Of a stretch of 64,000 bases of DNA, positions 1-64,000 are shown piece after piece. Under the pieces are notes generated by a model. It had not been told where the DNA came from. It ran no database searches and saw nothing but the letters and a program-made list of their open reading frames with translations. The DNA comes from Rugalucina vietnamica (lineage: Eukaryota > Mollusca > Bivalvia > Lucinida > Lucinidae), in assembly GCA_964017185.1 (NCBI GenBank), contig OZ024874.1:50868856-50932855 (forward strand), written 5' to 3'. The position numbers and the translations under genes are program-made. Each line of letters opens with the position of its first letter. Position 1 is the stretch's first letter.

Positions 1-198
1 AAAAAGATAAAAAAGATAAACTAAGATTTAAATAGATACTACTTTTTAATTAGCAAGTAAACTTAGCTTTTGGGTTCATGTAATTATAATCTCATCATAA
101 TTATTAAACAAAAATAGGACAAAGAACGACTTCGTCTGATCAGTGCACTTCATTTACACAAAGTCCGCATATTCGTTACACTTAGTTTGGTAATACGA

Positions 199-204
199 TT
201 TAAT
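199..204 (-). terminator. Possible polyadenylation signal ATTAAA
   Basis: The minus strand reads ATTAAA about 30 bases past the stop of the 608-codon gene. It is the common variant of AATAAA. Six-base matches are frequent in AT-rich DNA, so this is only a plausible site. Confidence 0.3.
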
Positions 205-234
205 TAAAGTTATCCCAAATGCATTGTATGTATT

Positions 235-2061
235 TCATTCTACAGCCTCTATTAATGTTTTCGCATCTTCATTCCACTGATTTGCTATAGTATTTAACAA
301 ACTTTGTCTCGACTGAGTTTGCCTTATCCTTTCTTGTCGGATCAGCTCATGCGGATCTGTACTATTTTCGTCAACCATTTTAGCTAGAAGGCGTTTCCTA
401 GCTACTCGAGAAAATGTCATGGCAGCCTTGACTACTGTTGCTACACCAACAAGTTTATTCGCAGCGACTGGTCTTTCCGCGGAAACTTCACTAGCTAGTT
501 TTTCTTGCACGTGTGAAATATCCTCGATATCTGCAGGAATTCCTAATGATCCACTTGGTAAATAACTCGACAGTGAGATTCTGCTCGACGCCGACTCAGA
601 ATCGCGACGAGTTCGTCGACTACTTTCAACATAAGTGCTTAGGTCAGAGTTTGAATGCTTAAAACTTGAGTCCTTACGCAACCTTCTTATACTTTCAACA
701 TATGAACTCAAATCTGAATTGGAATGCAGCAACGAAGCGCGAGATTTAGCATCTGACATCGAGCTTGCCTCCGACAAAAGTCGCTCTGACTTTCTTCTTT
801 TCCATTTTTGCACTGCTTGTTTGAGAAGAGCATGGTTTGATGGCCGTCTTTGCGTCTCGCTTTGCTGCTGGTGTTCGTCGTGTTCATTCGATTCATCATT
901 ATCTATAGTTACCCGATCGACAGCGTCAGTACCTTTATCGTTCATGTGGTCTAAATCAGTGCCACTAGGTGATTGTTCATCATCATCATCATTTTCATCA
1001 AACGCTTCATCTTCATTCCTCTCTTGAACAGGACACAAACTTGTCATAGAAGTCATACTAGTACTGCGCAGACTTGATTTTCCTGGAGAAAGCGCATCCT
1101 TTTTTCCCACTGACTTTGCCGCTGAAGTTGTATCCAGATAATTGTTAATCATGACTGGCTTTTCGGCAGGTTTATTGACAACGAGTTTCTCATACGTGTG
1201 ACCGGTCTTGATGAAGATGCTATCTTTAGTGATTATAAACTGTTTTGTGTCACTGGTGTCATTTCTCACAACCTGTGCGGATGCGGGTCGTGGGGGAAGA
1301 GATCTTGCAGCTGATGGCGGCCTGCGACGCGCTTGCGCAGTGTGTGGTCGCGTTCGAACTTTGACCTTGTTTGAGTCCACATCTGTGGTAATTATTGCAG
1401 GAGATGAGTTCGATTTTAGCCTACCATTGGGAGTATTCTTGTCCTTTGCACTTGAAGAAGGAACCGTCTTGCTTACCATCATTTTATAACTTTCAATTAT
1501 TTCTTTCTCCCAATCTTTAACATTAAATTCTTTCTTTTCCTGATTGTCTTTTAGAGCATCCATCGGATCAACCGACGTTGTTGTCGATAACACATCGTCA
1601 TCAATAAAAACATCGTCGTTGTCGTCAACATTAATACCGTTTATTCCATTAGTTTGTTCACTTTTATAGCTTCTATCACTTTTGGCACTTATAGGCCTTC
1701 TTTTTCGATTCTTTGTCATTTCACTGTTGTGATTTTGAATAAACTTATTTAATTGTTTTTCACATTCACGCCATTCCAGTAACCGCTTATTACTCAGTCT
1801 CAACCCCTGTCTATACGACGGACACTTTTCATAATCCGTATCATTTTGATCTCTCGGTGGAATGCCTGCATCGCTCTGTCCCGATGTTTTGACAACATTT
1901 CTGAACCCCTTCTTTAATAACCGTTTTTCTCTGTCGATCTCGAAGTTTAGTTTCGTCGTTTCTCTATCGTAGTGCTTACAGGCGACGTCAAGGCGAGTTT
2001 TCTCGAGGCGATTTCGTCTCTCAGCCTGTAGGTATTTTTCGCTTATCAGCTGAACTGGCAT
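235..2061 (-). CDS. Uncharacterised 608-residue coiled-coil-like, serine/arginine-rich protein
   Basis: I do not recognise a named family. The frame runs unbroken for 608 codons, far beyond chance in this AT-rich DNA, with higher GC than its flanks. Residues 1-115 are highly charged and probably helical. Residues 120-265 are disordered and carry proline-basic motifs of the type RPxSA and RPHTAQ (about 122-126, 238-243, 247-252, 257-262), a style seen in cilium- and microtubule-associated proteins; that link is inference only. Residues 350-400 are an acidic D/E/N/Q-rich stretch. HSNSDLS followed by YVES and a basic run occurs twice, at 446-468 and 469-491, a 23-residue tandem repeat. Residues 510-608 look helical again. 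There is no signal peptide or membrane segment. The start is the first ATG after a good minus-strand acceptor (polypyrimidine tract then cag at 2077-2079), so a non-coding 5' exon probably lies at higher coordinates. The coding part is a single exon. Confidence 0.85.
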   Translation of the reverse strand: MPVQLISEKYLQAERRNRLEKTRLDVACKHYDRETTKLNFEIDREKRLLKKGFRNVVKTSGQSDAGIPPRDQNDTDYEKCPSYRQGLRLSNKRLLEWRECEKQLNKFIQNHNSEMTKNRKRRPISAKSDRSYKSEQTNGINGINVDDNDDVFIDDDVLSTTTSVDPMDALKDNQEKKEFNVKDWEKEIIESYKMMVSKTVPSSSAKDKNTPNGRLKSNSSPAIITTDVDSNKVKVRTRPHTAQARRRPPSAARSLPPRPASAQVVRNDTSDTKQFIITKDSIFIKTGHTYEKLVVNKPAEKPVMINNYLDTTSAAKSVGKKDALSPGKSSLRSTSMTSMTSLCPVQERNEDEAFDENDDDDEQSPSGTDLDHMNDKGTDAVDRVTIDNDESNEHDEHQQQSETQRRPSNHALLKQAVQKWKRRKSERLLSEASSMSDAKSRASLLHSNSDLSSYVESIRRLRKDSSFKHSNSDLSTYVESSRRTRRDSESASSRISLSSYLPSGSLGIPADIEDISHVQEKLASEVSAERPVAANKLVGVATVVKAAMTFSRVARKRLLAKMVDENSTDPHELIRQERIRQTQSRQSLLNTIANQWNEDAKTLIEAVE

Positions 2062-2079
2062 CGTGAGGGATTAGATCTG
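2062..2079 (-). other. Splice acceptor and 5' UTR stub of the 235-2061 gene
   Basis: On the minus strand a pyrimidine-rich run ends in TTTTTCAG, with the AG at 2078-2077, followed by 15 bases (2076-2062) and then the ATG. This is a standard 3' splice site, so transcription probably starts further right. No matching first exon could be picked out. Confidence 0.55.
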
Positions 2080-2595
2080 AAAAAGTACCAAATAAACTAA
2101 ATAGAAAATAAGAGAATATAGTCAGTATCCGTCCTGCATAACAGCATGATACTACACCAAAAGTATTTGTACGTTAAACCTCATCGAACAGCTCCGTCAT
2201 CGCCTGCATTCGTTCCTCAGACTTTATACTTTAGTTGTTCCGTTATTACTTACTTCACTTCGAATATATTTCAACTGTTTCGTATTTTTAAAGTTGTGTT
2301 CATTCATCTGTTTATAACGGCAGGCGTTTAGACACAGAATGACGTTGTAGAGTTAGAACAGAAGCAATATATCATGAAACACTTCTGAATAGAATTGCAA
2401 ACATATTTTCATTGATGTCGCTAATGGCTTTAGAAGTGTCAACAATTCTTTAATCCAGATAGAAATGTATATTGGAATATGAAAGCGATCCAATACAATT
2501 TAAATTCTTAAATAAACAATGTACCATTATACATGTTTTAGCCTAGTTAAACCGTAACAGTAGTAACATTTACCAAACACAATGTTTTTCATTCA

Positions 2596-2657
<62 letters not shown>
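2596..2657. repeat. (CT)n microsatellite
   Basis: About 60 bases of CT dinucleotides, with one CTTT interruption near the left end. Confidence 0.97.
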
Positions 2658-2658
<1 letters not shown>

Positions 2659-5600
2659 GATTTTTTATGTTCTTGAACATGTTGACTACTCTAGAAAGAA
2701 AAGTATCTGAGCTGTCTTTAGTATATCTGCATTCATGTCATTTAAAGCTTATTTTTAGCATAATTCGAATATCTGCAGACTTTACATGAGTTTGTTAGAC
2801 GCAAAACGCCAGTAGAAACACTTCTCGTAAACTGAGAGGATAAGCATCAATTTGAAATAATAAGTACATTAAAATCCACAATTGTCGCAACTTTCATCTT
2901 TGAAAAAAGTTCTGGGGTCAAACATGAAAATAGTAAGCACTGTGAAAAACTATGTACATGTGTGTAAAAGAATGCTTTCGAGTGTTGGAAAAGTTACTTG
3001 TGAGTTTAAGGGAAAAGTTAAATTAAAAATCATCTTAATTTGATATGCTTGTTTTGGTGGGTTGAGATATTGCGCGCAGTATATACATTATTACATTAAA
3101 GGCTAAGTTAAACGTGGTGCAATAAGAACCAAAGCACTAGTATAGGAGGGAAAAACAAATTTACAATAAACAAAGTTGTTTGTTCCTTTATGAACAAAAC
3201 GTTTCAAGATATACTTGGCGTTGACTACGTTAAAATAATATCATTTATTGTGAGAGTCACATTGGTATTAAGTTTATAGCATAGATATTGTACTAATGAA
3301 ATACTGATGGATAGCGAAATTTTACATATTCTTAAAAAGCTTCTGCTTGGAATTTATGTAAAATATATTATAAAATCGTAAAGTATGTGTGAAACAATTA
3401 TAACAGTATATAAAGGTCCCATCCATACCTTTACTAAAAATCCAACACAAACACTCAGATACTATCAAAGCAGTGTTACACTAGTTCTAAGTTCAGTCTT
3501 TTTTACTGTAAATCCAAGAGCTCTAGAGACTGATCTTTTTATGGAATCATTCATGAAGTCAAATGGTAGTGACACTTGTAGTGTCACCGCTGAATATTAG
3601 TGAGGTATATCAGTGTGAAACGTATCTTGCTTAAATTAGAATCATTGCACCAGCAGTACTTTTCTTGGGCATCACGGTGTCATATTTGGTAGCATTTAAG
3701 ACATCACACGCCACGTCAGAGCGCGTTCTAGTTAGCGACATCTGAGGCACCAGTGTTATTTGGTAGTGCCAAAGGTACCTTCTGGTATATAACGGCCACA
3801 TTAAGGATCGTAAAATACAAATATTGACTGAGCGGCATAATAAAAGGAAAGTCTATTTGTTACAAAATGAAGAACTTCTTTTTCGAAGGTTGTACATTAT
3901 CAATTATAATTACTAATAGTGACATTACGAAGCATTTTCAAAAGACGTGAACACTTGGCAAACTCAGATCCATTAAACTTTATCTATAAACAAGTTTTAA
4001 TATCAATATTGCCTGCTTTGCATATGAAAATATATAATTTCCTGGAAGAGAAAAATAAAGTGTTTATTTGGTGGTATGAAGGCGTTTGCTATAGATTATG
4101 GACGAACGCACCCTTTCAGCTCTACACTGCTTTACTCGTTTTACCATGTTTTCTTTATTGCAGGAAATTATATTTTTACTTGGACTGGGATTTAATTCTG
4201 ATTGTGACAGACCCTACCAGAATCCAACAAAAGCAAGTGATGTGATGCGCACTTAGTTAAGTAAAGTCGGGAATGCATATACCGTAACACATACAGAAGT
4301 ATATGCGAGTACTGACAATGCTTAAACCGGTATACAAAACTGATGGCCACCTGAACGTAACTAAATATATGAACGCAGATAAAAGGTTCGAACAGCAACA
4401 AAATCGACAACAAAACAGAAAACAAAGCGAACCACAACATACGTGCCGCATTTTTAAGTCTGTGGTCCGAAACTTGGCATACAAATACTTCTCTCTGATA
4501 GAAAATCCCAAGTTAAAACATCCTTTGTCGGTTTTGTGCAATGAGCAGATTGTCCTATTTTCTTGGTAAGGACCAAAATCAACATGTCCTACCATCTGAC
4601 GTCATAGATAAACCGAAAGCAATCCATAAAGAATTAATAAGTAACCTAAGACAAACACGAAACAGCAGGACATTTCCAATAAAACAATAAGCTAGAACAA
4701 CACGACCAGAAACAAACTAATCAAGTCGATAAGATTAAACAAAGACTTCAACAGAAGCCTCTGTCTGGATATGCCATTGACAAGCGATAGACCAATCTAA
4801 AGACACAGAGAGGGGTTTGAAGGGCGTCACGTTCGAACATGCTTGCTCGTGGGTGCAAGAACACTTGGCAGGCAAATAACAACGCGCATTTAATTTGTTT
4901 TGTATACATTGACACATTGACTGCATTCATAACTCTGACTTTATATTATTTGACGAGTATAGTATTGAAGTAGACAAACAACGCAATCCTCTATGAGTCC
5001 TTTATTCCCTAAGGGTATGACAATAGCGTTTACAGAAGCTATCTATAATTCAAACAACCAGTAATTAGTGGCTTTAGAAATTTACGCCTATATACGTCAC
5101 TCGATTGGTTTTCATTTAACTTTCAAACAAAAACCTTGTAAAATTATTTGCTAACAAATTGACTACTACAGAGTCAGTATATAAAATCTTTACATAACGG
5201 CTGATCCAATTAGCAAAGATCATTTAAGTTAGACCCTCTGTGAGAAAGCAAATAAATGAATGTCATGCTGAACCGTAGGATGGTATTTTCTAACAAGTGC
5301 CTAGAAATGATAATATGTGTGCTTGTATTATAAGACTGTGTCTGAGATTTCGAGTTTAATGTAATTAGAAGAAAATGTTAAGCTATACTTGAGCTTTAAG
5401 TTGCCTAACAATGTACCTGATCCACCACATTTTGTGAAACAACTATATATAAGTAGTTCTACACCTGTACATACATTCACATCGCAAACTACCTATGGTA
5501 TATTTTTCATGACCTACTTGTCCTTTCTTAAACACATATTTTGCCTTTTGGTTTTGTGCGCAGAAAATTCCAAATTGTACTATTTTTGATTGTAGCTCGT

Positions 5601-6079
5601 CATACGTACCTCCAGAAGGTGCTTCAGGTTTTATTTTTTAAAATGTTCATGACCTAGTTTTTTATTCGAAAAAAAAAAAACTTTGTGTACAGTATTTAAA
5701 ACATTAATAATACAAAAATTGCAGCTTGACTATAAATGAAAAAAGATTACTGTGTTAAAACAAAATCTTTTAATTCAATTAAATCCTGCCCTAATCCTGG
5801 TTTTGCTTTGAAGGTTGAATCTGACAGATTTTCCTTAATCTATGCAAAGGTTAATCAAATTGTTAATGATCATCGTCAGGTAGAAATTTGGAAGAGGCAC
5901 GGTCGGTTTCTAGTCAGACAATGTTATGGTCTTCGAGGTTAATATCATCGCCATTGCAAATCTAGTATAAATACTCTCTATCAACACATGAAACATAGAG
6001 CCTGCATTAGGCAGTCCAAATGGCAGACTGATAACCTTTGATGCATGATGACACGCTCCTTCAAGGAGACTCTAAAGAT
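2658..6079. other. Gene-poor stretch
   Basis: AT-rich DNA with short open frames only (the longest, 3919-4245, lacks an ATG and any recognisable domain). I see no repeat family, RNA gene or convincing exon. Confidence 0.5.
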
Positions 6080-6215
6080 AAAAGTAGGCAATGATCAGGA
6101 AATGGCGCAATAAGAAAGAAATTCCCACTCCAAAATTCGAGGTGGGGAAAAACTAAATTAACATTCAGGTACTTTTACTTTATATATTAAGGAAACATAT
6201 CGTTAGCCGAGTGAG
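6080..6215. repeat. Copy of the CCCACCTCGG hairpin family
   Basis: This stretch matches 10935-11085 in the same orientation: an AATCAGAAAGAAAT-like run, CCCACTCCAAAA, then GAGGTGGG-AAAAACTAAA and a GTACTT tail ending near AGCCGAGTG. It is a dispersed repeat that occurs here once as a single arm. Confidence 0.7.
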
Positions 6216-8629
6216 CAGCTATTTCCCAATGGGTGGCGACTCAGTATCCTACGAACTACATGGAAGATAGTGATACTGGTTAGTTTAGTTGTTTATTGCT
6301 ACCAATAGTGCGAGAATTATTTTGTTTTCTAAAACAATAGCAACAGCGAATCACAATGCAAATGCAAGACCATTTCTGGGGTTCAAATTGACTACCGGGA
6401 TTTATTTACTTTTTACTATATTATTTTTTATTTCATTTTTGTGCACAGTTCGTTCAACCGTGTTTTCTGTATTCATCTCCAACCCCTTAAAGAAGTGAGT
6501 TCCATAAAGGTCAATAAGGATATAGCCATTCTGTCGGAGTAGGAATAGTTCAAGTACAGGCACTTTCTATTCAAGGAGAACTTAATTTATGAAACTCGAC
6601 TAAAGAACATATTTCAAAGCCCTTTATGTAAAAAAAAGCATACAAGTGATTCATCGCCTATTTTAGTCAATTAAACTAAAACAAACTTTTATATAGGTTG
6701 AATTACTAGCAATCTATGACAGTAATGAGGTAATAAAGAAGCGAATTATAAAGAAACAGTATTTAGTTACAAACATGACATATTTGATCTACATTGGTCA
6801 CATTTAGCTTCCGATCATGACAAAAATAAATCATATTAGAAAGATACTTCTTTAAAACATATTCTTTAATCCTAGTTTATGGGACTTCTTTTTAGGCAAA
6901 ACAAATGAATAAAGTAGACTTTATGACAACATTCTGTAGTCATAGAAAATATTACTTCGTCAAGACATGGGTTTGGTATACGCCTTTCCAGCAAAAAACG
7001 AATAAACCATCACTGATAGTCAATTCAGCATTCTGACACCAAAACTTGTATAAAATACACGGAAACGCAGGTTCGTAGTAACGCCTTTATCGCATTCTTT
7101 TTCGCATGTATGAAAGGCGTTTTAGGATGATGGCATATTGTAGATAGAATTGTCCATAAGCCAAGAAAGGTTTCAAGTATACATTACCTAAGGCTATCAG
7201 AAATGAAGACAACCGCATCGTTCATATCCAGTTTATAAGCAATGGACAGAAACTTGTATTGTTTGAATCTAACTGTAACTAAAAGTGCAGGTAAAGCGAA
7301 GACAGAATACTCATTACATCTGGTATCTAGGACCTGTTTTTTTTTTTTTTTTTTTTGGTTGTCACTGAGCTATTTTAATTAAATGTAATATAACTTGCAT
7401 TAGTTAATTAGTTAAATTAACTTTGAAGTAAGCATAAAAATTACATTGCTGCCCTGAAGAGTGAACTGTTGTCGAGTTTGTTAAGGCAGTTGCAAACATA
7501 TAATAGTCACTTGTGCAAAAAGGGTTTATCCCTCTATTTTATGATGTGCGCATATAATTTACCAAACTTCATAACAAACCTAGTGCGTCATGCCACGCGT
7601 TCAAGTCTTTATGACGTAGTATCTGGGGCAAATATCATCAGATCCTCTTCGACCTGTCACATTGTTTGGCTGTTCTCGCTGAATATCAAAGGATTTTCAT
7701 AAAGATATTTGGCACTCGCAAGGAAAATCCATGACTTAAGGATACTCGATAAATTCCTTTAATTATCTTTCATCTATAGACAAAAGAAAATTTAACAAAC
7801 CTACATTGTCTTTAATATCTATGTATACTCTTTAAACGAATCACGATGAAGAAGTGAGATATTCTATGTCATGAAAGCGTTAAAGGGTGCAAAAGGGGAG
7901 TTTGTTTATGTTTGTCTGTTTTTATTTTGCTCATTTAAAAAAACGAGTGTATTATTAATTTGAGCCAAGGATGGATACTCATTAGGATTTGCAAGCAAAC
8001 TAAAGTTATCCGTATTGTGTATTCAAACCAATCGACGGGACGCTTGTTGTGCTACGTCCAGCGGTATCATGGGTATTACTCCTAACACTACTACATCGCA
8101 TACTGAGGCAATATAATGATTGAGTTTGCTCAAAACAGGACAATAAACACAGACAAGAAAATATTAACAAGAAGCTGAAACTGTTAAATCGAAATGACAC
8201 GAGATATCATCTTCCGCACATTGATTCATGATAAGCAATCATTTATAATGTTTACAGTTATGTAGCATTAAATACAATATGGTTTTGATCAAAATTATTT
8301 TGATTAAAGACAAAGTTATTTCCTAAGTATCTTCAAGTCACGACTTTTCCTTGCGAGTGTCAGTTGTCTGTACTGTACGAAAAGTATACGATATCAAACG
8401 CACGCAGCCAAACTCGTGAACGTTAACGCAGAAGGTCTTAATATTTGTCCTAGATTTTGTTTATTCTGTGTCATAAAAGCTGAACGCGTGGCACCGTCAT
8501 TGTCATGTGTTTATGGTGATGCTAATTGTGTGATAAAGCAACATGGAAATTAAATAATTACTTTGTGTGTGGTTAATTAAAGAAATGAGAAAAGAAAATA
8601 TGCATCTAGTATATATAACAACAACTTAT
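6216..8629. other. Gene-poor stretch with one poly-T tract
   Basis: No exon, RNA gene or repeat family was recognised. A run of 20 T lies at 7337-7356. Confidence 0.45.
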
Positions 8630-8800
8630 TTAGGTGAGAAATAACCTAGGTACCAAATGACCAAACTAGGTGCGAAATGACTTGGATACGAAATGACTTT
8701 GCATAAGTCATTTCAATTGAAGAATGTCCAGTCCAATATGCAAATAAAAGTGGTCACGAAATTACCCGAGTACGAGATGACTGGAAACAGCCAGTTCATT
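8630..8800 (+). repeat. Degenerate GGTACGAAATGAC word array
   Basis: Six or seven words of the form GGTACGAAATGACY occur within 170 bases, all on the same strand and spaced about 14-20 bases at first: GGTACCAAATGACC, GGTGCGAAATGACT, GGATACGAAATGACT, TCACGAAATTACC, GTACGAGATGACT. A second array of the same word lies at 59147-59375. The array ends next to a MITE at 8804. Confidence 0.7.
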
Positions 8801-8803
8801 AAT

Positions 8804-9038
8804 AAGCCACGACGCGAGAAAACCGGTCTTCGGGGTTTCCTACCATGTCTGACACAAACCGGCCTGTGCAGTTACAGAAGCAGGTTAGAAGCTTGAAAGT
8901 TTGGATTTAAGTAGAAGAGGAATTGTAGTATCCGTGCAACGAAAACAAAGGCGCTGATCAGCTGCACAGTTACTGCACAACTGATCTGCGTCTTTGTTTT
9001 CGTATAGACAAAAACCCGGTTTTCTCATGTCGCGGCTC
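8804..9038 (+). repeat. Palindromic MITE family 1, forward copy
   Basis: The ends are imperfect inverted repeats (AGCCACGACGCGAGAAAACC and GGTTTTCTCATGTCGCGGCT). An internal hairpin with GCTGATCAGCTGCACAGTTA sits at about 8940-9000. No coding capacity. This copy belongs to the subfamily with CGACGCGAG ends. Confidence 0.9.
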
Positions 9039-10330
9039 AATTTAAGGACATGTACACTCATCATTTCCATTTATCAGACAACAAACTACATGGGATTTCT
9101 GTCTTTAAAACAAAAGTAACATTACATAGGGGTCTGAGTTAAATTGAAAACAAATATATGTTCATTAATCGAAAATGGAATATGTATGCACAGAATTCAT
9201 TGAGTACAGGTGTACGTACTTTTACGCGCGTAGAAAAGTTTTCTGCCAGTTCTACCAGGTGGCAGTTTTGGGTTTACGAAACGCTGTTTACTAGTATATC
9301 CTCAGTACGTTTGCATGTTCAATTTTAAGGGCGCTTCTTCATGTTCTTGCGATGCGTCGAAGCGTTTTGTACATCATCATAACCGCTTTCAGCACACTGA
9401 GACAATCATGTAATAATAGCTTCAGCAATGACACACTTAAAAAGATGGGTAGACGGGGAGCTCTGATTTAAATTGTTAGTAAATGCGACTTTTAAATTAC
9501 TTGCTTTTAATGTTATAATTTGCGCGACAGTCGTTTCACTCTCAACAAAATCGGCATGCCCTGGAAATTTAATAAGATCGTCACTCTTGGTGTGAAAAAA
9601 AAAAGAAAGGCAAATTTAGGTTATACTCAATTTCGAATCTGGAAGCAGAACGTTAGCTCTGGTAAGTGTCTTGGACGAGGGAGCCAAGTGAAGTAAATTA
9701 TTTCATGTACAGTAAAATTATTACATATGCTTACCTCCGCGTTTACTGTATAATCAAAGTTATCCAAGTTTATTATTCATTTATGACAATTTTGAAATTT
9801 AATAGTTCCCACAAAAGCAATAATTGTGGCATATCAAACAGATATCTTAATCATAAGCAAATATCTTTTGATCCAAGACACTACCTGGCAAAACTGTTGT
9901 ATTAGGAATTATATGTACATTTCTTTGTAACAATAATAACACCGGTTAATCAGGCTTTATATTAAATTCAATGTAAATTTTACCTTACCAAATAAAAGAA
10001 TCGATTTGAAAAAAAGCTGATTCAGTCCAGTACAAGCTTTACATTACTAAATTGTAATAACAGCTTTAATGGAGAAAATTATTAACGGTGAGCTCACCAG
10101 AGAACGTGAGTAAGGGTTAGCAAGATTCCCCTTATGTAACGAATAGAAAGTAAAGTAAAGAACGATGAAACGATCTAACACAATCATCAATAAAAACTCA
10201 AAAAATAAATACTTAAATATTTCAGAAAAATCATAACGCGTTACAGACGTATAGGTTATAACTTGAATGTTATGCGACAGTCTGCATGCTTAGTTTTTAA
10301 CCCAATCATGGTTGATAACTATGCTGCCTT
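9039..10330. other. Gene-poor stretch
   Basis: AT-rich, without recognisable exon or repeat family. Confidence 0.4.
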
Positions 10331-10334
10331 CTTT

Positions 10335-10525
10335 AATTGCACGCCGGTGGGTCGGGCGTCAGACACTATGATGGGCCCGACTTAAAGCTATTCATTTTAG
10401 TTGGTTGGGGCCGGAGCTTCTTGTCTGTTGCTTGGCCCACCGGGGTCCAACTTGTGTTTTTCTTTTGCTCCGGAGTTAGTAGGTTATTCGGCGCCCAGGG
10501 ATCTCCATCGTCGGGCAGCTTACTC
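10335..10525. repeat. GC-rich block, possible transposon fragment
   Basis: About 190 bases are markedly richer in GC than the surroundings and begin with CACGCCGGTGGGTCGGGCG. Two frames are open but neither matches a family I know. The composition suggests an inserted sequence. Confidence 0.3.
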
Positions 10526-10836
10526 AATCTGTGAGTCCTGGTTTTTGATTCATCAGGATGTTTATCATGATTTATTTGTTTGTTCTTGATGATTCATTGA
10601 CTAGTTAGAGATTCACCACGAGGACAAAACAACTAACTAAATGTTATGAACCACTGCAGAAGCTGAGGGTGAGGTTAGGTACCTGTAAAACCGGTTTAAG
10701 CCCACTAGTAACTTTGTGTTACTGATCGTTCCAAGGCAATACTTCTGTGGTGGTTCTTTTTGTTTTGTGTCTCATGGTAAAAGTTTCATGGTATAAGTTT
10801 CATGGTATAAGTACCATATGTTTTATGGTATAAGTA

Positions 10837-11190
10837 CCTGATTGTTAGTTTGGTTTTTTCCCACCTCGGTTTTTGGAGTGGGAATCTTTTTCTGATTGCG
10901 CCTTTTCCTGATCTTTGCCTAATTGTACCTTTTTAAACCTGTAAAAAAGGTACAAGTCTCAGGACAACGGTCAGGAAAGTGCGCAATCAGAAAGAAATCC
11001 CCACTCCAAAAACCGAGGTGGGAAAAAACTAAATCGACAATTAGGTACTTGTACATAGAAAACATATCTCAAGCCGAGTGTTTTAAGTATAAGTACCTAA
11101 TTGTCAATTTTGTTTTTCCCACCTCGGTTTTTGGAGTGGGAATTTCTTTCTGATTGCGCCTTTTCCTGATCATTGCCTACTTGTACTTTT
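10837..11190. repeat. Foldback of the CCCACCTCGG family with a third arm
   Basis: CCCACCTCGGTTTTTGGAG appears on the plus strand near 10860, on the minus strand near 11005, and on the plus strand again near 11118. The first two arms (about 100 bases each) fold around 10930. The third is a direct copy of the first. A single related arm lies at 6080-6215. Confidence 0.8.
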
Positions 11191-12630
11191 TTCAAAAGGA
11201 CTTGTGATAAGTGACATCAAAATCATAAACAAAGCAAGTCACAGAATATCTACCGCCTTGAAACCACGGGGTAATAAATTACCGGCGCGGGGTCTTTGGT
11301 TGGCCTTTTGACTCAAAAGCGTCTGCAGTTTGATGGTTTTACCCTAATAAGGTGGCAAACAGTCAAACACTACAATATACAAGATTCCAGAAGCTAATAG
11401 TCCAATGTTTAATGCGTGGTGTATCAAAAATATCAGGTGTCCAAAAACGTGATTTTTGAACAATTATACATAACCTCAAAAAATGCTAATTTTAAAGTAT
11501 TAAAGTATATTAAAGTATTTGTTTTGTCGACGTAACTAACGAAAATTTATCCCATAAGACATATCTTTTTATTTGAATATATCAATATTGTTTTATCAGT
11601 GCTTTATCTTGTAATGTGTAATGCGAGTGTGTATTATAGTTCGAAAGTTCCATTCTTGGACGGATCTTTTGATACTTTTACTATACAATGAGTAAGAAAA
11701 AAATGTCCTGCAGTGCAAAAACGAGTACATTTGTAAATCAAAAAAAAAAAAAAAAAAAAAAGACTGACCTTAAATGTCGGCAGGTAAGCAGTCAGCAAAC
11801 TATCAGTCTCTCTTATTTTAATATCAACTATTTGGTAAGTTAAATATGTAGAGGTCCATGATTCTCTAGCAGTTCCTTGACTTTTGGTTCTCACTGGCAG
11901 GCATTTTGATGGTGACACTCCCTGGTACTATATCGAATGTTACATTCCTTGGTAAGCATAAATAATTCGTGCATTCTCTAACCATTATTATAACTAAGGC
12001 AAATGCGCGCAGTATTTTAGTGCAATAGCTTCCTTCAGGGTGGTTATGTTGATTGTTGAGTTTTCTTTCGTCGAATAAGGGGTACTTGAAATTTTTGGAT
12101 ACATAGGTTGTGGCAAATTTTTGTGTCAAAACTCGGATCCAATAAAAGTTATTTTGGATCCGAGGTCAAAACAATGTTTGAATTTCAGCATTTTGATTAT
12201 GGGTTTAATATATTGTTTGGCTGTGCTTAGGAAACGAAATGTTTTTTTGTGGCGTCAGGCCGAGGTCAGGGTGGTTTGGGTTACTTGTATTTCCAATATT
12301 GAGTTTCGTGAAAGCTGGAAATCAGCTAAAAATGCCAAAAATGGTAAATAAAAATATTTTGCGGCACAGAGCAGAAAGTGCCGTGGCTCAGTCTAAAATA
12401 TACAAAAGTTAGAGTAGAATCAGTAGATCTACAAAAAGGGTAATTTGTGTCGAGGAAGCCACAAGGAAGGGTCCTAAGACATATTTTCTTACTAATAGTG
12501 TCTGAGGTGGAGGAAAGCCATGCCATATCTCGGCATCCCGGGATGCCTGTGAAGCCGACAAACCCGCTTGGCAACAACCAGACCGCATACATTTCGTCAG
12601 GTTAATTTATTTTTATTCTGATAAACATTT
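11191..12630. other. Gene-poor stretch with poly-A tract and a small hairpin
   Basis: A run of 22 A lies at 11740-11761. A small perfect stem, CTCGGATCCAA pairing with TTGGATCCGAG, lies at 12132-12164. No exon was recognised. Confidence 0.45.
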
Positions 12631-12633
12631 GCC

Positions 12634-12722
12634 CATACTAGGGCGCGAACCCGTACGAAAGTGGTATGTAGCAGGACAGGAAACTTCCTCGCTATCGATC
12701 CCGCTATGGTGGATTCTCTAAA
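12634..12722 (-). repeat. Possible tRNA-derived SINE fragment
   Basis: The minus strand carries a B-box-like GGGTTCGCGCCC downstream of a GC-rich stretch resembling the first half of a tRNA. It has no intact cloverleaf and is not called as a tRNA gene. Confidence 0.35.
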
Positions 12723-12894
12723 AGGCATGTTCCACAGTAGAAAAAAAACAGCAGAAATAGACGAAATAGTACTTTTACCTGATCTTGACTCCTTCAAGAG
12801 GGAGGTGAGCAAGATCAACTATTCAATGCCATAGAGAGAAATATTGTTTTAGCCTGCTTTTAACCTCTCATCTGTACTAACAAATCTAACACTA

Positions 12895-12965
12895 TGGATG
12901 GATGGATGGATGGATGGACGGACGGACGGACGGGCGGGTGGGTCGGTAGGTAGGTAGGTAGGTAA
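12895..12965. repeat. GGAT/GGAC/GGTA microsatellite, left flank of a retrotransposon fragment
   Basis: The tetranucleotide unit drifts from GGAT through GGAC and GGGC to GGTA. The same GGTA unit resumes at 13644, on the other side of the CR1-like fragment. Confidence 0.95.
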
Positions 12966-12966
12966 G

Positions 12967-13470
12967 ACTTTGGGTTTTCTTCAGCGCAATTTGGCTCTTG
13001 CACCTCAGCATACGAAGGAAGTTGCATACCAAACATTGGTTCGCCCTCAGCTCGAGTATGCAGCTCCTATTTGGCATCCCTATAATGAAACTGAGACGAA
13101 AAAGGTGGAGAAAGTGCAGAAGACAGCAGCTAGGTGGGTCTGCAGGCGATGGCATAATAAAAGTAGCGTCGATGACATGCTTAATGATCTTGACTGGCCA
13201 TCCCTGGAGGACCGCAGGCTTAAGTCTTCCTTAACTTTCTTTTACAAGATTCACTCCGGTACTGTGTCTCTTGACAAAGATAAATATCTGACCCCGGCAC
13301 CCAGATTAAGATCTACCAGGGCATCTCATGATTCACAGTGCACAAAATACATGTCTTATACTGATGCCCTGAAGAAATCATTCTTCCCAAGGACTATTCC
13401 ATTGTGGAATAGTCTTCCTTCTTCAGTGGTCGCATCTAAGACCACGGAAGAATTTAAGGCTCTTATTTAG
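12967..13470 (+). mobile_element. CR1/jockey-clade non-LTR retrotransposon, C-terminal RT fragment (5' truncated)
   Basis: The frame is open for about 168 codons and ends at a natural TAG. It reads as the region after the reverse transcriptase catalytic domain: TLGFLQRNL, then LVRPQLEYAAPIWHPY, VEKVQKTAARWVC, and near the end FPRTIPLWNSLPSSVV. These motifs are typical of the thumb/C-terminal part of CR1-like ORF2 proteins. The endonuclease and catalytic F/YADD motif are missing, so the element is 5' truncated, the usual outcome of target-primed reverse transcription. The frame appears uninterrupted, so the insertion may be fairly recent. About 170 bases of 3' UTR follow before the GGTA repeat. 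Confidence 0.9.
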
Positions 13471-13643
13471 AACCAAGGGTCCAGAGGTATACGTTTTAGT
13501 ATGCCTCTGTCTAGCTTCTTGTAAATAGTTTTAATGGCCCATCCCGAATGCTTCCCCCATTTTGCTAAATTCAAAATTTAGCCACCCACCCCACACCGAG
13601 GTGATGATCAGAAATTGATCGACTCAGTATCGAAAGAAAGGAA

Positions 13644-13723
13644 ATAGGTAGGTAGGTAGGTAGGTAGGTAGGTAGGTAGGTAGGTAGGTAGGTAGGTAGG
13701 TAGGTAGGTAGGTAGGTAGGTAG
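13644..13723. repeat. (GGTA)n microsatellite, right flank of the CR1 fragment
   Basis: About 19 GGTA/TAGG units. Together with 12895-12965 it suggests that the CR1 fragment landed inside an existing tetranucleotide array or was trailed by one. Confidence 0.97.
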
Positions 13724-14299
13724 AAAACAACCAAAAAGAGCTAGCAAATTGAAGATCGTCTGCTACATGATAAGCCAGGAAACAGAGGGAACAAGAAGCG
13801 TCTATAGAATTCATAAAGACTTGGTTGACGTACAGGTCCAGTAAGTCGATATGAATTGATTCCTTCGGCAGATCTTAACTTGTACCCGGGTGGTATCACA
13901 TATATTGACATACATGCACATGGTATAGGGATCGTGAGCAATTTGAACAACGGCAGGTCTTGGAGCTTGTGTTCCGAAACGTCCCGTTACCTTTTGTACA
14001 TTCTGTTATTTTTGGTACATTCGGTTAGACTCATAATTCTCTCCCCTTGTAGAAATGACAGAGGGCGCGTAAACATTGAAAGGAAAACTTTGCCAAAATA
14101 GGAATTTTAAACTTTTTTCTCATATTTTCCAGGCAAAAAAGGTACACAGCAAAACAAGATTTATCTCTGTTTGTTTCAGTAGTCTTAAATTTATGGTTAT
14201 TGTCTAGCAAAACAAATTGGGTTGCAGTAGTGCAGTAACTCGTTTCCAGTGAAACAGCAGTTTTGTGTCTGTGTGTTTTTCAGTTTGTTTCCCTCTCAG

Positions 14300-14415
14300 T
14301 CACATCCAGTGCAGTGTCTTGGTCCTATATTGCTTATCATTTACGTCAGAGAGATCCCAGAAATCGTTAAGAGCCACATTTGCATTTAACTGATGATACC
14401 GAGACATCTGATCAA
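14300..14415 (+). pseudogene. Non-LTR reverse transcriptase remnant, part 1
   Basis: The plus strand reads an RT-like GPILL, then I..REIPEIVKSHIC, then a damaged catalytic motif whose DNA is TGATGATACC (the DD-T of FADDT) after an in-frame stop. The reading is interrupted at 14415 by an inverted-repeat transposon and resumes at 15075. Confidence 0.65.
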
Positions 14416-15074
14416 CAGGTCTGGATCATCTCGGAAAATCGCGATCGAAATAATCGCGTATATGTGCGACGATTATTTCTCCTTATCAAGGGGAATCACT
14501 CCAAACCAATAATTCTGATTAAATAATGCAACCAATTGGGACTAAAGAATGAAACGAATCGGAAATGGCTGATCGCGCTATTCCTCAAGTCAAGATTCTA
14601 CAAGATATGCGCGATCTCCGATACTTGAGGTGTGGGCTCCAGCAGTAAGGTCCCCCTCTTCAAAAAAGATTACAACCCAGAAATAAAAGATTACAAACAA
14701 ATATTTTACTATCTGAAACTCTTTCAAAGATCAGAGATCAAAATGATGTAAAAATGGTTAGTACTTTACTGTAGAAAAATTCTGTGATTCTGTTGGCAGA
14801 TGGTTGAAATCCTAGTTCATTTTGCAAAATTTTATTCTGCTTACCTCTGTAGTTTCCCTCCACGTGGTCTGATCACATCCAAAAACAGCAGAGCCGAATT
14901 GTTGAAAATCAGGCTACATGATAGCAATCGTATAAGCTTTCTATCGCGCAGAACCGCGAAAAAATCTCATTTCTATTGATTTATGGAATCCCCTGTACTG
15001 CATGTAAATACATGGAGCCGTTGCGCATCTGTACGATAATTTCGATCGCGATTTTCCGAGATGATCCAGACCTG
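14416..15074. mobile_element. 659-bp DNA transposon with about 41-bp terminal inverted repeats
   Basis: The left end begins CAGGTCTGGATCATCTCGGA and the right end is its reverse complement; the match continues through AAAATCGCGATCGAAAT for about 41 bases with one difference near the inner end. There is no transposase frame, so it is non-autonomous. It splits an RT remnant. I could not define a target-site duplication, so the superfamily is undecided. Confidence 0.85.
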
Positions 15075-15205
15075 AGCAAGCGAATACACTGCAAGATGAT
15101 CTGAATAATGTCATGAAACGGGCTGAATTATGGGAATTGACATTTAATGTGATCAAGTGTTAAATAATACATTGTGGTCAAAACAACCCCGAAAGTGACT
15201 ATCAG
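15075..15205 (+). pseudogene. Non-LTR reverse transcriptase remnant, part 2
   Basis: Downstream of the transposon the plus strand reads LQDDLNNVMKRAELWELTFN and then CGQNNPESDYQ, a stretch that follows the FADDT motif in CR1/jockey-like reverse transcriptases. Stops interrupt it. It continues the remnant at 14300-14415. Confidence 0.75.
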
Positions 15206-15957
15206 TAGTCAAAATTAGGTTTTTTCCTCACTAGCCCTAACCCTTATTTCTTTAATCATTTGCCAAAATTTTCCAATAGCCTGACGTATAGGTAACGGGT
15301 CGTTTCGGCCGTGAGTCGTTTCGGCCTTGAGTCGTTTCGGCCGTGGGTCGTTTCGGCCTGAGTCGATTCGGCCCTGGGTCGTTTCGGCCAATTTTGGTAA
15401 GTCGTTTCGGCCTGATTTTTTATTCAATCCGTATATACTATATTATATACTTTATGCAAGATGTGTATGCTATACGACGCTAGTTTACCATGCAACCAGT
15501 CTTGCAGGGGTACTTGGGTCTATTACAGGGTGAAAAATTGCATCTTTATTCAATTAAAAACGATAGAGAAACTACAGTCGTCACTTATATGGCGTCATGG
15601 TTTATAAAACAAAAAAGCACAAACGGTTTAATTTCCTAATTTTCCTTACGTTTTTCTCATCTTAAACTAAACATTATTTTGAAAAAAAAAAGTCAACTTT
15701 AGAGATTTCTGGAGTAATGCCTGTATCAAACAGAAATGAAACCAGTTAATGCAATCTAAGCTTTACATGTACAATGCAAACAGCAACTTAACAATCCCAT
15801 CTAAGAGAATTCTAAGAAGTCTATATAAAATCTGTAAACATAGTACATGTATCTAATAGAATTTGACTTTCAAACGTAAAGATTCAGCTGTAACAAAATT
15901 TGAGTTTTTTATAACTTTTTAAAGCTACCATTTTAACGGTATTTAAAATCTCTTTCC

Positions 15958-16180
15958 AAAGTCGCATAAGAAAACCAACAATATGCATAGGCGAAAACAA
16001 AGGCGCAGGTAACTGCACAGCTGATCAGAGCCTTTGTTTTCGCTACAAAGATAGTACAATCATTCTTCTTCTTAAATCCGAAATTTCAAGACTCTGGCCT
16101 GCTTATGTGACTGTACAGGCTGGTTTGTGATGGACCTGGTCGGATTCCAAAACTGTTGTTTTTATTCATGCGTAGACTCA
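15958..16180 (-). repeat. Palindromic MITE family 1, reverse copy
   Basis: The hairpin is reduced: one arm lacks the GATCAGCT segment. It is nested inside the GGCCGAAACGAC-bounded element. Confidence 0.85.
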
Positions 16181-16381
16181 AATTAAATTGACAAGCACAC
16201 GTTTTCACGACTTAATTGAGTAGATTAATAATCAATCACCATGGATTAGCATTGCTGATTACAGACGCGAGTTTTCACACCTTGTTAATCACCCTTATAA
16301 TTAAATCACCGACAGCCGGAACATCACTGAAAAGTTTTCCCTTACAATTGCCGATTACTTCATAACTACATGTTTAGTTTA

Positions 16382-16382
<1 letters not shown>

Positions 16383-16477
<95 letters not shown>
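16383..16477. repeat. (TATC)n microsatellite
   Basis: About 24 uninterrupted tetranucleotide units. Confidence 0.98.
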
Positions 16478-17420
16478 CATTCATTAAATGTTAATGGGAA
16501 CTTCTTTCTGAGACACTAAGAATATGTGAGGCTGGAACTGTGACTACAGTACTTTCAAAACACCCCACATCATGTATATGTCCACGAAAACGCATGTACT
16601 CAAGACGATCGATTTATCTTTGAGTCATTACTTACCTGAAGATTTCCATATACTTTGGCCGAAACGACTCAGGGCCGAATCGACTCACCCAGAAAATTGG
16701 CCGAAACGACCCACCTACCAAGGCCGAAACGACCCACCCCCAAAATTGGCCGAAACGACCCAGGCCGAAACGTCTCAGGCCGAAACGACCCAGGGCCGAA
16801 ACGACCCGGATTCACTTATATAGGTATGATGGTACCTTCGAAATTCGGTGTAGTTAATGTTTAGTTGCAATGTACAGCTCTCTCAAAAATCACAGGTTCA
16901 TAATAGTTCTTGCACACATGCAGTGACACATGCTTTACCAAAACAGAATAATTGAGAAAGTGTTCACTTTATGTGTCAACATAAGTATCCTTGATTAGAC
17001 TCACTAAGGTAGGATTTTCAGCCAGACGAAAAGTCCCTTCTAAATTCGGTTTAGTAGTAAACAAAGCTCAAAATAAAGTTTTCCAGTGGTGCTGGAACAA
17101 CCTTATTTTCAGCAATTTGTAGAGCTGGATATCTCTTAAGTACTCATTATAATTTCAAAGGTTCTGCCTTAATGGGTACAACTGAGAAAAATTACTAACC
17201 CGACAACCCTTTGGCTAGGGCCGGGCTATCGGGCTAGTGCCAATTTCGATCACTGGACTATGTAATGAATAACAAAAACTAGAGTCAGTAGATTAAGAAT
17301 GTGATCTTGGTGTGTTTTTTCACAAGATACTTTAAGTTAAAATTTAGTCAGTACATATCAAAGAAGATAAACAAGACTAACTGTATATTAGCTCTAATTA
17401 GAGGAACATTTGAACACCTA

Positions 17421-18373
17421 CGGGGGTCATTCAAGAATTAATGACAATGGGTCCATATCTCGGAAAGTATAATCAAGCTTGGCTTTATTTGATATGTTAC
17501 ATGTGGACACATATATTATGCATTGTTGCTGAAAATTTTGTGCTTTTATCATCTATAGATTTGACGCTATGCTAATTTGAATATGGCTCCTGAAGTGTCC
17601 ATGGACGCGAAAAAGTCAATTTTTACTTATTTTTGTATGGGGGTAGGGTAAGTAAAACAGGTAGGATTGTTGCTTGGACAGTCTTATAAATGATTTTTGA
17701 TGATTAATGAAAGCACTAGAGGTCAACAAAGGCAACCATAACATTTATGACAATTTCCTGATTTGCAACACGCGTGGTTGCTAAGCAACAGCAGAACAGG
17801 ACAAAATAAACCCATTCTGAGCCTAACAGTGTGTTTTAAACCAAATAATGAAACAATCAAATAAATTCCAACAGCTAGCGATGTGTTTAATCTTAAAGGT
17901 ATTCCTATGGCTTCTTAACAAAAACAAAAATTCAAAAATCTGAGACTGTTATGGAACAAGTATTAGATTTTAGAAAGATTAGCTAGATTTTATACAGTTA
18001 AATTTGAACTGGAGACGGTGCTGGTTCATTTTGAAACTCTATGTATAGTGTCACTGTGATCAATACCATTGACAGTCATGCTTACAACAACCACATATTT
18101 AATCCTCATAAAATGTTGTTAACATATCCAAGATACTGGTCTTCCATCCAGGCAAGTACTAGCTTTTATAAACAACAGTATGTCGCGTCCAAGCTCATTT
18201 ACCTTGTATTCTTTGGTTGCCTAGCAACCACAGAACTGTCATCTTAGCGAACTTTTGGAGGAACCATTGAATAGCATACATCTTCAAATTTGGTTATTAG
18301 TATATGAGAAGCACACAAGTGTTAAGAATAAAGTTTAATGGAATCATTGTCATTAATTCCTGAATGACCCCCG
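17421..18373. mobile_element. 953-bp mariner/Tc1-like non-autonomous element, TIR CGGGGGTCATTC
   Basis: The ends are inverted repeats starting CGGGGGTCATTCARGAATTA and running to GACAATG. Each end is flanked by TA (17419-17420 and 18374-18375), the target duplication of the IS630/Tc1/mariner superfamily. No transposase frame survives. Confidence 0.85.
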
Positions 18374-18449
18374 TAGATGAATAATCTTTTCTGAGGCTTT
18401 ACACTGCCTTAGTCAGAAGTCATCTGGAATTTGCCATGGTTGTATGACT

Positions 18450-18686
18450 GAGCCGCCGCATGGGAAAACCAACAATCTAGTACATGGACCTTAAAATGAG
18501 TTCTGAAAACTGCAGAGTTTCACACCAGGTCTGGCACAAACTGACCTGTACAGTCACAGATGAAGGTTGAAGCTTGAAATTTCAGATGTAAGAAGAAGAG
18601 GAATTGTACTAATTCCATGAGGCGGAAAAAAGGAGCTGATCAGCTGTGCGATCTGCATCTTTGTTTTTGCATGATTGATGAGGCTC
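18450..18686 (+). repeat. Palindromic MITE family 1, diverged forward copy
   Basis: Ends GAGCCGCCGCATGGGAAAAC and GATGAGGCTC. The central hairpin is badly eroded (GCTGATCAGCTGTGCGATCT only). Confidence 0.75.
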
Positions 18687-18758
18687 AAATGTTAGGTTTA
18701 GAGAACACTTCACTTGAAAGATCCTTCACATTAGTTATAGTTATTACACATATTTAGT

Positions 18759-18833
18759 TATGCCCCCAACTTTTTCAGCCCCCAACTTTGAAAAAGTTGG
18801 AAGGGCATATTGCTTTCGGCTTGTCTGTGTGTC

Positions 18834-18876
<43 letters not shown>

Positions 18877-19993
18877 ACTTTTGAATGGTGAATGCTAGGG
18901 TTTTGAAATTTCATATGCACATTCCTCATGAAAAAATAGTTGACCCGTATTTTTTTTCATGTCCGAGTTACGCCCCTTTTCTGAGTTATGTCCCTTTGAA
19001 AACAAAATTTGAAAATCTTGTGTGCAAGATATCTCAAAAAGTATTTAAGCTAGAGCCTTCATATTTGGTACACTTGTTGGGGCTGAGGAGTAGATGACCT
19101 GATTAACTTTTCAGAACTTTCCGTCAATTTTTAACAAAAATACGGACTTTTGAAATTTTGATTGATTTTTCCACTTTTCGGTGAAATTTGAAACTTTTGA
19201 ACGGTGAATGCTAGGGTTTTGAAATTTCATATACACATTCCTCATGATAAAATAGTTGACCCGTATTTTTTGTATGGCCAAGTTATGCCCCTTTTGTGAG
19301 ATATGTCCCTTTGAAAACAAAATTTGAAAATCTGGTGTACAAGATATCTCAAAAAGTATTTAAGCTAGAGCCTTCATAGTTTGTACACTTGTTGGAGATG
19401 AGAAGTAGATGACCTGATTAACTTTTGAGAATTTTCCGTCACATTTTGACAAAAATACAGAATTTTGAAATTTTGATTGATTTTTCCACTTTTCGGTGAA
19501 ATTTAAAACCTTTGAACGGTGAATTATAGGGTTTTGAAATTTCATATACAGATTCCTCATGAAAAAATAGTTGGCCTGTATTTTTTTCATGTACTTGTTA
19601 TGCCCCTTGTTGGAATAATGTCCCTTTGAAAAGAAATTTTGAAAATCTTGTGCGCAAGATATCTCAAAATGTATTTGAGCTAGCAAGCTAGAGCCTTCAT
19701 ATTTGGTATGCTGGTTGGGGCTGAGAAGAAGATCACCTGATTAACATTTGAGGACTCTCTGTCAAATTTTGACAAAATTACTCAATTTTTAAATTTTTAC
19801 TTCATTTCTAACTCGCCTGCAAAAAAGCTTACATTCTGTTTCTGGATCGAGGTCAAAACAGACGCAACCGAACAGCTTCTTCAGGAAATTAAATTTGACT
19901 GCATTCGGATGAAATAAATGAATCATACAAACTGCCAGTTTAGGCACAAGCATACAGTTGGGGGCATAGTGTTTTACAAACACGCATTTCTAG
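18759..19993 (+). mobile_element. Helentron-like (pearl/HINE-type) element H1
   Basis: Subterminal inverted repeats TATGCCCCCAACT and AGTTGGGGGCATA lie near the two ends. After a hairpin (CAACTTT/AAGTTG) and a (GT)n tract come about three tandem copies of a 315-base unit (starts near 18876, 19192, 19507). The 3' end is a hairpin GTGTTT-tac-AAACAC, a short spacer and CTAG, followed by TT. This matches non-autonomous Helitron/Helentron ends (hairpin then CTRR). Open frames inside are products of the tandem unit, not genes. Confidence 0.7.
18832..18874. repeat. (GT)n microsatellite inside H1
   Basis: GT repeats mark the junction between the 5' end and the tandem core of H1, as reported for pearl-like elements. 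Confidence 0.95.
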
Positions 19994-20079
19994 TTTTTAA
20001 TTTAATACTACAGTTGTGTATGTTCAAAAGGACTGTGGCAGTAGTTCCAAACAAAAAAGCAAAGTTTTTTTGTTTTTTT

Positions 20080-20110
20080 GTTTTTTTTTTTTGGGGGGGG
20101 GGGGGGGGAG
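20080..20110. repeat. Poly-T followed by poly-G
   Basis: A T-rich run passes into about 16 G. The exact length may be unreliable in the assembly. Confidence 0.9.
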
Positions 20111-20440
20111 GGGCTAACTAGTTTTTTCACTAGGTATTCAGATTGTACAAGTCAACACTGCAGCTTTTAATGTGGGAGCTTGAATTTGCTAGCCATCTTT
20201 TGCGGTGAACTTGCAGCTTGATATTTGTTAGAGCTGGTCTGAAATCCAATTTTCTTCTGAAGGTATTATGAGATAGTGGTCATGCCACTAACCTTGTAAA
20301 TCATGGCTGGCAAGTTTGTTCCAAGGCCTCACCAGTTGTTTTTTCCCGCTGGTATATGACCAGTGTAGCAGCTTAGCTGTTGAGTGGGATATAAAAAATG
20401 AACATCGTCACTACATATTTTCTTGCCATTAATCTCCATT

Positions 20441-20556
20441 GAGCCACCGCATATGAAAACCAATAACATGCCTAGGCGAAAACAAAGGCGCAAATCAGCT
20501 GTGCAGTAACTGCACAGCTGATCAGTGCCTTTATTTTCGCTACACAGATAGTATAA
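20441..20556 (-). repeat. Palindromic MITE family 1, left half of a split copy
   Basis: Intact end GAGCCACCGCATATGAAAAC and hairpin (CAGCTGTGCAGTAACTGCAC). The copy stops at GATAGTATAA and resumes at 22695 with TTCCTCTTCTTCTTAA, exactly where the family consensus continues. Confidence 0.9.
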
Positions 20557-21515
20557 TTAGCTCGCCTGTACGAAAGTACAGGAAGAGCTATTGCAATCAC
20601 CCCGGCGTCGGCGTTAGCGTTCGCGTTGCTCAAATGTTAAAGTTTTTGGTTAAAGTTTTTACAAGTCTATATCTCTTGAACATGTTGATGGAGCAAGTTG
20701 ATACTTTGCATGTTAGTAGATATTGGTCTGAAGTTTTATGCAGTACCATCATGACCCACCCTGGGTGACCTTGAGGTCAAGGTCACGGACTTAGAAATTT
20801 TGTGTTAAGGTTTTTGGTTAAAGTTTTTATAAGTCTATATCTCATGAACATGTTAATAGATCAAGTTGATACATTGCATGTGAGTAGATATTGGTCTGAA
20901 GTTTTATGCAGTACCATCATGTCCCACCCTGGGTGACCTTGAGATCAAGGTGACGGACTTAGAAATTTTATGTTAAGGTTTTTGGTTAAAGTTTTTATAA
21001 GTCTATATCTCTTGAACATGTTGATGGATCAAGTTGATACTTTGCATATTAGTAGATGTTGGTCTGAAGTGTCATGACCCACCCTAGGTGACCTTGAGGT
21101 CAAGGTCACAGACTTAGAAATTTTGTGTTGAATTTTATTTAAAGTTTTTACAAGTCTATATCTCTTGAACGTGTTGATGGATGAAGTTGATACTTTGTAG
21201 GTTGATAGATACTAGTCTCAAGTTTTATGCTGTACTATTATGACACACCTGGATGACCTTGAGGTCAAGGTCACAGACACAGACGGAAATTTTGTGTTAA
21301 AGTGTTGGTTAAACTTCTTATAAGTATATATGTCTTGAACATGTAGATGTATCAAGCTTATACTTTGCATGTTAGTAGATATTGGTCTGAAGTTTTATGC
21401 TGTACCATCACGACCCACCTGAGTGACCTTGAGGTCAAAGTCATGGGTCATAGATTTTGATAGATTTAGTGACAAAGCACAAGTCAGGCGAGCTACGCTG
21501 TCCTGCGACAGCTCT
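20557..21515 (-). mobile_element. Helentron-like element H2 (minus strand), inserted in a MITE
   Basis: Read on the minus strand it ends with the hairpin CCTGTAC-tttc-GTACAGG, then CGAG, then CTAA, followed by host TT. AGCTCGCCTG and CAGGCGAGCT form subterminal inverted repeats. The core is about five tandem copies of a unit near 170 bases containing TGACCTTGAGGTCAAGGTCA. A hairpin GCTGTC-ctgc-GACAGC sits at the opposite end. A second copy lies at 58221-59141. Confidence 0.7.
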
Positions 21516-22694
21516 TATTATACCCCCGGCATTTATGCCGACGGGTATATAGTTTTCGCTTTTCCGTTCGTCCGTTCGTATGTTCGTTAGTTCGTTGGTT
21601 CGTTGGTTCGTTAGTTCAGTTAAAATGTCAAAGTTTTGGTTAAAGTTTCTCTGCTGGTGTATATCTCATGAACTAAATATCAGAAATCATTCATATTTGG
21701 ACTAGAGGTACCCTATAGGGTTGGCTTTGTTTCTATGAGTTTGGACCCCAGGGTCCATGCCCGGGGGAGGGGCTAGAGTTCAAAATCTAGGTCACCTTTA
21801 ATTTGCGTCAAAGTTTTGGTTAAAGTTTCTCTATTGGTGTATATCTCATGAACTATATATCAGAAACCATTCATATTTGGACTATAGGTACCCTATAGGG
21901 TTGGCTTTGTTTCTATGAGTTTGGACCCCAGGGTCCATGCCCGGGGGAGGGGCTAGAGTTCAAAATCTAGGTCACCTTTAATTTGCGTCAAAGTTTTGGT
22001 TAAAGTTTCTCTATTGGTGTATATCTCATGAACTATATATCAGAAACCATTCATATTTGGACTATAGATACCCTATAGGGTTAGCTTTGTTTCTATGATG
22101 TTGGACCCCAGGGTCCATGCCCGGGGGAGGGGCTAGAGTTCAAAATCTAGGTCACCTTTAATTTGCGTCAAAGTTTTGGTTAAAGTTTCTCTAGTGGGGT
22201 ATATCTGATGAGCCAATCATCAGAAGCCATTCATATTTGGACTATAGGTACCCTATAGGGTATAGGGTTTGGTCCATGTCGCAGGGGGGGGGGGGCACTT
22301 GAGTTCAAGATCTAGGACATCAATACTTTTATTGTTACTATTATTTTTTTTTTTTTTTTAATTTAGACTGACATTCTATTTTCATTTTCCATCTAGGACT
22401 GAGGACCTGACCCTCAATGTCCATGATTAAGTCCTAGATGGAGTACACAAGTCAGCTCTGTGTACTGCTCTAAAGAAGATATGTCACTCTAAAAACTACA
22501 CTCCCTCATGTCTGTGGTCAAAGTGCTTTAGAATGCACACTTCTATAAAGTATTTGATAAGGGTACTGTCTTTTGTTTGGGATTTGTGATTCAATGTCAG
22601 GGGTGTACATGTGCTGGGTGGTTGTGGGAGGGAGAAGGAGGACTTGGTGACCACCAGCCGGGGGTATACGTGCCTCTCAAGGCACTTTTTCTAG
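21516..22694 (+). mobile_element. Helentron-like element H3, back to back with H2
   Basis: Subterminal inverted repeats TATACCCCCGGC (21520) and GCCGGGGGTATA (about 22658). Almost four copies of a 180-base unit occupy 21630-22270; the first three differ at only a few bases. The 3' end is GTGCCT-ctca-AGGCAC, five T, then CTAG followed by TT. It shares its architecture, not its sequence, with H1 and H4. Confidence 0.72.
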
Positions 22695-22812
22695 TTCCTC
22701 TTCTTCTTAAACCTGAAATCTCAGACTTCTAGCCTACTGCTGTCAGTGTACAGAACAGTATGCGTCACCCTGATCAGAAACCCATATTGGTGGTTTTGTC
22801 ATGCAAAGGCTC
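22695..22812 (-). repeat. Palindromic MITE family 1, right half of the split copy
   Basis: Continues the copy begun at 20441, from TTCCTCTTC to the end AAAGGCTC. It finishes 26 bases before the acceptor of MOLO1 exon 1. Confidence 0.88.
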
Positions 22813-22838
22813 AATTTGTCCTCTCTTCTGTTTACCAG

Positions 22839-22861
22839 CTCTCAGAGCCCCTGATCTCAAG
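22839..22861 (+). other. Acceptor and 5' UTR of MOLO1-like exon 1
   Basis: A pyrimidine run (TTTGTCCTCTCTTCTGTTTA) followed by CAG at 22836-22838 is a strong 3' splice site, leaving a 23-base 5' UTR before the ATG. A non-coding first exon is therefore expected upstream of the repeats. Confidence 0.55.
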
Positions 22862-23036
22862 ATGTCCACCATATTCCTGTTGATCAGCCTGTCGTTGCTT
22901 GGTACCAGCCTGTGCCAGAGGCCGGTAGAGTGGGAGGCTGAAACCTACCCCAACCCCATGACGGAACCAGTCAAGTGTGGTCGACGGATGACATCAAAAG
23001 TCTGTGACCCAAATGGACTTATATCGAAAGAGGATG
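22862..23036 (+). CDS. MOLO1-like exon 1 (signal peptide, first two cysteines)
   Basis: 175 bases, residues 1-58 plus one base. The donor is GAGGATG followed by gtaggt. It encodes the signal peptide and the YPNP and KCG motifs. Confidence 0.85.
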
Positions 23037-26000
23037 GTAGGTTTTTTGGGAATTGTTTTTTATAATGAGATTCATCTGTTCATTGCTGGGCTTAAAGACC
23101 AGCCACAGCAATCTAAATAGGCTAGTATCAGCTGTGGAATGTAGAGTGACAATTACAAGGTGTGTAACCTTGTGGGTTTTGCTAGGGTTATAAAACAATG
23201 CTTTCATTCAAAAAAAAAAAAAATGGTTTGCTTAAAATTATTAAAACATTTTCCAAGTAGTAGATAGTTTGTTTTAAAAATTACAACAGTTTTATGCAAT
23301 CTGAAAATTTAGAACTTTTATCTAATTTAAAAGTGATTTCTGAAAAACTGCTTTCTCCTATCCCTTTCAGCTGACGACCTGGACGATGTCCTGCTACCCC
23401 TACCCAACAAGACCCAGTGCCCGTGCTCAGCCTGGTCATGTGAGAGGCCAAACAAAGATAAGGGATATCACATTTTTGTGGCCCTGGTGAAAAAACTGAA
23501 GAGGAGAGATGGGTGAGTAACAGCATTTTTTGTGACAGAATACCTCTTCTTTGCTCTACCCAATTTAAGGTGGATGTTTTAAAAGATTAACACTGATCTT
23601 GTTCATTTATGTAATTTAAAGGAGAAAAAAACTTTCATATCAAAAAGGTTTATGAAGCACCTTTAGACTTTAAAAGTGCCTACAACAAACTTCTTCAGTT
23701 ATCACAGACAGGCAGCTATTGTCTCACTGCTGTGACAGAGACCACTTTATGGGAAAGAGCTCATGTTCTTGTGGTTTGTTGTATCAAAGATGGCAACTGG
23801 TGCTGATTCTTCATGTTTTGTACAAAGTTCTAAAAAGAATAGAAAGCAAGATATGAGCCACCTCATGGAAAAACCAACAATGTGGTTTCCAAACAGGTTT
23901 GACACAAACCGGCCTGTACAGCTACAGAAGCTGGCTAGAAGCTTGAAATTTTGGATTTAGAAAGTAGAGTAATTGTACTATCCGTGTAGCGAAAACAAAG
24001 CCGCTGATCAGCTTCGCGGTTACCGCGAAGCTGATCTGTGTCTTTGTTTTTGCATATGCAGATTGTTGGTTTTCTCATGAGGCGGCTCATATACATCTAT
24101 AGGAAGTTTGTTTGTCATACCATTTAGATTCTTTGCTTACTGATTCTGTTAATCATATACCTATATGTATCTTTTAATCAAAGAAACAAAGTTTTGAAGG
24201 AGTAAGTAAATTATACATGTACTTGTATTTATGTGTTTTCTGGTGTAGGTTGCTATACATGTATACACAAAATCATGTGTGTCTATACTCTGGGCTGTAA
24301 ATATCACTTTGTGTGTGTTGTCAAAAAAAATATCGCCGAAATCTGTAAAACTAAGTTGATGATCTGGTTGACTGACAGCAAACGAAGGTGTTTTAATGGC
24401 AAGCATTGCATGATTTTGTCCCAATACTGAGTAACTTAAACACAAGTTTCGTCCATGTACCAGGATATTCACTTAAGTATTAATGAAAATGTTTTGTGAA
24501 GATTGCTTATTATAGTCTTTGCAGTGTGTAAAGATGTACATAACCCAGTCATAGTAAATGTGGCTGCGGATGTTGTATAAAATTAGTAACTCTGTGTCGT
24601 ATTGTATTTTTTATAGGAAATACTAGTATGTATGGATTTTCGTAAGCTTGATATAAGCTAATATTAAGTTTAGAATAGGCCGTAGTGCATTGCTTTTGAG
24701 TCAGAATATGGTAGAAAGTAATCTGTAGATGAAATAGACATGATCATGTTTATTTATTAAAAAGTTATTAAAGCAAGTTTCATATTGATAAAATCTTTCC
24801 TGTAGGAAAGAAAAGAAAAATATTGCCCATTGTTTTTGTTTGATAATTTTTCCTTAAACAAATTTATGTAACCAACAAGTTGCAAATGTATAAAAATTTC
24901 CAGTTTGCTATCTAATATTGTAACGAAAAATGTTAAACCTGCATAAGAGGGAGTTATTTTCTTTGGTTATTATCAGTTACTAAAACAATACAGATTAATG
25001 GCATGACATATAAACAGTTTTGCATTTTTACAAATTCAAATTTAGGAGAATTAATGCATTTGAGAAAAAGAACAATAGTAAAGAAAGTATAGAAGTTCAA
25101 GGCATTGGTACAATCTTGTCCCATGACAACTTCTTCAAAGTTAGATACATGTTGTATTTGTGATAGTTTATAGGGATCAACCATGGTTTTCAGTGTTCAA
25201 ACATTCGATGGATCACGAGAAAGGTGTTTGAACACAAGGCCGCAGGCCGCGTGTTCAAACACCTTTCGAGTGATCCAGCGAATGTTTGAACACTGAAACA
25301 AACCATGGTTGATCGCTATTCTTGCATTTTCACTCTTATCCACTTAAATTCTCATGAAAATAACATTAACAACGTAAAAACTGACCGAAACCGCAGAGCT
25401 TTTTCAACGTCGGCCATTTTGTTTCTACAAAACACATGACGTCACGTCGCATTGACCAATAACGTCGGTCAAAACCCATGTTCAAACGGCACGTGAATTT
25501 CATGATTTGAAAATGGGTTTCGCTGTTTGAACACGGCTTTCGACCAATCGAAAACGGCTTCAAACAGCTATGTGCATAGATATCTATGCAAGAATAAAGA
25601 ATTAAGTATGGTGATTGGGGGCATGCCTGTGTAGCTATTGTCCTGCATATTCTTTTGTAAAGGTTTGATCATCTACACAATTTGAACTGCCTCATGGGAA
25701 AAACAACAATGTGGTTTCCGAACAGGTCTGACACAAACCGGCCTGTGACTAGGGGCTGGAAATTTTGGATTTAGAAAGTAGAGGAAGTATACTATCCGTG
25801 TAGCGAAAACAAAGGCACTGATCAACTTTGCAGTTACTGCGAAGCTGATTTGCGCTTTTGGTTTCACATATGCAAATTGTTGTTTTTCTCATGAGGTGGC
25901 TCAATTTTCATTGCAGCAAATCATTCTCATTCTTTTGATCAAAAAGGGCAGTAGCCAATTACTTGATCAAAGAATGTGCACCAATTCAATGTAAACTGCC

Positions 26001-29000
26001 TACAACAGAAAAAATTAGGTATTAGCTTGCAGCATCCTCCGAACTTCATTGTTGGCTAACTGTCAACTTGACAATGAGTAAGTAGTGAGAGGTTAACAAC
26101 CAAAGCACTGTAGTAGTAGAGTGGTTTGTAAGTACATGTATGAGCCGTGACGCGAGAAAACAGGTCTTTGGGTTTCCAACCAGGTCCGACATAAAACGGT
26201 CTGTGCAGTCTCGGAAAAAGGCTAGAAGCTTGAAATTTTGGATGTAAGTAGAAGAGGAATTGTACTATCCGTGTAGCGAAAACAAAGGCACTGATCAGCT
26301 TCGCAGTAACTGCGAAGCTGATCTGCGCCTTTGTTTTCGCATAGGCAAAAGTCCGGTTTTCTCATGATGTGGCTCATATAGTGGTTGTACAACCTGTCAA
26401 AGGGTGTGTTGATACAAATTATTTCTGTCAAAAACAATTGTTATTGCAGCCCTAGGTAAATAGGTGGAGGCCTACAATAATGGACATAACACATATGTAT
26501 ACATATAATTGATAACACTTGTACTCACATATACGAGGGTTGTCCCAAAAGTTCCATTACACTCACTGTTTTGCCACAATAGCATTAAGTCAGAGCTTAC
26601 AACACTTATGATCACCAAGTACTATATCTAAGGACTTTGGGGGCAAATTTTCGTACTGCTACGTGCATTTGTTAAAATGTAGTGGAGGTTTGATCCCTTG
26701 TTCTCCTACTTCAGCGGAGCAGGTCTAATGACGTTGTCGTTAATTTTGATTTTTTCTTAATATTTTGCCGTTTGGATAAATACACTACAAACAAACAAAT
26801 CTATTTCAAAATTAAATTTATATTTAGCTAAACGATACTGTAGTATATATTTGGAAATCTGAGTAAAATATTTATAACCAAATCGTCAAAATAATGTAAT
26901 AAAGATCATACATGCAAAATAAGAATAATTAACCAAATGCTATCCACTGTTAACTACTGCCCATGTTTCATTAGGTCAAGTAATATTACTGTTAGCTGAT
27001 ATATCGTTTTAAAAGTAGGTGCTGTGTTATAGTATTGAAGCTGAACATTTGCTTGGTTTCCATTAAAGAACTTATTTTAAATGTTTAAATATAACAACCC
27101 TGTTTGTTTGCTCCGCATGTTTTTGCCGACGTCGTATTTTTGTCGTCGAATTTTTATAGGTAAGCTTCTTTATTTGTCTCCCAAACTATCAAATATTCCT
27201 CAAATTTCATAAAATTATCACTAAATGATGATCATAGAATAGTAGTTAGGCTGGTATATTTTCTAAATTATCATATTATACCAATGTTGATTTAGCAGAT
27301 TGCGAAAAATAGAAATTTAGAAAATATTTTGCATAATTTGACTTGCGCCGGTCATGCCTACTTATGGTAACCAAGGTAACTGTAGCAGTGAGGTCATTGA
27401 AGTGAGTATCATTTTGTACAGTAAAATAAGTTCCAATATGGCCAATTATTCTGCATGAGTTACTATTGTTGGTTCCTGCTATGCGTTCAGAGTAAAATGT
27501 ATTTGTAACGGGACTTTTGGGACAAGCCACGTATATCGCTTGCATCTTTTCTTTTAACTTATTTGAATAAAAGTACTTATTTTAGTTTATGTACATGTAT
27601 ATGACTGCTAAACTATTATACAACTACTAAACTGAATAATTATGCAGTTTTAAAACTTAACTACATGTAGTTTAAAATGAGGTTTTGGCATTCCTTTTCT
27701 TTTTATAAAAGATGGCTGCATCCAGAGTGCATAACGAGTATATTTTCTATTCTTCTAAAGTTTCTAACTTTAATCCAAAAACATGTCAAAATGTCTATGA
27801 AAGTAATTATAAGTTTTTGTGTCATTTTGACTAGGTAAAACTCCAAGTCGCTCAGCTGGCACTTTCTGTTCTAGATCTTGAGTAGAAATTCAAGAAAATG
27901 GACAGAACAAGACACTTGCTAGTCAGATTCTGTAATTTAATGCACAGGCTAATCAGCACCTAGACTGCCCTGCACCACATAAAATGGATTTTCTCAATAT
28001 GTTGGTGTAATGGGTTTGCACCCTTTCATAAATAAATGAGAAAAAAAAATGTGGTTTTAAACAGGTCCGGCACAAACTGGTCTGTACCATCACAGAAGAT
28101 GGCTAGAAGTTCGGATTTTTGGATTTAGAAAGTAGTATAGAGAAATTGCACTGTATCCATGTAGCGAAAACAAAGGCACTGATCAGCTTCGTCTTTGTTT
28201 TCGCATCTGCAGATTGTTGGTTTTCTCATGATCAGGCTCAAGTCAAATAGTAGGAGTGAGTAATTATTAATCAAGCTCTTCACATACTTGAGAAATGTAG
28301 GGTGTTTGTAAGTGTCAAGCTTACATATGAGCCACATCTTGAGAAAACTGGGCTTTCCTAACCATGTCTGACAAAAATTGGCCTGTGCAATCACATACGA
28401 AGGTTAGAAACTTGAAATTTGGGATTAAAGTAGGAGAGTGATTGTACTAGCTACGAGGGGAAAACATAGGCACTGATCAGCTGTGTAGTATGCACAGCTG
28501 ATCTGCGTCTTTGTTTTCTTAAATGATGCAAAAGTCTGTTTTTCTATTGATGTGGCTCACATGAGCCTGGTAACAAAAAAATCTGTTGTTCATAACATTT
28601 TACCAGGGCCAGCCTCCATTCATGCTGCTTAGACACAGAGGCTACACATGAGCTGTAAAAGAAACACTGTATTCAACCACATCATGAGCAAACAGTTCTA
28701 AGTGTTTCTGGTGTGTAAGGACACAAACCAAGCATAACAAATGAGCCGCTTCATTGGAAAACCAACAATCTGCATATGCGAAAACAAAAGCGCAGATCAG
28801 CTTCGCAGTAACCGCGAAGCTGATCAGCGCCTTTGTTTTCACTACACGGATAGTACACTTTCTCTCCTAAATCCGAAATTTCAAGCTTCTAGCCATCTTC
28901 TATAGCTGCACAGGCCAGTTTGTGTCAGACCTGTTCGGAAACCACATTGTTGGTTTTCCCACGAGACGGCTCAAATATCAAAGAATTATCAATTATTAAT

Positions 29001-32000
29001 ATTTGAGCTGTGTCATGAGAAAATCAACAATGTGGTTTGCGAACAGGCTCAATACAAAATGAGATGATGGCTATCTGTGTAGCAAAAACAAAGATGCTTG
29101 TCAGTTATGCATTTACTGCAAAGCTGATCTGCGCCTTTGTTTTTGCATAGGCAAAATGTTGGTTTTCTCAAAGCTCATTTCTATTTTGGCATAAAGAACA
29201 CATTTCTATAATGTGGCTCAAATAATAATTAAATGAATCAGCATTGGCATGTGTAGGTTTACAAGAATGCAGGAAATTTAAAAACAAAAATGTCTATTGA
29301 TGAGAACTGCACACACCAAACAAAATAACAGTCAATAGGGATTTTGCTGGGCCTAGGAGTCTTTCCTGAAACAATGAAGTTGAAGGCCCTAATTTAGAGT
29401 ACAGCAAATGCTCTGGTATACATGAGTATAGACGATCAAAATTTTATTTTGGCAACGTCAGGTTACAGGCTGAAATGATTTTTAATAGACTTGTTAAAAC
29501 AAAAAGTCAGTCATAATCCTTACCAGTTAAATGTAGTAAAATTCAGGTTTTCTTATTGGTTAGACTTGAAGAGTCTGAAAGCTGATGAAATTCTGCAATT
29601 TTAAAAATGAGTAAGTTTGGGTGGTCATTACAAAATCATCCCCATGCAATATATGGCGGCCCCCGTGGCCGAGCGGTTAAGAGCGCTGTTTCTTAATCAC
29701 TCGATCATCTCACCGCTGTGTCTGGTGTGGATTCGAGCCCCACTCTGGCCACATGTGAGACAAGCCAAGTTATGCTTGCGGGTGTGCGAGGTGGTTGTTC
29801 TCGGGATCCTCCCGTTTTCACCCACCTACTGATTGGCCCGTCTCATATGAGCTGAAATAATCTTGAAATGTACTTTTCTGAAGTTGTAAAAACTGAAAAA
29901 TTTATGTTGAAAATTTTTGATACTTTTCTTCTTTTTGCTCAAAACATAGATTGCTGAAACAATCTATGTTTTGGATCAAAAATAAGAAAATTTATTATAG
30001 GAATACATGTATACCCCAGTTTTTCTATATAAAAGTGGGGTTTAAGGGGGTATACATTTTCACGGACATATTTCCTGATGAAAAGCCACAAAGTTTGGGT
30101 GGTATAGTAGTAGAGTACAGGTCTCTGGAGGGAGAGGTCCTGGGTATGATATCTACCTCCAATGCATAGTGTCCTTGAGAGAGACACTCTTAGCTCACCA
30201 AAGTACTGGGCCCAGTTGTTCAAAACTAACGACGTCGTTAGTTAACGTTTCGTTAAAATTTCAAACATTAATATTACAAATACACTGTTATTTTTTGTTG
30301 AAAAAATGTGAGAATCCTTTGCACTGCAAAGGATTCTCACATTTTTTCAACAAAAAATAACAGTGTATTTGTTACTTTTGCTGATATTTGCTTAACAAAT
30401 TTATGTCTTAACGATATCGTTAAGCTAACGATGCTTTGAAAAACTGGGTCCTGGTTAACAACTTAACACTAAGGAAGTGGTGGCTTTGTCCCAACATTAC
30501 TGAAAAATATTGACTCATTTTTGCTTATTTTTGGAAAGATTAAAATGCAATTTCACCTAAAGATACACGCCTGCTAATCGGCTTTAGTGCTCTTTCAAAG
30601 TACAACTCAAGCGCAGCTTTGTCGTCTTTTTCTCCCTCATTCTTTGCACTTGGGTAGGATATTGTGTAATAAAATCAGCCACTGTATCAGAAAACCAACA
30701 ATCAGCATATGCGAAAACAAAGGTGCTGATCAGCTTTGCAGTAACTGCAAAGCTGATCAGCACCTTTGTTTTCACTCCATAGATAGTACAATACTTCTTC
30801 TTTCTAAATCTTTAATTTCAAGCTGTTAGCTATTTTCTGTGGTTGTACTGGCTTACTTAGCCAGATTTGTGTTGGACCTGGTCGGAAACCTAAATTGTTG
30901 GTTTTTGCAATGGAAGGCTCAATTAATAATCTGAAAATGTCTTTGAATTATGTCATAAATTGTCTATCAGATTATTTTTAAGAAGATCAAGGGTCCAAAC
31001 ATCCAAATTTTGTTTCAAAAATTACTTGTTAAGTTTAATGGGCTAGAAGAATTAAACCTGTTAAGGGATTTAAGCATTCAGCAAGTTAAGATTATGCAGC
31101 ATTTAGTGCATTATTTTAATGCCTTTAATTTATATTTTCATAATAATTATGTAACATACAAATTTGTCAAATGGATCCATCCAAATTAATTTTTTATGCA
31201 GAATTACACATTGACAGGGTTATACATGTTTAAGGATTTGAAAATGTTATTTAAACTTGCAGCACAATAGAATTACATGTATGATGTATTATCATATGAC
31301 GTCGCTGTTTTCCAGTGGATAACGTCATGTCATAAAAATCATATGACCACATGTGTATTTAACACTTCTGCAGGAATATGTAACGTCATTGACGACGTCC
31401 GTAACAACAATGTAAATTTTCATTGAAAATATGTCCACTTCTAAGGCGATAAAATCCTATTTTAAAAGTCATATGATAAAACGAATCTTACACTCGTGGT
31501 CATTTCATATGAAATTTATGAAACTCGCCAAAGGCTCGATTAATAAATTTCATATGAAATGACCATTCGTGTAAGATCCTCTATGTATTATATTCATAAT
31601 GTTTATGTTACTTAAAAATGAAATTTAAAAATACATTGTAGTTGTCATTCCGGACATGACTGAAAAAGAAACAAACAAAAAATAGCCAAATAGGGCAAAT
31701 GCTTGCCCTTCTATACCATAACTTAACTCTATATTATAAGAAAAAAAATAGTGCACAGTATAAAATGAAAATTTGTTTTTGAATTAATTTTAAATGTTAT
31801 GTTTTCTGTATTTTTAGAGCTTTATATGCCCAATAAAGGGTAATAATATAATCATATTTATCATATGACGTCGCTGTTTTCCAGTGGATAACGTCATGTA
31901 ATAAAAATCGTATGACCACATGTGTATTAACACTTTTGCGGGAATATGTAACGTCATTGACGACGTCCGTAACAGCAATGTAAATTTTCATTGAAAATAT

Positions 32001-34434
32001 GTCCACTTCGAAGGCGATGAAATCCTATTTTAAAAGTCATAATATGATAAAACGAATCTTACACTCATGGTCAATTCCTGGTCATTTCATATGAAATGAC
32101 CACTCGTGTAAGATCCTCTATTTAAATTCATGCCTTATTTTTCAGCACCCCTACCACTAGAGCTGCCACGGAAGGACTTGCAGGGAAATTTGTCCTGAGT
32201 TTACTCAACAAGAACTGGAAGGCTGGAGAATGCAATGAAGAAGTGATCATCTTCTACTCAAAGGAAGATGGCATTGTGAGTAAAATGTTGTTTTGGGGTT
32301 GGAAAGAATTTAACTCATTTAAGCCTGGCATCCTTTTTGTGAGACATAGGCAAACAGCATAGCCCCAGATGTGACGCCACAGAACGCGGAGGCAAACAGC
32401 ATAGCCCCAGATGTGACGCCACAGAACGCGGCGTCCCATCTGAGGCTATTCTGTTTGCACAAAGAAATTTTGCACAAAAATTAGAATCACTCCTGGAGCA
32501 CCTAATCATTGAAGTGGAATCGCCCAAATGATAGGGATGGGCAAATCCATTCGTCAAAATTGGGTTAAAAGGTGTACTGTCTGGGGTTAGTAACTGGAAG
32601 GCATCGTAAGTTCCCCTACTTATGACATTCTTGCGTTGATCTTAAGATGACCACTTTGAAATTTACGCCCTTGCTTTTCCAGTTTCTCTAAGCTATCGTA
32701 ATGAAAGGCTAAGACGATGCTAAGGTAGACTTGAGTTGACCATAAATTCATGATGCTGTTGAGTTTTCATCGTAACTTAAGGTCTTTTTCATTTGTTCAC
32801 CATAAGCTTGAGATACTTAAGTTGGTCACAAGTTGATCTTAAGCTTAAGATGGCTTTGAGTTACCAACCCTTGAAAAAAACTGAAACTGCAGCCTTTAGT
32901 CAAATGCGAAAGGCACTGTAGTAAGGTTGATACTGTGCCTACTTCGGAAGCACATGGGCACATCATGAAAATGTGTTTTAATGTATACCCCCTTGAACCC
33001 CACTTTTATATAGCAAAACTAGGGTATTCAGGGGTATACATATTTTTCTTATTTTTGCTCCAAAACATAGATTGTGGGTACTCGATAGAACTGCCTCGGC
33101 GAGGCGGTTCTAACATACCCACAATCAATGTTTTAAGCAAAAATAAGAAAAATATCAAAATTTTTCAGCTGAAAATTTTCAATTTTTAAAACTCAAAAAA
33201 TCTCTGTATATTGCATTAGGGGCAAGTTTTTGTAATGATAAGAAAAGTCCAACATCTGTCCTTCTTTCATGACAGATGTGCAAGTGTTAAAAAAAAATAA
33301 CTGGTTATTGCATGTGAACTTGCTCTTACAAAGGAGGAATAAGAAAAAAACTCTGGTATTTTTTGCAGCTGCGTACCCAGACCAGCAGCACAGCTATAAT
33401 GGACTGCGACTCACTGACCAGAAAGCTACAGAAATACAGAAAAAAGGTTCTTCCAAAATGATAATGCCATTGGACAGGTACTGAGATACCTTTGAAATAA
33501 CTATAGAATAAGTCTAATTTTACAATGTTATATTTTGTATTTTGTCTTTGTTTTTGTTCCAGCTGCGTACCCAGACGGGCAGCACAGCTAGACTGCGACT
33601 GACTGATCAGAAGGCTACAGAAATACAGAAAGCTATGGCAAGATTTTTCCAGAATGATAATACAGTGGGACAGGGGCTGAGATACCTGGTGCTCAACTAT
33701 AGGTGGGTATACATTAAACGCAGGTCCATAGGTAATAAAGTATGAATAGAGCCAGGGCATGAGAAACCCCACAATTTACATAGGTGAAAACAAAGCTGCA
33801 CTGCACAGCTGATCAGCGCCTTTGTTTTTGCTGCATGGATAGTACGATCTTTCTTCTTAAATCCGAAATTGCAAGCTTCTAGCCTGCTTCTGTGACTGTA
33901 CAGCCCGGTTTGTGTCAGACCTGGTCGGAACCCAAATGGTTGGTTTTCTCACGCACAGGCTCAATAGAAAGAACTAAAATACAGAATTCCAAGTGTTACA
34001 GCAGGTGGTAAAGAAAGGACACCACAAGACATATTAGAAAACACAACAGTTCAAAAGAAGAGCAGATGACTAGCTCTTACCCAGCAAGGTAGCCATCCAG
34101 CCAGTTTCAACCAAAAACAAAGATGGCAAGTGCAGGGAGGCACACATTAAGCAGCCAGAGTAAATATCCTCTTTGTTTGGATTTTGGTCAGCATTTTGAA
34201 GCTATACTTTAATGAAAAAAAAAAACAAAAAAAAAACGTCCAAATTCTAGATCCATTCCAGCAAATTTTATAGTCTTTTACAATGAGTAAATGATTGTAT
34301 TTTGTAGGCGTGTGTTGGATGGAGAGAACCATCTACCAATCCAATATACAGATGTAACAGGTGGCGCAGCAATGGTGAAAATATCCATCCTAACTAGTCT
34401 TATCACCACGATCATCATTAAACTGCTGTGCTGA
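22862..34434 (+). CDS. MOLO1-family secreted or membrane-anchored protein (five exons)
   Basis: Exons 22862-23036, 23371-23512, 32146-32275, 33563-33702 and 34308-34434 join in phase (phases 1, 2, 0, 2) to 714 bases, 237 residues plus stop. Every intron is GT-AG. Residues 1-18 are a signal peptide ending SLC. The ectodomain has six cysteines (39, 48, 75, 77, 82, 135) and the marks of the MOLO1 domain: YPNP, KCG, VCDPN.L, CPCSAWSC, GYHIFVALV, then W..GECN. In worms MOLO-1 is a single-pass protein that boosts levamisole-sensitive acetylcholine receptors; the mollusc role is unknown. Residues 71-73 (NKT) are a possible glycosylation site. The tail from about 218 to 237 is hydrophobic after GGAA, fitting either a GPI signal or a terminal membrane anchor. 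Intron 2 is 8.6 kb, packed with repeats. An in-frame ATG at 22760 lies in a MITE and before the acceptor, so I reject it as start. Confidence 0.85.
23371..23512 (+). CDS. MOLO1-like exon 2
   Basis: 142 bases, residues 59-105 with split codons at both ends. Acceptor ccctttcag, donor gtgagt. It encodes CPCSAWSC and GYHIFVALV, the family's most recognisable block. Confidence 0.88.
23855..24088 (+). repeat. Palindromic MITE family 1, forward copy in intron 2
   Basis: Near-consensus, ends GAGCCACCTCATGGAAAAAC and CATGAGGCGGCTC. The hairpin centre is CTTCGCGGTTACCGCGAAG, fully paired. Confidence 0.93.
24089..25172. other. Intronic DNA without recognised features
   Basis: AT-rich intron 2 sequence; no exon or repeat family identified. 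Confidence 0.4.
25173..25594. repeat. Foldback element with GTTTGAACAC palindrome
   Basis: 25173-25312 is an imperfect palindrome with about 65-base arms, from GATCAACCATGG inwards to GGCCGCAGGCC at the centre. The following 280 bases are bounded by TATTCTTGCAT and ATGCAAGAATA, so the whole is probably one foldback or MITE. Confidence 0.75.
25684..25902 (+). repeat. Palindromic MITE family 1, forward copy
   Basis: The hairpin centre is TTTGCAGTTACTGCGAA, a partly paired intermediate between the TTTGCAG/CTGCAAA and TTCGCAG/CTGCGAA forms. Confidence 0.9.
26142..26375 (+). repeat. Palindromic MITE family 1, forward copy
   Basis: CGACGCGAG-end subfamily (GAGCCGTGACGCGAGAAAAC). The hairpin centre CTTCGCAGTAACTGCGAAG is fully paired. 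Confidence 0.92.
26534..27531. mobile_element. 998-bp mariner-like non-autonomous element, TIR CGAGGGTTGTCCCAAAAGT
   Basis: The right end reads CGTGGCTTGTCCCAAAAGTC on the minus strand, matching the left over about 28 bases. TA flanks both ends (26532-26533, 27532-27533). The TIR resembles mariner-family ends. No transposase frame is visible. Confidence 0.82.
28037..28239 (+). repeat. Palindromic MITE family 1, copy with deleted hairpin arm
   Basis: CTGATCAGCTTCGTCTTTGT shows that the second half of the hairpin has been deleted; the left end is also eroded. Confidence 0.8.
28329..28558 (+). repeat. Palindromic MITE family 1, diverged forward copy
   Basis: Ends GAGCCACATCTTGAGAAAAC and TGATGTGGCTC. 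The hairpin centre is CTGTGTAGTATGCACAG. Confidence 0.85.
28743..28972 (-). repeat. Palindromic MITE family 1, reverse copy
   Basis: Near-consensus. The centre CTTCGCAGTAACCGCGAAG carries one A-C mismatch, an intermediate between two paired forms. Confidence 0.92.
29005..29176 (+). repeat. Palindromic MITE family 1, internally deleted copy
   Basis: Lacks about 60 bases of the left arm region; ends GAGCTGTGTCATGAGAAAAT and TTTTCTCAAAGCTC. Confidence 0.78.
29620..30085 (+). repeat. Foldback family 2 copy interrupted by a SINE
   Basis: The left end (CCCATGCAATATATGG, 29640-29655) and the body from TTCTGAAGTTGTAAAAACTG match the copy at 52861. Between them lies a SINE. The central stem AACATAGATTG/CAATCTATGTT is intact; the right end is GGGGTATACA and CGGACATATTTCC. 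Confidence 0.75.
29655..29870 (+). mobile_element. tRNA-derived SINE A
   Basis: Starts GCGGCCCCCGTGGCCGAGCG and GTTAAGAGCGC, an A box of tRNA-Ser/Leu type, then a B-box-like GGATTCGAGCC near 29730. A tRNA-unrelated body follows (GTGAGACAAGCCA, CGTCTCATATGAG). The anticodon arm is not foldable, so it is not a working tRNA gene. The better copy is at 46238. Confidence 0.85.
30098..30204 (+). mobile_element. tRNA-derived SINE B, diverged
   Basis: GGTATAGTAGTAGAGTACAG as A box, GAGAGGTCCTGGGTATGATA as B box region, then TGTCCTTGAGAGAGACAC. The same body occurs on the minus strand at 44849-44990 and 56402-56575. Confidence 0.6.
30205..30453. repeat. Foldback with perfect 97-base palindrome
   Basis: Outer ends CTGGGCCCAGTTGTTCAAA and TTTGAAAAACTGGGTCC are inverted. 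Inside, 30276-30372 is a perfect palindrome of two 48-base arms around one central C at 30324. Confidence 0.9.
30676..30920 (-). repeat. Palindromic MITE family 1, reverse copy
   Basis: The hairpin is long and fully paired: AAGGTGCTGATCAGCTTTGC with its exact complement, centre CTTTGCAGTAACTGCAAAG. Confidence 0.92.
31283..31585. repeat. TATGACGTCGCTG repeat, first copy
   Basis: From ATCATATGACGTCGCTGTTT to GTAAGATCCTCTATGTA. It contains an inverted CATTTCATATGAAATT pair near its right end. A second direct copy lies at 31851-32121. Confidence 0.8.
31851..32121. repeat. TATGACGTCGCTG repeat, second copy, adjoining MOLO1 exon 3
   Basis: Direct copy of 31283-31585 with small deletions. It ends at GATCCTCTAT, about 25 bases before the acceptor of exon 3. 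Confidence 0.82.
32146..32275 (+). CDS. MOLO1-like exon 3
   Basis: 130 bases, residues 106-149. Acceptor ttatttttcag, donor gtgagt. It contains FVLSLLNKNWKAGECNEEVI. A dispersed repeat ends about 25 bases before the acceptor. Confidence 0.87.
32290..32570 (-). repeat. Palindromic repeat family with AGCCCCAGATGTGACG, with internal 42-base duplication
   Basis: A hairpin around GTGACGCCACAGAACGCGGC sits within ends resembling 35788-36005. The unit starting GGCAAACAGCATAGCCCCAG is duplicated exactly in tandem: 32349-32390 and 32391-32432. Confidence 0.8.
32955..33243 (-). repeat. Foldback family 2 copy
   Basis: AACATAGATTGTGGGTACTC and GTACCCACAATC-like arms around AGAACTGCCTCGGCGAGGCG. The left end carries GTATACCCCC and CCCCACTTTTATATAG. 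Confidence 0.85.
33369..33506 (+). pseudogene. Decayed duplicate of MOLO1-like exon 4
   Basis: 138 bases align with the working exon at 33563-33702 from CTGCGTACCCAGAC through AACTATAG. Relative to it there is a 5-base insertion after ACAGCTA, a 7-base deletion after CAGAAA, and the donor GT is replaced by AA. The acceptor still looks usable (tttttgcag), but the frame is broken and it cannot be spliced out at its 3' side. It is a tandem exon duplication that has lost function. Confidence 0.85.
33563..33702 (+). CDS. MOLO1-like exon 4 (working copy)
   Basis: 140 bases, residues 150-195 plus a split codon. Acceptor tttttgttccag, donor gtgggt. It encodes LRLTDQKATEIQKAMARFFQ and the following helix. 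Confidence 0.85.
33749..33962 (-). repeat. Palindromic MITE family 1, reverse copy with shortened hairpin
   Basis: One arm is cut to GAAAACAAAGCTGCACTGCA; the other is intact. It lies in intron 4. Confidence 0.85.
34308..34434 (+). CDS. MOLO1-like exon 5 (C-terminal anchor and stop)
   Basis: 127 bases, residues 196-237 and TGA. Acceptor attttgtag. The last 20 residues are hydrophobic (KISILTSLITTIIIKLLC), preceded by small residues TGGAA. Confidence 0.8.
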
Positions 34435-34508
34435 TTGGTTGAAATGTTGAGATGATTTGAACCATGCCTTGAGAAAAGCTGCTTTTTTGCAATGTCAGAG
34501 AAGTCAGT

Positions 34509-34790
34509 ACATCAGGAAAACATGCCCGTGAAATAAATACCCTCTCATACCCCACTTTTATATAGTTAAACTGGGGTATGCAGGGGTATACCTATTTTTC
34601 TTATTTTGGCTCCAAAACATAGATTGTGGGTACTCGTTAGAACCGCCTCGCTGAGGCGGTTCTAAAGTGTAGCACCAATCTATGTTTTGAGCAAAAATAA
34701 GAAAAATATCAAAAATTTTCTTCTAATTTTTTTTCATTTTTACAACTATAAAAATCTCTGAATATTGCATGGACATGTTTTCATTATGAG
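34509..34790 (-). repeat. Foldback family 2 copy in the MOLO1 3' flank
   Basis: Ends GGAAAACATGCCCGTG and CATGGACATGTTTTC are inverted. The central stem is built on TAGAACCGCCTCGCTGAGGC. It contains the first AATAAA after the MOLO1 stop. Confidence 0.85.
34532..34537 (+). terminator. Possible polyadenylation signal AATAAA of the MOLO1-like gene
   Basis: The first AATAAA, about 100 bases after the stop, lies inside a foldback repeat (34509-34790). If used, the transposable element supplies the 3' end of the gene. Confidence 0.35.
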
Positions 34791-35108
34791 TCTAGATCAG
34801 CTACTGTATGCGTAGTATACACCACTGAATGGCCAACATTTTTGATTTTCGTTTTTCCTATCTACCCCCTTCAGTTGAAATGTCAAGCCTCTAGCCATCT
34901 ACTGTTGTGGTTAGCCTGGTTTGGCTTAAAGTTGACTTCGAAGAAAGGCCAGAATCGCTAATGGAGGTTTCTCTCAAGACATGGTTCAAATAGTCCCAAA
35001 AACACACTGATTATGCTGAGACAACCACCATGAATGAGAACAACGGCCGTGGATAAAATTGATATGTGACGAGGTAATGCAAATGGAAATGCCTGTCTGG
35101 CACTAGGT

Positions 35109-35314
35109 GAGCCACCTCATGAGAAAACCAACAATCTGCATATGCGAAAACAAAGACGCAGATCAGCTTCGCGGTTTCGCTGCACCGATAGTACATTTTC
35201 TCTTCTACTTAAATCCGAAATTTCAAGCTTTTAGCCTGCTTCTGTGACTGTACAGCCTGATTTGTGTTGGACCTTTTCGGAAACCATATTGTTGGTTTTC
35301 CCACGAGGTGGCTC
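35109..35314 (-). repeat. Palindromic MITE family 1, reverse copy with deleted hairpin arm
   Basis: CAGCTTCGCGGTTTCGCTGC shows the deletion of most of the second arm. Ends are intact. Confidence 0.88.
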
Positions 35315-35327
35315 AGGTAATAAAAAA

Positions 35328-35386
35328 CTGTCTGGGAACAACTTCCCACAGATAATTCCGATCCGTGGAAAGTTGTTCCCAGACAG
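35328..35386. repeat. 22-base inverted repeat
   Basis: CTGTCTGGGAACAACTT and its complement flank a 15-base loop, with one mismatch in the stem. Adjacent to the MITE on the left. Confidence 0.85.
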
Positions 35387-35787
35387 GTGTTTGAATACTA
35401 GTCTTACATTGATTTTATCCTCGTCAGTTGTTCCCATTCACATTTGTTATCTCTGGGTAACCAGCGTGTAAAAGGAACATTTTTGTTATAACTGCTGATT
35501 TTAAGACATAGAAGGAAGGAAGCAGGGTTGCCTATTATTTTGTGCCATTTATAAATCTAGATCTATAAAGACTGGAATGAAAAAAATAAGTAAATTATCT
35601 TGAAAAGAAATGGGTTCATAGAAATCTTGAATTATGAAAACATAAAAAAATGTGGCGTAATGCCAACTCTTTAATCTGTTTCTTTGTAAAATAATCACTG
35701 ATCTATGTGTTTGTTTTGTTTTGTTTTTTTGAGTGGTTTGGCATTTTACACCTCAATCTCCAAATTTTGATTTAAGTCTTAAACCCA

Positions 35788-36005
35788 TTAGTGACAAATG
35801 GATTTTCCCATTATTATCATTTGGGTGAGTCCACGGGCATTAGGAATGTCTTTGAATTTTCTAATAAATTTTTGAAAATCCTTATCAAACAGAATAGCCC
35901 CAGATGGGACTCCGCATTCTGCGGCGTCACATCTGGGGCTATACTGTTTGCCTATGTCCCACAAAAAGGACTTGTCTTATATGAGTTAATTCCAGTCTTT
36001 AAAGT
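35788..36005 (+). repeat. Palindromic repeat family with AGCCCCAGATGTGACG, second copy
   Basis: TAGCCCCAGATGGGACTCCG pairs with the following CGTCACATCTGGGGCTA. Inverted relative to 32290-32570. Confidence 0.8.
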
Positions 36006-36208
36006 TACATGTATCTGAAATTCATAAAACATTGGTAGTATGGAATACATATTTCACATCAATTTATGCGATACATGTACTCAGTGTTCAGGGTAGAATC
36101 TCGTATTAGGTGCTAATTTATATTCATTTTGTTCAGTATCAAAGTTGATTGTTTTGGTAAGTATGAAAAAAAAACAAAATTGGAAGTCTTAGAATAAATA
36201 CTTGATAT

Positions 36209-36442
36209 GAGCCGCTTCATGAGATAACCAACATTTTGCATATGCAACACCAAAGGCACAGATCAGCTTCGCAGTAACTGCGAAGCTGATCAGTGCCTTT
36301 GTTTTTGCTACATGGATTGTACAATTCTTCTACTTTATAAATCAGAAATTTCCAGCCTCTAGCTATTTTCTGTGCTTGTACAGATTGGTTAGTGTCGGGC
36401 CTGTTATAAAACAACATTGTTGGTTTTCTCATGATGCAGCTC
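36209..36442 (-). repeat. Palindromic MITE family 1, reverse copy
   Basis: The centre CTTCGCAGTAACTGCGAAG is fully paired. Ends GAGCCGCTTCATGAGATAAC and CATGATGCAGCTC. Confidence 0.9.
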
Positions 36443-37032
36443 ATATCAACAATCATTTTGATCAGAAGAAAGTTGGTATGTTTAAGGAACACTAAAAAGT
36501 TATGTACAGAATAGTTGTTGAAGATTGAATAAGACTAAGCCTATTTATCACGAGAATATTGTTATTAATATTTGTTTTGCATGTCTCCTTTTAGTGTATT
36601 TGAGAAATAGGAAAATCAACATTTTGTGCCAAATTTTGATAGCTTTTTAGAACATTTTTCTGTGTGTTAGAGAATTATGATTGTAGCTTCAACTCATTCT
36701 TACATGCATGGATCTGCCGTGTATCATTAAATTTTGTTTTCTTGAATTTTGAATTTTGGCCTAAAAAAAGCTGAAAAAGATATACACATGATTTTGGAAT
36801 GTTTGTTTATACGTACATGTTTTTACCTTTATTTTACCTTTATGATATTTTGTGAGTTTTTAATCACAAAATTAAAACAGAATGTTTTGTGTTTGTACCA
36901 ACATTGTCTCGTATACAAAGGTTATTCAGTAGAGAGATTGAGAAAAACACTTCAGCAGTTTTTACTGTCAAAAATATTAACGGGTTGTCATGAAAACTTG
37001 GGTCATTACAGCAGTGAATAAAAATGACTTTT
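36443..37032. other. Stretch without recognised features
   Basis: AT-rich; a 90-codon open frame at 36749-37021 has no recognisable domain. Confidence 0.35.
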
Positions 37033-38666
37033 TATGCCCCCAACTTCGAAGAAGTTGAGGAGGCATATTGGTTTGGGTCTGTCCGTACGTACAGTGCGAA
37101 AGTTACGCTTACACTCAGTCAAGAACCATTAGAGCTAGGATCTTGAAACTTGGTATGTAGTTTGTATATGAAAATTAAGAGGACCCGTATTTTTTCTTTC
37201 AGGAAAATTCAAGGGGCTAGGGGCCCATTCTGTGAGAGTTGTGTCCCTTTTTAATTCTTGATAAAGTGAACAGATAGTGGGTACCTTGTGTGCGCAACTC
37301 CTCCTACAGTTTAATACCTATTCTCTTGAAACTTTACAGATGTTTGAAGATATGCATATTGTTTGGATATAATCCTCAGATTAATTTTTGGCACTTTTTT
37401 GCTATTTGAACTTAGCCATTTTGGGGCATTTTGACAATGAAAGTGAATGGACAATGGGTACCTTGTGTGTGTAACTCCTCCTACAGTTTAATACCGATTC
37501 TCTTGAAACTTAACAGATGTTGTGGCCATGCTTTGAAGATATGCATATTGTTTGGATATAATCCTCAGATTAATTTTTGTCATTTTTTTGGCAATTTGAA
37601 CTTAGTCATTTTTTCGGGCATTTTAGTGAATAGATAGAGGGTACCTTGTGTGTGCAACTCCTCCTATAGTTTAATATCGATACTTTTGAAACTTTACAGA
37701 CATTATGACCATGCTTTGAAGATATGCATATTGTTTGGATATACTTCTCAGATTAATTTTTGTCACTTTGCAATTTGAACATTTCAATTTTTATGCCCCC
37801 AACTTCGGAAGAAGTTGAGGGGGCATATTGGTTTGGGTCTGTCCGTCCAGTCCAGTGCAGTGCAGTGGTGTGCATTCAGTCTGTGATGCGTGAGTAATGC
37901 TTAGCACTCGGCCAGGAACCGTTAGAGCTAGGATCTTGAAATTTGGTATGTACTTTGTATATGAAAATTAAGAGGGCCCGTATTTTTCTTTCAGGTAAAT
38001 TCAAGGGGCTAAGGGCCCATTCTGTGAGAGTCTTTTTAATTCTTGATAAAGTGAATAGATAGTGGGTACCTTGTGTGCGCAACTCCTCCTACAGTTTTAT
38101 TCCGATTCTCCTCTGACAGATTATTTTTTGTCACTTTTTTCGCAATTTGAACTTGGCCATTTTTCGGGCATTTTGACAATGAGAATGAATGGGCAGTGGG
38201 TACCCTGTGTGCGCAACTCCTACAGTTTCATGCCAATTCATTTAAAACTTTACATGTGTTATGGGCATGGTCTGAAGATATGCATGTGGTTTGGATATAA
38301 TCCTTGGATTTTTTTTTTTCTCAATTTGAACTTAGTCATTTTTTCGGGCATTTTAGTGAATGGATAGAGGTTACCTTGTGTGCGCAACTCCTCCTACAAT
38401 TTAATACCGATACTTTTGAAACTTTGCAGACATTGTGACTGTGCTTTGAAGATATGCATGTGGTTGGGATATACTCCTCAGATTAATATTGTCACTTTTT
38501 TTTACAATTTGAACTTAGTCATTTTTTGGACATTTTTACATCTTGAAAGTTACTTACCAGTTGGGGGCATAGTGTTTCATAAACACATTTTCTATTCAGA
38601 CATTGTAACATCTTGAAAGTGACGTTCAAGTTGGGGGGCATAGTGTTTCATAAACACATTTTCTAG
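37033..38666 (+). mobile_element. Helentron-like element H4, outer copy
   Basis: Starts TATGCCCCCAACTTCGAAG and ends AGTTGGGGGGCATA, then GTGTTT-cat-AAACAC, spacer, CTAG (38663-38666) and TT. The core consists of tandem units of roughly 200 bases around CTTTGAAGATATGCATATTG. A second complete 5' end and 3' end of the same family lie inside it. Confidence 0.72.
37792..38595 (+). mobile_element. Helentron-like element H4, inner copy nested in the outer one
   Basis: Starts TATGCCCCCAACTTCGGAAG and ends AGTTGGGGGCATA, GTGTTT-cat-AAACAC, spacer, CTAT rather than CTAG. The order is 5' end, 5' end, 3' end, 3' end, as expected if one copy had landed in another near its 3' end. Confidence 0.65.
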
Positions 38667-39186
38667 TTTACATGAAAAATGAATGAAAGGATAAAATTTT
38701 GTTGCTTTCTGTTGTATGGATTTAATACCCTTATAGCTTGAAAATAAAGTGTTTATACATTTATAGGTATTTTATACTTTTGCTTAAATAAAAAGTGTTT
38801 AAAGTTTACATGTATTTGTTTTTCTTGATATTTTGGGGAAGCTGTACGAGTAAAATCCAGATACAGTAGGTCTGTACAATTGGTCATGTTGTTACATTGT
38901 GCGCTAGTTAGGCAAGAAAAATCCCCATGCCTTGCATGACAGACACTTTCCCAATCTCAAAAAGCAGCATATAGAGGATGTAAATCCATGAGGCCAGCAG
39001 TGGTTGGTTACAAAAGGCAGCATATAGAGAATCGCCTGCAAGGTTATAAAATATCAAAACAACAAAGAAGTTTTGATTTTTATTATAAAATTTTCTTCAA
39101 AAAAAAAAAATAAATAATGCAAAACAAAATCATGGTTTATACAGTTCATACATTGTTCACAATGTTCTCATTGCTGGAAACCGTGC
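38667..39186. other. Stretch without recognised features
   Basis: AT-rich; no exon or repeat family recognised apart from short A runs. Confidence 0.35.
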
Positions 39187-39302
39187 CCCAAGGTTATAAA
39201 ACCTTTTTTCATGCTCAGCTCAGCTGAGACTAAAATTTATCCTGCTCATAAATGTTAAAATGCCCACAATTGTTGGCATTTTAACATTTATTTGCAGGAT
39301 TA
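39187..39302 (+). repeat. Foldback family 3, left part of a split copy
   Basis: CCAAGGTTATAAAACC, GCTCAGCTCAGCTGAG, then a stem TGTTAAAATGCCCACAATTG with its complement. Compare the intact copy at 62085. It is cut at GCAGGAT and resumes near 40488. Confidence 0.8.
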
Positions 39303-40487
39303 ACTGGAATATGTTTTCTATGTGAAAACTGATGTCTCCCCCCTTTCTACGTGCATGTCCAAAATATGCAAGCAAGAGTTATAGTTCTTGTGCATCACAT
39401 ATCCTGTCATTCTGTTTTATAAGTGTACCAAGTTTCATTGAAATATCTCTTACGGTTTTCAAGTTATAGAGCGGGCACGAAATTGTATGGAAAATAATCA
39501 AAGGGAAATAACTCCAAAGATATGAAAGCAAGAGTAATGATTCTTGTGCATGACACGTCTCATCATGCTTTATAGATGTACCACGTTTCATTGAAAAATC
39601 TCTAATGGTTTCTGAGTTATAGAGCAGACACAAAATTGTATGAAAATAATGAAAGGGAAATAACTCCAAAGATATGCAAGCAAGAGTTATGGTTCTTTAG
39701 CATGACACATCTCATCGTGCTTTATAAGTGTACCAAGTTTCATTGAAATATTTCTTCTGGTTTTCAAGTTATAGAGCGGACATGAAATTGTATGGAAAAA
39801 TAATCAGAGGGAAATAACTCCAAAGATATGAAAGCAAGAGTTATAATTCTTGTGCATGACACATCGTCTCATCGTGCTCTATAAGTGTACCAAGTTTCAC
39901 TGAAATTTCTCTTACGGTTTTCAAGTTATAGAGTGGACACGAAATTGTATGGAAAATAATCAAAGGGAAATTATTCCAAAGATATGCAAGCAAGAGTTAT
40001 GGTTCTTTAGCACGACACATCATCTCATCGTGCTTTATAAGTGTACCAAGTTTCATTGAAATATCTCTTACGATTTTCGAGTTATAGAGCGGACACGAAA
40101 TTGTATGGAAAATAATCAAAGGGAAATAACTCATAAAATACTCAAGCCAGAGTTATGGTTCTTGTGCATGACACATCGTCTGCTCATGCTTAATAAGTGT
40201 ACCAAGTTTTATTGAAAAAATCTTAAACGGTTTTCAAGTTATAGAGCGGACACGAAATTGTATCGAAAATAAAGTGAAATAACTCCAAAAATACTCAAGC
40301 TAGAGTTATGGTTCTTGTGCATGCCACATTGTCTCGTGGTTTACAAGTGTACCAAGTTTCATTGAAAAATCTTTAACGGTTTTAAAGTTATAGAGCGTAC
40401 ATGATTTGTGACGGACGCACGGACAGACGGATGGACAGACGCACGGGGAAAAACAATATGTCTCCCGACCCTGTCGGGGGGAGACAT
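39303..40487 (+). mobile_element. Helentron-like element H6, inserted in foldback family 3
   Basis: ATGTCTCCCCCC near the left end and GGGGGGAGACAT at the right are subterminal inverted repeats. The core is about seven tandem copies of a 154-base unit (CAAGTTTCATTGAAATATCT, TTATAGAGCGGACACGAAAT). A GACGGACGCACGG run follows, then a hairpin built on TGTCTCCCGAC and GTCGGGGGGAGACA. It lacks an obvious CTRR after the hairpin. Confidence 0.65.
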
Positions 40488-40610
40488 AATTACCAGATTT
40501 TGAGGTATGAACCTGAATTTTCCACTAGTTTTGACTATTTCAGCATTTATGAGCAGTTGAAATTTCTTGCTCAGCTGAGCTGAGCTTGAAAAAAGTTTTA
40601 CAACCTGTTC
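40488..40610 (+). repeat. Foldback family 3, right part of the split copy
   Basis: ATTACCAGATTTTGAGGTAT to GCTCAGCTGAGCTGAGC and AAAGTTTTACAACC, matching 62205-62325. Confidence 0.78.
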
Positions 40611-40649
40611 TTACACGAGCTGAGTTGAGCATGATTTTCATAACCTTGG

Positions 40650-40885
40650 GTCCTGGCCCCGAGGAAATAGAACTTTTATCATGCTCAACTCAGCTGAGAC
40701 CAAAATTTATCCTGCTCAGAAATGTTAAAATGCCAACCATTACTGGCAGAATAATTTACAGGTTTTGATAAATCAACCTGAACTTTCTACCAATTTGTGA
40801 TTATTTCTGTATTTAGGAGCAGTTTAAATTTCATGCTCATGAGTTGAGCAAGAAAAAAAGATTTGTAATCTTGGGTTCTCATCAT
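40650..40885 (+). repeat. Foldback family 3, diverged copy
   Basis: GCTCAACTCAGCTGAG at the left and GCTCATGAGTTGAGC at the right; the inner stem is degraded. Confidence 0.75.
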
Positions 40886-41176
40886 AGGTTGACCAGTAGC
40901 TTTGTAGCTGGCATGCTAAACAGGATGTCTCACAATGAACATTAATTTTAACATGGTTCACATATAAATAGACGTAATGGAAAACAACAAATAGCCAAAT
41001 TTACCAATGCCAAAGCCAATGATTTAAGACACACAGAAAGACCTGTTGGTTTTGCATTGGTATACATCATCATAGCTAGCCTAAGACTGTGCAAGTCACA
41101 ATGAAAAATAACATTTTAAATATGCCTTAACAGCCAACAAAGACAAATGTCCATCCAAATTCTCAATGTCTAGGTG

Positions 41177-41177
<1 letters not shown>

Positions 41178-41240
<63 letters not shown>
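41178..41240. repeat. (GT)n microsatellite
   Basis: About 30 GT units. Confidence 0.97.
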
Positions 41241-41242
<2 letters not shown>

Positions 41243-41485
41243 TGTTTTATGTTTTCATGTTGAAGCTTTATGATGAATAACCCTGTACCCTTGGTCCACA
41301 ATTGGAGATCATTTATAACCTATTCATACATACATGTACACATGTTGATGAAATTGCTTATTTGATTTGTGGCTTAGCAACCCAGTCAACAGCTATGGTC
41401 ATATCCGGACGTTGCCTCCCTTTCTAAGGATGTCATGACACCCAAAATGTGCTTGAAGACATCACAACCTGAGTAAACAATAAAA

Positions 41486-41508
41486 GAGCCGCCTTGTGGG
41501 AAAACCAA
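41486..41508 (+). repeat. Palindromic MITE family 1, left tip of a split copy
   Basis: GAGCCGCCTTGTGGGAAAAC then CAA, cut by a 1.5-kb element; the copy resumes at 43016 with CAATATGGG. Confidence 0.88.
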
Positions 41509-43015
41509 CCAGAGGACCAATGGTCCTGTAAACGCTCACCTGAGATCAGCTGCATATACCAATAAACATGTTTGAATATTATGGTATTTAACTCCAGTGC
41601 AGGGGCAGATGAAGCCCTTGGGCCATTTTCTTTTTTCAGAATCATTCAATATTCTGTCCATTTGCCAATTTCCTGTTGGCTTTTTCCTTCAGATGACATT
41701 TTAACAGTTTTCCCAATTCAGATGCATAGGCAACCCATGTTGACCTTGCCATAAACTTGGTCAAGGTCATCACAGGGTCATGATTTATATATACATTGGA
41801 GTACTTTAGCCATCGATGCCTCACGCCAAGTTTCCTTGAAATCAGTCTATTGGTTTCAGAGAAGATGATTTTTGAAGGGTTTTTACCATATATGGGCATG
41901 GCGGCCATCTTGGTCATGTGACCTAGATTATTTATATACACATTGATTCCCCTATTCTATAGATGCTTCAAATAAAATTTGGCTTTGTTTGGCCAAGCGG
42001 TTTCAGAGGAGAAGACGTTTGAATATTATGGAAATATACATGTATATTGCCCCGGGGTGGGGGCACATGAGCCCCTGGGGTCCAATTTTTTTCAGAATCA
42101 TTAATATCCAGTCCTACTGCCAATTTCCTGCAAGACTTTCACTTAAAATGACATTTTAAAAGTTTTCCCCATTCAAATGCATTGGTGACCTATGTTGACC
42201 TTCCTGTAAAATAGGTCAAGGTCATCAGAGGGTCATGATTTATATACACATTGTAGTGCTTGAGCCATCGATGCTTCGTGCCAAGTTTCGTTGAAATCGG
42301 TCAACCGGTTCTGGAGAAGAAGATTTTTTTGAAGGGTTTTTACAATATATGGGCATGGCGGCCATCTTGGTCATGTGACCTGGATTTTTTATATACATAT
42401 TTGTTACCTCTTCCTATTGATGCTTCACATAAAATTTCGCTTTGATTGGCCAAGTGGTTTCAGAGGAGAAGATGTTTGAATATTATGGAGATATACATGT
42501 ATATCGCCCCGGGGTGGGGGCACATGAGCCCCTGGGGTCCAATTTTTTTCAGAATCATTAATATTCAGTCCTACTGCCCATTTCCTGCAAGACTTTCACT
42601 TTAAATAACATTTTAAAAGTTTTCCCCATTCAAATGCATTCGCGACCTATGTTGACCTTGCCGTAAAATAGGTCAAGGTCATCACAGGGTCATGATTTAT
42701 ATATACATTGTAGTGCTTGAGCCATTAATGCTTCATGCCAAGTTTCGTTGAAATCGGTCCACCGGTTCTGGAGAAGAAGATTTTTGAAGGGTTTTTACCA
42801 TATATGGGCATGGCGGCCATCTTGGTCATGTGACCTGGATTTCTTATATACACATTGGTTCCCCCTTCCTATTGATGCTTCATATAAAATTTGGTTTTGA
42901 TTGGCCAAGTGGTTTCAGAGGAGAAGATCTTTGAAATTGTGGACGGACGGACGGACGCCGGATCATGGCCATCCTATAAGCTCACCTTGTGAGCCTAACG
43001 GCTCAGGTGAGCTAA
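41509..43015 (+). mobile_element. Helentron-like element H5, inserted in a MITE
   Basis: GCTCACCTGAG near the left end and CTCAGGTGAGC at the right are exact subterminal inverted repeats. Three tandem units of about 456 bases follow (starts near 41593, 42051, 42505), each with the motif GGGCATGGCGGCCATCTTGG. A GGAC run and a hairpin GAGCC-taac-GGCTC come next, then CTAA. The MITE sequence on both sides joins exactly if the insert is removed, with no target duplication. Confidence 0.75.
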
Positions 43016-43226
43016 CAATATGGGTTTTGAACAGGTCCGACACAAACCGACCTGTACAGTTACAGAAAAGAGCTAGAATCTTGAAATTTCGGATTTAAGT
43101 AAAAGAGGAACTGTACTATCCGAGTAGCGAAAACAAAGTCGCTGATCAGCTTCGCGGTTACCGCGAAGCTGATCTGCGTCTTTGTTTTCGCATATGAAGA
43201 TTGTTGGTTTTCCCATGGGGCGGCTC
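43016..43226 (+). repeat. Palindromic MITE family 1, right part of the split copy
   Basis: Continues to the consensus end CATGGGGCGGCTC. The centre CTTCGCGGTTACCGCGAAG is fully paired. Confidence 0.9.
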
Positions 43227-43557
43227 AAAAGCTTATATGTATGGATTGTTGACTTGAATCACTTTTCCTAGGATGGCTCAGACCTTCTATGTGGTTCACC
43301 AGTAATCAGAGAGTTTCTAAGCTTTGCCTGAAGGTAAAATCTATTTCTCAGGACCCCAATGAGTGGGGGAGCAGCTTTGATGAAAATGTCCCAATGATGT
43401 TGATGACATGAAAAAATGAAGTTAATCTATAATAAAATGAAGAGATAACTATTTAAGTCAAAGCACTTTAAGATCAAGAAGTTTGAACAGCCAAAATGGT
43501 TAGCCACCCTATGGGTAGTTTGCTTTTATTACGTCAGGATGGATCTGTCACCAAAAT

Positions 43558-44648
43558 GACTAAAAGAATCTATGATGGGGTTGAGGCCGAGACAAGGAAA
43601 TCTCAGGCAAGTTTTTAGATTATTCAAGTCTCATCCGAGGCTCTGCCGAGGATGAGACTCGAATAATCTGAAAACGAGCCTGAGATTTCCTTGTTGAGGA
43701 TTCAACACTATCATTGATTATTTTTCTCACACACCTTTTAAAACAGTTCGACACTGAATAGGCTTCAAGTTCTGTTCAGGCAGCCATTTTGTTTGGACAT
43801 AAAACAATATGCAAATTAGCCAGTGAAACAAATAAAAATAATTTTGTATTTGCACTCACCTCACAAAATATCAAATCATCATTCTGTTTTATGCACAAAA
43901 TTCCCAGCAAAATTAAATTTTTAGATTTTTATGAGAGCAGCAGACTACAATTACTCTTGATATCTATATGAAATTAACACCTGCTAGGCTATTTTTGTCT
44001 CTGACAGTTGACACCTAGCTCATCACTTTCTTACCCACCAGACAAGCATATCCCTTTGTGTGCCTGTCTGGGATATTTCTGTCTCAGTACTAGTACAATT
44101 TTAGCTGTCTCAAAATGTCAATCATTTCTGTATTTATTTAATAGAAATGTACACCTGATGCTTACTTCCAAATAAGAAAGTGATGAGCTAGGCGTCAACT
44201 GTCAGAGACAAAAATAGCCTAGCAGGTGTTCATTTCAGGAAGATATCAAGAGTAACTGTAGTCTGCTGCTCTCATAAAAATTTAAAAATTTAATTTTGCC
44301 GGGACTATTGTGAATAAAACAAAATGATGATTTAATATTTTTGTAAGGTGAGTGCAAATACAAAATTATTTTTATTTGTTTCACTGGCTAATTTGCATAT
44401 TGTTTATGTCCAAACAAAATGGCTGCCTGAACAGAACTTGAAGCCTATTCAGAGTCAAAATGTTTTAAAAGGTGGGTGAGAAAAATAACCAATGATTGTG
44501 TCGAAGCCTCAACAAGGCAATCTCAGGCTCGTTTTCAGATTATTCGAGTCTCATCCTCGGCAGAGCCTTGGATGAGACTTAAATAATCTGAAAACTTGCC
44601 TGAGACTTCCTTGTCTCGGCCTCAACCCCATCATAGATTCTTTTAGTC
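43558..44648. repeat. 1.09-kb foldback with about 480-base arms
   Basis: GACTAAAAGAATCTATGATG at the left is the reverse complement of the right end, and similarity continues inward to about 44045 and 44165. Each arm also contains its own smaller hairpin (AGTCTCATCC and GGATGAGACT), so the element is a palindrome of palindromes. Confidence 0.92.
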
Positions 44649-44740
44649 CCAGCCGAATACTGAACCCACAACTTTCTGATTCTGATTGCAGAGCGAATAT
44701 GCAATCCATCACGCTAATGCGGCCAGTACTTGGTGTACAC
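44649..44740 (-). mobile_element. tRNA-derived SINE fragment
   Basis: On the minus strand GGCCGCATTAGCGTGATGG acts as an A-box region, and GTGGGTTCAGTATTCGGCTG as a B-box region. It abuts the foldback on the left. Confidence 0.5.
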
Positions 44741-44848
44741 ATCTTGTGTACGCAATCAGATTCAATTTGAGCAAGCTTGGTCTTTACTGTGGATAATCAG
44801 TTTGTTTGTTTGTTGGTTTGTGATTCAATGTCCAAGTCAACAATTTTT

Positions 44849-44990
44849 CAGTCATGAAAGGATGGAGCCAACACAACCTGGGATTTAACCAGTACTGTTC
44901 AGAGTTAATGTACTTTGCTCAAGGAGACAATAAGGTGCTGCCAGTCCGGATCGAACCCAGGACCTCTCGATTCGGAGTCCAAGGCGAAAC
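44849..44990 (-). mobile_element. tRNA-derived SINE B
   Basis: The minus strand reads GAGAGGTCCTGGGTTCGATC, then TCCTTGAGCAAAGTACATTA and AGTACTGGTTAAATCCCAGG. These blocks are shared in the same order with 56402-56575. Confidence 0.75.
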
Positions 44991-45108
44991 AGTTTGTGGA
45001 AGCCAGGTGTGGTTCACTAAAACAGTAACAGTTGATCAGGCTGTAGAATCCACTGTTCATTTTGTTCACTTTGTTGTGCTCTGATTCAGTTTTGACATGT
45101 TTTTGCTT

Positions 45109-45817
45109 TAAGGGGATGCCAATTGTCAAAATCTAATACTTGTATAATTTTTACCTGTATAAAGAAAAATGACCATTTTACCAAGGAGACTGGATATTCT
45201 TGACACATTCTTGTATGAGTCATTCAAACATCGAATACAGATTATTTGAAGCCCAAAAACTCAACTCCAGACGGCTCAGCAACACGCTTATCAGCATTGT
45301 TCAAGTTACTTCCTGGTTTGATTCCGTTTTCATCCGTGTGGCATGCTGGATAAATTTTACTAAAAGTTGTCGCCATAAACATGATATCCAACTTCTTGAC
45401 TACAATCAAAGTATTTCGAACAAAAAGTCAATATTGTGAGAGAAGTCATACTATTTAATGTATCTGCTGTAAAATGTTTTCAGTACATATGATAAGGACC
45501 AAGTTTTCCTCAAGAAGAAATAATCGCTGAGTGGAGAAACTTTCAAAGATTGTAGTCAGGCTTTTTGAGATCATGTTTATAGTGGTAGCTTTAAGTAAAT
45601 TTTATCCAGCATGCCACATGGATGAAAATGGAGTCAAACCAGGAAGTAACTTGAACAATGCTGATAAGCGTGTTGCTGGGCCCTCTTGAGCTGAGTTTTT
45701 GGGCATGAAATAATCTGTATTCGATGTTTGAATGACTCATACAAGAATGTGGTCATTTTTCTTTATACAGGTAAGAATTATACAAGTATTAGATTTTCAC
45801 AATTGGCATCCCCTTAA
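45109..45817. repeat. 0.7-kb foldback with about 290-base arms
   Basis: TTTAAGGGGATGCCAATTG at the left is inverted at the right end. Long stretches such as CAGCATTGTTCAAGTTACTT recur in reverse complement with few changes. The loop is about 100 bases. Confidence 0.92.
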
Positions 45818-45910
45818 AACAATATGCATATAAGCTGGAGTACTTACATATTACATTGTACAAATAAAACATACATATACACAGTCAACAAGGTTATCTC
45901 TCAAATATGT

Positions 45911-46145
45911 GAGCCGCATCGTGAGAAAACCGGATTTTTGCCTATGCGAAAACAAAGGCGCAGATCAGCTTCGCGGTAACCGCGAAGCTGATCAGCGCCT
46001 TTGTTTTCGCTACTCGGATAGTACAATTCCTCTTCTACTTAAATCTGAAATTTCAAGCTTCTAGCTCTTTTCTGAGCTTGTACAGGCCGGTTTGTGTCGG
46101 ACCTGGTCGGAAACCCCGAAGACCGGTTTTCTCGCGTCGCGGCTC
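45911..46145 (-). repeat. Palindromic MITE family 1, reverse copy, CGACGCGAG-end subfamily
   Basis: GAGCCGCATCGTGAGAAAAC and TCTCGCGTCGCGGCTC. The hairpin centre CTTCGCGGTAACCGCGAAG is perfectly paired. Confidence 0.94.
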
Positions 46146-46237
46146 ATGTAATAAATAATAGCAATCCAATGTTTACGCATAACAAACTATTTGCATTAAT
46201 GTAGCAGATACACAAGCATAATTATAAAATTATTTTC

Positions 46238-46495
46238 GGCGGCCCCCGTGGCCGAGTGGTTAAGGTCGCTGACTTAAGTGCTCTTGATCATTCGATCATC
46301 TCACCGATGTGGGTTCGCGCCTCGCACGGGGCACGAATTCATATGTGAGACAAGCCATGTTCTGCTTGCGGGTGTGTCAGGTGGTTTTTCCCCGGGTACT
46401 CCGGTTTTCGCCCCACCTACCGATTGATTCGTCTCGATATGAGTGAAAAAGCTTGAAAGGGACGTAAAACTGAATCAAAAAAAAAAAAAAAATAT
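46238..46495 (+). mobile_element. tRNA-derived SINE A, near full length with A tail
   Basis: GGCGGCCCCCGTGGCCGAGT then GGTTAAGG (A box), GTGGGTTCGCGCCTC (B box), body GTGAGACAAGCCATG and GATATGAGTGAAAAAGC, tail of 14 A after GACGTAAAACTGAATC. It lacks a foldable anticodon arm. The A tail suggests retrotransposition by an LINE with A-tailed recognition. Confidence 0.88.
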
Positions 46496-46800
46496 TTTCA
46501 TAGATGCATTCATTCAAATAACAGCTTTTCTCTTAAGACAACAAACAGGTTTTGCCATACAATTGAAACATTCACTGTAATATAAAAGTTGATATCACAT
46601 AGGTTCAATTTTAACCATTTGTACACAAAAATATAACAAGCATCAAATCAACAAATATTCCAAACACATTGCAAATAAGAAAGCCATTATTATCATACCA
46701 CAAACTTAAGGTATCATTTCAAAGACGTTTCAGTGACTATAAACATGGTTTTAATTATGCAATTTGGTTTGACACTAAGAAGTACAGCTTTTAAACATAT

Positions 46801-47032
46801 GAGCCGCCACAGGGGAAACCAACAATCTGCATAGGCGAAAACAAAGACGCAGATCAGCTTCGCAGTAACCGCGAAGCTGATCAGCGCCTTTGTTTTCACT
46901 ACTCGGATAGTACAATTCCTCTTCTACTTAACTCCGAAATTTCAAGCTTCTAGCTCTTTTCTGTGCTTGTACAGGCCGGTTTGTGTCGGACCTGTTCGGA
47001 AACCACATTGTTGGTTTTCCACGAGGCGGCTC
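46801..47032 (-). repeat. Palindromic MITE family 1, reverse copy
   Basis: The hairpin centre CTTCGCAGTAACCGCGAAG has one mismatch. Ends GAGCCGCCACAGGGGAAACC and CACGAGGCGGCTC. Confidence 0.93.
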
Positions 47033-47752
47033 ATATTTAAGAGTATTATCATTATAAGCACTTAAATGCAATATTAAATAATAAACCCCAATGTCTACTT
47101 TCGTAGAAAATCAAACACCACATATCTCTCTTCTACTAATAACATAAAATATCTGATACAAAATGGTTTTGTTCAAAAGGCTAAGACATTTTATGATCAC
47201 AGGTTTATGAAAGAATTTAATCTATTTGCGGGAAAAATGGTTACCCACAAACCTAGATCAGTTAATTAACCTATCAGCCTGATATTAACATCGGCAGCAG
47301 CTGAATTATAAAACTGTGAATTAAGTATGCTCATGTTTGATAAAATTAGTAAACAAAATGTCACAAGACTAGCAAATGAATGTGTAAGACCTCCCATATT
47401 TTCTTCTATACAGTGTACTATGTTCTGGTGTCAACTGGTGGACATCTATTGCTATTTTGAAAGCCATTTAAAGACAGTCTTTACACCCGGTCATAGGGAA
47501 AGCCATATATATGTCATTTATACATGAATTATCTTGTAGTCTCATAAAGTCTCAATGATGATCACAAATAATGGAATGGATAATTATTAGGCATTCATGT
47601 TACAAAAAAAAACATTTATATATAGAATTTGAATCTGTGAATATTGTACATGGGACTGACACATTTAGAACATGATCAGTCTTGAATTAATGAATACCCA
47701 AACATGCTTTCTATGGATGAGCACAAATGACACATATACACCAGTACCATCG
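47033..47752. other. Stretch without recognised features
   Basis: AT-rich; no exon, RNA or repeat family identified. Confidence 0.35.
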
Positions 47753-48309
47753 AATAAACGGTTACAGGACGTTTCGCGCAAAAACCAGTTCCTCCCTGGG
47801 ACGATTCGACCGGGACAATTCGCGCAAAATATCGAACGGGGCGGTTCGCGCAAAACAACTGGGACGATTCGCTCAAAATCAAATTTAGAGGTCGTTTCAC
47901 CCATTTTTATAAAACATATAAATATAATAAGTGTTTTGCATTGCAAATTAGATTTGATTCCAATCTCTCTCTAAGCATGTGAACAATGTGGGAGTCGATT
48001 CAACACTGTGCCACATTTTGTTGATCATTATATAAATTTATTATGAAAGGTGGTTGTTTTGGATGCGTGAGCAAAAATCATGCATGCACACGGGTGAATT
48101 CTTTTTTAAAATTACGATCTGCAAAATAAATCTTGCTGTCGCATTGTTGATGTTATTTTTTTTTAAGTTTTATCTTTTAGTATGTATTTCAATTTTTATT
48201 ATATATTGTCGGCATGTCGACATTAAATACATGTGTTGTGTGTTCAAAAAGATGCAAAAGACCACAACAGGTCCTGAGTTGTGATTCATGTGGGGAATAA
48301 CACAGTGGA

Positions 48310-48440
48310 TGCGGGAATACGGCTATGTTCAATTTCAATTTTCGACTAAAGGGGTGGGGGTCGAACCCGCTGAGTAGCTGTGTTGTGTCTTTGAGCAAGC
48401 AAATTACATTTGAAATGTTGACTGGGATGTTACACAAACA
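48310..48440 (+). mobile_element. Possible diverged SINE B fragment
   Basis: GGGGGTCGAACCCGC resembles a B box, and TGTCTTTGAGCAAGCAAATTA then GACTGGGATGTT follow in the order seen in SINE B. Strongly diverged. Confidence 0.4.
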
Positions 48441-48699
48441 AACAAATTAGTTGACGTTAGTAATGATTGACGTGAAATGACATAATGTGAGCTTTTAGTC
48501 ACTAACGTATGTATCTAAATTAAATAAACATTTCAGATGTTTGATGTTCTCCTCGTTAAATTCAATTGCTTTGCTCATTATGGTGATATGCGTTAACATC
48601 TTTTTTGATTAATCGTTTGATCACATAACAACTTAAGTGGCCATTTCAAAACGAACGACGTTACTGCAACTGTTGTCATTACATCCATTTTAACAAATG

Positions 48700-48700
48700 T

Positions 48701-48746
<46 letters not shown>
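48700..48746. repeat. (TTTA)n microsatellite
   Basis: About 11 tetranucleotide units. Confidence 0.97.
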
Positions 48747-48747
<1 letters not shown>

Positions 48748-50045
48748 CATTTATCCAGGAATCACAAACTACAGATATCAAAAATTAAACAAGAAAGGAA
48801 AAAAAAACAACAACAAAGTTTTTGTGTGATTTAAGCAATAAGGAGGCCGAGAATGAAACAGAGAATAGTGCCGTCCCCTAGACCGTACGCGCCTGTTCCA
48901 TTTTTATTTCTAAATGTTAAATTCGTATTTGTTACCTATTTTCAATTTCAAAACAGCAAAGCCACGACTTTTTATTTTATACACGTGTACTATGTTTTAT
49001 GTATATGAACATAGAACATAGTTTATTTCGATTCCAGTAGGCTAACAAGCCCATGAGGACATAATACAAAACACGTATGATGGCATATACGATCAGTGCA
49101 ACACATAGCAAATAATACAAAGTAATATGCCATTGAATACAAAATATACACCTCGACAAAAGTTTAGCATATTCTAGTTTTAAAGTGCAAAAGTTAAATG
49201 CCCGCAAAATATTTCAAAAACATAAACCAGATTCGCAATTCACGTAATTAGAAAGGAAGCATGTTGTAGCAAGTCGTAGCAAAGAACAAATGAAAAATTT
49301 GTCTCATTTTTTTAAAATTTATGTGCTACATTATGCATTTTTTTGATAATGAGCCGTATTTCTAAAATCTGAATTCTGCACCCCATATGACACGTAAGGA
49401 AGCCTATGTTGGAACAACCTGTTACATACAACAAATGAGAGCTGAAAGTTAAACTCTGACATTTCTGGAAAGAACAAAAATGTATAGAATGTATAGCGAA
49501 ATTGCAATGTTAAACATTTTGAAAATAAGTTTGTCGCTAAAGATGTCTAATGTCTACATCTCAAATGACATGATATTGATGTCTATACCACATTATTATT
49601 CTGTCTGTGGACTAAAGATTTTACTAAGTTTCGTTTTATAATGTTAAATTTGAGTGTTTTTAAGAAGGTTTTAAAAATGTGTCGAAAATCGCACTTTCAA
49701 AACAGTAGCCTTTTCTTTTGTCATTCAGTACCTTAATGACTGCCGTTTTGAATCCGAAAAAAGCACTGGTTGTTTCCGCTGTAAACATGGCATCGAATAG
49801 GGGCGATTGCGTCAACATATTTATTCACTGAGGTAAGTTTTTACTGGACGTGTTTCCTTCATTTTAGACATATAATTATGCTAAACTTTTGACGAAGAGT
49901 ATATCTTTAGGTCGTGCAAAAATACATGGGAAAAAATAATAATAATTTGCAATAAGTATTATTATCAATGTGAGATGTACGACATAAGCAATAGCCATTG
50001 TGAACAATTTTGAGACGATTTTACGCCAACGCTCACTTATATGTA

Positions 50046-51063
50046 CGTAGGCTGTCCGGAAAGTTTTGAGACTGTGTCTATAGCTCAGTAACTGCTGAAA
50101 GGAATCTATTGAAATTTTACCCAGGAACATGGCAATATATCATGAGATATTGCTGAGAATTTCAGAAGAAAAGCTCATCTGGAACCTATTCATTTAATCA
50201 TTTTAGTATCAGCATGTCACTACTCTTGGAGCACTTTGACGTCAATAACGTCACATTCCATACAATTTTCAAGATTTTTCCTTCCGATATGATGCCTTTT
50301 AGGGTGCCTTCAAGTCTATTCGGCACTAACATTTAATTGTAATTATGTTATATTTGATTATTCTGAGAACACCAGTATATTCTATTTCAAAGACCATACG
50401 CCAGATCTCATGTAGCCAGCTCCCAATTACTTGGCACCAATTCTAAATTTGTTACTTTTCCCCTCAAACATTAAACTGTCTGTTGCCCTTCCCCAAATTA
50501 TCTGCATCTTTTCTAAAATCTTGCCCGTAGCAAACAAATAATGGCAAAACATATCCTTAATTTGATTTAGCCAACAACAATAAATTTTGAGTATGTTGGG
50601 GACTAATTTTGGTATGCATACAGTGTTTAGTAGTAAGGCACTGCTCCGTGCATTGCTTTAACATCGCGTTTTTATCCAGCATTTCGATTGACATGTACAC
50701 TGCCGTAAGCTATAGCAACAATGATATCGATCGGAACACCTTGAAATTTCTCGAACTACTTCAACAGATGATGTAGTGACATCATACAAGTTGCTTCTGC
50801 CTTGAAGAGCCAGATTTTCTATTCGTGCTCATTTGTTTTGTCGTCTTAAGTATTTTGAAAACGTCAAATTCAAAGTGCTCCGAGAAGCACTACATTGGTT
50901 GCCTTGGAGACGAATATCTCCAACAATATTTATTTTTTGACCCTATTATTTTCCACAGTTCCACACAAAACATTTATCTGTTCATCGGTATGTCTTTTAT
51001 TGTAAATCATACAAATGACTTTGAGATACAGACACAGTCTCAAAACTTTCCGGACAACCCTCA
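50046..51063. mobile_element. 1018-bp mariner-like non-autonomous element, TIR with TGTCCGGAAAGTTTTGAGAC
   Basis: Left CGTAGGCTGTCCGGAAAGTT and right (minus strand) TGAGGGTTGTCCGGAAAGTT match over about 35 bases to GACTGTGTCT. TA flanks both ends (50044-50045 and 51064-51065). No transposase frame. Nested in the 4.8-kb element. Confidence 0.85.
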
Positions 51064-51109
51064 TACATACGTGTTCATTGTTTCATGGCTAGCCTTGATA
51101 AATTCTTGA

Positions 51110-51127
51110 CCCCCCCCCCCCCCCCCC
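51110..51127. repeat. Run of 18 C
   Basis: Homopolymer between the two nested mariner-like elements; length may be imprecise. Confidence 0.9.
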
Positions 51128-51356
51128 ATAAGTAATAATATTTAAATATTTGATAAAAGATAAATCTTTTAATAGTATGTTTTTTTTTGTTCATTCCTTT
51201 TAAAGAAACGTTGAAATTATCCGCTGAAAAATACATTTGCGCGAACAGTCCCGTGGGTGAATCGTCCCCTTTATTTTGGAAAAAAAAAAATAAGAACAAA
51301 ACATATTGCCCAGAAAAATCAAAGATAAAAATATAATTTCAATAAGTCCATAAATA

Positions 51357-52380
51357 CGTGGGATCATCAAAAATTACGTGGACTTTTCTGATAACTTATG
51401 ATTATATGACTCGATTCCACTCAAACTTTCAATCCACATGGACCCATGTAATATGCAGCAGTGTGCAAAATTTCATCACAATCCCTTCATCCGTTACAAA
51501 GTTATTGTGAAATGAAAACACCCACTTTCGCCACCATGGAGCACTCCGATGACGTCAGTGACGTCGACGCAAAAACACTGATTTTGAACCACAAAATGAG
51601 CTTTGTAGGGCTACTGATTTTTACAGTTTTACTGCTCAAAGTACGTTAAAAGATTATTTAACTATTGGGACATGGTTTAAATTACAAATCTATATAAATT
51701 TTTTAATGTATTGCCTTGATTTGAAAATAAATTTGGACTGGGCATAAGGATGCTGACTTTTAACATTATAATTTAGACGTTAGAACATTTTAAGTGACGG
51801 ATATGAATTTCGATATTTATTTAGGGTTCTATTTGTTCAAACGTGCACAAAACGTTTGATTTGTAATGCTTTATCGAAGGACCTTGAAGTTTTACCGGCA
51901 AATTACGAAATTAGGATTAGTTTCAAATGGGAATTTTACAATATTGCCGGTTGATCTGTGTTGCATGCAATTCAGACATCGCTTAAACATTTCGAAAAAA
52001 GCAAACATGTATGCCTAAGCAAAGCAACGTAGGTGCACAACCGGACCACCGTAATTTTTGAGCAAGCATAAATTGTTTTGTTATGGATTTATTAAGACAC
52101 ATGGCACGTTTGGCTGTGATCTGCAAAACCGTTTTGAAGAAAACGCAAAAGAAATGCGATATTGCAGTGCCAAACTTAACGTCATTTCTGACGTGCTCCG
52201 CCATGGGGAGGGTGGGGTAAGAAAAATCATCACCAACTGCTAATAAAACATTTTATATTAACCAAACTTTCAGAATCTAGTGGAGATATGCAAGTTTATT
52301 GCCAGCTGAAATTTGAATATGTTTGCCGGAATTGTTGTCAAGTTATGGGAAAAGTCCACGTAATTTTTGATGATCCCTCG
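51357..52380. mobile_element. 1024-bp mariner-like non-autonomous element, TIR CGTGGGATCATCAAAAATTA
   Basis: The right end reads CGAGGGATCATCAAAAATTA on the minus strand; similarity continues through CGTGGACTTTTC for about 45 bases. TA flanks both ends (51355-51356 and 52381-52382). Nested in the 4.8-kb element, splitting its right word array. Confidence 0.87.
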
Positions 52381-52600
52381 TAGTTTTACATACACATTGC
52401 GTTTAATTGATAAATTTTGATAAATAAAACCTTGAAATCAATTTTCGGAAAAATGCGCGAACCGTCCCGTTCCGAAAAAACTTTTTGCGCGAACCGTCCC
52501 GGGAGGAACTGGTTTTTGCGCGAAACGTCCCGGAGCCCAATAAACACACCTGTTCCTTGACAATGCTATTATGTTACACAGAACAGAGTATCATGATATG

Positions 52601-52860
52601 GACCGTTTCGCAAGAAAACCAGTCTTCAGGGTTTCCAAATGGGAGAACCCCCAGAAAAACCACCTGGCACACCTGCAAGCAGAACTTGGCTTGTCTCACA
52701 TGTGCCACTAGTGGGGCTCAAACCCATTTGGCAAACAGTATGATACCACTTTAATTCCTAAACCTGCAATTTCAATCATTAACCATCTTCTTCTAAGACA
52801 CTACAGCCTGATTTGTGTCTGAACCTGGTCAAAAAGATTTTCATGTAACCCTGCTTCAAC
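52601..52860. repeat. Fragments of MITE family 1 around a minus-strand SINE A piece
   Basis: 52601-52639 resembles a MITE end (CAAGAAAACCAGTCTTCAGG). 52640-52740 is SINE A in reverse: on the minus strand GGGTTTGAGCCCC, GTGAGACAAGCCAAGTTCTG, CAGGTGGTTTTTC. 52750-52835 resembles a reverse-strand MITE body (CTACAGCCTGATTTGTGTC). Too eroded to delimit further. Confidence 0.6.
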
Positions 52861-53110
52861 ACATTACGAAAACTTGCCCATGCAATATATGGAGATTTTT
52901 GAAGTTGTAAAAATTGAAAATTTTCAGTAGAAAACTCTTGATATTTTTCATATTTTTGCTCAAAATATAGATTGTGGGTACACGTTAGAACCGCCTCGCC
53001 GAGGCGGTTCTAACGAGTACCCACAATCTATGTTTTGGAGCAAAAATAAGAAAAATAGGTATACCCGTGCATACTCAAGTTTTTCTATATTAAAGTGGGG
53101 TTTAAAGTGT
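52861..53110 (+). repeat. Foldback family 2, copy with long clean stem
   Basis: GATTGTGGGTAC and GTTAGAACCGCCTCG pair with their complements around the centre near 52999; the stem continues into AAAAATATGAAAAAT-like arms. Ends GCCCATGCAATATATGG and CCCCACTTTAATATAG in reverse. Confidence 0.88.
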
Positions 53111-53575
53111 CAGTAAATTTTCAATTAATTTTTTTCAATTTTGATAATTTTTGATATGTTTTAGTGCTTCGTTTGCCGAACATGGATCTGTCGAAAACTT
53201 CCCTAAAGCATTACAGATAAACCAATTAAACACTAATTAAAATTTGACTTAAATGAGTGACAGTGATAAATATATATTTTTGCCCGCCTTCACACTCGAA
53301 TTTAATGCGCAAAGTTCTGGAATTCCGGAAGTAAATAGAAACACGTGGTAAACAAAGTACATAATCGATTTTATTTACGGAGAGGCTACATAGGGGGAAA
53401 TTTAGAAAGATACCATTATAAGAAAGACCGATCAAGAACCGCGGCCTGTAGCAATTCGGCATTCCCTATGATGCGTTACCCGAACGTTGGCACATTCATT
53501 TTTATGCCAACATCATGACCACAACGTCATATTTCCTCCCTAAAGTAATGATGTGTTTGTGGTCAGCATTAATAA

Positions 53576-53589
53576 GGGGGGGGGGGGGG
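53576..53589. repeat. Run of 14 G
   Basis: Homopolymer, possibly imprecise in length. Confidence 0.9.
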
Positions 53590-53829
53590 CGAGTTGCAAT
53601 GAAATCAGAAAAAAAAACTACGTTTACCGCAAAAATTCTCAATGCCCGGGTTACTGAAAACGAGAATAAAGTGGTCTGTGGAGTATGAGCCATGTCGACC
53701 CGTAAACAACCGGAACTAAGTGTGTAAACCGGCTAACCGCCTAAGTTAAAGAGTAAACGTAGCTTGCATTCTTCGATTCACAACTCGTACAACTGGCAGA
53801 CAGAGGTGCTACAATTTTTACGAATACGT

Positions 53830-55085
53830 ACCATAACGCAGCAGTTCCGATACGCCGTGCATACGTCAATGGCATGTATAAGAATGCAACGCAGCAGGTA
53901 ATCCTAATACGCTACGTAAACGTAACGATTTATAGCTTTGTCATACATGTATATTCACGTTTCTGCGGCGTATAGCTCGCGCATCTATGATAATGTTGAT
54001 ACGACGAGGTCTGAGCCGTATCAGTTTGTTCAAGCGACGTATCATACGGTTCCACGTACGTGTGACGTTCCTGAGCTGCGTTCCCGTGGCGTATCAGTGA
54101 CTTATCTGTATTCGTATGGAATTTCACTTTCGTATGTACGGCGTATCAAGGCGTATGTGCTACGTACGTGTTACTTATGTATGGCGTATGAAGTGTACGC
54201 GTGACGTATCTACGGCGTATGTACTACGTTCTATTCTTATCTGCGGCGTATCTGTTCTGTACCATTTGCTTTTCAAAATCTATGAGAACAAACGGTTGTG
54301 TTCACTTTGTTCATGCAATTTGCACATAATATCAATTATCAGAGGTCGAAGATGCCACAGGAGAAATCAGGATAATCTAGATTAACACCGAAGAAAACAA
54401 ACACAAGGGGGTGACATCTCCAAGCTCCCAATACTGGTCTAAAGACGAAATGAACAAAATCAGAGGCTACACCAAGCGTAGCCTTGAAAGAACCCTAAGG
54501 CACCCCGGACCGTGAGAAACATCTGATGATGACTTCGAAAAAAAATTTTTATAAAGAAGCATTAAGATACGCCACAAAATATCCCTAATACTCCGTATAC
54601 GTCACACATACTCCACAGCAGCGAAACGTACATAGCACATACGCCATTGATACGCGAGATACGCCACACGCACGTCGCTGATACGCCGTAGATACGAAAA
54701 GAGAGTCGAGGATACGCCACACATACGTCTCACATACGTAGCAGATACGAAAGGTACGCTGTACATACGCCACGGTTACGTGGCATGTTATCCGCGACGT
54801 AAGTGTGGCGTATCAAGAGTATGAGCTACGTATCTACGGCGTATCTGCCACGTTGCTTTTGTATGTACGGCGTATGTTTGACGTATGTACGGCGTATCGG
54901 ACCTGCCACGTACGTCAGCGGCTACAAATTTTTAAGTGCACACATAAAAAACCTAGCATCTCGGCGTATGAGCTACGTATCGTGGAGTATGAGCTACGTA
55001 TGCTCACGTGTGTACGACGTACGCGTGACGGACCTTTCGTATATTGCTACGCCGTAGATACGTGAGTCGATACGCAAGTATGACA
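53830..55085. repeat. CGTA-rich array phased at 10-11 bases, four blocks of alternating strand
   Basis: Words such as GGCGTATG, CTACGTATC and TACGGCGTAT follow one another at 10-11-base steps. Blocks 53830-53945 and 54565-54780 are written on the minus strand (ATACGCC), and blocks 53955-54255 and 54790-55075 on the plus strand (GGCGTAT). 54256-54564 is an ordinary spacer. CpG density is far above the rest of the window. Several frames stay open through it and give repetitive peptides (YVRRI, TYVWRI), which reflect the words rather than a gene. I know no family with this structure. Confidence 0.75.
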
Positions 55086-55200
55086 GCGGTCTAAGTAATA
55101 CATCACCTAGAAACGGTGTATATATTATTTATTTGTTTGAGTGTTGCTCTTGTGTCATCAAAATGCATTTTACTAATTTTATAAGCAATTTATACATATA

Positions 55201-55447
55201 TGGCCCTTCGCATGAGAAAACCCAATAATCTATGATTTCGATCAGCTTTGACACAAACTGGCCTGTACAACCACGTGCACAGAAGAAGGCACAGAGAAGC
55301 TTGAAATTTTGGATGTTAGAAGAAGAGGGATAGCACTTTCAGTGTAGCGAAAACAAAGGTGCTGATCAGCTACATATATGCATATACTGGGAAGCTGATC
55401 TGCGCTTTTGCATTGTTTTGTTTTGATTTTTTCTTATGTTGCAGCTC
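55201..55447 (+). repeat. Palindromic MITE family 1, diverged forward copy
   Basis: GGCCCTTCGCATGAGAAAAC to CTTATGTTGCAGCTC. The hairpin is interrupted by a CATATATGCATATA insertion. Confidence 0.78.
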
Positions 55448-56035
55448 ATATAAATCAGTCGTTACCATAAAATAATCCCTTTAAATAAGATTTATTTTAC
55501 AAACTTATGTTTTGAAATTCAATTGATTTCTAAGCGACCAAAATTCAAAACGATCAAAGCCTCAGTACAAAGGTAGCATTGCGGTCTATCATTCTAAAGA
55601 AGGCGGCCACACATATCGTGACTAGTCACACCTACACCACAGGACCGCCAGAGGTACGTCGTACGTACGCAGCTGGAGCAAGATACGTCGATCCTTGGTC
55701 TCAATCAAGTCAATTCAACGTATGCAAGGAAAGACTAGAAAGAAACAGTATTACACACAAGTAGCTCGACAATGACCACAGTCAGATCAAAGACCGAATA
55801 AGTATCGAAACTGACATGCGCACGTCACTGATACCTGTCAGTAGCATTATGACTCGTCGAGCCATATTTACTAGGGGTTCATTCACTTTGGACGCGACCC
55901 ACTGCGATTCATAGCTCCATGAACATCAGAAAAATGAAATTCATTTCTTAAATAATGGATTCATAACATTTGATAATCATATCAAATCATATTGTTCATG
56001 TATCTTAGATTGACCTTTACATGGATCTAGAAAAA

Positions 56036-56185
56036 GCCTCTGTGGTGTAGTTTTGCCAGGCCAAACATGGCCATGTGTTCCACCCCGAGCTTCTGTAGAT
56101 CTTCGGGCGAGACATTAAACCAAGATCCCGTCCTCGTGCGACCATAGCTGTTGACTGGGACGTAAAAACCAAATAAATCAACTGA
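56036..56185 (+). mobile_element. SINE 3' region with GCTGTTGACTGGGACGTAAA tail
   Basis: CGGGCGAGACATTAAACC, then CATAGCTGTTGACTGGGACG and TAAAAACCAAATAAATC. The block GCTGTTGA-TGTGACGTAAA at 58060 is related. Typical of the conserved tails shared among animal SINEs. Confidence 0.6.
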
Positions 56186-56401
56186 ATGCACATGACTGTA
56201 CCATATCTACTGTCAATATCCTTTCATCATTTGGTCTTCCTATCAAAATTCAAAATGATGAGTTTTCTACCAAAAACTTGTATCCCTGGGTTTCAGCATA
56301 TCGCTATTAGCGTTTCCTGTTGATGTACGGATTTGGAATTTAATTGTTTTAGTTCCTCTGCATTTTTCCGTTTTTACTTTTTAAATGTTCCTTACGTTCT
56401 A

Positions 56402-56575
56402 AGTAATGTCGGGACGGAGTCACCGCTTCCGGGGTTTTAACCAGCACTCTGGGATGTTAATTAATGTGCATTACTCAAGGACAAAGCACTATGCCACCAG
56501 TGGGGATCGAACAAAAGGACCTCTCCACACGGAGTCCGATGCTCTATCAGAACGCCACTGCGCTCCCCTACTTTT
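56402..56575 (-). mobile_element. tRNA-derived SINE B
   Basis: The minus strand reads AGCGCAGTGGCGTTCTGATA, GAGCATCGGACTCC, then TGTTCGATCCCCACTGG and TCCTTGAGTAATGCACATTA. A and B boxes are recognisable; there is no intact tRNA fold. Confidence 0.78.
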
Positions 56576-56929
56576 TGGAGTCAACCACATACGTTCTAAC
56601 TAAGAAAGTGAATACCCACACTTTATGTTTTCGTTCATAAATAACGAAGTTATAGGCGTTTTAATTTCTGAAGTGATACATCTTTAATTGTATCAAGTAA
56701 ATGGAAACGTCAGAAGTAATCCAAAATCTACAGTGAAGTCAGTCACTAGTGACTTTTGATATCAGTGAGATTTGATATCAGTGAAATTTCATATCAATGA
56801 AAATACCAATTTTATCAAGTTTTGATATGCACTGATTTTCACTGTAAAGTATAAAATAACTTCATGTATTTCACTTTTATAGAATGAACTTGGTGGAGCC
56901 ACGTTTTTGCTGTGTTCTAACACAGTGTC

Positions 56930-57275
56930 GTCACTATACAGGCCGGTGGATCCCGGTTTTACTTCGGTAAACCCAGATGTTAAGCCGGATGGTTGTCAAC
57001 GATGGTGTCGGTGACGACCGGGCCCAAAACCGGCTTCACGGTGGGCAAACTTTTAATGGAGTTCCAGTGAAGGCACAGCTTGTCGTCTTAATTTCCCCCA
57101 GTTTACGATGGATCATCCCGGTTTATCATGCTCGAACGCTTTGTCCCGGTGTCGCCCAGTTCTGCACCGGAATGTCCCGGCTTGCCACGCATGTCCATGG
57201 TGGCGCTATGGTTCCATCCCAGTCCTCGTTAACCGTAGATAATCCGGGACAGTTAGAACATGGCTTAAGCATCGA
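56930..57275. repeat. GC-rich block of unknown nature
   Basis: About 345 bases rich in CCCGGT and CCGG words with a 101-codon open frame on the plus strand. No domain is recognisable. Its composition differs sharply from the neighbours, suggesting a transposon fragment. Confidence 0.35.
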
Positions 57276-58019
57276 GCATTAAACCGTCTTCTACTAAATT
57301 AGCACCGTACTTCTTTGCCTAAAAGAATAATATAATGTAACTATAAGTTTAATGACAGAGGTAATCTTGTGCAAACGAGCAAAATTAGTGGTAGAGGACA
57401 ATAACTACGACAACTACTTCCACCGTGCAGTGTTCTTCAACATAACAAGGCACTTTTATGCTTCGCATAATATTGGTTGACACCCAGAAACCTAGGAACC
57501 GCTGGCGTCGTCCCAACATGACTGAAAAATTGTTGATAGTGACATGAAGTCAGAACCAAACAAAACCCAATACTACCTTCTCTCTAAGACTTTGCGCGAT
57601 GGATCCTTAAGGTCGCACAATAAAGGATGACATGTATTTTATCTAGTCATTGTTGCTTTTCTTCTAAAGTTTTGAATAAGTTTTATCCCCTGTTTTAGTA
57701 TATGTTAAAATAAATGCCTTTCAACATATTTTAAATAATTAAAGAAACTTGCAGTCATACCGGCTCTACTATCATTCCAGGCCTGTATTCGCCGGTATGT
57801 ATTGATATTTAACGTCCAATTCAACACCTTTCCAGTCATGTCGAGACGAGACCCCCGCCTCAAACTGATTTAGGATCGCCAGCAATATTGTGAAACCCTA
57901 CTTTTGGTAGACAATCTTCAAAGAGTAAGAAAGAAAAATGGGGAAAAAGAAGAAAACGCCATGTTTTTGCTTAGAGCAGATGTATCCGACGAGGGCATAT
58001 CATGACTTCCAAATGCTTT

Positions 58020-58095
58020 GAAGAAGTCAAATCAATTGGAGGCACCCTCCCGACATCACCGTAGCTGTTGAATGTGACGTAAAGCAACAAACAAA
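58020..58095 (+). mobile_element. SINE tail fragment
   Basis: CACCGTAGCTGTTGAATGTG then ACGTAAAGCAACAAACAAAC, related to the tail at 56145. Confidence 0.45.
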
Positions 58096-58187
58096 ACTGT
58101 TTAACTCGTTGAGCAAGACCGTAACTTAAGTTAGGTAGAGAATGGTCAAATGGCACTCCAAATTACCACCATTATTTCTGAGACTAA

Positions 58188-58190
<3 letters not shown>

Positions 58191-58221
<31 letters not shown>
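58191..58221. repeat. Poly-A tract
   Basis: About 30 A directly in front of the helentron-like element. Confidence 0.95.
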
Positions 58222-58225
<4 letters not shown>

Positions 58226-59141
58226 TGTCGCAGGACAGCGTAGCTCGCCTGACTTGTGCTTTGTCACTAAATCTATTAAATCTACGACCAAAGACATTGA
58301 CCTCATTGTCACTCAGGTGGGTTGTGATGGTACAGCATAAAACTTCAGACCAATATCTACCAACATGCTAAGTTCAACTTGATCCATCTACATATTTGAT
58401 ATAGACTTATAACCTAAAATCTAAGTCTGTGACCTTGACCACAGGTGAGTCGAGATGCTACAGCATAATAAAAGAATATAATATCTAACAGCAAAGTATC
58501 AACTAGATCCATCCATTTGTTCCAGCAATATACAGTTCAAAACACTTTAAGCAAAAGCTTTAACATAAAATTTCAAAGTCTGTGACCTTGAACTCAAGGT
58601 CACCTAGGTGGGTCATGATGGTACAGCATAAAACTTCAGACCAATATCTACCAACAAAGTATCAACTTGATCCCTCTACATATTCAAAAGATATAGACTT
58701 ATAAAAACTTTAACCAAAACTCTAACACAAAATTTCTAAGTCCGTAACCTTGACCTCAAGGTCACCCAGGTGGGTCATGATGGTACAGCATAAAACTTCA
58801 GACCAATATCTACCAACATGCAAAGTATCAACTTGATCCCTCTACATATTCAAGAGATATAGACTTATAAAAACTTTCACCAAAAACTCTAACACAAAAT
58901 TTCTCAGTCCGTAACCTTGACCTCAAGGTCACCCAGGTGGGTCATGATGGTACAGAATAAAACGTCAGACCAATATGTACCAACATGCAAAGTATCAACC
59001 TGATCCATCAACAACTTCAAGAGATATAGACTTATAAAAACTTTAACCAAAAACTTTAACAAAAAATTTCTAAGTCCGTGACCTTGACCTCAAGGTCACC
59101 CAGGTGGGTCATGATGGTACAGCATAAAACAGGCGAGCTAA
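58222..59141 (+). mobile_element. Helentron-like element H2, second copy
   Basis: Begins AGAGCTGTCGCAGGACAGCG (hairpin GCTGTC/GACAGC) and AGCTCGCCTG, and ends CAGGCGAGCTAA. About five tandem units of some 170 bases carry GACCTTGACCTCAAGGTCAC. It is on the opposite strand to the copy at 20557-21515. The terminal hairpin CCTGTAC/GTACAGG of that copy is missing here. The GGTACGAAATGAC array starts at its 3' end. Confidence 0.72.
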
Positions 59142-59375
59142 AAACGAAATAACCTACCTACTAGTAAATGACCAATAGATTCCATCGAACCACTTAGGTA
59201 TAAAATGACAAAATTAGTTACGAACTGACCATCTAGTACCCAGATAGCTAGGGTGGAAATGATGTGAGTGGTTACGAAATGAACAAAAATGTGTACGGAA
59301 AGACCGAAGTTGTTTTCAAAATGACATGGGTTCGGAAAAAAAAATCAGAACATTCTGGTACGAAACGATTGGAAA
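59142..59375 (+). repeat. Degenerate GGTACGAAATGAC word array, second site
   Basis: At least ten words in one direction, including GGTATAAAATGAC, GTTACGAACTGACC, GGTTACGAAATGAAC and GGTACGAAACGATTGG, at roughly 18-25-base steps. Same word as at 8630-8800. Confidence 0.68.
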
Positions 59376-60450
59376 CCATAGTGAAAATAAATGAAAATGT
59401 ATCATTGAAAATTTTACCTCAGCCCTCTCAATAGGTCTTGGCAGAATCTGTGTCCAGATGGCTTTCACTTACAATGCCTAAAACGATAAAATCATGCAAT
59501 ATGACCTGATATGTATAACATGAATGCATTACTGTTACCGGTTAATATATGCATTGAAAAGTGTGATGATCTGTGGCGGGATCTGTGGTCAGCTCGACAC
59601 TGTTATTTCGTTTTGAGAAGCGAATACTTGCCATGAGTAGTCAATACCCGTATCGAACCTCAAATGAAATATTTCTACAGTACATGTACATATAATAAAA
59701 TCGTGTCTCTATACCACTTTCAACTGTTATACAATATCTAAATTGGAGGTGGACAAGGTGCTATTCTACAGATTTATATATACACCCATCCATATGGCAT
59801 CTCAGTGGCTCCTTAAACAGAATGCGTAAAGCGAAATCCAAAATATACATGAATGGTATTATTTAGTTTTATGTTTGAAAAACACGGGGAAAAACAGAAC
59901 TGACACTGTACCCTTACCAAATGTCTAGAAGTTTTGAACTCGCCTCGTCATGGGACCTGCATAACATTCCTCCTATTCCCCGCTCCCCATCTCCTCCATA
60001 TTCCATTGGAGAATCACTGGATTTTAATATTGTTTTGCTTTCGCCAGGCATTCAGGAATTGACGAACCGCTCATGGCTATTTGTTGTTTACATTTTATTG
60101 ATGACGCGTGACGATGTGAGTGCGCAAGCCTACTACGGTACCCCGCCTTAAGTCACGCCTAAAACTCTTTATAATATTTGCGGTAGAATCGAAAAATGTA
60201 AATGAAGCAAAATTAAGGTATTTCCCTTAATTTAAGCCCAAATTAAGGCGCATAAATGAGAATTTTAATGCCCATGTTTAGGCACCATTTTAGCACAAAA
60301 CTGATGACCAAAAAAAAATTTTTTTCACATATAAAATTGATTGAAAATGTACTGTGACTTTAAGGGGGTATACATTGCACGGACATGTTTTCCTGATGAT
60401 GACCTCTTTATCACATCTTAATCTCCTATATGATATGGCACACACATCCC
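59376..60450. other. 3' flank of the receptor exon; no other gene seen
   Basis: A tip of foldback family 2 (GGGGGTATACATTGCACGGA) lies at 60363-60402. Several TTTATT words could be minus-strand polyadenylation signals; none is clearly preferred. Confidence 0.4.
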
Positions 60451-60606
60451 TCATGCTAGTAAATCCTCGTCACTATCGTCATGGTAATTCTTAGGTTCTA
60501 CTGTTACTATGGGTTCCGTTTCTCGACTGGTGTCCGGCTCCGCTGGGTCGTTAAATGTCAATACATCCTCTTCGTCTTCAAGTAAATTTGAGGATTCTGA
60601 CGGAAG
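60451..60606 (-). CDS. IGF2R: Cation-independent mannose-6-phosphate receptor, last exon (cytoplasmic tail)
   Basis: 156 bases on the minus strand, from the acceptor TTTTTCAG (AG at 60608-60607) to TGA, coding 51 residues in phase 0. The end reads YHDDSDEDLLA, almost the same as the FHDDSDEDLL end of vertebrate CI-MPR, an acidic-cluster dileucine signal. DEDLL is of the DxxLL type bound by GGA adaptors, and the serine in DDSDED fits casein kinase 2. An upstream stretch, LLEDEEDVLTF, recalls the second acidic motif of the vertebrate tail. The receptor carries mannose-6-phosphate-tagged hydrolases from the trans-Golgi to endosomes. The membrane span and lumenal repeats must lie upstream (higher coordinates), mostly outside the window. 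Identification rests on the tail alone. Confidence 0.72.
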   Translation of the reverse strand, partial: LPSESSNLLEDEEDVLTFNDPAEPDTSRETEPIVTVEPKNYHDDSDEDLLA

Positions 60607-61050
60607 CTGAAAAATGTCAAACAATGTTTTTAGATGGTTAAGTTTCGTAAGGATAGAACATCTGAAGGTTTTGCAAATTGTGGTCTAAAGTTGCTTTCAG
60701 TCAGTGTCTTTTGTTGAAGTTTGTTTTACTCTTGAAAGTTAAATAAATGATGCTAGACACTGCCAGTTATTCAATACAGGCAACTTAAATTTTAGAACAC
60801 TGACATATATTTTGATTTAACGTTTTGGTGCTTTACTGCCCTTCAATACAATTTAGGTCATATGTCGTGTGTCAGTTACTCCCTGTGTTCCTAGTAGAAA
60901 ACCAGTACTTTATGCACATTTTTTAATCATTAACATCAGTTCCTATTGTTCACCCTTCAGAAGCAAAAGAAGAATGGCAACAAAAATATCTTCAAAAAAA
61001 AAAAAATAAGTCTTTATGCCTTGTGAACTACAGAAATAATCTTAACATTT

Positions 61051-61284
61051 GAGCCACCTCATGGGAAAACCAACAATCTGCATAGGCGAAAACAAAGACG
61101 CAGATCAGCTTCGCGGTAACCGCGAAGCTGATCAGCGCCTTTGTTTTCGCTACTCTGATAGTACAATTCCTCTTCTACTTAAATCCAAACTTTCAAGCTT
61201 CTAGCCTGCTTCTGTGCTTGTACAGGCCAGTTTGTGTTGGACCTGGTCGGAAACCACATTGTTGGTTTTCCCATGAGGCAGCTC
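61051..61284 (-). repeat. Palindromic MITE family 1, reverse copy
   Basis: Near-consensus, centre CTTCGCGGTAACCGCGAAG fully paired. It lies between the receptor exon and the window edge, probably in an intron of that gene. Confidence 0.93.
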
Positions 61285-61469
61285 ATTTTTAAAAAAAATC
61301 CACATGCTATTACTGACAACAATCTTAGTTCTGAAACTATGCAAACAATTCTATACTTAGCTGAAAGAGTTAATTTAGTAGAAACTGGAAGTTCACAAAC
61401 TGATTATAATAATTATTTTAGTTTTGAAAAGTTTTCATGCAAAATATAGCAACTGAGTGTAACACATAA

Positions 61470-61652
61470 GAGCCATGACGCAAGAAAACTGGCATTTTGG
61501 GTTTCCAATCAGGTCTGACACAAAAGGCTAGAAGAAGAAAGAGGCATAGTTCCATCCATTAAGCCAACAAAAAGATGCTGCAGCTACTGCACAGCTGATC
61601 TGCGTCTTCGTTTTTGCATATGCAAAAATCTGTTTTCCTCATGACGTTGCTC
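61470..61652 (+). repeat. Palindromic MITE family 1, internally deleted forward copy
   Basis: GAGCCATGACGCAAGAAAAC to CATGACGTTGCTC; the left hairpin arm is lost. Confidence 0.8.
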
Positions 61653-61732
61653 TTAAGGCATGCTTTGATGGCATTTGAATGATAACTGTCTAGGTAACCA
61701 CTAGATTGTCCAATCCAGGTAACAACACTATT

Positions 61733-61966
61733 GAGCCACCTCATGGGAAAACCAACAATCTGCATATGCGAAAACAAAGACGCAGATCAGCTTCGCAGTA
61801 ACTGCGAAGCTGATCAGCGCCTTTGTTTTCGCTACACAGATAGTACAATCCCTCTACTTCCTAAACACGAATTTTCATGCTTCTAGCTGTCTTCTGTGAC
61901 TGCACAGGCCAGTTTGTGTCGTACCTGCTCGGAAACCACATTATTGGTTTTCCTACGAGGTGGCTC
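61733..61966 (-). repeat. Palindromic MITE family 1, reverse copy
   Basis: The centre CTTCGCAGTAACTGCGAAG is fully paired; ends GAGCCACCTCATGGGAAAAC and TACGAGGTGGCTC. Confidence 0.93.
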
Positions 61967-62084
61967 ACATGTTGTAGTTACAGAAAAGCTGCATTTTTAA
62001 CATGGAGAAACAAAGGTGCAGATCAGAATGTATTGAAATTTGCAGGTAAGTTTTTGAGCATGTTCCCTCTAGTTCATAGACCTG

Positions 62085-62325
62085 GCCTCAACGTTATAAA
62101 ACTTTTTTCATGCTCAGCTCAGCTGAGACTTAAATTTATCCTGCTCATAAATGTTAAAATGCCAACAATTGTTGGCATTTTAACATTTATAAGCAGGATA
62201 AATTACTAGTTTTTGAGTTTTGAACCTGAATTGTCCATTAATTTTTATTATTTCAACATTTATGAGCAGTTGAAATTTCATGCTGAGCTGAGCTGAGCTT
62301 GAAAAAAAGTTTTATAACCTCGGGG
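62085..62325 (+). repeat. Foldback family 3, intact copy
   Basis: Outer ends GCTCAGCTCAGCTGAG and GCTGAGCTGAGCTGAGC are inverted. The inner stem 62133-62204 is 72 bases with one mismatch pair, centred on CAACAATTGTTG. Confidence 0.9.
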
Positions 62326-62542
62326 GCACTAGATTTTAAGGCACTAGCCATTATGTAAGACTCAATAATTGCCAAAGTCATGATTATTCATGATCTTGTC
62401 GGTTCTGGAGTGTCTTGTTAATAGTGGAAAACGAAGCAATCAGGTGAAAAGGGGGTGGGGATTATACAAAGTCTGCTTGTTTTCACTTATACAAAAATAA
62501 CAAAGGTTCTGTCTGCTTAGACTGATCAGCACTGTAACATTA

Positions 62543-62782
62543 AGAAAACACGCCAATGTAATATTTTTCTTAAGTTGTAAAAATTGAAAATTTACATTTG
62601 AAAATTTTTGATATTTTTCTTATTTTTGCTCAAAACATAGATTGTGGGTACACGACTACCCACAATCTATGTTTTGGAGCAAAAATAAGACAAATAGGTA
62701 TACCACTGCATACCCCAGTTTTTCTATAAGAGTGGGGTATGAGGGGGTATATATTACACGGACATGTTTTCCTGATGAAATG
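62543..62782 (+). repeat. Foldback family 2, copy with shortened centre
   Basis: The stem AACATAGATTGTGGGTA and TACCCACAATCTATGTT closes on CACGAC instead of the AGAACCGCCTCG stem of other copies. Right end GGGGTATATATTACACGGAC and ATGTTTTCC. Confidence 0.87.
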
Positions 62783-63858
62783 TTTTTCATTGCCTGGACT
62801 TAATATACTCAGAGGAAAAGGTTTAGTCAGTAACTTTGACCAGCCAAGTTCTTATAATGCCCAGCCGCTAACCTTAGATGTTCCCCTTTATTAAATTTGC
62901 AAAGTAAGTCTCTTTCTAATTCTGTAAAGAAACTCCACCAGTTGTCAATTTCGACAGAGTTATAAGTCTTTTTGGTAGAACACCATTTTTGTGACTACCC
63001 GATAAATGATCAAATCAGCGATTTGATCAAATCAGCGCTTTGATTAAAAGTGCTTTCTGATAGAGGTTGTTGCCAGTGACAAAAATCCGAAAAAATCTTT
63101 TCAAAATTCAGCCGCAGTCTCGAGAAATAACAAGTCAAATATCCATTATTTTTAGATTACCTCCCTTTCATTTAAAACAAGAACAAAAATTGGTGTATGC
63201 ACTGTGGCAAAAACACATGCGATATTTCAATCGTTTTTGTTGGAAATGTGAGGTGTTATTCACAGATTTATGACTCGTTATTTTAATCCCAAACTATCAA
63301 GGGGCTTTGAAGCTATATCGATTTAAACTGTCCCAATGGGATTTTACATGTATTTTCACTGACTAAACTTTTGCCGGTGAGCATATTTTTTTAATCCTAA
63401 TGTTTAAGCATCTAGCAGCTATGAAGACTAAAATAATCTTAAGGAAATAATGAGTGAGCTTGAACAGTGCAAGGAATAAAAACAGGGGCTGCAAAATGAA
63501 AACGGGATGCAGGAAAAGGTTCGTAGACAAGCATATACCAACCCTATGATATGCATAACTCTAGAAAATACAAACAAATCACATACGATGAATAAAAGAC
63601 ATCAAGTTTCTATATACTGTAAGTTTGGAAATTTTCGGGTTTGAAATTTTCGGGTTATCTTTATTTCCCAAGTTTCCAATTTTTGAATTGTTTCCTTTTT
63701 TTTTAATTTGAGAGAGCGTATTTGTGGATTCTGCATTTCATAGAAGTCATTTATAGCGGGAACTCTGGTATGCATGACAACAAATTGCCAGGCAAAACAT
63801 TCACTCACATATATTATATTAGCAAAAACTTAGTTCTAGTGAATATTTCAAAACTTAC
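62783..63858. other. Stretch without confident features
   Basis: GATCAAATCAGCG occurs twice at 63007-63035. Short open frames have no domains. It is presumably intron of the minus-strand receptor gene. Confidence 0.35.
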
Positions 63859-63964
63859 AGTACAAGTATACGGGTAAACCTGTCCATAAGGAAGCTTTAC
63901 AGCAGAAGAAGACGCATTAAATTTTGAGTGTTGAATTTTTATACTGAATAAAATCTTGAAAACT
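63859..63964 (-). CDS. Candidate penultimate exon of the receptor gene (weak)
   Basis: The minus strand shows an acceptor (TTTTTTGCATGTGTAG), about 106 open bases and a good donor (ACT then gtaagt). In the open frame it ends in phase 0, compatible with the exon at 60606, and it contains YGQV, a YxxPhi motif like that of the CI-MPR tail. The rest is unlike the known tail, and chance splice sites are common, so this is only a candidate. Confidence 0.2.
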
Positions 63965-64000
63965 CTACACATGCAAAAAAAAGTATATTCGGAATACACA

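Follow-up and report, generated by a model that had tools for sequence, protein, structure and literature searches.

What is the dense run of CGTA words at 53830-55085 of the window, the 64,000-nucleotide stretch of Rugalucina vietnamica DNA analysed here, and what might its regular spacing serve? The interval holds 35 CGTA and 39 TACG words (28 and 31 per kb), compared with 1.6 and 1.4 per kb elsewhere in it. All 12 plus-strand occurrences of GGCGTAT in the window fall within it, as do seven of the nine occurrences of its complement, ATACGCC. The total of 74 words exceeds that of every dinucleotide shuffle (mean 28.7, maximum 44, n = 1000), and 17 same-strand pairs lie 11 bp apart, against a shuffle mean of 0.35 and a maximum of 4 (n = 1000). 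Jittering the words by up to 8 bp led us to expect 4.6 pairs at 10-11 bp; 18 were observed, a number equalled in none of 2000 jitters. An earlier note had described CGTA words phased at 10-11 bases and had proposed autocorrelation against a shuffled control as a check. The peak at 10-11 bp is present. The features of the locus are listed here.

53102-60363, plus strand: F1, the carrier, read as a TTAA-flanked transposon; about 6.3 kb in copies such as L038
53830-53929, minus strand: block A, a diverged piece of array that lies in F1 next to F2
53930-53932, no strand: F2 left target-site copy; TTA in the window copy, TAA in 12 other F1 copies
53933-55091, plus strand: F2, a non-autonomous TIR DNA transposon with CGTA arrays; 1159 bp in the window
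53933-53957, plus strand: F2 left TIR; less decayed copies read (T)AGCNCTGTCACAYATTCACGTATC, then two more inward CGTATC words at 11-bp steps
53953-54262, plus strand: block B, left arm, inward CGTA words
54263-54560, no strand: spacer; about 0.3 kb in the window and L052, about 0.9 kb in L043
54561-54790, minus strand: block C, TACG words, period 10.50 bp
54791-55045, plus strand: block D, CGTA words with partial complementarity to C (foldback)
54929-54936, no strand: AT-rich gap TTTTTAAG within block D, where F2 has inserted into F2-type arrays in other copies
55046-55091, minus strand: F2 right TIR region; TACG words facing inward, spaced 11-12 bp apart; the family form is TAGNNCTGTCACANNNTCGCGTATC in the inward reading
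55092-55094, no strand: F2 right target-site copy, TAA

The commonest step between words is 11 bp, with shorter steps (9, or 20 for two) interspersed. Further common distances are 20-22, 31, 42 and 53 bp, which, 21 excepted, are what sums of 11 and 9 yield. Periodograms gave peaks at 10.45 bp for the plus words of block B (reached by 133 of 3000 jitters), 10.50 bp for the minus words of block C (0 of 3000) and 10.45 bp for the plus words of block D (3 of 3000). Power at 11.0 bp was low in all three; C is the best phased and B the weakest. Thus, 11-bp steps mixed with shorter ones produce a period in the window of about 10.5 bp, near one helical turn, rather than the 11 bp suggested by the commonest step. 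Blocks B and D each contain nine words of the opposite orientation, and these minus-orientation words showed no significant period by periodogram. The picture of four alternating-strand blocks in the earlier note was borne out for B, C and D. Its first minus block proved to lie outside F2: the segment 53830-53931 contains four TACG and two CGTA words, and the TACG words of block A had no significant period by the same analysis. At the right end, a short minus block at 55046-55091 has to be added. The array is CpG-dense, as had been noted, with an observed/expected ratio of 1.66 in F2 versus 0.68 outside F1. Searches of the whole window against Rfam and for tRNA genes returned no matches, and a Pfam search of three window frames found no families.

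A second group of genomic copies, F2, stops at the limits of the array. From the left, the order is TIR, plus words (B), spacer, minus words (C), plus words (D) and short minus words in the right TIR, and the outermost words face inward at both ends. The word arms span about 300 bp on the left and about 500 bp on the right, with periods of 10.35-10.8 bp depending on the block and the copy. The TIRs are about 25 bp long and read TAGNNCTGTCACA...CGTATC at both ends. Both carry CTGTCACA; the ends read (T)AGNNCTGTCACA, and CGTATC words lie inward of that. Three intact inward CGTATC words at 11-12-bp steps are present in both TIRs of L045 and L053, and L043 and L052 have three in the left TIR and two in the right. 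In the window copy, two of the three words of the left TIR are mutated. The left and right TIRs differ in detail.

We then tallied target-site duplications in copies with both ends readable by loose end patterns, omitting L041 and L042 (truncated end) and counting F1-borne copies once. Identical 3-bp duplications, TAA or TTA, flank 11 of 17 copies (L043, L052, L053, L060, L063, L070-L073, L077 and the F1-borne insertion as read in L032), and TAA or TTA accounts for 31 of the 34 flanking triplets. In the other six copies the two triplets are one base apart: CAA/TAA in L045, TGA/TAA in L068, TAT/TAA in L069, and TAA against TTA in L058 (boundary read past a lost base), L064 and the inner element of L062. 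With TAA and TTA as the choices, half of all pairs would agree by chance, which makes the 11 matches by themselves moderate evidence. Empty sites were found for two copies. L043 (C14 near 9.11-9.16 Mb) lies in a locally repeated region in which a paralogous unit lacks F2, and L063 interrupts the array of another copy, flanked by a TTA duplication; further copies show the empty form of that sequence.

The same ends recur throughout the genome. Over the 1.09 Gb searched, the exact 20-base ends CTGTCACANNNTCRCGTATC occurred 573 + 543 = 1116 times, whereas the reversed control gave 0 + 0. The 98 exact ends on contig C1 form 29 inward pairs within 20 kb, 20 of which are 1135-1198 or 1404-1433 bp apart; longer copies include L043 (1.78 kb) and L053 (1.85 kb). 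A genome search with the C/D arm yielded 56 matches among the best 40 places of 1526 candidates, 18 of them at 97-100% identity (window included), 22 at 89-92% and 16 minor, and the left arm yielded 42 matches among the best 40 places of 2101 candidates. The longest frame in five copies (L029, L032, L038, L043 and L053) was 144 aa. In the F2 copy L068, a 486-aa open frame at oriented positions 963-2421 resembles, by eye, an inserted non-LTR reverse transcriptase.

These results indicate that the CGTA array is almost certainly the two arms of F2, a small non-autonomous TIR DNA transposon that has been mobile in the past. They agree with the suggestion in the earlier note that the words could be long transposon ends, and the search that it had proposed for other such loci has uncovered many dispersed copies with fixed boundaries in this genome. 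An ordinary satellite, which the note had named as one finding that would overturn its reading, is excluded by these dispersed copies with fixed ends and target duplications; on the array region, TRF reported just 3.4 units of 11 bp.

The window copy of F2 is itself a passenger inside the larger F1. From its ends and copies, we interpret F1 as a DNA transposon that duplicates its TTAA target and whose TIR measures about 33 bp (88% in L038). Its left end is TTAA followed by AGTGTCAGTAAATTTTC, and its right end is GTGACT followed by TTAA. F1 has 12 other copies (L029-L040), whose aligned blocks are about 90-98% identical to the window. Ten of the 12 reach the left end at 53098-53102 (the sequences of L035 and L039 begin inside F1), and every one of them stops at 60363-60365. 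With the window included, all 11 left ends read share TTAAAGTGTCAGTAAATTTTC and all 13 right ends finish in GACTTTAA, the flanks being unrelated in both cases. An extra stretch of the window F1, at about 58222-59139, is unmatched in other copies, and L032 holds a different sequence there. The longest frame in the three F1 copies examined for gene content (L029, L032 and L038) was 124 aa, and no gene was seen in them. Candidate superfamilies for F1 are piggyBac, Kolobok or another; small TTAA elements tied to piggyBac are known in corals, according to the part of that report available to us (PMC2872659).

F2 arms appear to have travelled with other repeats as well. Eleven loci (L044, L046-L051 and L054-L057), which we call F3, have a nearly identical right flank, so F2 arms seem to have spread also as passengers of a third repeat. 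Just outside the window F2, positions 53841-53869 are an inverted match to 54878-54906 at 93%, and block A is, judged by this resemblance, probably the remnant of an older element of the F2 sort. The AT-rich gap of F2-type arrays has itself received F2 insertions repeatedly, within it or next to it and in differing orientations (L042, L062 and L063). Further insertions at this gap, seen in search rows only, are at C14:50839581, C3:13160475 and C2:28506091. The gap is perhaps a hot spot for self-insertion. Two small repeats were also seen in this part of the window: 55196-55456, inside F1, is a short dispersed repeat that recurs at roughly 20 or more places in the window with about 69-82% identity, and 52859-53105 is a small hairpin repeat adjoining the left end of F1, with 38-nt arms that are 95% complementary and several copies in the window.

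To which superfamily does F2 belong? In the literature cited here, which was available to us in part, PIF/Harbinger elements are characterized by a 3-bp TWA duplication and short TIRs (PMC2213677, PMC9710019, PMC9179366) of about 14-50 bp (PMC2213677, PMC9179366). F2 has a 3-bp TAA/TTA target-site duplication, and its TIRs of about 25 bp lie within that range. Duplication and TIR together fit a placement of F2 with PIF/Harbinger. An autonomous partner with the same TIRs and a DDE_Tnp_4 transposase was not found, and F2 is accordingly filed as PIF/Harbinger-like. The Harbinger transposase domain PF13359 is common in the genome (the best 150 of 415 candidates were scored, many in open frames). 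On C1, its 17 places all lie more than 160 kb from every one of the 98 exact F2 ends; the closest is 163 kb away. Comparison by eye of PF13359 places with F2 right ends of one type (100 of 219, on C1-C5), and with looser F2 ends on C1 (100 of 1526; control 772), revealed no near pair. Three long TIR pairs (L068, L069 and L077) inspected by eye showed no transposase; L077, a 7.4-kb pair on C1, is an F2 copy carrying an insertion. Groups of PF13359 places with equal scores share the same open frame, for example 92.5 bits and 392 aa on C1, C5 and C8, which suggests recently active Harbinger elements.

The earlier note knew of no described family like this array. That was too strong in the light of published relatives, again as far as the available text of each report goes. 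The closest likeness is MtPH-A6-4 of Medicago truncatula, a PIF/Harbinger-like element with subterminal tandem repeats, some of them opposite in orientation at the two ends (PMC2213677). The likeness is one of description: the plant element has 60-bp units with a triplicated AAACNNCTTATT, whereas F2 has a 4-6-base word with a period near 10.5 bp. Helical phasing is a feature of F2 that the available text does not mention for MtPH-A6-4 (PMC2213677). Harbinger3_DR resembles F2 in belonging to a superfamily with a 3-bp duplication and in having a short subterminal motif, which is recognized there by a Myb-like protein (PMC9710019). The Harbinger3_DR motif, however, is 9 bp long and has its Myb-like protein, whereas neither a transposase nor a Myb-like gene was found for F2. 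Galileo and Foldback-like elements share long repetitive ends with F2, and in Galileo the THAP domain of the transposase binds repeated sites in the long TIRs, three binding sites having been located (PMC3688188). This precedent, too, qualifies the claim of novelty. Unlike F2, Galileo belongs to the P-element superfamily and has TIRs of more than 1 kb. Rehavkus elements carry minisatellite or satellite repeats at or near their ends, as F2 does, but they are MULE-like with a 9-bp duplication, compared with 3 bp in F2 (PMC6446971, PMC10218199). A Rehavkus/MULE identity for F2 was rejected: the duplications of F2 are 3 bp, and a BLAST overlap of 9 bp at L043 resolves to TAA. Helentrons are rolling-circle elements without a TIR or target duplication, unlike F2. 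Satellite-bearing Helentrons of the Pacific oyster nevertheless resemble it in carrying tandem repeats within a non-autonomous mobile element (PMC7492417).

A scan of a viral collection for four 11-bp-spaced ATACG words gave 20 stretches, which we judged to be unrelated short repeats because they contain 4-11 TACG per about 540 bp, in contrast to 17-22 at genome loci L021-L027, whichever strand is read. A scan of the same collection for the F2 TIR gave three matches, by estimate no more than chance. In the open-licence literature, judged mostly on titles and the starts of abstracts, we found no helix-phased CGTA array. Within the literature searched, an abundant PIF/Harbinger-like element whose two arms both carry a short CGTATC word nearly in phase with the helix is apparently new.

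Our preferred reading, which we hold with more confidence than doubt, is that F2 is a non-autonomous PIF/Harbinger-like transposon travelling as a passenger in F1, and that its words are sites, set in phase, at which a transposase or Myb-like protein would bind. The CGTA words would be recognized by the transposase, or by its Myb-like partner, encoded by Harbinger elements. Proteins on phased words would then sit on roughly the same side of the helix. With many such weak sites in phase, the ends of F2 could stand out from the rest of a large genome, and both termini could be loaded with the enzyme. The inverted C/D layout of the right arm would probably have arisen by rearrangement between repeats, as reported for similarly armed elements of Medicago; the available text also describes inversions and nested insertions in those PIF/Harbinger elements with subterminal repeats (PMC2213677). 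The best argument for binding words is the CGTATC word placed inside both TIRs, and a bound protein array, one of the possibilities raised in the earlier note, is plausible, with the Myb-like protein of Harbinger3_DR and the THAP domain of Galileo as precedents.

The strongest rival treats the arrays as passive. They would be a degenerate minisatellite, with units of 11 and 9 bp, that grew within F2 by slippage or abortive gap repair and serves no purpose, the terminal 20-25 bp of F2 being all that matters. Phase in other copies bears directly on this. In L043, L045, L052 and L053, block C peaks at 10.55 bp in all four, with 0 of 3000 jitters reaching the peak in each. Block D of these copies peaks at 10.70-10.75 bp (1 to 33 of 3000 jitters) with little power at 10.5, and the left arm at 10.35-10.80 bp (2 to 80 of 3000); the CGTA words of the whole right arm are weakly periodic (74 to 830 of 3000). 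The blocks of other copies thus have no one common period, as passive repeats would allow. We also permuted the order of steps 3000 times. The observed coherence was reached by 181 permutations in block C of the window, and by 9 and 28 in L043 and L052; by 21 in block D of the window, and by 430 and 405 in L043 and L052; and by 622, 1128 and 718 in block B of the same three copies. Coherence was clearly above random step order in three of these nine cases, namely block C of L043 and L052 and block D of the window. Independently drawn steps often matched the observed coherence (180 to 1371 of 3000), which again favours the passive reading.

None of the comparisons of conservation in the words reached significance. 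Changes in lineage consensuses were found at 25 of 491 positions in words and 38 of 849 outside, with no significant result; F3 left arms were omitted from these counts. Between the two mobile subfamilies, 9 of 306 positions in words and 32 of 584 outside had changed (p 0.09; L059, L062, L067 and L069 were dropped from the right-arm alignment as too short). Private changes showed the same ratio, 78 of 4760 in words versus 317 of 9798 outside, and a comparison of F1-branch changes with changes between the mobile subfamilies gave p 0.41. From the left-arm alignment, L048 (no usable left arm) and L049 (too short) were dropped; the nine F3 left arms kept are truncated. In these comparisons the words showed no excess conservation, as expected of passive repeats.

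Gains and losses of units point both ways. Subfamilies I and II have an 11-bp unit that the F1 and F3 consensus sequences lack, and F1 also lacks a 9-bp stretch, both as a passive repeat would predict; Medicago elements likewise vary in repeat number, which the available text attributes to abortive gap repair (PMC2213677). Against this reading, the compared arms of the mobile subfamilies differ in length by a single base of a poly-A run and nothing else. Indels of 3, 6, 2, 11, 5 and 9 bp separate subfamily I from the passenger F1, and the two comparisons have equal substitution counts (33 and 33), although these numbers are small and the 11-bp indel is shared by F3. Inward CGTATC words also lie at similar depth in both TIRs, which are otherwise different. 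Because the other copies fit a single 10.5-bp phase less well than the window does, a passive 11/9-bp repeat retains a substantial, if minority, share of our belief; as mechanisms, we hold the binding array and the passive repeat about even.

A stricter form of the binding reading is doubtful. It supposes a helically phased filament, in which a transposase or Myb-like protein would occupy dozens of CGTATC-like sites on one DNA face over both arms; the ends would be recognized by the periodic array rather than by one terminal site, and the 9-bp steps would serve as phase corrections among 11-bp steps.

TA steps at about 10.5 bp have a role in strong nucleosome positioning sequences. The words place a TA step every 10.5 bp or so, and the arms might hold fixed nucleosomes that shape access to the ends, a proposal with which the window period near the DNA helical repeat is consistent. 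We consider it improbable: nucleosome positioning needs neither strand-asymmetric words nor CpG, and it leaves the word inside the TIRs unexplained.

To a similarly small degree, we credit a role for folding, in which the C and D halves would form a hairpin, either as DNA while the element transposes or as RNA entering a small-RNA silencing pathway. The earlier note had supposed that each half could fold. For the right half (54561-55090), the sole half folded, this was supported: as DNA it reached -116 kcal/mol, compared with -84 (sd 4.4) for shuffles (z -7.5), and as RNA it gave z -7.2, none of 100 shuffles being as stable in either form. However, any minus-then-plus pair of similar repeats folds, and the three longest arm pairs are only 71-73% complementary without gaps. 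A host regulatory array, in which clustered CpG-rich sites spread by F2 act as promoter or enhancer, would suit the CpG ratio of 1.66 within an AT-rich window, but the words track the TIRs and boundaries of F2, and we regard this as very improbable.

Returning to the preferred reading, phased binding sites in a PIF/Harbinger-like element, F2 bears on a wider question. Why some transposons have long repetitive ends is described as open, with Galileo, Foldback and Phantom named, in the available text of PMC3688188. F2 offers at least 1116 exact ends, subfamilies with their own changes, and passenger copies in F1 and the third repeat. Passenger arms should be free of transposition duty, and the contrast between mobile and passenger arms could test selection on helical phasing; the sample read here is too small to decide it. 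Elsewhere in the window, a 15-16-bp minisatellite, GGCCGAAACGACCCA, and its complement form two nearby arrays at 15299-15389 and 16657-16807.
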